From a virus, in the IMG/VR virus record IMGVR_UViG_3300017753_000019, positions 1 through 41,493 of that record: DNA of 41,493 bases, one strand, 5' to 3'. Shown here in pieces: positions 1 to 41,493 of this stretch. Made by a program: the position numbers and the translations under genes. Position 1 is the first letter of the stretch; each line of letters starts with the position of its first letter. Under the pieces are notes generated by a model. That model was not told the origin of the DNA and ran no database searches. It saw nothing but the letters and a program-made list of their open reading frames with translations.

Positions 1-14
1 AAGATTAGTGCTCG

Positions 15-36
15 AAAAAGTTTCATAAAATGAAAC
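15..36 (-). terminator. Probable Rho-independent terminator
   Basis: On the minus strand a perfect 7-bp stem (GTTTCAT / ATGAAAC, arms at 20-26 and 30-36) with a 3-nt loop is followed directly by a T run (15-19). It lies 35 bases past the stop of the DUF3008-like gene and probably ends that late transcript. The stem is AT-rich, so termination may be leaky. Confidence 0.5.
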
Positions 37-71
37 GCAACTACACTATCTAGTTAACTGTGTACGTGTTA

Positions 72-284
72 TTACCTATATCTGTCAGCGTTCGCTAAAA
101 ATTCTTTTAAACTTTTTTTCTCCGGCAATCCTTTATGTTTTGTTTTCGCAAATTTCTTTACGCTGGACTTGGACATGGAGGAAGCAGCTTTGGAAACCTC
201 AGACGAGGGGTTTTCCATTTCCCCTTTCTGAGCCGCTCTAACCATCCCGAAGAATCGTTGTTGTTTTTTGGAGACTGCTGGCAT
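72..284 (-). CDS. Small basic DUF3008-like protein
   Basis: A 70-residue Lys/Ser-rich protein. I start it at the ATG at 284 (MPAVSKKQQRFFGMV...), because the in-frame ATG at 332 adds 16 residues that lie wholly inside the upstream gene, whose stop is at 286-288. The opening (AVSKKQQRFFGMV) and the S-K-A-A-S-S-M-S run resemble the short DUF3008 family found in phages and bacteria; function unknown. It directly follows the 286-1467 gene and probably shares its late transcript, so a DNA- or capsid-associated role is possible but is inference. A terminator-like hairpin follows. Confidence 0.75.
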   Translation of the reverse strand: MPAVSKKQQRFFGMVRAAQKGEMENPSSEVSKAASSMSKSSVKKFAKTKHKGLPEKKSLKEFLANADRYR

Positions 285-285
285 G

Positions 286-1467
286 TCACTTTTTCTTAGT
301 GTCCATAATGGCACCTTGACCATGCTTGGCACGAATGCTTGCCTTTACTTTGTCTAATGCAGACATACCATCATAGGGTTTTTTCTTTCCACCACCCATA
401 GCAACATTTTTAGTGGCACTCTTGTAACGGTTGTTGCCGTCAACACCACCACGCTCCATGCGGCGATCTTTCAGAGAATCTTCTGTCTCTTCCTTCCTGA
501 CATCATTTCTATTGTACTTCTCAGCATCCTTGTTCAATGCCTTGACAATCTTACCAGACTTTTTGCCTGCCTCAGTTCCTTTGTCACCACCTTGTAGTGC
601 TGTGCGTGACAGGTTTCCTGCCTTACGGAACATGGTGTTTCTCTTGTCTCTTGAAAGTTCTTTGTAACCCTCTTCAACCTCAACATCTTCACCCATGTGA
701 TCAGCAGACTTATAACGCTTATCACCTGCCTTCATCTTTTGATATGCAGGAGTATTTGCTTTCTTATCAGCATTCGTGACAACCATACGGGTGTCTTTTT
801 TCTTTTCAGGAGTACCACCATAGACTGCTTCTTTGATCATCTCGTAAGTTTCCTCATCGAGTTCGATCAATTCTAACACCTCACCACCAAGTTCTTGGAC
901 AATGTTTTCCAATTTTAAATGTGGATCAATGGTGATTTTATTCTTAACGTTCTTCTCTTTGATCTGCGTCTCTTCTTCTTTACCATCTCTACCACTAACT
1001 TCGGTGATATCAGATCTCCAATCAGAAAAAGATTCATTCTTTGGGCGACAATCATTGACCATCTTACCACCCTTCATTTTCATACCCACTTTCTTGTGAG
1101 TGTCCCAACATTGTTGTGCTTTCTCTTCTACTTCCTCAACATCTTCCTTCATACCTTTCTTAGCAATCGCTTTACCAATTGCCTTACGACGCTTCATAAG
1201 GTACTTATCACTCTTATCACTATCACCATCATTATCAACATCAGAATCTTCCTTACCGACAGGATCAAGTCCTTCCTTAGCGAGTCGTTTTGCTTTTGTT
1301 TTGGCCAGAAGTCTTTCCTTAGCAGCATCTCTCTCACCCTTAGGAATGCTGAACATGTCGCGATCAGTCTTTAATTTCTCTTGTGGTGGTTCAACTTTAT
1401 AACCATTCATCTCAGCATAAAGGGAGTTGAGTTCTGCAACTGCCTTACGACTTGCGTGGATATCCAT
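286..1467 (-). CDS. Modular charged virion-type protein with Cys-Trp/GMK module
   Basis: A 393-residue, highly charged, low-complexity protein typical of the late region of T4-like cyanophages; no enzyme motif seen. Residues 74-88 form an Asp-rich DxDxDG stretch like a calcium-binding loop. Residues 120-140 carry Cys-Trp, then Gly-Met-Lys, then Cys, with the two cysteines 20 residues apart. The same spacing and motif occur in the protein at 39617-41026 (Cys236 and Cys256). The C-terminal half is Lys/Arg/Gly-rich. A late promoter box (CATAAATA, 1492-1499) lies just upstream, inside the end of the preceding gene. A virion structural or DNA-packing role is inferred from context and composition only. 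Confidence 0.7.
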   Translation of the reverse strand: MDIHASRKAVAELNSLYAEMNGYKVEPPQEKLKTDRDMFSIPKGERDAAKERLLAKTKAKRLAKEGLDPVGKEDSDVDNDGDSDKSDKYLMKRRKAIGKAIAKKGMKEDVEEVEEKAQQCWDTHKKVGMKMKGGKMVNDCRPKNESFSDWRSDITEVSGRDGKEEETQIKEKNVKNKITIDPHLKLENIVQELGGEVLELIELDEETYEMIKEAVYGGTPEKKKDTRMVVTNADKKANTPAYQKMKAGDKRYKSADHMGEDVEVEEGYKELSRDKRNTMFRKAGNLSRTALQGGDKGTEAGKKSGKIVKALNKDAEKYNRNDVRKEETEDSLKDRRMERGGVDGNNRYKSATKNVAMGGGKKKPYDGMSALDKVKASIRAKHGQGAIMDTKKK

Positions 1468-1471
1468 GAAG

Positions 1472-2674
1472 TTAACTTTTTTTCTTATTTTTATTTATGA
1501 AGTTTTTGATTTGTTTAGTGCCAGTCATCTTCATAGCATAGTTACGGAACGAATCTGTTCCAACTTCTCTTTGACTAGCAGGAACACCAGACACCTCAGT
1601 GAACTCATTGAGATCACGGATCCAAGATTTAAACATAATGTTGTCCTCGGTGACACAGATCAAGTGATTTGTGCCACGACGAGTAATCCTACCGATCAAT
1701 CCGTTGTTTAAACTCTCTACAACATCACCTAACTTAAAGATGATATTATTAATATAGTTTTCTCTGAGACCTTTCCAATCAAGTTTAGGTGCAATCTGCC
1801 ATGTTTCAGTAACCTTCTTCTTACCCATCTTTTTAACGATGGTATTGAATAGTTTCTGAGCAGATTCGTCATCTAAGGCTTTGGGGACTCCCTTCTTAAA
1901 CGCCTCGAAGTCTCCATCAGCAGCTGCTTTTCTAAGCTTAGAGGCAGACATGCCCTCGACACCCTCAGCATCGGGATCTCTTTCCCCCGCTGAGATAACG
2001 TTAATCTCATCAAAGTCGTATAGTTCGCCGTTATACTTAGTTGCGAGTTTTTCAAACTCTCCCTGTCTATCAGCACCAACCATGATGTTGACACTACTGT
2101 ATCCGTCCTCATTTGCTTTCTTTAAAACGTCAAATATGCTACGCATACCCTCGTCATTCACAATCCTTTCATCATGTGTTGGATACATCTTTCTCATGTA
2201 CGAAATTTTTTCGTCAGGTGAAAGAGGATTCTTCTTAGGATCTTCTGAACGCGATGGATATATCTTATAATCCCCACCTTTTGCTTGACGCTTTGTGGCG
2301 TCCAACAACTTTTCATGCCCAGAGGTAGGAGGATTGAACCTTCCAAATGCAATAGTAAGAGCCTCACCCTCTCTTTCCTTTGCACTCTCAGATTCTCCTT
2401 CACTAGAAGGAGTGTTTGTGTCAGGTCTTGGTTGTTCTGCTGTTTTCTGGCCATCTTCTGGTGTAGCAGCACGTTTTTGTTGCGGTGCTGGATCTTCTTT
2501 TCCTGGACCTTTTCCTTTACTTAGGAGGAGGTCACCTTTATAAGTCCTACCTTTATATGAACCCTGACGATCATACCAATTTCCATGTCCATCCGACACC
2601 AATCCCATACGCTTCGCTTTTTCAACGGCGCGTGAGATGACTGCTTCTTGGATGAATGATGAAAAACTTTTCAT
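1472..2674 (-). CDS. Nucleotidyltransferase-fold protein fused to a C-terminal phage module
   Basis: A 400-residue protein. Residues 106-250 match the HIGH-superfamily adenylyl/cytidylyltransferase fold: GRFNPPTSGH (111-120, with the T/SxGH nucleotide-binding motif) and SASKLR (243-248, equivalent of the ISSTxxR motif), with VGADR at 199-203 between. This resembles NMN adenylyltransferase (NadM) or cytidylyltransferases; the substrate cannot be told from sequence. The N-terminus (MKSFSSFIQEA) plus a Pro/Glu/Gln-rich linker (55-105) and a C-terminal domain (about 295-400, hydrophobic beta-like then basic tail) are not part of the enzyme fold. The ribosome site AAGGA precedes the ATG, and a late box (AATAAATA, 2696-2703) lies 22 bases upstream, so it is expressed late, unlike typical nucleotide-metabolism genes. 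Confidence 0.75.
   Translation of the reverse strand: MKSFSSFIQEAVISRAVEKAKRMGLVSDGHGNWYDRQGSYKGRTYKGDLLLSKGKGPGKEDPAPQQKRAATPEDGQKTAEQPRPDTNTPSSEGESESAKEREGEALTIAFGRFNPPTSGHEKLLDATKRQAKGGDYKIYPSRSEDPKKNPLSPDEKISYMRKMYPTHDERIVNDEGMRSIFDVLKKANEDGYSSVNIMVGADRQGEFEKLATKYNGELYDFDEINVISAGERDPDAEGVEGMSASKLRKAAADGDFEAFKKGVPKALDDESAQKLFNTIVKKMGKKKVTETWQIAPKLDWKGLRENYINNIIFKLGDVVESLNNGLIGRITRRGTNHLICVTEDNIMFKSWIRDLNEFTEVSGVPASQREVGTDSFRNYAMKMTGTKQIKNFINKNKKKS
1492..1499 (-). promoter_or_regulatory. Late promoter box CATAAATA of the 286-1467 gene
   Basis: Located in the last codons of the nucleotidyltransferase-fold gene, 25 bases before the ATG at 1467. Confidence 0.55.
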
Positions 2675-2695
2675 TTAAGTATCCTTCTTAACTAT

Positions 2696-2703
2696 TATTT
2701 ATT
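2696..2703 (-). promoter_or_regulatory. Late promoter box AATAAATA of the nucleotidyltransferase-fold gene
   Basis: It lies 22 bases before the ATG at 2674, with the AAGGA ribosome site between. Confidence 0.65.
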
Positions 2704-2721
2704 AGAGAGAGTGTTTTCCAA

Positions 2722-4047
2722 TCAAATACCAATGTCTCCGTTCTTAATCATCTCTTTAAATTCAGGAGTGATACCTGCAAAAAACTGTGGGAATGCTGAA
2801 AAATCTCCCTTATATCTTAATTCAATATCAAGAATAGGAGTGTTCCCTTTTGATAATGTAAAGAAAACTTTTGCTGCATTTTTAGATAAAGTTTTTTGCC
2901 TATCTAAAACCATTTTTGTTTCTTCTTTTGAAAGATTTGCCATAGCAATCATAATACTATGAACATCCAAAACGTTTGCTGATCCTATGTTTGGAGACAG
3001 TTCTTTATTTACCGTACCAACACCCTCTGCCAAATAGAATCCAAACTCATACTTTTCCCAAAAATTCAATGTAAAGGTTTCCATCAAACCTAGTTTTAAG
3101 ACTCTTGTCAATAAAACATCAGCAAGTTTATCTTTCACATCATCTTGATTCATAATATCAAGAAATCCTTGATACAATGGATTCACTTTTCCACCAGTGC
3201 TTTGAAGTTTTTTGTTTACAAAGTCTCGAAAACTTATCTGAGATGGATCACTACCTGAGCTTTTAATAAGTCCGTTTCTATCTGCTAACTCTGCCTCTGA
3301 TTTTAAATTAATTAATGGAATTTTTTGAGTCTTACCGCCACCCTTATTTCTAATAACCTTTATATCCCACAGTGCTTTCGCATCAGATGTGTTACTAGGA
3401 TTCATACTAGTAACTTTTTTATTTCCAGCAATCGCAAATCTTTCTAATGGTCCACCAGGACTACATGCTTCTTTAATAACACCCGCAAAAAATTTAATCC
3501 TGTGTGTATTTAATTTTTCTCTTGTTTTTCCAAATTCTGGACCATCAATATATGCAGAGAATGCATTGTTAATGAGTGTTGGACTAGCAGAATTTACTTT
3601 TGGTTTTTTCTTTAATGAGATACCAACAAAATCATTTCCGTTTAGTTTTAAAATAACATCGGATGAATTATAATCAGAAATCCCGAATGCCTTTACCTTA
3701 AAGGGTGCAACATCAGGATGCCATTTATTACCTGTCAAATATACCTTCGAAGGAACTTTATCTTTCCTAAGTTTTGATCTTGTTCCCAATACAGCAGAAA
3801 TAGACGCCGCAAGATCTCCGTATATGTCTTGTGGGTTTTTAGATGATGTGTTAAGATCAATAATTTTAATCATGCCATTCTTTGTGGCATTACCAGCAGC
3901 ATCTAATACCTTGTCACTCTTTAAGTTTTCAAGAGCAACAAAGTATAGTTCTTTAAATTTATCATCACTACTCTTTGCTTCTGTTAAAACAGAAGTAGGT
4001 ACGAAGGACAATCCAGCATATAATCCTTCTGACGGTTCAAACGCCAT
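2722..4047 (-). CDS. Conserved late protein, possible PD-(D/E)XK-like fold
   Basis: A 441-residue protein I do not recognise by name. Residues 108-150 contain NKWHPDV, then SSDVIL (Asp130), then FVGISLKKK (Ser144-Leu-Lys146). This Asp-x(13)-S/E-x-K spacing on adjacent predicted strands resembles the core of PD-(D/E)XK nucleases, although the acidic residue before x-K is replaced by Ser. The rest alternates beta-like and helical segments without membrane spans. A TCTAAATA late box (4063-4070) overlaps the stop codon of the preceding gene. Late timing suggests a virion or maturation role; the nuclease-fold idea is a hypothesis. Confidence 0.65.
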   Translation of the reverse strand: MAFEPSEGLYAGLSFVPTSVLTEAKSSDDKFKELYFVALENLKSDKVLDAAGNATKNGMIKIIDLNTSSKNPQDIYGDLAASISAVLGTRSKLRKDKVPSKVYLTGNKWHPDVAPFKVKAFGISDYNSSDVILKLNGNDFVGISLKKKPKVNSASPTLINNAFSAYIDGPEFGKTREKLNTHRIKFFAGVIKEACSPGGPLERFAIAGNKKVTSMNPSNTSDAKALWDIKVIRNKGGGKTQKIPLINLKSEAELADRNGLIKSSGSDPSQISFRDFVNKKLQSTGGKVNPLYQGFLDIMNQDDVKDKLADVLLTRVLKLGLMETFTLNFWEKYEFGFYLAEGVGTVNKELSPNIGSANVLDVHSIMIAMANLSKEETKMVLDRQKTLSKNAAKVFFTLSKGNTPILDIELRYKGDFSAFPQFFAGITPEFKEMIKNGDIGI

Positions 4048-4061
4048 AGCACAATTTTTAA

Positions 4062-4280
4062 CTATTTAGACTCTTCCTCTTCCTCTTTCTTCTTATTAAA
4101 ACCAAATGGTCCAGCTTTATCTTCGGACCTATTCTTCATAGCAACACCAGCAAGAGACTCCATAATTTTAAGGATGTCTTTTGCCTCAGCATCTTCACCA
4201 AGTTCTTTGGCAACGTACCAATACTTAGGCCAGAATTCTTCACCGGCAATAAGATACTCATTAAGACTAATTGGTTTCAT
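4062..4280 (-). CDS. Small acidic-tailed hypothetical protein
   Basis: A 72-residue protein with an aromatic N-terminal half (EEFWPKYWYVAKELG) and a Lys/Glu tail ending in a Glu run. No known domain recognised. Its start overlaps the stop of the 38-aa membrane peptide by ATGA, so the two are probably translationally coupled at the distal end of the polymerase-UvsX-gp41 operon. Its own stop (TAG at 4062-4064) lies in the late promoter of the next gene. Confidence 0.7.
   Translation of the reverse strand: MKPISLNEYLIAGEEFWPKYWYVAKELGEDAEAKDILKIMESLAGVAMKNRSEDKAGPFGFNKKKEEEEESK
4063..4070 (-). promoter_or_regulatory. Late promoter box TCTAAATA overlapping a stop
   Basis: It overlaps the TAG (4062-4064) of the 72-aa gene and lies 16 bases before the 4047 ATG. 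It marks the change from the replication operon to late genes. Confidence 0.6.
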
Positions 4281-4393
4281 TTGAAATACCTATCCATTCT
4301 AAGTTTAACATAATACATTCCCAGTAACCATAGGGAGAAAAGGAATCCTTCTCCATAACTCATGGTATTCCAGGCATTAACTGCTCCATCCAT
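4277..4393 (-). CDS. Hidden 38-aa single-span membrane peptide
   Basis: Read by hand from the minus strand. The ATG at 4393 shares its A with the TGA stop of mazG (TGATG), and the TGA at 4277-4279 overlaps the next gene's ATG (ATGA). The peptide begins MDGAVNAWNTMSYGEG, then has a hydrophobic stretch FLFSLWLLGMYYV suited to one short membrane helix, then a basic end (KLRMDRYFK). Perfect stop/start coupling on both sides and a gap that would otherwise be the only hole in the operon support a real gene. Function unknown; a small inner-membrane protein is inferred. Confidence 0.6.
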   Translation of the reverse strand: MDGAVNAWNTMSYGEGFLFSLWLLGMYYVKLRMDRYFK

Positions 4394-4818
4394 CAGAGAT
4401 CTCCCTCCACACGGTTTTCAGAATAGTGAACATCAAATTCACCACCGGGATAACGTGCTTTGAGTTTCTCTACATTCATAGCAAGAATCTCATCAAACGA
4501 AGTATCAAGTGCCATACATGCCTGAGCAAGATACCAACAGATATCACCCAGTTCACGCTTCATGTGAAACACATTATCTTCATTATAATCCTTTCCTTGA
4601 AAGATAATCTTCTTTACAACCTCAGTAAACTCACCTGCCTCTGCTGACAATCCAAGAGCAGCCGTCAGGAGTTGAGTAACGTTCGTATCATCTTCAAGTT
4701 CAAGTTTGTTAGTACGAGAAAGGAAGGCAGCATAATCCAAAGATGGATCACTAGTAACTTCTCTTACAAATTCAACGTACTTTTCTGTATCAACAAAGGA
4801 CTTTTCAGTATCAATCAT
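4393..4818 (-). CDS. mazG: MazG-like nucleotide pyrophosphohydrolase
   Basis: A 141-residue all-alpha NTP pyrophosphohydrolase. The magnesium-binding motifs are visible: EAGE (residues 60-63) and ELGD (89-92), followed by the LKARYPGGEF segment and the ending HYSENR typical of this phage subgroup. Family members hydrolyse (d)NTPs to monophosphates plus pyrophosphate. Phage MazG has been proposed to change host (p)ppGpp levels or to recycle host nucleotides. The ATG overlaps the gp41 stop (TAATG), placing mazG in the replication operon and implying early/middle expression. Confidence 0.92.
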   Translation of the reverse strand: MIDTEKSFVDTEKYVEFVREVTSDPSLDYAAFLSRTNKLELEDDTNVTQLLTAALGLSAEAGEFTEVVKKIIFQGKDYNEDNVFHMKRELGDICWYLAQACMALDTSFDEILAMNVEKLKARYPGGEFDVHYSENRVEGDL

Positions 4819-6197
4819 TAGAAATTAAGGGCAGAGAACTTTTTCTTCAAGTCAGTTTTATCTTCATAAGTATACTCCTCATCCTTGCCATTGTCAAGGA
4901 TATCATTCTGTGCAGTCTGCTCACAGTCATACAATCTCATCTTGGCACGGTCGATACCAACTACAAATCTCTTATGTACGTTGTTATCATTGTACCGATT
5001 CTTCAATTGCTTCACCATAATCTGTCCCAACTCTTCCAATTCCTCTGTTGAAATAAGGGCAAACATAAGATCAGCAGTAGCAGGGAGACCAAAGGACTCA
5101 CTAGTATCAGTAAGCTCAACATCACTGCTACCATAACCAGAACGAGTGGTCTGGGTGGCAGATATGATAGGGACGTTTGCTTCGACAGCAAGTCCTCTAA
5201 GCTCCTCAGCAATCGACTTAACAAGAGTATAGGAATTGATATTGGAAGACCCTTTGTAACGCGAAGAGGCACAAATATTGAGATAATCCACGAATACAAT
5301 ATCAGGTCGAAAAGATTTTTTAAGTGCAAGTTCATTAAGGAGTGACTTAAAATGTCCACTGTGAGCACTAGCAGTTGGGTATTCTTTAATGATTAACTGA
5401 CCCTGAGTTTTCTTAGCGATAGCGTTGACCTTCTTATCAAAGATTTGTTTGGGAAGGTCAACAAGATCCTGAATATTTGTATTCAATAAGTTTGCGTCAA
5501 TTCGTTCAGCAATTTTCTCCTCTGCCATCTCACATGTAATGTAGAGTACGTTCCTCCCCTGCATGAGGGCGGAACTAGCAACGTGGCACATGAATAAACT
5601 TTTCCCGACACCTGTGCCAGCAAGAGCGATGTTGAGAGTCTTATTAGGGAGCCCACCTTTGGTAATTTTGTTAAGATATTCAAGGTCAAATGGGATCTTT
5701 TCTTCTTTTCGATGGTAGAGAGCATAGCGTTCTTCGTAATCTTCTAGGTAATTGTGTCCAACATGATTATCAAAAGACACTGACAATGCATCAGATAAGA
5801 TAGAAGGGATGGCATCACGGCCTTTCCTTTCATCCTTACCATCTGCAAGAGCAATGGATTCCATGAGCGCCAGATATATAGCACGGTCACGGCACCATCT
5901 TTCTGTGGTATCTAATAACCAAAAGAAATCAGCAGGTTCTTTGTCCAGATACGAAAGAGTTTGACTGAGTTCTTTGAATGTTTGCTCATTCAAATCCTCT
6001 CGATTTTCTATCTCAATAGATACTGCTTCTCTTGTTGGTAGTTGATCGTAAGTAATGATGAATTTAGAGATTTCTTCATATAAAATACGACTTGGTTGGT
6101 CCTCAAAGTATTCTTTCTGAATAAAAGGAATAACTTTTCGTGCATACTCTTCATTATGAATGAGATTTTTGAGAACTAGATTCTCAACTTTCTCCAT
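4818..6197 (-). CDS. 41: Replicative DNA helicase (DnaB type), T4 gp41 homologue
   Basis: 459 residues; hexameric 5'-3' helicase of the replisome that works with a primase not present in this window. An N-terminal helical domain is followed by the RecA-like core with Walker A GTGVGKS (about residue 194-200) and the Walker B region DIVFVDYLNIC. The track's longer start at 6218 is rejected: ATG at 6197 (MEKVENLVL) has a strong AAGGAG ribosome site 8 bases upstream and overlaps the uvsX end by only 14 bases. It lies between uvsX and mazG; UvsX/gp41 adjacency is usual in T4-like phages. Confidence 0.93.
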   Translation of the reverse strand: MEKVENLVLKNLIHNEEYARKVIPFIQKEYFEDQPSRILYEEISKFIITYDQLPTREAVSIEIENREDLNEQTFKELSQTLSYLDKEPADFFWLLDTTERWCRDRAIYLALMESIALADGKDERKGRDAIPSILSDALSVSFDNHVGHNYLEDYEERYALYHRKEEKIPFDLEYLNKITKGGLPNKTLNIALAGTGVGKSLFMCHVASSALMQGRNVLYITCEMAEEKIAERIDANLLNTNIQDLVDLPKQIFDKKVNAIAKKTQGQLIIKEYPTASAHSGHFKSLLNELALKKSFRPDIVFVDYLNICASSRYKGSSNINSYTLVKSIAEELRGLAVEANVPIISATQTTRSGYGSSDVELTDTSESFGLPATADLMFALISTEELEELGQIMVKQLKNRYNDNNVHKRFVVGIDRAKMRLYDCEQTAQNDILDNGKDEEYTYEDKTDLKKKFSALNF

Positions 6198-7191
6198 AAC
6201 TAAACTCCTTCCTTGCAATTTGATCTAATTTTTCCATAACCTCTGGTGTAAAGTATTCCTCAGGATCTTTCAAGATTGCTTTGGCATAAACCTTCTTACC
6301 ATTCATCTCATAACGACCTGCAACATTTTTCCAGAGACCTCCCAGTTCACCCAGTTCAAGAAGACCAAAATATCGATCAAGACCACGCTCATCGTAATAG
6401 AGACGTATGGTAACATCTTTGTTCTCCTTACTTAAACGCGACTTAGCAGTCTTTGCTTTGATAAGATTTCCGACAACTGCCGTTCCATCTTTTTCTTTCT
6501 TCTTGCTAAGATGGATAATCGTAGACGCAGCATATTTGAGACCACTACCTCCACCCATTTCTTTTGTAGGCACGTATGCACCGATAACATCGTAGGTATG
6601 ATTGGTAACGATCATTGGAATGTTAGCTTGCCCTAGTTTCAGTGTCAACATTCTGAATGCACCTTTGATGAGTTGGGATTTAGTCATATCCCTAACTTGT
6701 TTGTCATTCAGTGCGTCGTTGATCTCCTTCTCTGTGGAAAGCATCCCCAAAGAGTCTAGCACAAACATACATGGTTTGCGTTCTTCTTCGGGTTTTTTTA
6801 AATATATATCAACTGCTTTCAGTGCAGATTGCCTAAACTGCTCAACAGTAACAACTTGCAAATGAATAAATCGATCTGTATCTATCCCACGACTTGTGAG
6901 TAGAGACTTGTTAATAGCGGCCTCAGTGTCAAAATATAAACAATACCCATCGGGATTAGAGTCAAGATAATTTTTGACGACAGCGAGAGAGAAGAAAGTT
7001 TTGCCAGTAGAAGACTCGCCAGCAATGGCAGTAATCTTATTCCCAGATACACCACCAAATATACTACCTGAACAAAGCCCGTTAAAGATGTACGAACCCG
7101 TGTCCACGTAATTTTCTGTGTCGTCGATGTCTGATCCAAGTTGGGTAAACTCATTACCTATTTCTTTTACAATTTCTTTAAGAAAGTCCAT
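6184..7191 (-). CDS. uvsX: UvsX RecA-like recombinase
   Basis: 335 residues. Strand-exchange ATPase for recombination-dependent replication and repair, acting with UvsY and the gp46/47 nuclease, all encoded in this window. Walker A is GESSTGKT (58-65) and Walker B is MFVLD (141-145). The GGGSGLKYAAS segment fits the DNA-binding loop region of RecA/UvsX. The start at 7191 overlaps the end of the 2OG oxygenase gene by 14 bases. A near-consensus sigma70 promoter (TTGACA, 17 bp, TATATT at 7214-7242) lies inside that upstream gene, giving a leader of about 16 bases. Confidence 0.95.
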   Translation of the reverse strand: MDFLKEIVKEIGNEFTQLGSDIDDTENYVDTGSYIFNGLCSGSIFGGVSGNKITAIAGESSTGKTFFSLAVVKNYLDSNPDGYCLYFDTEAAINKSLLTSRGIDTDRFIHLQVVTVEQFRQSALKAVDIYLKKPEEERKPCMFVLDSLGMLSTEKEINDALNDKQVRDMTKSQLIKGAFRMLTLKLGQANIPMIVTNHTYDVIGAYVPTKEMGGGSGLKYAASTIIHLSKKKEKDGTAVVGNLIKAKTAKSRLSKENKDVTIRLYYDERGLDRYFGLLELGELGGLWKNVAGRYEMNGKKVYAKAILKDPEEYFTPEVMEKLDQIARKEFSYGES

Positions 7192-7669
7192 TTTTTGTCC
7201 ACCAAGTTATGTGAATATACCGGTTCCCGGCAACTTTGTCAACTCCATGTAGGAGTTTTGCACCCTCAAAAATAACGGATAGTCCAGTCTTTGGAGGTAT
7301 GCGATTATTTTCTATGATGGAGTGACCTCCATCAAAATCATCATTCAAATTGCAGATAGAAACCCATGGCGTAACAATTGGTTCATCCCAATGCATATCC
7401 ATATCATATCCATTGGGATAGTATATAATTTGGTCATATGCAAACTTCAAACCCATGTATTTTTCCATTCTTTTTATGTAGGATCTACGAATGGAATTTA
7501 CTCTTATATGAAAGTGATGATACCAGGGAAGTATCCTATGAGAATTTAAAGCAAGAGTAAGGTATGGTGCGTGAGAATGTTCTCCAATATAATGTTTATG
7601 AAAGTAATCAATGAGAAACTGACAATCTTTTTTCTTTATAGAGTTCTCATCATAATAAATTGATTTCAT
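7178..7669 (-). CDS. 2OG-Fe(II) oxygenase (first of three)
   Basis: 163 residues with the double-stranded beta-helix oxygenase signature: iron ligands H93-x-D95 in MHWDEP, distal His141 in LLHGV and the 2-oxoglutarate-binding Arg150 in GNRYIHITWW. The spacing fits prolyl-hydroxylase-like phage enzymes. The substrate is unknown; such enzymes in cyanophages have been suggested to modify proteins or nucleic acids or to sense 2-oxoglutarate. Its start overlaps the preceding stop (TAATG). The 3' end also carries the uvsX promoter, so the GVDKVAGNRYI codons serve two functions. Confidence 0.88.
   Translation of the reverse strand: MKSIYYDENSIKKKDCQFLIDYFHKHYIGEHSHAPYLTLALNSHRILPWYHHFHIRVNSIRRSYIKRMEKYMGLKFAYDQIIYYPNGYDMDMHWDEPIVTPWVSICNLNDDFDGGHSIIENNRIPPKTGLSVIFEGAKLLHGVDKVAGNRYIHITWWTKNGLS
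7214..7242 (-). promoter_or_regulatory. Sigma70-type promoter of uvsX inside the 2OG oxygenase gene
   Basis: TTGACA (7237-7242), 17-base spacer, TATATT (7214-7219) on the minus strand. Start predicted near 7207, 16 bases before the uvsX ATG. Confidence 0.6.
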
Positions 7670-7863
7670 TACAATACAAAACCAAACTGTTCCCTCGCAA
7701 TTTTTTTATATGGACCGTGCGGATGATCGTCCATAATTTGCTGAATGATTTTTAATTTATCATGCAATTTGTCTCGATACTCTCTCTTGGATGGCACTAT
7801 GTGCTCACAACATAGAGCATCAATAATTTCATCAAGTTCCTTCTTGTCGATTGGAAGATCCAT
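7669..7863 (-). CDS. Small hypothetical protein
   Basis: 64 residues starting MDLPIDKKELDEII. I choose ATG 7863, which shares a base with the TGA of the preceding gene (TGATG) and has an AGGTGG ribosome site about 6 bases upstream, over a GTG three codons earlier. Helical and charged, with two Cys and the phrase DDHPHGPYKKIAREQFGF. No domain recognised. It lies between gp43 and the 2OG oxygenase in a chain of overlapping genes. Confidence 0.7.
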   Translation of the reverse strand: MDLPIDKKELDEIIDALCCEHIVPSKREYRDKLHDKLKIIQQIMDDHPHGPYKKIAREQFGFVL

Positions 7864-8060
7864 CAGTTCCACCTAAGTGTATTGAGATATTCTAGCACAT
7901 CTTTCCTAACATCCATCAATTCATGGTAACACTTTTGATTGTGGGCACACTGCCTAAGTGAAGAATCTGGTTTATGCACAGATTCAATAAAAATGTCAAG
8001 ACCACGATTCCATTTTTCCCTTTTACCTTCACAGTCTTCAATACTATTCTGATCCTTCAT
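7863..8060 (-). CDS. Small hypothetical protein
   Basis: 65 residues, charged and probably helical, with a CAHNQKCYHE segment (two Cys and two His close together) that might bind a metal. No recognised family. ATG overlaps the gp43 stop as ATGA, so it is likely coupled to polymerase translation. Confidence 0.68.
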   Translation of the reverse strand: MKDQNSIEDCEGKREKWNRGLDIFIESVHKPDSSLRQCAHNQKCYHELMDVRKDVLEYLNTLRWN

Positions 8061-10567
8061 GAAAAGAATGCCTCCAAGTTAGCGGTTTTTTCAACAGACC
8101 ATCCAATAGAATCTAGGATGATCTTTAATGGTTCTAAGAATGCTTTACTGAATTGAAGATCGTAATCTATGTACTGATTGAGATCCAATTCTTTTGGCCA
8201 TTCATTTATAAATGAAAGCACATTTTCATGAATAGGATTTGGTTTTTTTAAATACAAAAACTTAATCTTTTCTCCATTCTTAATCAGAGAATATTTATTA
8301 GTCAGTTTATTTTGCTTGATATAGAAGTTGAATAGCAATGCGCCACGACTATGAATAGGAGTCCCCTTTGAATATATCTCGGAAGATGATTTATATTTCT
8401 CAACATCAGATATAGAACGTGGAAAAGAAACGTCCTCAGGATTGAGACTCTTAAATTCAGTTCTACACTTATCAATGTAATCAATCACATCATTCTCACT
8501 GCCCGTCATCATAATTTTAAAGGCATCCTTCAACATCTTGCGGCAAGGTGCAGGTGTAGAAGACTTGACTGCCTCAATACCCATGACTTTGAGTTTAGGT
8601 TCAGCATACTGAACACCCTCACTGTTCCATACGTTGAGAATGTATCGCTTCTTCGCAGTCCAAATACCACGATCAGCGATGTTCTCACGCTTCATCACCA
8701 TTTTTTGCTCATATGCCGCAACATAGTCTGCCAGTTCCTTGTAAGACTTTTCGATGAATGGTTCCAACTTATCTTGACAGATTTTGTCAAGTAACTCCAC
8801 AACCTTAATCTTATCACTAGACTTACTACCAAGAAATTTAGTAACAAGAGGTCCGAGGTTAAGATAAATTGAGTCAGTGTCAGATGCAATAACGTAATCC
8901 TCTTCCTGTGTAGACAAGAGTTTATTTAGATAATCATTCATCTTGTTCTCAATCCATCGGATTGATGCTTGACCAGACAGAGTGATTGCCTCAGCGTTTT
9001 CCAACTTATAATATCGGAAATATTGGTTACCAATGGCACCATAAGCAGAGTTAAGTTGAATCTTACGTGCCATCTGGATGTTATTACATCTAGACACTTC
9101 CTTTTCTAAGTCTGATTTAAGATGCCACTCACCATCCGACAAGTTTTCTATCTTCTGACTAGCAGTTAGCATCCTCTTTTTATAGATTGTGCGTTCTTGA
9201 TAGATCTTATCCATCAACTCAGGCAAGAATCCACGTTTGTCCTTACGATACATAGCACCATTTGCTGCTGTGGCATAACGACCATCAGCAATAAAGGAAC
9301 CAGACAAAATCTTATCAACAGAACATCGTGGATGTGGTTCATCCATCAGAGTTTCTGGTGAGATATTGTATTGCATGATCAAATGCGGATACAGACTATT
9401 CAAGTCAAAAGAAACTACCCAATCATAACTACCAGGAATGGGTTCTTTGACATATGCACCAGCATACTTTTCATCTTTCTTAGCACCTACCTTGGGTGGA
9501 ATGACAATGTTTTTCTTTTTAAGGTAATTGTAGATGATAGCATCCCACATTCTCACCTGATAAAACACATCAGTAAAGTTTACCTTAGCATCATATGCCA
9601 TTGTGAGTGCCAACTCAATCAACTTCATCTTGTCTTCCAATCGGTCAACAAGTTCTACGTCTTTGATGTTGTACTCAACAAACTTTTGCCAGTTGCCAGT
9701 ATAGAAATCCTTGAAAGTATCAAACTCAGAGTGATCTAACTTCTTCTGACCTAACTCAACATTCGCAATGTGATCTAGACGATATGATTCTTGTGCCTTA
9801 TATGTAAATTTCTTATACAGATCAAGATAATCTAACTGAGTCACACCACCAATATCAATTGACAGGTGCTTTCTACCTTTGATATAGACTTCCTTCTCGG
9901 TCACTAGACCCCAAGGAGACAGTCTCTTCATACGTTTCTCGCCAAGCACCTTCCTGAGGCGTCCAGCGATGTATGGGATGTCAAACAGTTGAAGGTTCCA
10001 TCCAGTGATGACCTCAGGTGGATTGTTTTCCCAATAACAGATAAACTTGTTAAGCAAATCAAGTTCATCAAGACACTGAACGTACTTTACGTTACGTTGT
10101 TTTACTAAGAATGGGTGAACTCCCCACGTAGTAATTTCCTTAGTTGTGTAATCTTGAATCGTAATCGTTTGTATCTCTTCACGACAGGACTCAATATCGG
10201 GGAATCCATACTCAGTAGTGGTCTCAATATCAAGCGTAGTAAGTTTAATCTTTGAGATATCAAACTCAATATGTTCCTGAGGATACTTATCAGAAATATA
10301 TTGATAGATGTAACGCTCATTACCGTAGATATTAAATCCCTCAACTCCCTCATACTTTTTAAGGAAGTCACGACAATCTCTTACAAATCCAGGTTGAACA
10401 GGTTCTACTATTTTACCATCCAAAGTCTTATACTTGGATGTTGTCTTCTTGCTATCAACAAAGAGTGTGGGGAGATACTCTTCTCTTAAAGAAAAGCTCT
10501 CACCATTATCATAACCACGAACCAGAAACTGGTTCCCAACAAGTTGAACGTTAGTGTAGAATCTCAT
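8057..10567 (-). CDS. 43: DNA polymerase, family B, T4 gp43 homologue
   Basis: 836 residues, slightly shorter than T4 gp43. The N-terminal 3'-5' exonuclease has TTLDIETT (Asp113, Glu115), the exo II segment GWNLQLFDIPYI and exo III YNIKDVELVD. The polymerase domain carries SFDLNSLYPHLI (motif A), RKIQLNSAYGAIGN (motif B) and ASDTDSIYLN (motif C, the two catalytic Asp). All key residues are present, so the enzyme should be active and proofreading. The ATG overlaps the preceding stop (TAATG). It is transcribed from the promoter at 11111-11139 together with two Sm-like proteins. In T4, RegA represses early mRNAs; a regA gene is present at 12834. Confidence 0.97.
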   Translation of the reverse strand: MRFYTNVQLVGNQFLVRGYDNGESFSLREEYLPTLFVDSKKTTSKYKTLDGKIVEPVQPGFVRDCRDFLKKYEGVEGFNIYGNERYIYQYISDKYPQEHIEFDISKIKLTTLDIETTTEYGFPDIESCREEIQTITIQDYTTKEITTWGVHPFLVKQRNVKYVQCLDELDLLNKFICYWENNPPEVITGWNLQLFDIPYIAGRLRKVLGEKRMKRLSPWGLVTEKEVYIKGRKHLSIDIGGVTQLDYLDLYKKFTYKAQESYRLDHIANVELGQKKLDHSEFDTFKDFYTGNWQKFVEYNIKDVELVDRLEDKMKLIELALTMAYDAKVNFTDVFYQVRMWDAIIYNYLKKKNIVIPPKVGAKKDEKYAGAYVKEPIPGSYDWVVSFDLNSLYPHLIMQYNISPETLMDEPHPRCSVDKILSGSFIADGRYATAANGAMYRKDKRGFLPELMDKIYQERTIYKKRMLTASQKIENLSDGEWHLKSDLEKEVSRCNNIQMARKIQLNSAYGAIGNQYFRYYKLENAEAITLSGQASIRWIENKMNDYLNKLLSTQEEDYVIASDTDSIYLNLGPLVTKFLGSKSSDKIKVVELLDKICQDKLEPFIEKSYKELADYVAAYEQKMVMKRENIADRGIWTAKKRYILNVWNSEGVQYAEPKLKVMGIEAVKSSTPAPCRKMLKDAFKIMMTGSENDVIDYIDKCRTEFKSLNPEDVSFPRSISDVEKYKSSSEIYSKGTPIHSRGALLFNFYIKQNKLTNKYSLIKNGEKIKFLYLKKPNPIHENVLSFINEWPKELDLNQYIDYDLQFSKAFLEPLKIILDSIGWSVEKTANLEAFFS

Positions 10568-10809
10568 TAAGAAAGGACTTCTTTATATTTTTCAAGTAGT
10601 TGATTATTTGGTTCTGCCATCGTCAAAACTTTGTCAGAACTAATCATAAATTCACTCTGAATAGTATGCTCCATCAACCACGGAACAATACCAGTTGATT
10701 CTACCACATAGGGTTCAATCAATTTACAATCTGGTTCTCCTAATTCAGAACCCACCTCTTCAATCTGTGAGATCAGAATCTGATTTGTCAGAACTAGAAG
10801 TTTGATCAT
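10567..10809 (-). CDS. Sm-like small protein, paralogue A
   Basis: 80 residues. It aligns with the next upstream gene: MIKLLVLTNQ against MIKLAVLKSG, a central segment ending in PW, and a C-terminal end with V-L-T, E-P and L-x(3)-Y. A third relative is at 25304-25696. The pattern resembles an Sm/LSm-like five-stranded barrel known from a cyanophage-like environmental protein; RNA binding is inferred. It starts 50 bases inside its paralogue; the start is supported by the AGAAGG ribosome site and because homology begins at this Met. A tandem duplication that kept an overlap is likely. Confidence 0.72.
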   Translation of the reverse strand: MIKLLVLTNQILISQIEEVGSELGEPDCKLIEPYVVESTGIVPWLMEHTIQSEFMISSDKVLTMAEPNNQLLEKYKEVLS

Positions 10810-11089
10810 CTTTAATACCTTCTTTATACTTTTGAGTTACTTGTGGAATGGGATCGACCAGAGTTATAATCCAATCGGGGGCAACAGGGATCTCTTTCTG
10901 ACTTGTCAGAGGAATCCATGGGGCGAAAACAATATCTAGGTCTCGGTGTTCATACAACGCCTGAGGATCTAGAAATCTTACTGTGGCAGGGTTCTTGAAT
11001 GTGTATCCAATCACACGCTCACCCATTAGCATTTCACTAACGTCTGCGATGACATCCTCACCTGACTTCAATACTGCTAACTTGATCAT
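10760..11089 (-). CDS. Sm-like small protein, paralogue B
   Basis: 109 residues, first gene of the polymerase operon. It opens MIKLAVLKSGEDVIADV, close to the LISGEEIFSKV of the protein at 25304-25696. It then shows N-P, a PW pair (APWIP), D-W-I-I-T and E/D-P, ending in a Ser/Asp-rich acidic tail (residues 94-109) probably disordered. These shared points mark one family, consistent with an Sm-like fold. The function in phage biology is not known to me; a post-transcriptional role is inference. The strong sigma70 promoter lies 22 bases upstream of the ATG. Confidence 0.75.
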   Translation of the reverse strand: MIKLAVLKSGEDVIADVSEMLMGERVIGYTFKNPATVRFLDPQALYEHRDLDIVFAPWIPLTSQKEIPVAPDWIITLVDPIPQVTQKYKEGIKDDQTSSSDKSDSDLTD

Positions 11090-11110
11090 AGGTCAATACG
11101 TCTCGAATAC

Positions 11111-11139
11111 ATTATAGCAAGAAAAAAGAGGGGCGTCAA
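11111..11139 (-). promoter_or_regulatory. Sigma70-type promoter of the polymerase operon
   Basis: On the minus strand TTGACG (11134-11139), a 17-base spacer and an extended -10 TGCTATAAT with TATAAT at 11111-11116. The -35 box lies in the descending arm of the hsp20 terminator and the spacer contains its T run. Predicted start near 11104, about 15 bases before the ATG at 11089. Confidence 0.75.
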
Positions 11140-11163
11140 CTGGATTGTGCCAGTTGCCCCTCT
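11121..11163 (-). terminator. Rho-independent terminator of hsp20
   Basis: On the minus strand a long GC-rich stem (AGAGGGGCAACTGG paired with CCAGTTGACGCCCCTCT, with a 2-nt bulge), 6-nt loop and TTTTTT tract. It lies 23 bases past the hsp20 stop and overlaps the downstream promoter. Confidence 0.9.
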
Positions 11164-11186
11164 GCGGCGACGATATTCAATAGTAT

Positions 11187-11627
11187 TTAGAACCAGTCCT
11201 TTCTCTTGTGTGCTTCGGGAACTACCTTACCAAGTGTGATACTCAGCAACCCATCCTCAAAGCTAACTGATCTAACTTCCGTCTCGTCACTGAGGGACCA
11301 TGATCTAGTGAAAGATCGTTGAGCCATTCCTCTATGGACATATATTTCTTCCGATTGACCATCGTCTCTTTGTCCTTCGACAAAGAGTTTTCCGTCTTGT
11401 GTGTAGACATGTACTTCTTCTTTTTTAAATCCTGCTAGTGCTAATTCAAGGAGCGACTCTGTGCTACTAACTTGAATTAAATTGTATGGCGGATAATTTG
11501 ACTGTGTCTCTTGTAGAGTAAACAACTTGTCAAAGTATTGATCCATACCAATACTATGTTTATTTAGGCGTTCCATCAAAGCAGGAAGATCAGACGCACC
11601 ATATTTGTAGGTATTAAGGTTACCCAT
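11187..11627 (-). CDS. hsp20: Small heat-shock protein (Hsp20/alpha-crystallin)
   Basis: 146 residues. The alpha-crystallin domain spans about residues 45-135: PPYNLIQ opening strand, LALAGFKKEEVHV, the GKLFVEGQ strand, HRGMAQRSFTRSWSLSDETEV and DGLLSITLGK, then a KVVPEAHKRK tail. It acts as an ATP-independent holdase; hsp20 is widespread in T4-like cyanophages and probably protects capsid or replication proteins. A strong AAAGGAGC ribosome site precedes the ATG. It is monocistronic, with its own terminator and a divergent gene on the other side. Confidence 0.95.
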   Translation of the reverse strand: MGNLNTYKYGASDLPALMERLNKHSIGMDQYFDKLFTLQETQSNYPPYNLIQVSSTESLLELALAGFKKEEVHVYTQDGKLFVEGQRDDGQSEEIYVHRGMAQRSFTRSWSLSDETEVRSVSFEDGLLSITLGKVVPEAHKRKDWF

Positions 11628-11851
11628 AATTCTTAGCTCCTTTAAAAGCGAGTTTGTGTTTTGTGGACCCCGAAGGCATCCGTAGTATATAGTAGCACAT
11701 CTTATAAAAAAGTAGGTGTGGAAAACTCTACCTTATAAATAGAAACAAGATTTGTGAATGTAAGTATATCCCAATCGCCGCAAGGCATACACACAGGGTA
11801 CACACAACATACAGACAGACACAAATTACAATAACACAAAAGGAGTATCAA
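11628..11851. other. Divergent intergenic region between hsp20 and the plus-strand pair
   Basis: 224 bases, the longest non-coding stretch here. It holds the ribosome sites of both flanking genes (AAAGGAGC on minus, AAAGGAG on plus), a perfect TATAAATA late box on the plus strand (11734-11741) and AT-rich segments (TATATA, TTATAAAAAA) that may supply the hsp20 promoter. I could not find a convincing -35/-10 pair for hsp20. No RNA gene or ORF seen. Confidence 0.6.
11734..11741 (+). promoter_or_regulatory. T4-type late promoter box (TATAAATA), plus strand
   Basis: An exact TATAAATA about 110 bases upstream of the plus-strand gene at 11852. It matches the T4 gp55-dependent late -10 consensus. 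It is the only late box found on the plus strand that faces a gene. Confidence 0.55.
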
Positions 11852-12064
11852 ATGGGTTTTAATCCATATGAAATGCGTTGGGAAGTTTTCCAGAATGCAG
11901 AAACCCGTCTATTAAATAGACACGAAGCAGAAGTAAATCGCTGGCAATCATTGCAAGAAAAAGGAGAAGAAACAGGTCCCTATCCAACATTTCCAACTGA
12001 GGTAGAAATAAAACAAGTAGCAGACAATATGCTCTCTTTTGTAGAGAAGGCAGAGAGGAAATAA
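11852..12064 (+). CDS. Small plus-strand hypothetical protein
   Basis: 70 residues, starting MGFNPYEMRWEVFQNAETRLL, largely alpha-helical and acidic with aromatic residues near the N-terminus. No domain recognised. AAAGGAG lies 8 bases before the ATG, which strongly supports this start. With the 49-aa ORF that follows one base later it forms the only plus-strand operon in the window. Strand and late-type promoter set it apart from its minus-strand early neighbours. Confidence 0.8.
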   Translation: MGFNPYEMRWEVFQNAETRLLNRHEAEVNRWQSLQEKGEETGPYPTFPTEVEIKQVADNMLSFVEKAERK

Positions 12065-12065
12065 T

Positions 12066-12215
12066 ATGCTAGTACCTTGCATGAAACTCCAAAACATGTT
12101 TGGAGATAAGAAGACAGCAGAAAAAATTGCTACGTGGGCACTTAAAAACCCAGAAGAATTCTGGTTGCTCATCAATTCTGTATCAACTAATGACATAAAA
12201 AAAGAGGAACGGTAA
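12066..12215 (+). CDS. Hidden 49-aa plus-strand hypothetical protein
   Basis: Read by hand: ATG at 12066, one base after the TAA of the previous gene, TAA at 12213-12215. The protein begins MLVPCMKLQNMFGDKKTAEK and continues with an amphipathic segment (IATWALKNPEEFWLLINSV) and a Lys/Glu end. A GAGAGGAAA sequence about 8 bases upstream can act as ribosome site. The close coupling supports a real gene. Its last codons overlap the minus-strand terminator hairpin. Confidence 0.6.
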   Translation: MLVPCMKLQNMFGDKKTAEKIATWALKNPEEFWLLINSVSTNDIKKEER

Positions 12216-12230
12216 TAACCGAACCTCTTT
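12197..12230 (-). terminator. Terminator of the long gp55-to-oxygenase transcript
   Basis: On the minus strand AAAGAGG.TTCGGTT..ACCG.TCCTCTTT forms a nearly perfect hairpin (12201-12230) followed by seven T (12197-12203). It sits about 50 bases past the stop of the 12280-12837 oxygenase gene. Confidence 0.75.
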
Positions 12231-12252
12231 ATATGGTGTTCCGACTTTCGTA

Positions 12253-12284
12253 GAGACCGCACGAAAGGTCTCGGTTTATTTATA
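12253..12284 (+). terminator. Terminator of the plus-strand pair
   Basis: GAGACC (12253-12258) pairs with GGTCTC (12267-12272) around an 8-base loop, followed by the T-rich GGTTTATTTAT. It lies 38 bases past the 49-aa ORF. With the minus-strand hairpin next to it, it separates two convergent transcripts. Confidence 0.6.
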
Positions 12285-12837
12285 ATGTATTTTCTAAATC
12301 ACTTCTCATGATACGATCTAGAATATTAAAGTTGTAACTAATTATTGTCTTTCTTTGATTTTTGTTTGAAGGTGCTCTATGTATGATGTGACTTGGAAAA
12401 AATATAACGTCACCTTCCTCTGCTCTTACCTTATCAATGTTTCCAGTGAACGGATGCATGAACTCCGTGCGTGGAGAATTTTTCGGTAATTCCAAATAGT
12501 ATACACCAGTGAATTGACCATCATGTATATGCCATCCATGGGAACTTCCTTCAACATATTGTTGAAACCAAATTGCATCCAAAGATCTTATACGAGAAAC
12601 TCCGATGTTAGCACATAGTTCTCTTATACTTTTTTCAAAGTGAGGTAAAAAATATTGCACCCATGGTCGCTCAAAATCACCACCCTGTGGCCAATCAAAC
12701 TTTGATATATTATCAATGAAAGAATTTTGAGCAAGAAAAGGTTGGTCCTCAATATAGTTGAGGATAACCTTTTTTACTTCTTTGTGATCTTTTACTCTGG
12801 TTTTATATACACAATCTTTTAAGATTTGCCTCTTCAT
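12280..12837 (-). CDS. 2OG-Fe(II) oxygenase (second of three)
   Basis: 185 residues resembling the 2OG-FeII_Oxy_5 type. The metal site lies in GWHIHDGQFTGVYYL (His103, His105, Asp106), the distal ligand is His153 in FPSHIIHRA and the cosubstrate Arg is Arg162 in NQRKTIISYNFN. The first motif is HIHD rather than a plain HxD, as in this subfamily, so the exact ligands are uncertain. Substrate unknown. The ATG overlaps the regA stop by ATGA. It is the last gene before a strong terminator. Confidence 0.85.
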   Translation of the reverse strand: MKRQILKDCVYKTRVKDHKEVKKVILNYIEDQPFLAQNSFIDNISKFDWPQGGDFERPWVQYFLPHFEKSIRELCANIGVSRIRSLDAIWFQQYVEGSSHGWHIHDGQFTGVYYLELPKNSPRTEFMHPFTGNIDKVRAEEGDVIFFPSHIIHRAPSNKNQRKTIISYNFNILDRIMRSDLENTL

Positions 12838-13262
12838 TCCTGAGTCTTCTTTTTACCAATATTGTATTTGGTCTCCAAGGTCCACTCATTTTTTTCTTTG
12901 AATGAAAGCACCTTGATCTGATTCAAAGGAGCAATCTCAGTGATAGTCTCGGCGTTGACTACCTCAATGAGACCCCAATCAGAAAGAAGTTGAGTAATAC
13001 GATTCCTACGCTGAACGTCGTTAGGAGTAAGATTAGCGTGCTTTCCATCCAATGCAAACAGCTCTTTAAAGTGAACGATAAAATATCGTCCCTGCTTATG
13101 TAGGATGTGACATGACTGATATAGCTTTTTCTCTTTACGAGATGCAACACCAATACGTGTTAGCGTTTCTCTTACTTTAAGAAAATCATCAGGTTCTCTC
13201 AACCTAACTTCAATCATTTGGTCTTGTGACCACTGAACCTCAGGCTCTCTCACGGTACTCAT
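12834..13262 (-). CDS. regA: RegA translational repressor
   Basis: 142 residues matching T4 RegA throughout: the FLKVRETLTRIGVAS segment, KKLYQSCHILHKQGRYFIVHFKE and the RRN-x-I-x(2)-LL-x-DWGLIE helix. RegA binds the ribosome-binding regions of many early phage mRNAs and blocks translation. Its position between gp62 and the polymerase side follows the T4 order 45-44-62-regA-43. It overlaps gp62 upstream (ATGA) and the 2OG oxygenase downstream. It probably also represses itself, as in T4. Confidence 0.94.
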   Translation of the reverse strand: MSTVREPEVQWSQDQMIEVRLREPDDFLKVRETLTRIGVASRKEKKLYQSCHILHKQGRYFIVHFKELFALDGKHANLTPNDVQRRNRITQLLSDWGLIEVVNAETITEIAPLNQIKVLSFKEKNEWTLETKYNIGKKKTQE

Positions 13263-13633
13263 CTCATTCCTCCAACATCAAGTCGTTGTTTAATGTAATC
13301 CAGTTGTTGTTTAGATAAAATTTTTAGTGCCTGAGATGCTTTCTCATTACTATAACCATAATACCGTTTGACAATATCAAGGTTTTCTACTTTATCTTTC
13401 TTTATCCAAGGAGAGAATCTCTTCCTTTTCCTCAGACTATTTAGATAAAATTTATATTGCATGTCTTTGGAGAGATGATGATTAAGATTCATCTCATTAG
13501 AGAACATGATACTGTCAACGTGACTAGACAAACAGCGATTAACGATATATGGAGGATAAGAGCCAATTGTTTCATTTGTGGCGATGTCCTCTTTATTATA
13601 ATTTATAGAGTTCATCCAATCTTTTAGTTCCAT
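13259..13633 (-). CDS. 62: Clamp loader small subunit, T4 gp62 homologue
   Basis: 124 residues. LKDWMNSINYNK at the N-terminus, the YPPYIVNRCLS segment and RKRKRFSPWIKK are typical of gp62. With gp44 it forms the 4:1 clamp loader that opens gp45 rings. It is shorter than T4 gp62 (187), as usual in cyanophages. Here it is separated from gp44 by three inserted genes, whereas in T4 the two are adjacent. Confidence 0.9.
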   Translation of the reverse strand: MELKDWMNSINYNKEDIATNETIGSYPPYIVNRCLSSHVDSIMFSNEMNLNHHLSKDMQYKFYLNSLRKRKRFSPWIKKDKVENLDIVKRYYGYSNEKASQALKILSKQQLDYIKQRLDVGGMR

Positions 13634-13637
13634 ATTT

Positions 13638-14468
13638 TCAATAATTCATCAAGATAAGTTCTTTACGTTCCTTTTGGTCCTTCATATACTCACCAACAGA
13701 ACGCATGGTGTAAGTCAATTCAAATTCTGCTGCTTTCCAATTTTGGAATCTTTCTTTGATAAGTTGAGATGAGTTATAAGAAATGAGTTGAGGTGCATTA
13801 TTAAATCGATCACAAATCGCAGCAAAACTATCGTGATTGAATGTATTATGCATGTTCCCCTTACGTCCATAAAGATTACTTCCAATTTCATATGGAGGAT
13901 CTAGATAGGTGAAGATGTCATCTCTCTCGGGAAGAAGTTGTTCGTAAGATTTATTAGTAATCTTCCAGTTTCTAATTAGTTGTCCATAGAAGGGCAACTT
14001 CTCAATACCCCTTGTGGAGAAGTTGGAGTCAGATGCTTGGGGAGAAAAGGATGAGGACTCAGAGAGACCAGAAAAAGAGCACTTGTTGACAATATAGAAA
14101 GCGACAGCACGAGCCGTAAGGTCACACCCTCCGGGGTCTTTGCCGAGATAGTCTTTTGAATCCAAGAAAAGGGATTTAGCCGACACGGGGTCAGGGTGCC
14201 TTTGTTTAAGTTCTTGTAACTGTCTTTTAATTTCATTACTATTGTCTCTTAGTTGTTCCCAAAAATTAGTCAGTGGTTCGTACAGATCATTAACCCAAAC
14301 ATCTAAGTTGGGGTATCTTTGTGTGATATAAATTGCAACTGATCCACCACCAAGAAATGGTTCACGGTATTCATTGTACTTACTAAGATCTGGAAAGTAT
14401 GGTGCAATTTTTTTACATGCACGAGACTTGCCGCCAGGATATCTAAGTGGTGTTTTAAGTGATGTCAT
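13638..14468 (-). CDS. dam: DNA adenine-N6 methyltransferase (Dam, D12 class)
   Basis: 276 residues. Motif X (TPLRYPGGKSRA, 6-17), motif I with FLGGGS (38-43) and catalytic motif IV DPPY (190-193) in the order of D12-class enzymes such as T4 Dam and DpnM. All expected motifs are intact. GATC is the common target of the class but specificity cannot be read here. It is the last gene of a three-gene insert between gp44 and gp62; its start shares a base with the stop of the membrane protein (TGATG). Protection of phage DNA from host restriction is likely. Confidence 0.93.
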   Translation of the reverse strand: MTSLKTPLRYPGGKSRACKKIAPYFPDLSKYNEYREPFLGGGSVAIYITQRYPNLDVWVNDLYEPLTNFWEQLRDNSNEIKRQLQELKQRHPDPVSAKSLFLDSKDYLGKDPGGCDLTARAVAFYIVNKCSFSGLSESSSFSPQASDSNFSTRGIEKLPFYGQLIRNWKITNKSYEQLLPERDDIFTYLDPPYEIGSNLYGRKGNMHNTFNHDSFAAICDRFNNAPQLISYNSSQLIKERFQNWKAAEFELTYTMRSVGEYMKDQKERKELILMNY

Positions 14469-14668
14469 CAGAGATAATTTGGTCCATCATAAGGTTCTGC
14501 ACGGAGAAGAACTCCATCAACTTTATCCACCAAGTCTAGCATACTTCCATGCATGAGACGATATCCAGTGCCCACATACAGTTGTCCAAGAACCACAGAT
14601 ACCGTGGCAGTGCCCCAGAAAATGTAATACCACTTAGACTTTACTTGTGCTTTAATTTTAGTTTTCAT
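14468..14668 (-). CDS. Small membrane protein
   Basis: 66 residues: basic N-terminus (MKTKIKAQVKSK), one strong membrane helix (WYYIFWGTATVSVVLGQLYV, about 13-32) and a short acidic tail. No family recognised. Its start overlaps the stop of the 2OG oxygenase (TAATG) and its end overlaps dam. N-in topology is suggested by the positive-inside rule. Confidence 0.75.
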   Translation of the reverse strand: MKTKIKAQVKSKWYYIFWGTATVSVVLGQLYVGTGYRLMHGSMLDLVDKVDGVLLRAEPYDGPNYL

Positions 14669-15210
14669 TACAAATAAGTTGCTACGAATACAACACGCCT
14701 ACCACTAGTAGGTTGATTTACAGAATGTTTCTTGAAGTCAAAAGTTATTATGTCATCTTCATGTGGTTTGTATGAATACATTGTACCATCATCCTCAAAA
14801 ATGTCAATATTACCTCCATCAAATTCATTTAGATATACGATTAGATTTTTATGAAAAAAATCATCATGATCTAAATGTGGTGGAGATGGCAATCCATCAT
14901 CATAGAACGTAGAATTAACAACCATTCTATAAATGAATGTAAATTTAATATTATTATGATTAAGAATTTGTTCTACAATTTTTACACCATGACCAATTAG
15001 TTTCTCAGAAAATACTTCTGGAAAATACCTATTAGCGTTAGGACCTTCTAGAATCTTATGTCCGTAGACATAGTTGGCACTATAACCACTTCCTGGATCT
15101 AGACCAATAGTGCTTGGATTGTAAAACCAATTAAACTCATGACTTAAAATATGATTTTTGAGTTGACAATATTCTTCGGTCTTTGGATTTTCCAGGATCT
15201 CGTATATCAT
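14668..15210 (-). CDS. 2OG-Fe(II) oxygenase (third of three)
   Basis: 180 residues. Iron ligands H112-x-D114 in PPHLDHDD, distal His162 in FKKHSVNQP and Arg171/172 in GRRVVFVATYL for 2-oxoglutarate. The LIVYLNEFDGGNIDIF strand pair fits the prolyl-4-hydroxylase type. It overlaps the gp44 stop by ATGA and begins the insert that divides gp44 from gp62. A weak promoter-like TTGACA-16-TACAAT lies inside it at 14780-14807. Substrate unknown. Confidence 0.86.
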   Translation of the reverse strand: MIYEILENPKTEEYCQLKNHILSHEFNWFYNPSTIGLDPGSGYSANYVYGHKILEGPNANRYFPEVFSEKLIGHGVKIVEQILNHNNIKFTFIYRMVVNSTFYDDGLPSPPHLDHDDFFHKNLIVYLNEFDGGNIDIFEDDGTMYSYKPHEDDIITFDFKKHSVNQPTSGRRVVFVATYL

Positions 15211-16160
15211 TTGAATTCACACTCCACCATAATTTCAGTCAATGCTGCTATAAGATTAATCTCTTGATCAGCTACGAACGCAATTTGATACTGATACTTA
15301 GCAATAAGCAACACAGCAGCAGCAATGCTAGGACCTTCAAGGGACTCCACCAGAGCATCATAAACACGACGCAGTAATACGCTAGGATCGTTGTCCAAAT
15401 TAGAAACGACCCACTTACGAACCTCCGTAAAGTTTTTCTCTTTAAGAACCTTGATAAGTTCATTGATGTTTACATCACTAAATTGTGCAAGAATTGCTGT
15501 ATCAATATTGCCTCCGGTAGAATACCGTTGACACTCATTAAGAACACGTCTCCACTCAGGGAAGTGCTTATTGATCAGTTCTATCAGAACTTTTGGATCA
15601 TATGCAATATTCTCTGTATCCAAGATTGTTTGCAATCTTTTGAAGAACTTGGCAGCGATTGCTGGTTTTTGTTTGTTTGTAATTCCGAACTCGACCACCG
15701 CGCATCGGGAGTGGAGAGGTTCGATAATTTTGTTCTTGTAATTACAGGTGAAGATGAATCGGCAGTTGCTATAAAATGCCTCAATATTCGCCCGTAAGAG
15801 GAGCTGTACGTCATGGGTAGTGTTGTCAGCTTCGTCAATAATGATGACTTTGTGCTTTGCGCCAATTGCTTGAAGTGAAACGGTCGAAGCAAAGTTCTTT
15901 GCTTGGTTCCGTACTGTGTCCAGAAATCGTCCCTCATCGGATCCGTTTATGATTATGTAGTCACACCCGAGTTGCTCACAGAGAGCTCGGGCAATAGTTG
16001 TCTTACCACAACCAGCAGGACCTGCTAGCAATAAGTTAGGAATTTCTCCCCCATCAACAAACTCTTGGAATGTTTTCTTGATGGAATCGGGGAGAATACA
16101 GTCATCAACTTCTTTGGGGCGATACTTCTCGACCCAAAGAAAATCACTTTTAGGACTCAT
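15207..16160 (-). CDS. 44: Clamp loader ATPase, T4 gp44 homologue
   Basis: 317 residues, AAA+ ATPase. WVEKYRPKEVDDC opening, Walker A GPAGCGKT (47-54), Walker B KVIIIDEAD (104-112) and the clamp-loader SRC motif (LHSRCAVVEF) that carries the arginine finger. It drives loading of the gp45 clamp with gp62. The start overlaps the gp45 end by about 11 bases. Length matches T4 gp44 (319). Confidence 0.96.
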   Translation of the reverse strand: MSPKSDFLWVEKYRPKEVDDCILPDSIKKTFQEFVDGGEIPNLLLAGPAGCGKTTIARALCEQLGCDYIIINGSDEGRFLDTVRNQAKNFASTVSLQAIGAKHKVIIIDEADNTTHDVQLLLRANIEAFYSNCRFIFTCNYKNKIIEPLHSRCAVVEFGITNKQKPAIAAKFFKRLQTILDTENIAYDPKVLIELINKHFPEWRRVLNECQRYSTGGNIDTAILAQFSDVNINELIKVLKEKNFTEVRKWVVSNLDNDPSVLLRRVYDALVESLEGPSIAAAVLLIAKYQYQIAFVADQEINLIAALTEIMVECEFK

Positions 16161-16821
16161 AAGTTAGATCAGGTTCAAGAGCGATGTAATAAGTCAGGTT
16201 ACGATCCTGACTGGTGAATTTTGCAAGACCAGACTTGGAGATAACGACTCCATAAGAACCAGGAATCACCTTGATGTTTTCAACCTTGAAGTTGAACTCA
16301 AAAGTTTCCGTAGTTTCACCAACTACAATCTCATAGGTATTAGAAGTATCATTCTTCTTGTCACGTGCCACCATCTTGACAACACCGTTGCCGCCAATAG
16401 CAGACAGATCAGGCACCTGATAGACACCAGCTGCTTTAAGCAGGCGATCTAGGTCTTGTGTACTGAGCACGAAACAAACATCCTCAGAGGGCAGTGTGAG
16501 AGACTTCTCGGGAGGTGTGATGATGACATTGGGATCAGCAAAGAAATACTTTGATCGTGACTTTCCTTCTCGGACCACAACATAACTCTCATTAGTAAAG
16601 TCAAGATCAGGAACAGTCTTGTGTAGTTGCATTCCGTTTAGGAACTGATTCAGATCATAGATACCAAAGTCTTTGGGGAACTCCTCGTCAATAGTTGCTT
16701 CTGCAAGAATGTTCTTCATCACACTGATAGTGCGAAGTGAATTGCCTTCCTTGAACAACAAAGACTGATTAATGTTACTGAAATTTTTAAGCAGTGAGAG
16801 AGTTGAATCAGAAAGTTTCAT
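16150..16821 (-). CDS. 45: Sliding clamp, T4 gp45 homologue
   Basis: 223 residues. MKLSDSTLSLLKNFSNINQSLLF matches the T4 gp45 opening; DFGIYDLNQFLNGMQL is the first-domain strand/helix. I prefer ATG 16821, where homology begins and the overlap with the preceding gene is 14 bases; ATG 16839 would add six residues, and neither has a clear ribosome site. The trimeric ring tethers gp43. In T4-like phages gp45 also activates late transcription together with gp33 and gp55; gp55 is encoded at 24707. Confidence 0.92.
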   Translation of the reverse strand: MKLSDSTLSLLKNFSNINQSLLFKEGNSLRTISVMKNILAEATIDEEFPKDFGIYDLNQFLNGMQLHKTVPDLDFTNESYVVVREGKSRSKYFFADPNVIITPPEKSLTLPSEDVCFVLSTQDLDRLLKAAGVYQVPDLSAIGGNGVVKMVARDKKNDTSNTYEIVVGETTETFEFNFKVENIKVIPGSYGVVISKSGLAKFTSQDRNLTYYIALEPDLTYES

Positions 16822-17335
16822 ACGGTTGGGGGTTGTCATTACAGAGACCAGAGAAGTGGTATAGAAGGATGCAATAGTGAATTGCTTTTAGGATGTCCTG
16901 TTTGGACTTCCCATCTTTCTTACCGAAGCGAGAAAGATATTTGATTGCATTAGATCGACAGAAAGGTTCTGCATCACCAATACCTTCAATGAGGTCAAGA
17001 GTCTGAGTCTTAGACTCTTTTGAAGTATAGTGGGAACGGTAGGTCATTCCCAAGTAATCACGAACTTCTTTAAGGATTACATCTTCATTGTACTTCCATC
17101 TTTTGTTGTTGTTATTAGTTGTTGGGAGATCAGGAACTCCTACCTCATCTTGACAGAGATCAAAACTGATAGTGTCTTCACCATAATAAGAGGGATACAC
17201 TTGACTAGCAGCTACCGGTCCATGTTCATCATAGTTGTATTCAAAGATGTTGGAAGCAGTGTCAGTGTCAGGGAGATCAAATTCATTAATTTTGTAGTTC
17301 ATAGCATCATATAGTAGAGACCAAGAGTTTGTCAT
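16808..17335 (-). CDS. DUF3310 protein with low-similarity N-terminal extension
   Basis: 175 residues. The C-terminal half (about 100-165) matches DUF3310: SHYTSKESKTQTLDLIEGIG, then C-R-S-N-A-I-K-Y-L-x-R-F-G-K-K-D-G and a following helix. DUF3310 occurs in many phages and is often linked to T7 gp1.7-type nucleotide kinases; that link is recalled and not verified. The N-terminal 95 residues are acidic and look poorly ordered. It sits between the CobS-like ATPase (ATGA overlap) and gp45. Confidence 0.8.
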   Translation of the reverse strand: MTNSWSLLYDAMNYKINEFDLPDTDTASNIFEYNYDEHGPVAASQVYPSYYGEDTISFDLCQDEVGVPDLPTTNNNNKRWKYNEDVILKEVRDYLGMTYRSHYTSKESKTQTLDLIEGIGDAEPFCRSNAIKYLSRFGKKDGKSKQDILKAIHYCILLYHFSGLCNDNPQPYETF

Positions 17336-18387
17336 ACAGATTCTACATCAAACTGTACGTCGATGTCAACCTTATCATAGAGATCCATGAAAGCTTGTTT
17401 AGTTTCATCATCAAAACGATTCAAACATACTTCGATTGATTTTGCTTTGTCTTCAAAGATAGCATAAGCATTGACAATGTGAACCAAGCGGCGTGTACTG
17501 ATCAACTCATCGACACCACCATCATAGAATGTCTTACGGATGATGTCTGCCCAGTCACAGAGACGCTTACAGAAATCTGCATCACTACAAATCTTACCAA
17601 GAATTTTTTGTTCAGTGGCAGCAGTAGGATATTCCTGCTCAAAAGTTACAGGGAAACGTTCAAGGAATGCTTCGTTAAGAACATTAGTGCCAATAAAACG
17701 ATCATCGTCAGAACCCTTACCTTTTGTGTTTGCAGTAGCAATTACATTGAATCCCTTTCTAGGAGAGATAAACCTACCAATCTTCTTCAAGAAGACACCT
17801 TTACCTTCTAGGATGGATTGCAAGCAAAGAATTTTATTAGATGCAAGGTCCACTTCATCCAAAAGCAGGATTGCGCCGCGTTCCAGGGCTTCAATAACTG
17901 GACCATTGTGCCATACTGTCTCGCCATTAATAAGGCGGAACCCACCAATAAGGTCGTCTTCATCGGTTTCTACTGTGATATTGACACGGATAAGTTCTCT
18001 GCCCAACGCTGCACACGCTTGCTCAACTCCGAACGTTTTACCGTTACCAGAAAGACCCGTGATGAACGTTGGATAAAACAGATTGGACTTAATAATCTTT
18101 TTAATATCAGCGAAGTTACCAAAGCTGACGAAGGTATCATCTTTTGAAGGAATAAGGTTTTGCTCCACAGCAGGAATTGCAGGAGGTGCTTGATAAGTTT
18201 TCTCTAATTTTTGTTGCAAAGTCAGATTCCACTTACCACGTCCTACTTTATATTGATCAAGACGCTTGGTGATTGTTTGATATGAGATATCATTCGATGC
18301 ACAATATCCTCTAACATCAGCAGCAACAATCTCATCACCATATAAATCTTTCAGATTGTCAAGAATGTGTTCTGTTGATTGGGACAT
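17332..18387 (-). CDS. cobS: CobS-like MoxR-type AAA+ ATPase
   Basis: 351 residues. Walker A GLSGNGKT (111-118), Walker B ILLLDEVD (173-180), sensor 1 IATAN (216-220) and NEAFLERFPVTFE with the likely arginine finger. The first 65 residues form a separate helical domain. In T4-like cyanophages this gene is labelled cobS after the cobaltochelatase ATPase subunit, but it lacks the rest of a B12 pathway in this window. Its neighbour two genes upstream (19339-21438) has the CobT-like VWA domain, so a MoxR/VWA machine is plausible. ACGGAG before the ATG is the likely ribosome site. Confidence 0.88.
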   Translation of the reverse strand: MSQSTEHILDNLKDLYGDEIVAADVRGYCASNDISYQTITKRLDQYKVGRGKWNLTLQQKLEKTYQAPPAIPAVEQNLIPSKDDTFVSFGNFADIKKIIKSNLFYPTFITGLSGNGKTFGVEQACAALGRELIRVNITVETDEDDLIGGFRLINGETVWHNGPVIEALERGAILLLDEVDLASNKILCLQSILEGKGVFLKKIGRFISPRKGFNVIATANTKGKGSDDDRFIGTNVLNEAFLERFPVTFEQEYPTAATEQKILGKICSDADFCKRLCDWADIIRKTFYDGGVDELISTRRLVHIVNAYAIFEDKAKSIEVCLNRFDDETKQAFMDLYDKVDIDVQFDVESV

Positions 18388-18400
18388 TAGTTCGTTTCGT

Positions 18401-18811
18401 TTACTCCGTAATTATAACGGAGGATGGGTTGCTGTGGGAGGGTGGGTAGTTAGGTTTCCGAAGTGTCACAGTGGGTTTTTCCTCAAACGGTCTTATGTAC
18501 TCATGATGAACCGTTTTACCAGCATTAAATTTTCCAATCATAAATTCATACCCAACTGTGGGATCACACTCCCCACAAGTAAAGATATCACATACTGCCA
18601 TTTCTTTTTCAGGCCAAGTGTGAATACTAATATGACTTTCTGCCAGTAGAGTTACCGCTGTTACTCCCTGAGGAGTGAATTGATGTGATACTGTATTTAA
18701 CCAAGTAGCACCACATTGCACTGAGGTCTGATACAGAACGTTCTCAATGTATATCCTATCATTAAGAAGGTTCTTGTCACAATCATAAAGAGTGAATAGA
18801 ATATGTTTCAT
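18401..18811 (-). CDS. speD: S-adenosylmethionine decarboxylase
   Basis: 136 residues, bacterial SpeD type. Self-processing site Glu58-Ser59 in LAESHISIHTWPE, where Ser59 becomes the pyruvoyl cofactor; His64 and Cys79 (CDIFTCG) are the other conserved catalytic residues. The product, decarboxylated AdoMet, supplies aminopropyl groups for spermidine. speD is common in marine T4-like cyanophages; polyamines may aid DNA packing or host translation. The proenzyme is complete. The stop codon lies beside a dyad that contains TATAAT, possibly regulating cobS. Confidence 0.95.
   Translation of the reverse strand: MKHILFTLYDCDKNLLNDRIYIENVLYQTSVQCGATWLNTVSHQFTPQGVTAVTLLAESHISIHTWPEKEMAVCDIFTCGECDPTVGYEFMIGKFNAGKTVHHEYIRPFEEKPTVTLRKPNYPPSHSNPSSVIITE
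18404..18422 (-). promoter_or_regulatory. Dyad containing a TATAAT, possible cobS promoter/operator
   Basis: CTCCGT and ACGGAG arms flank a 7-base centre holding TATAAT on the minus strand (18411-18416). It lies at the speD stop, about 20 bases before the cobS ATG. There is no good -35 box. One arm also supplies the GGAG ribosome site, so it may instead be an RNA hairpin that hides it. Confidence 0.35.
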
Positions 18812-18814
18812 TGA

Positions 18815-19342
18815 TTAGACCCAATCTGGTTTTCTATTTGGTAAGCGAAGGTAGTTATCCTTTACCCACGGTTTAGATGCAATATACATCTTGTAAGCAG
18901 TAAATATATCGATGCTCGTATCATATTTAAACTCATCGGGTCCTGCAAAAACAAAGGGTGTTGTGCCCTTCCCACTGCGACCTTGTAGATCTGCTGTGGG
19001 AAGTATCTCTTTTGCTGCTAGAAGGGTCTTCTGACACGTGTGTGCCTTACCATAGCGAGCAGTGTACTCATCACACATAGCAAGTCCATGAGCAAGTAAC
19101 CATTGCCAGTTGGTCACAAACTCATTCGCCCACTTGGTGCATGGGTGGTTACGAAAAGCACCCTTCTCAGTAGCATAGGGAGTACCGTCTGCTCTGGGAA
19201 GAGTGCCAAACCCATGACCCCATTTGTCAGAGCATACAATAGCAAGCATCTGACAAGTTTCTAGGGGCATCTTGACAATATGCTTGTCAGGTAGAACCCT
19301 AGCAGAATGCCAGGGACTAGGATCAGTCACAAAAATATTCAC
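18815..19342 (-). CDS. Conserved phage protein with HPCxxWA motif
   Basis: 175 residues. It has a DPSPWHSARVLPDKHIVKM opening, ETCQMLAIV helix, NHPCTKWANE motif and AMCDEYTARYGKAH. Many phages and some bacteria have related proteins; I recall them being labelled as pyrimidine-dimer glycosylase-like in places, but I cannot confirm this. The invariant D, H, K and C/W residues suggest an enzyme. It lies between the VWA protein and speD, with a near-consensus promoter (19370-19398) inside the upstream gene giving a 21-base leader. Confidence 0.75.
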   Translation of the reverse strand: MNIFVTDPSPWHSARVLPDKHIVKMPLETCQMLAIVCSDKWGHGFGTLPRADGTPYATEKGAFRNHPCTKWANEFVTNWQWLLAHGLAMCDEYTARYGKAHTCQKTLLAAKEILPTADLQGRSGKGTTPFVFAGPDEFKYDTSIDIFTAYKMYIASKPWVKDNYLRLPNRKPDWV

Positions 19343-21438
19343 GCAACTAACTCCACGAACTCCGAAAGAATTTTACGATTGAACTTGGATTTTGTCAAGG
19401 ACTTCTTGAAGGCAGCACGGATAGCCCCCTTGCTCGCACCCTCAGCAACGTCAAAATCAACAGTGTTATGCATGTTGGATTGATTCATCACAAACATCTT
19501 AGCGTAAGCAGGAACATCAACAGCAGCAGATTTTTGTTTTACGAACGTTTTGACATATTTTGAAATAAGATTTGGATCTTCAACTTTTCTTTTCAGAAAC
19601 TTAGTAAACTCAGTAGTGCTAGACGGTCTGATACCAATAATATTTACATCAGGATTTCTATCAGTAAAGTTTTTAATCAAATCATCTACACTATCCCACT
19701 TTTCTAGTTTGTAAGTTGTCCGAAGAACAGGATCACGAAGATAAACATTGTCATTAAAATTAAGTGAGGATGGAACGATTACTTCCTCTCCCTGATAAGT
19801 GGTACGCATTCTTCCAAAGGTAAGGAACTGAGATTCTCCATCAGTCAGAATAACAGTATGAACTTTTTGAAGTCTCTTCTGAGATTTAAACTCAGGAATA
19901 ATATTATGAAGACACAAAATGACTTCATTAAGAGGAGTACCACTCAAACCAAATCCCATGGGAACGTGAATTCGTTGATATCCTACGGATAGATTCCAAA
20001 AATTAAGACACTGTTTCTCAAATTCCATGGCATTACAATCACTATTCATGAATTCAAGTAGACGGAAACTCTTTTCAATCCACAATTCATTTGGTTTAGG
20101 GTCATCAAGCAAACTACTGCGATGTCCTTCATCCTCAACATCTTCATGCCAACAGTTTGTAAATGCATAGACTCGGAAAGGAATATTAACCTTACGACAG
20201 AACCAAGCAAGATTGAACAATTGCTTTGCAGTGTCTTCAAGACATCCTCCCATAGATCCTGACCAATCAAGAATGAAAACCAATCCATGATTTTTTCCAT
20301 CAGGAATAGTAGTTACTTTCTTGAATAAATCTTCATTGAATTTATAGGTATGAAGTTTACTACAATCCAATACACCAGTTCTACTGATTGAAGCACGTGA
20401 GTAAGAGTCTGCTGACTTGCGACACTCAAACTCTTTGACCATATAATTTACTTCTTTCTGAACAGACTTCTTATATTTTGCATACGCTTCTTTGAGATAT
20501 ATCATTGGGTTGCAACGATCATCAATATCACGATACATAATATCCCAAAACAAACTCAATTTATTATCAATCTCTTTGTTAGGAATGACTGCCTTTTCAA
20601 TGGGAATATCAGGAATCTGAACATAGCGAGATTCTCTACCACCAAAACTAGCCAGGTTCCTGATTGCTCCACTTTCAGACTCAGCAGTATTTACAGAAGG
20701 CTCAGTAGAATCCTGGCGAATATCAGAATTGCCACTATCCATATCGTCTTCATCAGAATCATCCCAATTATCAATAGGATCGGACTCAGAGTCATCACTG
20801 CTATCACTCCTATCGTCCACATCAGTGCTGTTCCCCATCTCCGATCCCGAAGTAATTTCCTCACTCTCCGAGACATCTTCCTTCTTTGGTTGTTGAGTTT
20901 TTTCTTTGTCGAATAAGTAGAGAAGTTTAGCGGCAGTGATGACATCTTCCCAAGTTTCAGAGTTTTGAATGGATTGAACGATTGGTTGCTCTTCAAGAGA
21001 GAACTTGATACCGAGGAAAGGACCAACCTTGAAGTGTAGATTTACACGGTCTGCAAGAGACAACTTGGTAAAATCTTCTCCCTCAGTAGAGAAGAAGTCC
21101 ATATCATGAAACTCTTGATATCCTTTGTAGAAAGTTTTAGAAAGACCTGCAAACCTACGTTTGATAAGTTTTTCAATACGAACATCCTCCACTACATTAA
21201 CAAACGCATGTGGAACATCCCTAGGAGGGTCTACATTAGGAGTATAGAGGGCATGTCCAACCTCATGAGCAACTAGAAGATCAAAGATCTCTTCGCTTGC
21301 ACGCTCCCATACAGGGAGAGTAAGAACACGGGTATCAACATTGAACTGAGCTGTCTGGACATGCTTGTGTTCGACAATCAGATTCTCTTGTGCCAGGAGT
21401 TTGGCAACCGTACCCTTGACTTCTAGGTTGACAGACAT
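19339..21438 (-). CDS. CobT-like protein: HEXXH metallopeptidase-type domain plus VWA domain
   Basis: 699 residues. The N-terminal domain has AHEVGHALYTP (His58, Glu59, His62), a zinc-peptidase motif, and NVVEDVRIE (81-89), whose Glu is placed as a third metal ligand. Residues 187-255 are a Ser/Asp/Glu-rich acidic linker, as in CobT. The VWA domain starts near 384 with a complete MIDAS DWSGS (Asp391, Ser393, Ser395) and continues through VILTDGES. The combination matches cyanophage proteins called CobT or peptidase. The CobS-like ATPase is encoded two genes downstream. It probably forms a MoxR/VWA-type remodelling complex; substrate unknown. Confidence 0.85.
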   Translation of the reverse strand: MSVNLEVKGTVAKLLAQENLIVEHKHVQTAQFNVDTRVLTLPVWERASEEIFDLLVAHEVGHALYTPNVDPPRDVPHAFVNVVEDVRIEKLIKRRFAGLSKTFYKGYQEFHDMDFFSTEGEDFTKLSLADRVNLHFKVGPFLGIKFSLEEQPIVQSIQNSETWEDVITAAKLLYLFDKEKTQQPKKEDVSESEEITSGSEMGNSTDVDDRSDSSDDSESDPIDNWDDSDEDDMDSGNSDIRQDSTEPSVNTAESESGAIRNLASFGGRESRYVQIPDIPIEKAVIPNKEIDNKLSLFWDIMYRDIDDRCNPMIYLKEAYAKYKKSVQKEVNYMVKEFECRKSADSYSRASISRTGVLDCSKLHTYKFNEDLFKKVTTIPDGKNHGLVFILDWSGSMGGCLEDTAKQLFNLAWFCRKVNIPFRVYAFTNCWHEDVEDEGHRSSLLDDPKPNELWIEKSFRLLEFMNSDCNAMEFEKQCLNFWNLSVGYQRIHVPMGFGLSGTPLNEVILCLHNIIPEFKSQKRLQKVHTVILTDGESQFLTFGRMRTTYQGEEVIVPSSLNFNDNVYLRDPVLRTTYKLEKWDSVDDLIKNFTDRNPDVNIIGIRPSSTTEFTKFLKRKVEDPNLISKYVKTFVKQKSAAVDVPAYAKMFVMNQSNMHNTVDFDVAEGASKGAIRAAFKKSLTKSKFNRKILSEFVELVA
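19370..19398 (-). promoter_or_regulatory. Sigma70-type promoter inside the VWA gene
   Basis: TTGACA (19393-19398), 17-base spacer, TAAAAT (19370-19375) on the minus strand. Predicted start about 19363, 21 bases before the ATG at 19342. It is embedded in the codons for LTKSKFNRKI. Confidence 0.5.
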
Positions 21439-21542
21439 GCAGTTCTCTCAGGTATGTACCCATAATACGACGAAACCTCCCGCTTGGGGAGGTTGGTGTA
21501 CCGCTTCTTAAAGTGGCTTAGTGCTTCACGCCTTGCCCTCAT
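21423..21542 (-). CDS. Possible 39-aa basic protein
   Basis: Starts at the ATG at 21542 (MRARREALSHFKKRYTNLPK) and ends 16 bases inside the VWA gene start. The same frame is open to an ATG at 21608, but that extension overlaps the better-supported 59-aa ORF. Very basic and Tyr-rich; no family recognised. It fills the gap between two neighbours with short overlaps on both sides. No ribosome site visible, so moderate doubt. Confidence 0.42.
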   Translation of the reverse strand: MRARREALSHFKKRYTNLPKREVSSYYGYIPERTACLST

Positions 21543-21705
21543 TGCTTGTGGTTTGAGTTTTCTCTTCTGCTGTTTTTTGCTGTGATGTTGCCAGTTTGGA
21601 GTATGCATTGAGATACCTATCAGATGCAGGGTCAGTGATTAACGTCATACCATTTTGTTTGAATTCTTTGGAGATGTCAACTGGACGGCGAATCTGTTCT
21701 CTCAT
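21526..21705 (-). CDS. Hidden 59-aa hypothetical protein after gp46
   Basis: Read by hand. The ATG at 21705 overlaps the gp46 stop as ATGA; TGA at 21526-21528. It begins MREQIRRPVDISKEFKQNGM and continues with LITDPASDRYLNAYSKLATS, then a polar tail. Length, coupling and the lack of another gene in the gap support it. No function recognised. Confidence 0.58.
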   Translation of the reverse strand: MREQIRRPVDISKEFKQNGMTLITDPASDRYLNAYSKLATSQQKTAEEKTQTTSNEGKA

Positions 21706-23408
21706 GGTGCTTTGCGGGAAAAACCTTTGACTTTCTCAAATCTTAGCACGTTTTCAAACTTATCAAACAAAGATTCCTTATGGGATATGATGAAGACATT
21801 AGCACCCTTAATGACGTACCGGATGATCTTCAAAAACTCTTCGGTTCCAAGACCGTCAAGAGAACTGTCAAACACTTCATCCATAATCAGGAGGTTTGTG
21901 CTAATAGAATTTTTAAATGCAGCAACTTCACGCCAGGTAAAGAGTAATGCTAAGTCAATTCTCATTTTTTCTCCTTCACTAAAAGAGGCGTATGAGAAAT
22001 TGTCATGTATTGGTGATTGGACTGTCTCATTAAATTCTTCATCAAGAGTAAAGTTGATAAAGAAATCCATCATTTGAAGATAGCGATTAACTTGTTTGTT
22101 AATTAGAGGGAGATACTGTTTGATTATTTTAGTTTTAACTCCCCCATCCTTCAATAAGGAGTAAGCAAAATCGTGATTCTTTATTGATTCAGTTTTAGTT
22201 GCTAGATCTTCATACGTCCCCTGTAAAGTTTCATTAAACTCATTTAACTTTTCGTGCTCAGAATTTCTGTTCGCCAATTGATCGGTAATTCTTTGAATTT
22301 CCGATTCCAAGTCTCGGCACTGACGTTGTAATCCTGAAACCCGAATAGTGTTTTTAGAAACTTCATTGTTTAGGGTAGATACCTCCTGAGAGAGTTTGTT
22401 GTATTGAGATTCTTTAAGATTTTCATTATTAATTTTTGAGTCTAAATCACTCAAACCACCATCCAATTCTTCTATTGAAGAATTAAGATTCTCAATTCTA
22501 TTTAATCTAAACTCTTCCTCAATATCCTGAGTACATGTGGGGCATACCGTATTTTTTTCAAAGAATGAAATTTCTCTGTTGGTATTTTCTTTCTTATTGT
22601 TAATTTTTACACGAAGATTATTGAGTTTATTCTTTGTAGTTGGTTCCCATTTGATGTTAACTCTTTCTATATCGTCAATCTCTTCAACCAATTTTGTGTT
22701 GTCACAAAGATATAAATTTGCTTCTGATGCAATTATTTTTATTTGATCTTTCTTTTCTGCGATATCATTTTTACTAGACCTCTCAATTTGCTCAATAAAT
22801 TCTCTTTGCATTTTTAGTTTATCTTTAACAGAATCTCTCTTCAATTCAAGAGTTCTAACATCATCTCTAATAGCTCTAATCTTATCTTTGATCAAACTAT
22901 TCATAGAAGAAAAGATTTTAATGTCTAGCAAATCTTCAATAACTTCTCTACGATGTGCTGAGGGAAGTTGCATAAAAGGAACAAAAGTAGAACTACCCAG
23001 AATCACAATCTGTGTGAAAGACTTAAAATTTAATTTAAGAATATTTTGTTCTAGTTTTTTCTGCTGATCGTTTGCTGATGCATCTTGATCTTGTACTTCA
23101 CCATCAACCCACACTTCAAACTTTGCAGGTTTCAACCCACGTACAATTTTATATTCTTTACCTTTGATACTAAATTCTACTTCAACAACACAATCCTTTT
23201 CATTGACAGTATTGATAAGTTGTGGTTTATTAATTTTACGAAATGGTTTATTGAATAGGGAAAATGTCAACGCATCAAGAATTGTTGACTTACCAGAACC
23301 ATTAGTTCCGATAATCATAGTATTTTTATTCTCATTCAATTGAACTTCTGTCCATTGATTACCTGTGGATAGAAAGTTCTTCCATCTAATAGTCTTAAAC
23401 GTTATCAT
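21702..23408 (-). CDS. 46: Recombination nuclease subunit, T4 gp46 (Rad50/SbcC type)
   Basis: 568 residues. Walker A GTNGSGKS (34-41), long coiled coils either side of the zinc hook CPTC (289-292), then the ABC signature (SFSEGEKMRIDLAL) and Walker B LLIMDEVFD near the C-terminus. With gp47 it resects DNA ends for UvsX-driven recombination and degrades host DNA. All ATPase motifs are complete. The start overlaps the DUF3110 gene by 14 bases. Confidence 0.96.
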   Translation of the reverse strand: MITFKTIRWKNFLSTGNQWTEVQLNENKNTMIIGTNGSGKSTILDALTFSLFNKPFRKINKPQLINTVNEKDCVVEVEFSIKGKEYKIVRGLKPAKFEVWVDGEVQDQDASANDQQKKLEQNILKLNFKSFTQIVILGSSTFVPFMQLPSAHRREVIEDLLDIKIFSSMNSLIKDKIRAIRDDVRTLELKRDSVKDKLKMQREFIEQIERSSKNDIAEKKDQIKIIASEANLYLCDNTKLVEEIDDIERVNIKWEPTTKNKLNNLRVKINNKKENTNREISFFEKNTVCPTCTQDIEEEFRLNRIENLNSSIEELDGGLSDLDSKINNENLKESQYNKLSQEVSTLNNEVSKNTIRVSGLQRQCRDLESEIQRITDQLANRNSEHEKLNEFNETLQGTYEDLATKTESIKNHDFAYSLLKDGGVKTKIIKQYLPLINKQVNRYLQMMDFFINFTLDEEFNETVQSPIHDNFSYASFSEGEKMRIDLALLFTWREVAAFKNSISTNLLIMDEVFDSSLDGLGTEEFLKIIRYVIKGANVFIISHKESLFDKFENVLRFEKVKGFSRKAP

Positions 23409-23670
23409 GAAATGGAGTTTGTGGCGGGATTACAATGTCATTCTTGCCAATGATTGCATAGCGAGTAGAAGAAAATTCACAAGCCTTTACCATCATATCT
23501 GGGTCTATTTCTACAACTTTCATTGATGGGGAATCTTCCACCTCCAACATCATAGCATACCTTGTGGCGTCATCCTCCTCATCAAAGAGATATATGACGC
23601 GATCTCCATCTTCATTTGCTACGGAGTACGCGCCTTCATCTTCTTTTCCATAGACGGTGAGGACAAACAC
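23395..23670 (-). CDS. DUF3110 protein, cyanobacterial family
   Basis: 91 residues. MFVLTVYGKEDEGAYSV, then RVIYLFDEEDDATRYAMMLE and the VEI-D segment match DUF3110, a small family found mainly in cyanobacteria and plants; function unknown. The start is a GTG that shares its G with the gp47 TAG stop (TAGTG). The gene lies exactly between gp47 and gp46, which form one nuclease complex, so it may act with them. The family suggests acquisition from a cyanobacterial host. Confidence 0.82.
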   Translation of the reverse strand: MFVLTVYGKEDEGAYSVANEDGDRVIYLFDEEDDATRYAMMLEVEDSPSMKVVEIDPDMMVKACEFSSTRYAIIGKNDIVIPPQTPFHDNV

Positions 23671-24710
23671 TACACTACCTCACATGCTTCTTGATAGATG
23701 TTTTTGATAATTTTTTTGACTGCTACTTTATCTATATCAGTCTCAGACTCATCAAGGTATCTACTAAGAATAGAAAGAGTATCTTCTGATTGCTCAATAT
23801 TAAAGTCTTCACTTTCATTAAAGGCAAAGTTTTCAACAACCTTCAAATCAAAGACACCAGAGTCCATGAGTTTGTCAATATATTTTTCAAACTCTTTTGG
23901 TTTTGTCTTTTTGCGTACAATAAGTTTTACAATCTTATCTTTATACTCACTAGAATCTAGCAGAGCTGCTGGATTGTCATCATAGTATAGTCGATAAAAC
24001 ATCTTGAATGGATTATCTACTGGGGTATGCTCTTTGGTTTTAGTATCAAAGAGGTGGAATCCACGAACATCTTCTAGATCATTCCAGTAAATCTCATATG
24101 GATTCCCAAGATAGTGAATATTATCCTCTTCACTTCTATGGTGATAATGCCCTGAGTAAACCTTCTCAAATTTATTATATGGATGTCTATCATGACCATG
24201 CTCCATCAAGTGCATCTTATTGGCATAGAATCCTTGGAGTTCAAGGTGACCCATTACAATAGGACACTTTGATTTTTTAAGTGATGAGTATGTTGACTCT
24301 TGATTCTCAGAATTAATCCAAGGAACAAAAGCTATTTTAAGACCTTCAATATTAATCTCTCTATATTCTGATACGACTTCAACATTATCATACTCGCGAA
24401 GAAGAAGATCTACCGCATTGATACTATTAGTATTTTTATAATAGGCAGTATGATTTCCAACGATTGTATATACTTTGATACCCATATCTCTGAGACGATC
24501 GTAGTAATTATCCTTGGCCCATGCTAAGGCAGAATAATTGATACCCGTTCGATTATCAAACGTGTCTCCCATATCAATTACAATTTTGATATTCTCTTCA
24601 ACTAACTTTGGAAAGAATATCTCGTTATAAAATTTTAAAAAGTAATCGTGAAAAAGTTTTGAATTCTTACGGGCACCGAAGTGCTGATCAGTGATAATAG
24701 CAACAGTCAC
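23670..24710 (-). CDS. 47: Recombination nuclease subunit, T4 gp47 (Mre11/SbcD type)
   Basis: 346 residues, calcineurin-like phosphoesterase. Motifs in order: ITDQHFG (Asp8, His10), IDMGDTFDNR, VGNHTAYY, then a conserved His pair in GHLELQGF and YSGHYHHR. Full set of metal ligands, so an active nuclease is expected. It overlaps the gp55 stop by ATGA. A consensus sigma70 promoter lies inside the gp55 3' end (24746-24774). Confidence 0.95.
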   Translation of the reverse strand: MTVAIITDQHFGARKNSKLFHDYFLKFYNEIFFPKLVEENIKIVIDMGDTFDNRTGINYSALAWAKDNYYDRLRDMGIKVYTIVGNHTAYYKNTNSINAVDLLLREYDNVEVVSEYREINIEGLKIAFVPWINSENQESTYSSLKKSKCPIVMGHLELQGFYANKMHLMEHGHDRHPYNKFEKVYSGHYHHRSEEDNIHYLGNPYEIYWNDLEDVRGFHLFDTKTKEHTPVDNPFKMFYRLYYDDNPAALLDSSEYKDKIVKLIVRKKTKPKEFEKYIDKLMDSGVFDLKVVENFAFNESEDFNIEQSEDTLSILSRYLDESETDIDKVAVKKIIKNIYQEACEVV

Positions 24711-25204
24711 GAACGAAGTTTAATGTGTACGTTATCCTTGATGCTATTATAGTTGGAATAGTTGTTTCCGTCAAGGGTGTTGTTATCGACAAACACCTCG
24801 TCAAACCCAGAGCGTTCAAGAATCTTGTTCTTGATCTCCATCTGTTTTTTCTCTCTTTGAATCCGTCTCAGAAAAGCGTAGTGAATAATCTGAGTAAAGT
24901 ATGCAAAAGGATTCTGTGACTTTTCTGGATTAAAATTATTAATATATTGAATACAATTTTCAATACCGTCACAAACCATGTCATCTTTGAACATGTAGTT
25001 GACGAAGTTTGGTTTGTATGATAGATGAGTTGCAATCTTTAAGAAACACTCACCAATGTAATTTGGAATACGTGGTTTGGGTTGACCTTTATTTTCTGCT
25101 ATAACAATCTGATCTTTATAATCAATAATTGCTGCAAGAAACTCTTTATTATTAACGTAGTGCTCAGATCTTTTACGTGTCTTGGGCATATTAGTTATAA
25201 GCAT
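24707..25204 (-). CDS. 55: Late-transcription sigma factor, T4 gp55 homologue
   Basis: 165 residues. The core DDMVCDGIENCIQYINNF, then NPEKSQNPFAYFTQIIHYAFLRRIQREKK, corresponds to sigma region 2 as in T4 gp55. It directs host RNA polymerase to NTAAATA boxes, which are found before most structural genes in this window. Start at 25204 or the in-frame ATG at 25189; neither has a clear ribosome site. The first gene behind the strong promoter at 25230-25257. Its 3' end doubles as the gp47 promoter. Confidence 0.92.
   Translation of the reverse strand: MLITNMPKTRKRSEHYVNNKEFLAAIIDYKDQIVIAENKGQPKPRIPNYIGECFLKIATHLSYKPNFVNYMFKDDMVCDGIENCIQYINNFNPEKSQNPFAYFTQIIHYAFLRRIQREKKQMEIKNKILERSGFDEVFVDNNTLDGNNYSNYNSIKDNVHIKLRS
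24746..24774 (-). promoter_or_regulatory. Sigma70-type promoter inside gene 55
   Basis: TTGACG (24769-24774), 17-base spacer, TATAAT (24746-24751) on the minus strand. Start predicted near 24739, about 29 bases before the gp47 ATG. It is embedded in the codons for TLDGNNYSNYNS. Confidence 0.6.
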
Positions 25205-25229
25205 GGTTCATACCATAACAATTAATAAT

Positions 25230-25257
25230 ATTATAGCATACTTTCAGGGCTTGACAA
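25230..25257 (-). promoter_or_regulatory. Sigma70-type promoter of gp55 and the long operon
   Basis: TTGTCA (25252-25257), 16-base spacer, extended -10 TGCTATAAT (TATAAT at 25230-25235). The -35 overlaps a dyad (25242-25267). It shares TGCTATAAT with the polymerase operon promoter. Predicted start near 25223. Confidence 0.75.
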
Positions 25258-25267
25258 GACTCTGAAA
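25242..25267. repeat. Inverted repeat over the gp55 promoter -35
   Basis: TTTCAGGGCTTG and CAAGACTCTGAAA form a dyad around one central base, with a perfect inner CTTGaCAAG and outer TTTCAG/CTGAAA. It covers the -35 box. It could be an operator or a hairpin at the end of the upstream transcript; there is no T run for a terminator. Confidence 0.5.
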
Positions 25268-25303
25268 TATGTGTAGAATACCTTTGTTAGGGTTGAAGAG
25301 AAC

Positions 25304-25696
25304 TCATAGCTTATAGAGTTTTTCTAGTACCTCTTTGGCATCTATCACACTAGATATATAGCCCATTTCTCTGTTTAGAGACTCTCTGCTGCTAGATGGA
25401 TCAAAGACACTATCTCTAACATATTGTAGGTAAACATTAATAACTTCTAGATTATCACTTTCACTAATTGTAAGAACCCTGTCAAGATTAATTACGAACA
25501 TATCATCAGAAGATGTTTTTAACCATGGTTCTACTTTGTATCCAACAGTTCCCCATTTTTTTAATTTAACTTCTTCAAGTGTAACTGGATTCGATAACAC
25601 CAATAGAGTTCTATCATCTTCTTCGCAGACGGAAACCTTAGAGAAGATCTCTTCTCCTGAAATTAATTTTACTGATGCAAAAAAGTCGTCTTCCAT
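25304..25696 (-). CDS. Sm-like protein, paralogue C
   Basis: 130 residues. Residues 1-95 match the two small proteins at 10567 and 10760: VKLISGEEIFSKV, LSNPVTLEEV, VEPWLKTSS, then VINLDRVLTISESDNLEVINVY. This is the most complete member and carries an extra helical C-terminal part (96-130). An Sm-like barrel is inferred, with possible RNA binding. It lies between uvsW and gp55, with three bases separating it from the uvsW stop. Confidence 0.74.
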   Translation of the reverse strand: MEDDFFASVKLISGEEIFSKVSVCEEDDRTLLVLSNPVTLEEVKLKKWGTVGYKVEPWLKTSSDDMFVINLDRVLTISESDNLEVINVYLQYVRDSVFDPSSSRESLNREMGYISSVIDAKEVLEKLYKL

Positions 25697-25698
25697 AA

Positions 25699-27162
25699 TT
25701 ATTTTAAGTTAACTGTGATAATTTCATAATTAAAATTCTCTTCGTTATAAATTTTAATTCTTTCAATTAGATGATTCAAGGTATAATTTTTTTGTGATTT
25801 GTAAGTGCAGTCATCAGCGATATCAAAAAGAACTGCTTTTACTTTGTTATTCCCCTTTCTAAGAACTCGTCCAATGCTTTGTAAGTTTCTGATCCTAGAC
25901 TTACTTGGAGAGGCGAAGATAACATTATGGAGATTTTTAATGTTGATACCAGTAGAAAAAGTTCCATAGGATGCAACGATGATAGCGTTGTTTTCTTGTT
26001 CTGTAATTTCCCTAACTAGTTCACGCTCAGAGGCATTTACACCGCCATGGACAAAGAATACCTTTCTGTTTTCACTTGTTTTTTTATTATTTATTTTATC
26101 GTAAAGGACTGCTCCGTGAGATTCAACTCTTGAATATAAGATAAGAGTATTTCCCTTTAAATCCAAAGCAAGATTAGTAACGAAGTTATTTCTTTGTTCA
26201 TGTGTAATAATATATTGTACTTCATCTTCAAACGTTTCAAACTTTTGTGGAGGATGTTTTAGAAGAACACAATTGATATCTAATTTAGAAAGATAACCTT
26301 TCTCCATTAATTCTTCTGTTCTGATGATCTTATATGAAGGTCCAAACAACCCCTCTAACACCCACTTGTGCGTCTGTGTGCCATCAAGTGTTCCAGTGAA
26401 TCCAAATCTATGTTTGGCAGTATGCATCTTGGTCATGATCTGAACCAATGATTTTGATTTGAATAAGTGTGCTTCATCACCGATTACAACTTCAAATCGT
26501 TCAAACCATTTGCGGTCTAATTTATAAATAGATTGCCACGTGGTAATTACAATTGGCCGATCATCCGTCTTTTCGCGCCCAGAGTAGATGCGGTGACAAT
26601 AAGTCTCTGCCTCCCACCCATACTCCTCAAAGTCCTTATACATCTGCTCTACCAGACTGGTCGTGGGAACAACTACCAGAATATTTTTCCCATGCTCAAC
26701 GTAATATCTTGCTAATGAATAAATCATCAGAGATTTGCCTGACGCAGTGGGAGATATCAATAGTCTTCGGTTGTGTCTTAGAGCATCGTATACTCCCTCG
26801 ACTTGGTGTGGTCGTGGCTCGTAAACCGCAATCGACTTGATATAATCCTTTACACCTTCATATGAGATATCCTCATTTACTTCAAAGGGTGTTCCAAAAA
26901 ATTTATTATCTACAAACTTATAATCATAATCGTATCGCTTACAAAACGATATTAGTTTGTCTAACAGACCAACATAGATTTCACCTGTTGCCGTAGAGAA
27001 TAGGCGAATCTTTCCATCCCAGTATTTGTTTCTATACTGAGGCATAAACTTTGCACCAGGAACTTCAAACGTAAACTCCTCTGAAAGTTCCTGATAGACG
27101 TGCGGTTCTGCACTTACTCTAAGATATACTTCGTTCTTCTTTTCAATACTAAGTTCAACCAT
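25699..27162 (-). CDS. uvsW: UvsW RNA-DNA/DNA helicase
   Basis: 487 residues. I start at ATG 27162 (MVELSIEKKNEVYL), where T4 UvsW homology begins; the longer start at 27195 lies inside uvsY. The N-terminal domain with KYWDGKIRLF is followed by the SF2 core: Walker A SPTASGKS, DEAH box GDEAHLF, FTGT and the motif VI region QSIGRVLRKG. UvsW unwinds branched DNA and R-loops and helps switch from origin to recombination-dependent replication. It follows uvsY with an 8-base overlap, as in T4. Confidence 0.95.
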   Translation of the reverse strand: MVELSIEKKNEVYLRVSAEPHVYQELSEEFTFEVPGAKFMPQYRNKYWDGKIRLFSTATGEIYVGLLDKLISFCKRYDYDYKFVDNKFFGTPFEVNEDISYEGVKDYIKSIAVYEPRPHQVEGVYDALRHNRRLLISPTASGKSLMIYSLARYYVEHGKNILVVVPTTSLVEQMYKDFEEYGWEAETYCHRIYSGREKTDDRPIVITTWQSIYKLDRKWFERFEVVIGDEAHLFKSKSLVQIMTKMHTAKHRFGFTGTLDGTQTHKWVLEGLFGPSYKIIRTEELMEKGYLSKLDINCVLLKHPPQKFETFEDEVQYIITHEQRNNFVTNLALDLKGNTLILYSRVESHGAVLYDKINNKKTSENRKVFFVHGGVNASERELVREITEQENNAIIVASYGTFSTGINIKNLHNVIFASPSKSRIRNLQSIGRVLRKGNNKVKAVLFDIADDCTYKSQKNYTLNHLIERIKIYNEENFNYEIITVNLK

Positions 27163-27586
27163 AACCAGCGATGAATTTTTGCCATTCAATCGCATTCTTA
27201 ATTTGGTAAGTTCTATTGTTTATCTGTTTAAGAATGCTCTCAATATAATTTAGTTGAGTTTCATAGTAGTCAATTTTGAGACTAATCTGACTTAATTTCT
27301 CGTCAGCATCCATATATTTTTGCATCGTATCCTTGTCACGTATCTTTTTTGGAAAAGGATTCTCTACATAGACCTCAGGGTCTGACTTTCCAGAAAAGTA
27401 TTCATACCGTTCGTGACGAATATTTTTTCTCTGTTGCTCTGCCTTCTTCATCAGTAACAGAGTGTTGTTAAACAACTCATGATACTTCGCATGAAGAGAA
27501 GGAATTTTCAAAGATTCATCATGTAAGTTATCTTTATCAAGTTGTGAGTCTTTCTCCCACATGCATTGTATAGTTTCTAGATTCAT
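27155..27586 (-). CDS. uvsY: UvsY recombination mediator
   Basis: 143 residues, helical and coiled-coil-like. RHERYEYFSGKSDPEVY and the closing IKNAIEWQKFIAG fit T4 UvsY, which loads UvsX on ssDNA covered by gp32. Position next to uvsW follows T4. The start overlaps the tube-like gene by ATGA. Confidence 0.9.
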   Translation of the reverse strand: MNLETIQCMWEKDSQLDKDNLHDESLKIPSLHAKYHELFNNTLLLMKKAEQQRKNIRHERYEYFSGKSDPEVYVENPFPKKIRDKDTMQKYMDADEKLSQISLKIDYYETQLNYIESILKQINNRTYQIKNAIEWQKFIAGYG

Positions 27587-28146
27587 AAAGGATTGCCAGC
27601 TAAGTCAGTGATATTATAGACAGTATACTTGAAAGTGACCTCTGCTGTAAAGTAGTCAACGTCAGTCGGGGTAGCATCAAAGTCAATAGTTGTCAAGGAT
27701 GTCGGGAACATTCCACTAAACTTAACTAAGAATTGAGGATTCAATGTGCTGTTGAGAACTTCTAACGTTGCATCAGAGTATAAAAGTTCTTCTCCACTAA
27801 ACTCTCCTTTATATAATCCTCTTGATTTTGCTTGCTCATTATAAATTTCTTGAAGACTCTCTGGAAATCCAAGACCTCTCATCCAGTTTTGAATCTGCAT
27901 ATAATTTTTTAGATCTTCATCAATCAAAAATCTAAGAGTAAAATCAGAGAAACTTAATTTATCTCCTGGTCTGGGAATATCATTTAGATAATTGGGTTGC
28001 ACAGCAACACCCAGATCAATACCTGGAATTTGTGCAGAGTTGGAAAAGAAACTTACCTTTGGACAACGTTGGATTGTAAAATTAAATCCAGTTGGTGATA
28101 AGTAGTTTCTATTCTCAATCTGTTTATCATAGATGGAACGTGCCAT
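27583..28146 (-). CDS. gp19-like tail tube-fold structural protein
   Basis: 187 residues; start ATG 28146 shares a base with the previous TAA (TAATG), in preference to 28164. It parallels gp19 of this genome: IPGIDLGVAVQP against LPASNVASIDVP, then GDKLSFSDFTLRFLIDEDLKNYMQIQNWMRGL against GDRTFDPWTLTIINDEDFKIRHAMEMWMNGI. So it probably has the tube/Hcp-like fold and sits at the tail terminus or baseplate. In T4 this position holds baseplate genes 25-26. Exact role unknown. Confidence 0.75.
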   Translation of the reverse strand: MARSIYDKQIENRNYLSPTGFNFTIQRCPKVSFFSNSAQIPGIDLGVAVQPNYLNDIPRPGDKLSFSDFTLRFLIDEDLKNYMQIQNWMRGLGFPESLQEIYNEQAKSRGLYKGEFSGEELLYSDATLEVLNSTLNPQFLVKFSGMFPTSLTTIDFDATPTDVDYFTAEVTFKYTVYNITDLAGNPL

Positions 28147-28460
28147 TAATCTCTTTGTCTCCAATCATCTGTTTTTTCGTGTGTAAACCAATCTGCTATA
28201 TCATCAGCAGATGTAAACCCCGTTTTGTGATTGGATGGGTCGGGATCTCCTAGTCCCATCCTATTTAAAAAATCGTCTGTACTACCCTCTTCGATACTTT
28301 GGGATGCTTGGCGTCTTGCCATTTTTAACATCTCATTGGCAGTTGTATTTGCTTTTGCTAGTTTGTTTGCCCAAATCATATCATCCAAACTAACATCTTC
28401 ATCGTTAACAATTTTTTCACAGATTGATTCTAGCCGAAGGCGATAAGCAGTCGATAGCAT
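28146..28460 (-). CDS. Small late hypothetical protein, possible baseplate/tail factor
   Basis: 104 residues, acidic and helical (ICEKIVNDEDVSLDDMIWANKLA, a later ADDIADWF). No family recognised. A TCTAAATA late box (28480-28487) lies 20 bases upstream, directly behind the gp23 terminator, so it begins a late unit. It is coupled to the tube-like gene. Confidence 0.72.
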   Translation of the reverse strand: MLSTAYRLRLESICEKIVNDEDVSLDDMIWANKLAKANTTANEMLKMARRQASQSIEEGSTDDFLNRMGLGDPDPSNHKTGFTSADDIADWFTHEKTDDWRQRD

Positions 28461-28479
28461 ATCATTTATTCATACAACT

Positions 28480-28487
28480 TATTTAGA
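28480..28487 (-). promoter_or_regulatory. Late promoter box TCTAAATA
   Basis: T4-type late -10 element just after the gp23 terminator T run, 20 bases before the ATG at 28460. It restarts transcription for the late and recombination genes that follow. Confidence 0.65.
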
Positions 28488-28488
28488 C

Positions 28489-28513
28489 AAAAAAAGGGGG
28501 TCCGAAGACCCCC
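28489..28513 (-). terminator. Rho-independent terminator of gp23
   Basis: On the minus strand GGGGGTC-TTCG-GACCCCC followed by seven T. A perfect 7-bp GC stem with a stable UUCG tetraloop, 30 bases past the gp23 stop. The strongest terminator in the window. Confidence 0.95.
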
Positions 28514-28542
28514 TCTGCACTTCCTTCACACAGAAGTATATA

Positions 28543-29961
28543 TCACATCAGGTTCGTGACCTTGACGCGACGATAGTAGCGGTTAGCAGAAGGATTAAGG
28601 TTACCGAGACCCTGGTTAGTTCCCTCAGCGAAGGGGTTAGCAACGAGACCATAACGGGTCTTGAAGCCAATCTTGGGCTGGAAGGAGTTCTCACCAACGG
28701 CGCGAACCATTTGGAGAGGAACGTAAGGACAGTAGAACAGACCAGCGTCATAAGGGGAAGTACCCTTGTAACCTACGACGTAATACTGGTTAGCAGCAAC
28801 GTTAGCAGCATAAGGGTCAATGTAGACTCTGTACTTGCCATTGATGGTGCCAGCAAAGGTGTTGCCGGTGTCATCAACGTTGAGGTTTGCGTTGAGCGCA
28901 GGGGTGTAATCAAGCACACCAGCCATGGTCAGAGCAGACGCAACGTCGGCACTGGTCATGATGATGTTGCCCTTTCCGCGACGAGTTCTTTGTGCGATTG
29001 CGTTAGCATCACGCTCGATTTGGAAGAGAAGACCCTTGAACTTCTCAACAGACCAACGACCATTGGAGTCAACATCAAGGTTGAACTCACCAGCGGTAGC
29101 GGTGTTGACGGTTGCACCCACTTCTGCGACCTTGTAGATCGAGCGGATGACTTCACGGTTGATCTCAGCAAGAATCTCTGTGGAGAGAATGTTGGCGAGT
29201 TCAGCCTCGGCGTTAAGACCATGAATTGCTTTAAGGTCTTGTGCCAGTTCCAAGGAATACTCTGCTTTCAGAGCACGTGACTTGGCGGTTACGGTGACTT
29301 TCTCGATCGAGAATGCCATTTCGTTGAAAGCCTCAGAACCAGCCTTGGTGTTGAGTGCTTCTGCATCGGCGGTGCCCATGCCCTGACCAACGTTGTAACC
29401 AGCGGAAGAACCAGCGGATACGGGGTTGAGAGCAGAAGGGTTGGTGCCAGACTGTGAAGTAGTACCGAAACCGGCGGCTACATCAGAGAAGTAGTCTGCA
29501 TTGCCGAAGCCATGATTCTGACCGGAGAATGCGGTGTCAGGCTCGTTGAAGAATGCCTCAGCACCATCCATGCCTGGGGTGCCAGGAGCGGCATAGCGGG
29601 AGCGCATTGCGAAGATTAGTCCAGTAGGACCGTTCATCGGTTGAACGCCAGCAAGGTCATATGCGACCAAGTTAGGCATTGCGCGTCTGATTAAGGAGAT
29701 CAGAACGGGATCGAAACCAGCAACAGGACCAGCGGCGGTAGCGTCTGCGCTAAAACCGGCAGCAGAGGTGCTGCTGTTGGTGTTAATTGATGGGGTCTCC
29801 ATCAGGGACTGGCCCGAGGAGAATGCTGCTTCCTCTTTGAGGAATTTTTCTTGGTTTTCGAGTAGAACTGCGGTTACAGATCTTCTGTGACTGTCGGTGA
29901 TACCACCGTCATGGTCAAGAAGGGGCTTCCACTTTTCTACCAGATGCTCAGATTGGAACAT
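28543..29961 (-). CDS. 23: Major capsid protein, T4 gp23 homologue
   Basis: 472 residues. LVEKWKPLLDH opening, AYDLAGVQPMNGPTGLIFAMRSRY, the central FSIEKVTVTAKSRALKAEYSLELAQDL and the MTSADVASAL and KTRYGLVANPFAEG segments are typical of gp23. An N-terminal portion (about 65 residues, with FLKEEAAF as a possible site) would be removed by the gp21 protease. Its DNA is visibly richer in G+C and more uniform in codon choice than neighbours, as expected for the most abundant phage protein. Followed by a strong terminator. I saw no clear NTAAATA box directly upstream. Confidence 0.97.
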   Translation of the reverse strand: MFQSEHLVEKWKPLLDHDGGITDSHRRSVTAVLLENQEKFLKEEAAFSSGQSLMETPSINTNSSTSAAGFSADATAAGPVAGFDPVLISLIRRAMPNLVAYDLAGVQPMNGPTGLIFAMRSRYAAPGTPGMDGAEAFFNEPDTAFSGQNHGFGNADYFSDVAAGFGTTSQSGTNPSALNPVSAGSSAGYNVGQGMGTADAEALNTKAGSEAFNEMAFSIEKVTVTAKSRALKAEYSLELAQDLKAIHGLNAEAELANILSTEILAEINREVIRSIYKVAEVGATVNTATAGEFNLDVDSNGRWSVEKFKGLLFQIERDANAIAQRTRRGKGNIIMTSADVASALTMAGVLDYTPALNANLNVDDTGNTFAGTINGKYRVYIDPYAANVAANQYYVVGYKGTSPYDAGLFYCPYVPLQMVRAVGENSFQPKIGFKTRYGLVANPFAEGTNQGLGNLNPSANRYYRRVKVTNLM

Positions 29962-30002
29962 TGGATTTACCTAAAAGTTAAAAGTTTTAATTAATGTTAA
30001 AT

Positions 30003-31097
30003 TCACTTAGTATTCATCTTGCTGAGAATATCCAAGTAAGAGGTCATACCACCAGCACTAGGTGCATCAGTGGCGTCTACACCCTCAGAAATTGTATCAG
30101 CGGATGATTGAGGTACTGCCTTAGTTTCAGAGAAATAAGATTCTCTCAGGATGGTCAGTTTCTCTTTGAACGATTCTTCACTTTCAAACTCTATACCTTC
30201 GGCAAGCGAGGCAAGCTTTTCTTTCTGGGTCTGTGCAAGACCTTCGGATACATCGCCAAGGATACTGGTTGCAACAGACTCACCGAGTCTCTTGTTTAAA
30301 CCAATGTTCTTTTCGATTTGCTCGTTGAGTTTAGTCTCCATGTCATCTAACTTGTCCGTCATTGCAGACAAGACATCATATTTTTCCTCAGGGATTGATA
30401 CATAATGTTCTTCAAATAGTGACTTCATACCTTCCATGAAGGATTCAGTCATTTCAGTTTTAAGGCCACGTTCAACAGCCAGTTCATTCTCTTGGAGCCA
30501 CTCATCAGCGACATATTCCAAGTATGAATCAACACGCTCTTGAAGTTCAACCTTCATTTCTTCGACTTCTTCGCCAAGTGCAACAGAATACTGTGCTTCT
30601 AATTGCTCTTTGATGTCAGAAATCTTGGATTTGAGTGCGGCTTCAAAGATGGTCTTTGCCTTCTCTCTGAATTCCTCGGAAAGTTCTTCACCACCGAGGA
30701 GAGCATTAACGTCTTCTTCAACGTCAATCTCTTCTACCACTTCTTCCTCAGCAACAACTTTATCAGAGACTTCTTGGTCCTCTTCAATAGTTGCTTCGGT
30801 ATCGAGTTCTTCTTCTTCTTTTTTCATTGTAGGAGTAGAGTCTGCTTTACCAGCACCTTTGTTTACAACATCGGATACTTGCTTTAAGCTGCCACCGGGA
30901 GTTTTCAGCTTCGCTGAATCATCATCGGGTTTGTAGTTCTCGGGAGTTGGACCTCCGAGATCTTCCACAGAACCTAATTGAGTTCCAGGATCCGCCATTG
31001 TTGGCATAGAATCACCCGCTTTTGCGCCTGAATTAACAGCGGTGCGGGATTGCTGTGTCTTTACTTCCATTTCTTGTAGTGATTTTCCACGTGACAT
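30003..31097 (-). CDS. 22: Prohead core scaffold, T4 gp22 homologue
   Basis: 364 residues, acidic, Glu/Lys-rich with long predicted coiled coils (about 130-320), as in gp22. It builds the internal scaffold of the prohead and is later cut by gp21. The N-terminal 110 residues are Ser/Pro/Thr-rich. It sits between gp21 and gp23 as in T4. A perfect TATAAATA late box is at 31142-31149, and the leader has ACGGAG as ribosome site. Confidence 0.9.
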   Translation of the reverse strand: MSRGKSLQEMEVKTQQSRTAVNSGAKAGDSMPTMADPGTQLGSVEDLGGPTPENYKPDDDSAKLKTPGGSLKQVSDVVNKGAGKADSTPTMKKEEEELDTEATIEEDQEVSDKVVAEEEVVEEIDVEEDVNALLGGEELSEEFREKAKTIFEAALKSKISDIKEQLEAQYSVALGEEVEEMKVELQERVDSYLEYVADEWLQENELAVERGLKTEMTESFMEGMKSLFEEHYVSIPEEKYDVLSAMTDKLDDMETKLNEQIEKNIGLNKRLGESVATSILGDVSEGLAQTQKEKLASLAEGIEFESEESFKEKLTILRESYFSETKAVPQSSADTISEGVDATDAPSAGGMTSYLDILSKMNTK

Positions 31098-31141
31098 TTG
31101 TAGCTACTCCGTAATAAACCTGTATTGGTATTATCTTTATT

Positions 31142-31149
31142 TATTTATA
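31142..31149 (-). promoter_or_regulatory. Late promoter box TATAAATA of gp22
   Basis: Exact T4 late consensus two bases past the gp21 stop, 45 bases before the gp22 ATG. It likely also serves gp23. Confidence 0.8.
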
Positions 31150-31150
31150 T

Positions 31151-31801
31151 TTAAATGTTTTGCAAGAACTGATTAAATAAATTTAATTTATTTTCATCGA
31201 GTTTTTTCTGATCAACTAAGGTGTTAATCGTTGCATACGTTTTTTGAGCATACTTCTCACGAAGAATACTACCATCCCATACCCAATCCTTTCCTTCCAT
31301 AATACCTTCAACAAAAGCATCAGGAGCAGAAGGATCAGCAACGATGTCAGCAGCAGTTGCCAACATAAAATCATCACCAACAACGTTGACACCTTCACGT
31401 GTCATTTTCAAAGAACCAATACCACGGGAAGAAACACCGAGTTTGACACCTTCTTCTACCAGAGAAGCAGCAATCTTACCCATTGGGGTGTTGAGGATTT
31501 TTGCTTTTCCAATAAAGTTGGAACCGTTTTCTCTAAGAGATACAATCTTATGAGAGACTCTATCGAGATTTACGGTAGGACCTTCGGGGTGACCTAATTC
31601 ACCAAGGGCTCTACCTTTGGCAACATGATTTTCATTATATCTGCCAACTTCACGGCGAAGTGTCTCCATGGGATACATACGACCATTACGGTTTTTGATG
31701 TTTCCTTGAAGGAATACACCTTCAATATACATGGATTTCTTGCCACCTCTCGATTCAACAAGAAACTCAACTGATTCAATCTCTTCTGTGATGAGTTTCA
31801 T
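31151..31801 (-). CDS. 21: Prohead maturation protease, T4 gp21 homologue
   Basis: 216 residues, herpesvirus-assemblin-like serine protease. The catalytic His is in ELGHPEGP and the Ser in LGVSSRGIGS; VFLQGNIKNRNGRMYP is the family signature. It cleaves core and capsid proteins during head maturation. The start shares a base with the preceding stop (TAATG). Confidence 0.94.
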   Translation of the reverse strand: MKLITEEIESVEFLVESRGGKKSMYIEGVFLQGNIKNRNGRMYPMETLRREVGRYNENHVAKGRALGELGHPEGPTVNLDRVSHKIVSLRENGSNFIGKAKILNTPMGKIAASLVEEGVKLGVSSRGIGSLKMTREGVNVVGDDFMLATAADIVADPSAPDAFVEGIMEGKDWVWDGSILREKYAQKTYATINTLVDQKKLDENKLNLFNQFLQNI

Positions 31802-32379
31802 TAGGATCCGCCTCCGGCTGCTTGAATTTGAATAAAGTTAACAGTAGAACCAGTACCATCAGAGAAGATGCTGGCTTTTACAGAATTTCTAACCATACCA
31901 CCATTAAATGTTGCAGTGCTAGCACCACCAACAGTAGATGCACTACTATCATGAGTGATAACAGCACGGGTAGAGAAGTATCCAGGTTGAGAGGAAGCGT
32001 TAACTAATACACTCTGAACTGGTTTATGCGAGAAATTTAAAGAGGAAGGAGTAAGTCCAGTAACAGAAACAGTGTCACCAACATTAAAAGCACAACCAGT
32101 CCCTTCTGGGAAATGAAGAATGGTTGATGTTCCGGTAGTGATGCCAATAACTGGTTGAGATTTAGGAGTAAGACTCAGAATCTCCGTTTCCTGTTTAGAA
32201 ACGCTGTAATCATTTGCAGTCGCTGTTGGATCTGTTCCAATAGCTACTGTGACATTTTTAGTGCCGTTATTAGTGATTCTCAAAGAATCAGTTTTAACTG
32301 CCATCGCACTAGACTGTGACGATGCACCACTTGCACTTGCTAATGTAGTTCCACTATCTGCGATTGGATTGTGAGCCAT
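31801..32379 (-). CDS. Unknown structural-type protein between gp67-like and gp21
   Basis: 192 residues, rich in Ser, Thr, Ala and Gly with short beta-like stretches (SLRITNNGTKNVTVAIG, INFIQIQAAGGGS-like end). No membrane span or enzyme motif. T4 has gp68 at this place, but there is no clear likeness. Composition suggests a beta-sandwich head decoration or fibre-type domain. It is coupled on both sides (TAATG), so it is made in step with prohead proteins. Confidence 0.72.
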   Translation of the reverse strand: MAHNPIADSGTTLASASGASSQSSAMAVKTDSLRITNNGTKNVTVAIGTDPTATANDYSVSKQETEILSLTPKSQPVIGITTGTSTILHFPEGTGCAFNVGDTVSVTGLTPSSLNFSHKPVQSVLVNASSQPGYFSTRAVITHDSSASTVGGASTATFNGGMVRNSVKASIFSDGTGSTVNFIQIQAAGGGS

Positions 32380-32567
32380 TACTCCTCTTCCTCTGTTTCC
32401 GTTTCAATGTTGTCTTCACCTTCTTCGTTATCGAAGAGACCTGCCGATGCATTAGGTTTAAGATTTTCAACTCGTTCTGCTGCTTTTGCATACAGAAGTT
32501 CTTTTAATTTATCTGAAACCTCAGACGGAGATTCACCAGTCACCATAAGATCCATTAATTCTTCCAT
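32379..32567 (-). CDS. 67: Small acidic prohead core protein, gp67-like
   Basis: 62 residues: helical N-terminal part (MEELMDLMVTG, KLKELLYAKAAERVENL) and a Glu-rich tail (EDNIETETEEEE). Size, composition and place just after gp20 match T4 gp67, a prohead core component cut to internal peptides. Similarity is of pattern only. Late box TATAAATA at 32596-32603. Confidence 0.72.
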   Translation of the reverse strand: MEELMDLMVTGESPSEVSDKLKELLYAKAAERVENLKPNASAGLFDNEEGEDNIETETEEEE

Positions 32568-32595
32568 TGTTTAGTAATATACTAAGACTATAAGT

Positions 32596-32603
32596 TATTT
32601 ATA
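32596..32603 (-). promoter_or_regulatory. Late promoter box TATAAATA overlapping the gp20 stop
   Basis: The TAA of gp20 (32599-32601) is part of the late box. The following gene starts 29 bases on, at 32567. Confidence 0.75.
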
Positions 32604-34272
32604 TTTCTCCACCTTCGGGTGCTTCGGTCTTCTTACCTTGCTTCTCTAAATCTGGTTCTTTGGGTGTTGTACCCAGTGCCGGACTACTAGAAACAGCGCC
32701 TTCTTGTGGTTGTTGACCAGGTTCAAAACCATCAACGGCCATTGCTGCCTCTAATGGGTCAACAATAATACCGTCTTTGATTTCCTGATCGATCTTTGCA
32801 TCCTCTTCGAGAATGTCAGCATCAGTTTGACGAATGATCTTACGTCGCACATAATCTTGTGAATAGTATTTGCCAACATAAGGTTCTGCCAAAGTTGCCA
32901 AATTAATTCTATTCTCCATGAGTTCTGCTTCTTTGAGTTCAGAGAAGTGGTTATCATAGAGGAAATCAAATTGAATGTGCTCACTCATCACTTCCCAATC
33001 TTCGGGAGTGACAACGTTTTTAAGCAACAGTTGAGTTTTCAACATGTCCAAGAACATTGCTGAGAATCTCTTTCTCAAACGACCAACAAACTTACTAAAT
33101 TTGAGTTCGTCTCTTAAAATTTCAGAAGAACGACCAAGGTTAAATCCACCATCACCTTCGATACGAGAGATGGGAACGTTAAGTGCTTTATAAAGTTTCT
33201 TCTTAAAATATTCAATGTCAGTAATTTCTCCTAGGTTTTGTCCACCGGGAAGAGTTGTGATCTCAGTACCACGACCACCTTCACGACGAGGTAACCAGAA
33301 GTCCTCCATCATTGACATCATCTTTTTATCATCACGAATCTCACCAGTGTTAGCATTGTACACTAACTTGTTACGATAACGTGACATCACATCACGCAGA
33401 TACTGTTCTGCCTTTACCTTGGGAAGATTACCAACATCAATATAGAAAATACGACGCTCAGGTGCTCTTGATAAACGATAGATCACAAGAGAATCCTCAA
33501 TCATTCTAAGTTGATTGAGAGCTTTGATTGACTTGTGGAGATATGATAGGGTTGATCCTTTATTTCTATCAACTAATCCTGAGGTGCAATAGGTGATAGA
33601 ATCTTTTGAAAATTTTACACCCTTTTGATCACTAGATGCTCCCATGTTAGACATGGGTTGATTTAGTTTTGGTGTATAAACAAAGTATTCTTCCAATTCT
33701 GGAAATGCCATATCAACAGAAGCAAGTTCCTGCTTCCTGACACCTAGTTCTTTATTCTGTTGTTTTGCATGACGAACAAATTTCATCTTTGCCGCGTCAA
33801 TATAACGAAGTTCTTTGATTCCTTCGTTTGGTGCCTTTAAGTCAATGACTTTATGGTAATATAATCTACCATCAATATACCAGTTACGATAAATCTCGTG
33901 AGATTTTTTATCAAAATCTAAAAGATCTTTAATATTTTTAAATTCTTGTCTAATAGTTTTCTTAATTCCGTCCGAAGCATTGAGGTTTGATAGTTCAATT
34001 TCAACGGGACTATCATTAAGGTCGCTTACAACAGCTTCGTTTACAATATCTTCAATCGCACTATCCACTTCTGGGTGGAGAGCCATCTCTCTATAACGAC
34101 GAATTAAATCAATCTCAGTTTTAAATGTTCCTTCGATATCAACGTAAGAACCAAAAAATCCAGACGTGACATAGTGGTCATTCCCATCCTCCTGTGCGGG
34201 AGGAACGGGACTGACCACTGATTTAGATTCCTTTTCGGAATCTTCAATAGAAAAACCAAACAGTTTTGCCAT
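32599..34272 (-). CDS. 20: Portal vertex protein, T4 gp20 homologue
   Basis: 557 residues. Matches gp20 in IDLIRRYREMALHPEVDSAIEDIVNEAV, the RLYYHKVID strand, LRYIDAAKMKFVR and EILRDELKFSKFVGRLRKRFS. The dodecameric portal starts head assembly and is the DNA channel docking the gp17 motor. Pro/Gln/Glu-rich tail. The late box ACTAAATA (34300-34307) overlaps the gp19 stop. Confidence 0.95.
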   Translation of the reverse strand: MAKLFGFSIEDSEKESKSVVSPVPPAQEDGNDHYVTSGFFGSYVDIEGTFKTEIDLIRRYREMALHPEVDSAIEDIVNEAVVSDLNDSPVEIELSNLNASDGIKKTIRQEFKNIKDLLDFDKKSHEIYRNWYIDGRLYYHKVIDLKAPNEGIKELRYIDAAKMKFVRHAKQQNKELGVRKQELASVDMAFPELEEYFVYTPKLNQPMSNMGASSDQKGVKFSKDSITYCTSGLVDRNKGSTLSYLHKSIKALNQLRMIEDSLVIYRLSRAPERRIFYIDVGNLPKVKAEQYLRDVMSRYRNKLVYNANTGEIRDDKKMMSMMEDFWLPRREGGRGTEITTLPGGQNLGEITDIEYFKKKLYKALNVPISRIEGDGGFNLGRSSEILRDELKFSKFVGRLRKRFSAMFLDMLKTQLLLKNVVTPEDWEVMSEHIQFDFLYDNHFSELKEAELMENRINLATLAEPYVGKYYSQDYVRRKIIRQTDADILEEDAKIDQEIKDGIIVDPLEAAMAVDGFEPGQQPQEGAVSSSPALGTTPKEPDLEKQGKKTEAPEGGEI

Positions 34273-34299
34273 TATAATATTCGTTGACTAGTATATAGT

Positions 34300-34307
34300 T
34301 ATTTAGT
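34300..34307 (-). promoter_or_regulatory. Late promoter box ACTAAATA overlapping the gp19 stop
   Basis: The gp19 TAA (34303-34305) is inside the box; the gp20 ATG is 28 bases downstream. Confidence 0.6.
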
Positions 34308-34935
34308 TAAGTGCGCCAGGACCACCAGCAACTTCGAAGTATTGAACTTGGAATTCAACAGTGAACTCTTCAATCGTGTTCTCAGTGTCGTATCCAAGAG
34401 CGATCTCAGATACAGCAGTTGGGAAGATATCGTAGAAACGATATGATCTCAGAACGTTTGCTTTGGTGGTTTGGATTCTTCCCTGACCTGCATCAGGAAC
34501 AGCAGTCGTGGTTTCAATCTGACCAGACGAACCTCTACCTAACTGATAAACATAAGCATCAGTCATGTAAGAGTTTGGATTAGAAGCGCCGGTATTATTC
34601 GACAACTTACTAATACCGTTCATCCACATTTCCATTGCGTGGCGAATCTTGAAGTCCTCATCATTGATGATGGTGAGGGTCCAAGGATCGAACGTTCTAT
34701 CGCCAGCAACTTTCAGAGTGCGACCTCTGAAAGGAACATCGATAGATGCAACGTTAGATGCAGGAAGGTTTGCTGCCTTACACATAAAGGAAAGGTCTTT
34801 CAACATCTCACCATCTTTGGTGACATATGAGGGAAACTCGGGAATAGTTACCTCAAACAGATTAGGGCGTGCGCCGCCCCCTTTGAGAATAGACTTAAAA
34901 TTAGATAGAGTCTTAATTTGCGGTGATTCAGCCAT
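34303..34935 (-). CDS. 19: Tail tube protein, T4 gp19 homologue
   Basis: 210 residues. NLFEVTIPEFP, MCKAANLPASNV, FRGRTLKVAGDRTFDPWTL and the closing EEFTVEFQVQYFEV fit the gp19/Hcp tube fold. Hexamers stack as the inner tube within the gp18 sheath. AGGAGC lies 9 bases before the ATG. The gene follows gp18 as in T4. Upstream CTTAAATC (34970-34977) is one base from a late box, so its own promoter is uncertain. Confidence 0.94.
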   Translation of the reverse strand: MAESPQIKTLSNFKSILKGGGARPNLFEVTIPEFPSYVTKDGEMLKDLSFMCKAANLPASNVASIDVPFRGRTLKVAGDRTFDPWTLTIINDEDFKIRHAMEMWMNGISKLSNNTGASNPNSYMTDAYVYQLGRGSSGQIETTTAVPDAGQGRIQTTKANVLRSYRFYDIFPTAVSEIALGYDTENTIEEFTVEFQVQYFEVAGGPGALN

Positions 34936-34978
34936 TTGTTATGCTCCTAGAAATCTTCGTTAAGTGAGGGATTTAAGA

Positions 34979-37216
34979 TCAGACTCTACCAGCGACTTCC
35001 TCGAAGCTAACACCAGTTCTGGTGGCAACAAATGTGAGGGAGACGTAGTTGATAGACTTGGCGGGTTTCAGGAAGATGTCCGCTCTGAACTCGTTGTTGT
35101 CAATGATGTCAGGAGTGTTATTCGTTTCGTCACAAATAACGAGGAAGTCATAGATTCCTCTCTTCGCCTGAACGTCACGTAAGTAAGGTTCGACAATGTT
35201 TACGAAGTTTGCTCTCGTAATTTCATCGTTGAGTTCAAATAGTTGAGCTTTCGCAGCTCCCTCTAAGGCTTGCTCCACAGTGAGGAACAGACGCCTAACG
35301 TTGATTCTATCGAACGCGGAGGCATAACCAAGGGCAGTCTTATCACCAAAGAGAAGAATACCAATACCAGGTTGGAATGAAATCGGGTTCACACGTGCCT
35401 GATAAAGTTCGTCTCTCTGATTTTGATTAGGATTGAATGCCAGTTTAACAGCATTGTTTAGTACACCACGCTGTTGACCAGCAGGTGAGAACCAAGGGAA
35501 TGCTCTAATATTAGTACGGGTCATGAGACCAGCAACGTCACCATTCGTTGGGATATAACGGAAGACGTTATTAAAGCGGTCATAAGTGTACTTATAACCA
35601 GAATCAATGATGCCGTAGGAGGAAGACTTAACTCCGTTAGCAAACTTCAAGATGTTTGAAGTTTGAGTGTCATCATCAATAACACCAACAATACCAGATC
35701 TGTGAGGAGAAACAACTGCAACGCAGTCTTGTCTTCCTTCGGCAATCGAGATGAGTCGGTTTGCCTTAGCTTGGGACTCTTCAACGCCGTTGATTGATGG
35801 ACCCATGATCAGGTAATCAACTTCCAACTCTTCCTTATTCTTGAAGAGGTTGTATGAAGTGATTAGATCACCTAACGTTGCTTTGTGACCACCAGTTGCG
35901 CTGTAATCAACACCGCCACTGAATGCGTAACCAACGTTACCCAAAGCAGCGTAAGTAATGCCCTGAGCGTTCTGACCCCAGAGACCTTCGCCAGTCGAAA
36001 GAGGCGTGAAGTGTGTAGCGAAACCAGTTGCTCTGGGAACAGTGCCCCAGAAAGAATCTTCGTCTTGTGATGGGTTGTAACCAGCGTATGCATATCCAGA
36101 GAAATCAGCAAGGAAGTCCTTGTACCAGATTTTCTGAGGAGCATTTACAGAGGAAACAGTATCAAGTGCTTTGGACAGTGAAGAGAATTTCTCAACAATG
36201 TTGCCTTGAATACCAGTTACAGCACCGTCATCATCAACGATACAGATGTTCATGCCATCGTTGTAACCTTGACGCTCAGAAACGTAGTTGTTGGTTACAG
36301 GACGTGGTGCAATCGATTTCCAGAATACAGTTCCATTTTCGATTGGAAGTTGTTGCTGATCATACCAGTCAACTGCTGTGACTGCATCAATACCAGTAGC
36401 ATAGATGGTGGAGTTTGCAACAGCACCACTTGCTTGGTTGAAGAAGAGGTTATCATCCGATTGAACAGTGCTACCAACAGAAAGAGATGCTGCTGGATCG
36501 TTCTTAGCGTATGAAATCTTAGTTGCAGTAGATCCAACACCAACAGCGTTAATCCTATCTGTCCACTTAACGTCGAAGGAAGAATTGCTACCAGTGGAGT
36601 CTGTCTTAACGCCAGTAACAATACCTTTCAGATATCCGGTTGTGACTGTGGAAAGTGTACCAGTGGCGGCATTAGGAACTACCAAGTTCGTAAGACCAAC
36701 GGTAACACCATAACCAACGGTGATACCCATACCAGCAAGACTGCTAGTAGTAACACCAACAGTTTGGTCTGCAAAGTCATCGATGAAACAAAGTTTCAGA
36801 CCGTTTGCCCATTTACCGGGAGTTTTAGCAGCGTAGTTCCAACCAGTGTCTGTCTGATAGTTTTCGTTATAATCATCATAATTTTTAATTTTTAAACTTG
36901 TATCTGCATATACATCGTTACCGGCATTAGCGTTGTTAAGAGTTGCGCCATCAGTTCTTACAACTTTAAGAACACCGCCATAGGTAAGGAAGGAACTAGC
37001 ACTCATCCAATATTCATATTGGGCATCAGTGCTGATCGGTTTACCATATACTTCGATTAACTCTTGCTCTGTCTCAACAGTATAGCACTCATCAATAGGA
37101 CCCTTTTGGAAAGGTCCGCAAATGCCACCAATATTATCTAAAACGTTCTCGGCTCTACCAACAGTGAGGTCAACCTCTCTAATTAGTACACCAGGAGACA
37201 ATAATGCTACTGCCAT
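34979..37216 (-). CDS. 18: Tail sheath protein, T4 gp18 homologue
   Basis: 745 residues. LLSPGVLIREVDLT opening, GGICGPFQKGPIDE, and the conserved C-terminal core with INVRRLFLTVEQALEGAAK, REPYLRDVQ-like and VSLTFVATRTGVSFEEVAG. Contractile sheath around gp19. The central part (about 170-320) is Thr/Gly/Val-rich and more variable, probably an exposed insertion. The leader carries ACGGAGTAAACA before the ATG and an AATAAATA box at 37251. Confidence 0.96.
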   Translation of the reverse strand: MAVALLSPGVLIREVDLTVGRAENVLDNIGGICGPFQKGPIDECYTVETEQELIEVYGKPISTDAQYEYWMSASSFLTYGGVLKVVRTDGATLNNANAGNDVYADTSLKIKNYDDYNENYQTDTGWNYAAKTPGKWANGLKLCFIDDFADQTVGVTTSSLAGMGITVGYGVTVGLTNLVVPNAATGTLSTVTTGYLKGIVTGVKTDSTGSNSSFDVKWTDRINAVGVGSTATKISYAKNDPAASLSVGSTVQSDDNLFFNQASGAVANSTIYATGIDAVTAVDWYDQQQLPIENGTVFWKSIAPRPVTNNYVSERQGYNDGMNICIVDDDGAVTGIQGNIVEKFSSLSKALDTVSSVNAPQKIWYKDFLADFSGYAYAGYNPSQDEDSFWGTVPRATGFATHFTPLSTGEGLWGQNAQGITYAALGNVGYAFSGGVDYSATGGHKATLGDLITSYNLFKNKEELEVDYLIMGPSINGVEESQAKANRLISIAEGRQDCVAVVSPHRSGIVGVIDDDTQTSNILKFANGVKSSSYGIIDSGYKYTYDRFNNVFRYIPTNGDVAGLMTRTNIRAFPWFSPAGQQRGVLNNAVKLAFNPNQNQRDELYQARVNPISFQPGIGILLFGDKTALGYASAFDRINVRRLFLTVEQALEGAAKAQLFELNDEITRANFVNIVEPYLRDVQAKRGIYDFLVICDETNNTPDIIDNNEFRADIFLKPAKSINYVSLTFVATRTGVSFEEVAGRV

Positions 37217-37250
37217 TGTTTACTCCGTTAGGTCCATATTTGTCTAAGAA

Positions 37251-37258
37251 TATTTATT
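37251..37258 (-). promoter_or_regulatory. Late promoter box AATAAATA of gp18
   Basis: NATAAATA element 35 bases before the gp18 ATG, in the 82-base gap after the zinc-finger gene. Confidence 0.65.
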
Positions 37259-37298
37259 GTTTTGAATGTTTTGAGAGGGGGAACTGAGACGTGAATGC

Positions 37299-37529
37299 CT
37301 ACCAATCAGGATATTTCCACTCTTTGAAGTAGTTGTGTTCCTTCCTGTGCTTCAATATTCTCTTCTTTGTGCATTCCTTACATTCATATGCATATGAAGA
37401 TGGAACTGGTCCTTTATCCTTTCTAGTTCTGTAAAATCCCTCAACTAAATTTTTCGTTTCTCCGCAAATTTTACAAGTTCTATCATTGAGGAGAAAGTGT
37501 CCAAGACTAATTTGATCGTCTAAGTCCAT
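37299..37529 (-). CDS. Small four-Cys zinc-finger protein
   Basis: 76 residues from the ATG at 37529, which shares a base with the gp17 stop (TAATG); the longer start at 37544 is inside gp17. Two CxxC pairs (Cys19/22 and Cys50/53) in CKICGETKNL and YECKECTKKR suggest one zinc site, followed by a basic tail with His. This type is common near phage late genes; function unknown, maybe nucleic-acid binding. Confidence 0.78.
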   Translation of the reverse strand: MDLDDQISLGHFLLNDRTCKICGETKNLVEGFYRTRKDKGPVPSSYAYECKECTKKRILKHRKEHNYFKEWKYPDW

Positions 37530-39193
37530 TACAGATAGTTCCACATATAATCAGCACCACCTTGTGCATCACCATAGGTGCCATCAAGATGCCATCTATC
37601 ACCATCACTATCAACAAAACTAGATTCATCATTTAATCCATCATCTAAGAATCCAAATGGTGCCATGTCTTGTTCAATTTGATTCTTCTGTTCCTCGTAG
37701 AGTCTTTTGCGAACATCTTGGTCAGTTAGTTCTTTAAAATAATCCTGTGCTACTAACCAAGCGTAGATAACCAAGCACATAGCAAGGTCATCATTACATC
37801 CATCTTCTGCTTCAAAAGAATTACTCTTTGAAATAAAGGTAGTTAGTTCACTAATAACGTTGTAATCTTTAAAAAGAATTTTATCTGCTTCAATCATGGT
37901 CTTCAAATTAAGAGACCCAACCTTCTTAACAGTCTTAGACATCTTGACTCCTAACTGAGTCTTGCTTCCAGAAAATCCTTGACCAACAACTTGACCTGCT
38001 CTACCTCTCATAGAGCACATCAGTAAATTTTGATATTCTAGATCATATTGCAAAATGCTTGCTACCTGATCTCCAATGTCGTTTACCTCAGTAAGAATGA
38101 ATGCTTCATTATATGCCTTAGCTGTTGAGTAAATGATATTAGGAAACAGCATTGGTTTGACATGATTGTCTCTATACTTTGCCACAATTTTATGTGGGAA
38201 AGATGTAATATCTACAATGATAAAGGCAGAGTAATCTTCTCCAACACCTCTTGCCACGTCAACCGTACAAACATAGTCATGATCCTTTTCCGGATCAGCA
38301 TATACATCCAAACTGTTGTTTGAAGTCTTGGGAGCCTCATATACTAAACTCCTTAACTTTGCCGGGTCAATTAATGTATCAACAGATCCTAGGAACTCAC
38401 ACTCAAACTCAACCTTGAACTGTTGTTCTGATGTGTTCTTAACTGTTTGCTCTCGCCACTTGTCATCTCTACCGGGTACTTCTGACCAGTGAACCTGAGT
38501 AGGAACATATTCATTCTGCTCTCTTTCCGCATCATGCCACATGCGGTAGAAGTGGTTCATACCCTTAGGGGTAGATACGATAATAATCTTGGTAGACTTA
38601 CCAGATGAAATCGTAGGATAAACTGAACTAAAAAAGTCGTCAGCAATATGGTTTGGAACAAACGCAAATTCGTCCAAGAAGATAATATTAAATGACATAC
38701 CACGAACGGCAGCAGCAGATGTAGATGCCGCAAGAATCTTACTACCGTTCTCTAATTCAAGACTACCTTTGTTCCATGCAAGAATACCTTGCTGCATCCA
38801 CTTTGGAAGATTTTCATATGCTGTCTGCAATCTTCCAAGTAGGTCTCTCGCAGTAGATGCTTTGTTTGCTAGAATACCGATGTTTACATTATTATTAAAC
38901 ACTGCATAATGCAACAAATAAGAAACAGACGTGGTAGATTTACCAGTCTGTCGTGGCATCATGCAGATGTTGAATCGATTCTCATGAAATCGATTGATTA
39001 ATTTCTCTTGAAATGGCCACATCTCAAAGGGGACAAGACCCTCATCAACGTTGACAATTTTTACATATGTCTTTGCAAAGTAAACAGGATCACTTTGACA
39101 CTTGATCATCTCCTGTACTTGATTCTCAGTATACTCAATCTGAGTATTTGCTTTTTTTAGATTGGGATTACCAAGATAGATTCCATTATCCAT
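37529..39193 (-). CDS. 17: Terminase large subunit, T4 gp17 homologue
   Basis: 554 residues from the ATG at 39193. The longer frame to 39232 would start with TTG and overlaps a separate small gene, so I reject it. ATPase: Walker A PRQTGKST (about 80-87), Walker B IIFLDEFAF (about 171-179) and the coupling motif STPKGMN. RNase H-like nuclease: TVDVARGVGEDYSAF with the catalytic Asp, and later Asp residues in the C-terminal part. It packages DNA into proheads and cuts concatemers. The ribosome site is weak (AGTGGA). Confidence 0.95.
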   Translation of the reverse strand: MDNGIYLGNPNLKKANTQIEYTENQVQEMIKCQSDPVYFAKTYVKIVNVDEGLVPFEMWPFQEKLINRFHENRFNICMMPRQTGKSTTSVSYLLHYAVFNNNVNIGILANKASTARDLLGRLQTAYENLPKWMQQGILAWNKGSLELENGSKILAASTSAAAVRGMSFNIIFLDEFAFVPNHIADDFFSSVYPTISSGKSTKIIIVSTPKGMNHFYRMWHDAEREQNEYVPTQVHWSEVPGRDDKWREQTVKNTSEQQFKVEFECEFLGSVDTLIDPAKLRSLVYEAPKTSNNSLDVYADPEKDHDYVCTVDVARGVGEDYSAFIIVDITSFPHKIVAKYRDNHVKPMLFPNIIYSTAKAYNEAFILTEVNDIGDQVASILQYDLEYQNLLMCSMRGRAGQVVGQGFSGSKTQLGVKMSKTVKKVGSLNLKTMIEADKILFKDYNVISELTTFISKSNSFEAEDGCNDDLAMCLVIYAWLVAQDYFKELTDQDVRKRLYEEQKNQIEQDMAPFGFLDDGLNDESSFVDSDGDRWHLDGTYGDAQGGADYMWNYL

Positions 39194-39194
39194 A

Positions 39195-39353
39195 TCAAGT
39201 CCACTTAGGGGGATTATGTGGGCACTTTGCAAACGGAAGTCTTGTCTTAACTTCCATAAAACAATTGCAAATAGAGCACCTCTTATATTTACCCTTTAAG
39301 TATTCACAGGATTCACAGATTTTCAATCTCTCCTGAGGAGTCATCTTTTCCAT
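39195..39353 (-). CDS. Hidden 52-aa Cys-rich zinc-ribbon-like protein
   Basis: Read by hand: ATG at 39353, TGA at 39195-39197, one base before the gp17 ATG. The protein begins MEKMTPQERLKICESCEYLK. Six cysteines at 13, 16, 26, 29, 31 and 44 form CxxC...CxxCxC...C, ending CPHNPPKWT, like small zinc-ribbon proteins of phages. It overlaps the preceding gene by 41 bases (32 if it starts at Met4). Spacing to gp17 indicates coupling. Role unknown. Confidence 0.68.
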   Translation of the reverse strand: MEKMTPQERLKICESCEYLKGKYKRCSICNCFMEVKTRLPFAKCPHNPPKWT

Positions 39354-39552
39354 ACTTTCTCAAACTAACTAAACGTTTTTCCCAAGTGTCTCCGATTTCT
39401 GATCCAACCATCGGATTGACGCATGTTTTATCGCCAAGATTATTACACACTAATCCAGCTAAATCAACTTCGCTGCCAATTTTACCAGTGTGCCAATAGT
39501 GTTGACCATCTACCCATGTTGCCCCACATTTGGGGCAGGATTTCGTGTCCAT
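39313..39552 (-). CDS. Small zinc-binding protein upstream of terminase
   Basis: 79 residues. CPKCGATWVDGQHYW opening (Cys6, Cys9), a second cysteine pair at 36 and 44 (LVCNNLGDKTC), then GDTWEKRLVSLR. Likely one zinc site. Similar short proteins sit next to gp17 in cyanophage genomes. T4 has the small terminase gp16 here, but no likeness is visible. Late (ATAA)n boxes at 39581-39596 precede it. Confidence 0.75.
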   Translation of the reverse strand: MDTKSCPKCGATWVDGQHYWHTGKIGSEVDLAGLVCNNLGDKTCVNPMVGSEIGDTWEKRLVSLRKYGKDDSSGEIENL

Positions 39553-39580
39553 AAAAACTATAAAATTTTAGTATAATTTC

Positions 39581-39596
39581 TATTTATTTATTTATT
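39581..39596 (-). promoter_or_regulatory. Tandem late promoter boxes (AATAAATA repeated)
   Basis: Overlapping AATAAATA motifs at 39581, 39585 and 39589 on the minus strand, 30-45 bases before the ATG at 39552. The 4-base periodic repeat gives several possible registers for late polymerase. Confidence 0.6.
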
Positions 39597-39614
39597 TGTA
39601 TCAGAATGATACAA
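39596..39614. repeat. Perfect 8-bp hairpin after the 39617 gene
   Basis: TTGTATCA and TGATACAA separated by 3 bases, two bases past the stop at 39617. There is no T run on the minus strand, so it may be an mRNA 3'-end stabiliser rather than a terminator. It abuts the late boxes of the next gene. Confidence 0.5.
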
Positions 39615-39616
39615 TA

Positions 39617-41026
39617 TCAGCATTTCCACTTTCTTAATGCAAGTGCTTTGCGGGTTGGACGACCCTTCTCATCCTTCATTGGTCCCTTCATTCCACCCAT
39701 GCGAGCACAGAAAGATCTTTTTCTAGGACCACCCTCAGGTTGAGGTGCTTTTAGATCAGAACCAGGGTTCTCTCTTTCATAAGACTTACGACCCTTTTCA
39801 TTGAGACCGCCTTCTTTGTTCTTACCCGCTTTACGTTGCCAAGCAGCACTCTTTGCTTCTGTCTGAACGTTCATGTCAGTCTTTTTCTTTGACTTCAATG
39901 CTTTTTGTTGAAGTTGAAGTTTCTGGCGATTAAGAACAAGTTGTCTACGCTGAATCATTTGATCTCTACGATCTAGCGAATCATTCTTTCCATCGTTCTG
40001 CTCCTCAGCAACTCTGATCAATGGTTGAGTTGGATCAGGACTGGATGGAGAATACTGAGTAACGCGAGCATCTGGATATACCTTTTGAACAGCGTCTGTA
40101 ATCTCTGCCTTACTAGGAACTCGCAGTGATGGGAAGAACAATTGAGTCATATAAAACTTACCTCGGAAGGTGAGGAAGATTCTCATGACTTGACCATTCT
40201 GACGAGGAATGGTAGCTGCTTCTTGTACTTCAAATTCTTCTTTCTTTGTCTTCTTGACACAGTTTGGATATCTTTTTCCAAACATGGTCTTCATACCTTT
40301 CTTCTCATATCCTTTCCAACATGCTTCACCAAGTTTGTTTGTCTCAACAAAACCATTTGCTTCAAGAGCAGCAATTTGAGAGGGCGAGAATCCTTCTTTC
40401 TTAGTGCTGTTACCCCAATTAGCAGCACCTTTCTTACGGCACTTTACAAGGGCACCAGATGCGTATGCAGAAGGCCATACAGAGTAACGAGACTTGACCT
40501 TATGATAGCAGGCATCTTTTGTCCCACTACCCTTACCTTTCTTATCTTCTTCTGAAAATACTTCTTCTTTCATTTTCTTTTTATCAGTAGAAACGTAAGT
40601 TGGTTTTGCAGCACCAGATTTTGATTGTTGTCCTGGATCTGCTTTCTTCTTGCGACGAGATGCAGAGAGTCTTTCAGACTTGCTCATGCTTGCTCGTTTT
40701 GATGATGAGACACATTTGGGTGTCCCTTCACCTGGTTTGTCACTGGCGCAAGTCCCACCTGTGACAACGTTGACCCAACCACCTTTACCATCCTTTGACT
40801 TGGATCCTTTAAACCACTTGTTGAGGGAACCTTCGCTAACCCCACCATCAGAGCCCCCATTCCCATTTCCATTCCCATTCTTAGTCTCATCATCTACACT
40901 ATGTCCATTTTCTTTGCGTAACATTCCAGCTGCTCCTACAACTTTAAATCCCTTAGGGATGGATTTACACTTTTTATCAGTGTAACAATAGTATTGACCT
41001 GCTGGACACTTGCCGTTTTTCATCAA
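39617..41026 (-). CDS. Large modular basic virion-type protein
   Basis: 469 residues made of short basic modules. A Cys-rich start (Cys7, 14, 20), Gly/Asn-rich linker (48-66), SLNKWFKGSKSKDGKGGWV module (67-125), KDACYHKVKSRYSVWPSAYASG (DUF5872-like, 170-207), Cys236-Trp ... GMK ... Cys256 module shared with the protein at 286-1467, a beta-like stretch MRIFLTFRGKFYM (281-293), coiled coil (352-380) and C-terminal AWQRKAGKNKEGGLNEKG with RKRSFCARMGGM (DUF6321-like). Such domains recur in large marine viruses; a DNA- or capsid-associated role is inferred. Late TATAAATA at 41047. Confidence 0.74.
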   Translation of the reverse strand: MMKNGKCPAGQYYCYTDKKCKSIPKGFKVVGAAGMLRKENGHSVDDETKNGNGNGNGGSDGGVSEGSLNKWFKGSKSKDGKGGWVNVVTGGTCASDKPGEGTPKCVSSSKRASMSKSERLSASRRKKKADPGQQSKSGAAKPTYVSTDKKKMKEEVFSEEDKKGKGSGTKDACYHKVKSRYSVWPSAYASGALVKCRKKGAANWGNSTKKEGFSPSQIAALEANGFVETNKLGEACWKGYEKKGMKTMFGKRYPNCVKKTKKEEFEVQEAATIPRQNGQVMRIFLTFRGKFYMTQLFFPSLRVPSKAEITDAVQKVYPDARVTQYSPSSPDPTQPLIRVAEEQNDGKNDSLDRRDQMIQRRQLVLNRQKLQLQQKALKSKKKTDMNVQTEAKSAAWQRKAGKNKEGGLNEKGRKSYERENPGSDLKAPQPEGGPRKRSFCARMGGMKGPMKDEKGRPTRKALALRKWKC

Positions 41027-41046
41027 TTATGAGTGTGGCCTCTTCT

Positions 41047-41054
41047 TATTTATA
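41047..41054 (-). promoter_or_regulatory. Late promoter box TATAAATA of the modular protein
   Basis: Exact late consensus 21 bases before the ATG at 41026. It overlaps the last codons and stop region of the 66-aa gene. Confidence 0.78.
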
Positions 41055-41250
41055 GTCCAATTATGTTATATACGTTTAAACTACCAGCACCAATGGGACC
41101 ATCAGGAGTTGCAAATGAAGTTGCGCTTACAATTCCTACTACGGTAAGTTTAGTAGTCGGATCATCAGTGCCTATTCCAACTTTTCCCTCAGTAGAAGCG
41201 AGTCCGCCTGCTGAAACAAGATTTGCAGATTGTCTTGTCTTGTCAGCCAT
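41050..41250 (-). CDS. Small fibre-like structural protein
   Basis: 66 residues: LASTEGKVGIGTDDPTTKL then TVVGIVSATSF. The GIGTxxPTxKLxVxG phrase is typical of repeats in phage tail fibres and fibre-like proteins of cyanophages. Here it stands alone, so it may be a small virion protein or a fragment of a fibre. A late box (TCTAAATA, 41271) lies 21 bases upstream. Confidence 0.62.
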   Translation of the reverse strand: MADKTRQSANLVSAGGLASTEGKVGIGTDDPTTKLTVVGIVSATSFATPDGPIGAGSLNVYNIIGL

Positions 41251-41270
41251 AATACATACTTGCTTTTAAC

Positions 41271-41278
41271 TATTTAGA
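41271..41278 (-). promoter_or_regulatory. Late promoter box TCTAAATA overlapping a stop
   Basis: It contains the TAA (41274-41276) of the truncated gene at the window edge and precedes the 66-aa gene. Confidence 0.6.
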
Positions 41279-41493
41279 AATTAATATCCATTTCAAAAAG
41301 TTTATCAGATCCTGCTCCTAAGAAATGGAGTTTGTATCCATCGGGTGTATTAACAACACGAACCTCAGTAGGATCTGCTTCAAATGATGATGTATCTATT
41401 GCTGCTACAAATGTCAATGTGCTAGTAACATCATAGGCAACTGAGAGTGTGTAGTGTCCAATTGTATCAGTAGAATTTCCACAAGTAAATATA
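41274..41493 (-). CDS. C-terminal part of an unidentified late protein (cut by window edge)
   Basis: Open for 72 codons from the window edge to TAA at 41274-41276, without a start. The visible end is beta-rich (HYTLSVAYDVTSTLTFVAA, EVRVVNTPDGYKLHFLG, FEMDINF). It would fit a virion structural or fibre protein. No family recognised. Confidence 0.6.
   Translation of the reverse strand, partial: IFTCGNSTDTIGHYTLSVAYDVTSTLTFVAAIDTSSFEADPTEVRVVNTPDGYKLHFLGAGSDKLFEMDINF

Follow-up and report, generated by a model that had tools for sequence, protein, structure and literature searches.

We hypothesize, with a probability of roughly 0.6, that two genes of a T4-like cyanomyovirus encode a two-component, ATP-driven machine that remodels and probably cuts protein early in infection. 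The window, by which we mean the whole 41,493-nucleotide stretch analysed, is a 41-kb fragment of this virus. Both open reading frames are intact and on the minus strand, where a preliminary description of the sequence had placed them (Table 1). The first encodes an AAA+ ATPase of the family phrog_249 (E 1.9e-137), which is labelled 'porphyrin biosynthesis' ('CobS'), and the second a 699-residue VWA protein of phrog_459 (E 2.4e-238), labelled 'peptidase'. These are the very families found in other cyanophages, whose annotations handle the pair as two unrelated genes, whereas we treat it as one unit.

Table 1. Features of the window discussed in the text (residue numbers refer to the encoded protein).
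Feature	Position	Strand	Basis
CobS-like / MoxR-clade AAA+ ATPase, 351 aa, phrog_249	17332..18387	-	Pfam, PHROG, profile against solved structures
SpeD, S-adenosylmethionine decarboxylase, neighbour outside the machine	18401..18811	-	PF02675, E 3.9e-32
DenV-family (PF03013) protein, phrog_624, neighbour outside the machine	18815..19342	-	PF03013, E 1e-15
VWA co-chaperone with predicted N-terminal HExxH metallopeptidase domain, 699 aa, phrog_459	19339..21438	-	
VWA domain with MIDAS (D391, S393, S395, T501, D533), residues 383-699	19342..20292	-	Fold match and invariance
Helix and loop ahead of the VWA core, residues 311-382, candidate pore 'finger' as in NorD	20293..20508	-	
Acidic low-complexity linker, residues 183-250	20689..20892	-	pLDDT, composition
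Candidate zincin-like N-terminal domain, residues 1-182; H58, E59, H62 and E84 predicted zinc and catalytic residues	20893..21438	-	Invariance and AlphaFold2 model
Candidate sigma-70-type promoter, TTGTCA-16-TATAAT, extended -10, upstream of gp55, heading the block	25230..25257	-	Best site in scan, 11/12

A gene pair within the replication block

The VWA gene is present in 463 records of the phage collection, and the numbers of ATPase and VWA genes are equal by organism name (365, 61 and 24 for Synechococcus, Cyanophage and Prochlorococcus, respectively), an agreement of counts by name and not of individual records. Where virus contigs have sufficient flanking sequence, 74 of 75 VWA loci carry the ATPase gene and 74 of 75 ATPase loci carry the VWA gene. 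The pair is near-universal in cyanomyoviruses, and the expectation that its members be gained and lost together across cyanophages is borne out by these figures. In S-CREM2 the neighbourhood has changed, but the two genes have moved jointly and still stand together, and a Kyanoviridae phage of Ochrobactrum retains the order gp46-VWA-ATPase-gp45. Over 17 loci, the strongest partial distance correlation of the VWA protein is with the ATPase (0.51), above the values for the known complexes gp46-gp47 (0.47) and gp45-gp44 (0.41); the pairwise distances of the two proteins are thus linked beyond the effect of being neighbours. Co-occurrence, the joint move in S-CREM2 and the distance correlation all support a single unit. 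Viral-contig scans with the VWA proteins of the Ochrobactrum phage and of Vibrio phage JSF27 found no relatives, and that with the protein of Microcystis phage Mae-Yong1326-1 found one weak locus. In host-family genomes, homologues of the ATPase and of the VWA protein were each found in 1 of 121, and a match to the CobS model in 1 of 151, in each case in a phage-like contig only. Since the only homologues lie in such a contig, the pair does not qualify as a host-derived auxiliary metabolic gene.

The two genes that lie between them had been proposed as further parts of the module. The identification of SpeD stands (Table 1), and the HPCxxWA protein, described as an unknown enzyme-like protein, proves to belong to PF03013, the pyrimidine dimer DNA glycosylase / T4 endonuclease V family. 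SpeD occurs in 132 of about 450 cyanomyovirus records (about 30%; 104, 22 and 6 by the Synechococcus, Cyanophage and Prochlorococcus names) and the DenV-like gene in 317 (about 70%; 243, 50 and 24, against 365, 61 and 24 for the pair), and both shift position between loci. On this patchy and positionally variable distribution we rejected them as members of the module. PADLOC returned no match for the ATPase, the VWA protein, SpeD or the DenV-like protein, and a defence or counter-defence system was rejected on that result (0 of 4).

The pair is flanked by replication and recombination genes, gp46/47 on one side and gp45/gp44 on the other, in the block order gp55-gp47-gp46-VWA-...-ATPase-gp45-gp44. 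The candidate promoter that heads this block was found in a scan in which sigma-70-type sites are modestly above chance (64, against 46 ± 6 expected). The late motif ATAAATA, slightly in excess over the window (15, against 10.3 ± 3.3 by chance), precedes gp18 and gp22 and is found upstream of no gene start from uvsW to gp44. The pair is probably co-transcribed with the replication and recombination genes. Because the text of a cyanophage transcriptome paper names neither gene, we infer the timing of the pair from position and motifs.

This setting bears on a proposal made for the group 2.2 jumbo phages, in which a MoxR ATPase gene adjoins one for a vWA protein with an N-terminal metallopeptidase domain, as described in PMC7824862. 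Arguing from a MoxR-vWA pair in Acidianus two-tailed virus, the proposal holds that such proteins act as a chaperone in virion assembly and process structural proteins by peptidolysis. The window pair shares the architecture: beside the ATPase gene is one for a VWA protein with a complete MIDAS, which is predicted from its sequence to carry an N-terminal HExxH metallopeptidase domain fused to the VWA part. By analogy the same role could be assigned to it, but the window pair sits in the replication block with no late motifs upstream, the canonical prohead protease gp21 is already present in the window, and in unrelated phages the pair again lies beside replication genes, for example that for DNA polymerase III α. 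We therefore regard a virion-assembly role as unlikely. The architecture is not new, having been known since 2021 from other jumbo phages (PMC7824862); there it comes from phages of gammaproteobacteria and others and, as far as the accessible text goes, is not reported for the cyanophages of group 2.1. The window pair differs in being a core pair within the replication block and in having residue-level evidence for its zinc site.

Domains and predicted zinc site

The preliminary description credited the ATPase with all AAA+ motifs, and we located each of them: Walker A (GLSGNGKT, residues 111-118), Walker B (LLLDEVD), sensor 1 (N220), the Arg-finger region (R244) and sensor 2 (TRR). A match to AAA_5 (PF07728; E 1.7e-18) places the protein in the helix-2-insert (AAA_5/MoxR) clade. 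With a family profile, the nearest single-domain solved relative is CobS (9ujv_A, 94 bits), followed by NorQ and CbbQ, while individual midasin AAA domains score at most 46 bits. The predicted model of the ATPase is poor (pLDDT 69). A distant AAA ATPase, on far branches, occurs in Microbacterium phage Pumpernickel and Staphylococcus phage Zeno, where the gene that follows it encodes no VWA protein.

In the 699-residue partner we likewise located the motif HEVGH (residues 58-62) with the downstream glutamate E84, the acidic linker and a complete MIDAS (D391xS393xS395, T501, D533), all of which had been claimed for it. Since 46-77 relatives show the ATPase-motif, zinc-site and MIDAS residues to be invariant or almost invariant, the motifs of the two proteins are not due to chance. 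A comparison of 24 N-terminal domains from cyanophages, the Ochrobactrum phage and SSU5-type phage-plasmids, with identity down to 18%, leaves just nine invariant residues, among which are H58, E59, H62 and E84. HExxH is also present in 51 of 51 further sequences, in which the middle residues differ (HEVGH, HECGH, HEVAH, HEVSH). Judged from these alignments, the predicted zinc site is under strict selection. The AlphaFold2 model places HExxH on one helix (residues 49-65) and E84 on a second (77-95), at a pLDDT of about 85-94, in the two-helix arrangement of a zinc site. Two relatives, an Acinetobacter plasmid protein and a protein of phage Nican01, have a degenerate HExxH and have kept the pair; the machine can therefore exist without the peptidase.

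The N-terminal domain profile found no match in the PDB, and the sequence of the VWA protein found only low-complexity matches there. Weak Pfam matches are to DUF2201_N (0.003, one member) and Zn_peptidase_2 (0.0025, in S-CREM2). The linker is 37% Asp/Glu (about residues 183-250), with a mean identity of 16% and a pLDDT below 50 at residues 184-244. Residues 311-382, in which the model has a long helix (311-348), are among the most conserved parts (mean identity 68%), and the fold matches to NorD and midasin reach into them; we infer that they may be a pore 'finger'. In a fold search with the whole predicted model, the matches were filled by the VWA half, which as modelled best fits NorD (Z 14.9) and the MIDAS domain of MDN1 (Z 14.8), generic VWA domains scoring about 11.

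Relation to CobS/CobT, NorQ/NorD and midasin

The cyanophage pair is already known, under the name 'cobST' (PMC8651126), and it was proposed in 2021 that it replaces the motor subunits of cobaltochelatase, hijacks the host CobN and so raises cobalamin (PMC8651126). Several observations agree with this: 98 of 101 sampled host-family genomes contain CobN/ChlH-type proteins, the sampled genomes are without CobS, the one phage contig excepted, among solved structures CobS stands closest to the ATPase, and SSU5-type phage proteins match the CobT Pfam models. CobS/CobT has the same layout of an ATPase and a partner composed of N-terminal domain, acidic linker and VWA domain. The ATPase, however, scores only about 52 bits against a CobS equivalog cut-off of 558.55 and, in a tree with long branches, is placed outside CobS. 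PF06213 and PF11775, the CobT models, are listed for 0 of 46 members of the cyanophage VWA family, and HExxH, invariant in the phage family, occurs in none of 31 bona fide CobT sequences, which have an invariant HDxxxH of their own nearby. No CobN-like gene, for which the preliminary description had asked, turned up in the 16 phage or virus records searched. A class I ribonucleotide reductase, an enzyme that does not require B12, is encoded in the cyanophage records tested. SSU5-type pairs occur in E. coli and Klebsiella plasmids, and E. coli, included in the control set, gave no CobN match. We consider cobalt chelation through a hijacked host CobN to be less likely than a remodelling or peptidase machine, and improbable in its own right; the B12 label of the cyanophage pair looks wrong.

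A link to CobT nevertheless exists. SSU5-type phage proteins, which bear HEVGH, match the CobT Pfam models (PF06213, 81 bits; PF11775, 334 bits) and so bridge CobT and the phage VWA family. The window VWA protein itself has only a weak similarity, to phrog_5298. In hhalign comparisons of the cyanophage VWA family with real CobT, the acidic linker dominates, and the short pieces EDxRxE, G.LD and DxSGSM are collinear but not significant. With HMMER, the N-terminal profile scores 43 bits against the Ochrobactrum phage protein and 24 bits against SSU5-type proteins, and against real CobT at most 6 bits, which is not significant. The tie to CobT is carried by the SSU5-type proteins as intermediates and by the shared layout. 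The place of HExxH on CobT is ambiguous: aligned via RGxxD it falls at [SA]xAL[RK], and otherwise near the invariant HDxxxH.

The VWA half points instead to NorD (CbbO), with its own layout of N-terminal domain, linker and VWA domain and with NorQ (CbbQ) among the nearest ATPases, and to midasin / Rea1, whose MIDAS folds (Z 14.8 and 13.3) and AAA clade are shared by the phage pair. Midasin / Rea1, a giant eukaryotic protein that acts in ribosome assembly as a single polypeptide, is not known to have a peptidase domain. A NorQD-like chaperone might insert metal into, or activate, a phage metalloenzyme such as the class I ribonucleotide reductase, its zinc site being structural or a metal relay. 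NorQD does insert iron (PMC13036017), and 11 of the 14 phage or plasmid records with the pair or a CobS-like ATPase also encode NrdB. Yet NrdB is common in large phages anyway, JSF27 and Mae-Yong1326-1 have the pair without it, and a structural zinc would not need the intact catalytic glutamate (E59). We give this explanation the least weight of those considered. The NorD-like protein that we checked lacks HExxH, unlike the phage VWA protein, and the target of NorQD is a membrane enzyme, cNOR.

Proposed machine and its meaning for cyanophages

Because the zinc site is strictly selected and no CobN-like gene occurs in the 16 records, the remodelling or cleavage of a protein, which the preliminary description favoured over cobalamin synthesis, is the better reading, although not with SpeD and the HPCxxWA protein as partners. 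In the machine that we propose, the ATPase, lying on the CobS/NorQ/midasin side of the MoxR clade, would be expected to form a hexameric ring, on which the partner would dock by its C-terminal VWA domain. The conserved helix and loop ahead of the VWA core would probably enter the pore of the ring, as in NorD, and the MIDAS metal would bind the target. Powered by ATP hydrolysis, the VWA domain would be twisted relative to the N-terminal domain by way of the flexible acidic linker and would pull on the target, and at the same time the predicted HExxH...E zinc site would cut it. A pore finger and a twisting mechanism have been reported for NorQD (PMC13036017). All of this, from the ring and the docking to zinc binding and proteolysis, is proposed, as are the timing and the target. 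A protein of replication or host takeover would be a more likely target than one of the virion, since the genes sit among, and are probably transcribed with, replication genes. More tentatively, cyanophage 'cobS', which ocean surveys count as a vitamin-B12 gene, could drive a core phage machine by which a specific protein is unfolded and cut while the genome replicates, and bona fide CobT could share ancestry with such an ATPase-coupled zinc peptidase, having lost its active site.

One of the 25 core genes of cyanophages (PMC3037559), cobS is usually listed as a gene of B12 synthesis, and serves as a community marker said to derive from one host transfer (PMC9983427). Our reading, taken from sequence, would make it one of the two genes of a phage machine that lacks homologues in the sampled host genomes proper and whose peptidase partner is apparently intact. 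If this is so, cyanophage 'cobS' in metagenomes should no longer be read in terms of B12, and single-residue mutants would allow a test of a core step in cyanophage infection, the cleavage or remodelling of a protein.

Gene order and co-occurrence of the ATPase and VWA genes

The window, a 41,493-base virus record, carries the T4-like cyanomyovirus genes for gp55 (late sigma factor), UvsW, gp47, gp46, gp45 and gp44, and also for gp21 (head protease), gp22 (scaffold), gp23 (capsid) and gp18 (sheath). The minus-strand order is uvsW, gp55, gp47, gp46, a 61-aa ORF, VWA protein, DenV-family protein, SpeD, ATPase, DUF3310 protein, gp45 and gp44. The coordinates and motifs in the preliminary description are correct, while the protein it called unknown and enzyme-like belongs to the DenV family. 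This protein starts with a GTG codon, and its residue 2 is an asparagine that is invariant in 30 relatives; the nucleophile of T4 DenV is Thr2. The half of the window that holds the replication and recombination genes also encodes two 2OG-Fe(II) oxygenase-like proteins (12280-12837 and 7178-7669; PF13759; PF13640 just under cut-off).

Features of the region between gp46 and gp45
Feature	Position	Strand	Pfam
VWA protein	19339-21438	minus	
DenV-family protein	18815-19342	minus	PF03013
SpeD	18401-18811	minus	
ATPase	17332-18387	minus	

The check suggested in the preliminary description, whether the ATPase and VWA genes go together across cyanophages, comes out in favour of near-constant pairing in both directions. 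Among 80 IMG/VR loci fetched with the VWA protein, 74 contain the ATPase; five of the remaining six loci stop no more than 130 bases from the VWA match, and L054 is the sole informative exception. Conversely, the VWA gene was found in 74/80 ATPase-fetched loci, always on the same strand, and just one of the six without it (L177) has more than 600 bases upstream. By tblastn against 50,697 phage records, tallied by organism name, both genes gave identical counts (365 Synechococcus, 61 Cyanophage and 24 Prochlorococcus records). The control gene, uvsW, gave 376 Synechococcus and 61 Cyanophage records, so about 11 Synechococcus phages seem, from these counts, to lack both genes. In S-CREM2 the pair has relocated jointly to a different neighbourhood, and a phage of Ochrobactrum from the same family still has it between gp46 and gp45. 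The partial correlation of VWA and ATPase distances is 0.51 (17 loci, a small sample with non-independent pairwise distances), against 0.47 for gp46-gp47 and 0.41 for gp45-gp44, which form known complexes. SpeD and the DenV-like protein, which had been proposed as parts of the same module, are excluded from it, since both are optional and mobile in position (132 and 317 phage records, respectively).

The predicted zinc-peptidase site and its relation to CobT

The HExxH, E84 and MIDAS residues are invariant or near-invariant in 46-77 cyanophage proteins, and a second sample (n=51) retains HExxH with variable middle residues. An alignment of the N-terminal domain from cyanophage, Ochrobactrum phage and SSU5-type phage-plasmid proteins, in which identity falls as low as 18%, has only nine invariant columns: P42, H58, E59, H62, T66, N81, E84, D85 and G98. 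In zincins, HExxH and the downstream glutamate lie on two consecutive helices, and the AlphaFold2 model places HExxH and E84 likewise.

HExxH is absent from all 31 bona fide CobT sequences, taken from genomes above the family cut-off. SSU5-type proteins bridge the two groups, because HEV[GA]H is present in all 26 whose N-terminus is complete and both Pfam models of CobT match them. These sequence comparisons suggest that the cyanophage protein is CobT-like with an apparently intact predicted peptidase site. Cyanophage cobT has been described as "mistakenly annotated as a peptidase" (PMC8651126); the retention of HExxH in phages, its absence from CobT and the SSU5-type bridge suggest that this claim is itself doubtful.

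CobT has its own invariant HDxxxH near the place of HExxH (H 31/31, D 30/31, H 31/31; loci L106-L135), a possible metal site. Degenerate motifs occur in CobT-like proteins of an Acinetobacter plasmid (QEVAK; L091:1496-3424) and Pseudomonas phage Nican01 (SEISK; L100:3457-5538), which still have the pair and form a natural series of peptidase loss. Of 52 genomes in which CobT was matched, nine gave no match to CobN (G166, G174, G233, G236, G273, G281, G301, G309 and G336; the CobT match is only partial in G236 and G336); either they encode a CobT-like protein without the chelatase large subunit or the genomes are incomplete.

Motor similarity, and the proposed cobalamin role and host origin

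The best single-domain solved relative of the ATPase is CobS (94 bits), followed by NorQ and CbbQ; the total score of midasin is high because it has several AAA domains. The ATPase scores far under the CobS equivalog cut-off and, in a tree with long branches, joins the Ochrobactrum phage (90/99) outside CobS. The VWA fold best matches NorD (Z 14.9) and the midasin MIDAS domain (14.8), with generic VWA domains at about 11. The region preceding the VWA core, which in NorD bears the pore finger, ranks with the best-conserved parts (68% mean identity versus 16% in the linker). In NorQD the VWA finger was observed inside the ring pore and an ATP-driven twist was proposed (PMC13036017); by analogy, the phage pair may work in the same manner.

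Searches of 121 host-family genomes gave no homologue of either gene, one phage-like contig excepted, and CobS models gave none in 151, again bar one such contig. Among the host-family genomes searched, both genes came solely from a 189-kb contig in the single-cell genome Prochlorococcus AG-418-C09 (L086, G001:C3), which resembles a T4-like cyanophage. This absence from the genomes searched contradicts a host-transfer origin of cyanophage cobS (PMC9983427): the pair is not a host gene. E. coli and Klebsiella phage-plasmids carry related pairs. The pair might hijack host CobN, as CobN/ChlH-type proteins are present in host genomes; we consider this improbable, given that CobN was not found in the 16 phage or virus records searched and that the cyanophage records tested encode a class I ribonucleotide reductase, an enzyme that does not need B12, so that no supply for the phage reductase is called for. 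The pair is probably not a B12 gene.

Timing and overall reading

The ATAAATA late-promoter motif was not found upstream of gene starts from uvsW to gp44; it is present ahead of gp18 and gp22, and overall is just slightly commoner than chance. A strong sigma-70-type site lies upstream of gp55, and the pair likewise neighbours replication genes, for example DNA polymerase III alpha, in phages and phage-plasmids unrelated to these. Together, these features point to a putative early or middle role in infection. Plasmids, too, carry CobS-like ATPases (2,307 records; see loci L090, L091 and L138-L166); among them are Klebsiella and E. coli phage-plasmids of the SSU5 type, in which CobT-CobS adjoins DNA polymerase III alpha.

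We favour, with a probability of roughly 0.6, a remodelling machine of the MoxR/VWA type whose predicted zinc peptidase is probably active. The architecture is already known from group 2.2 jumbo phages (PMC7824862), and the cyanophage pairing from PMC8651126. To these we add the absence of the pair from sampled hosts, the finding that SpeD and the DenV-like gene stand outside the module, the two-way co-occurrence of the pair and a residue-level case for the peptidase.
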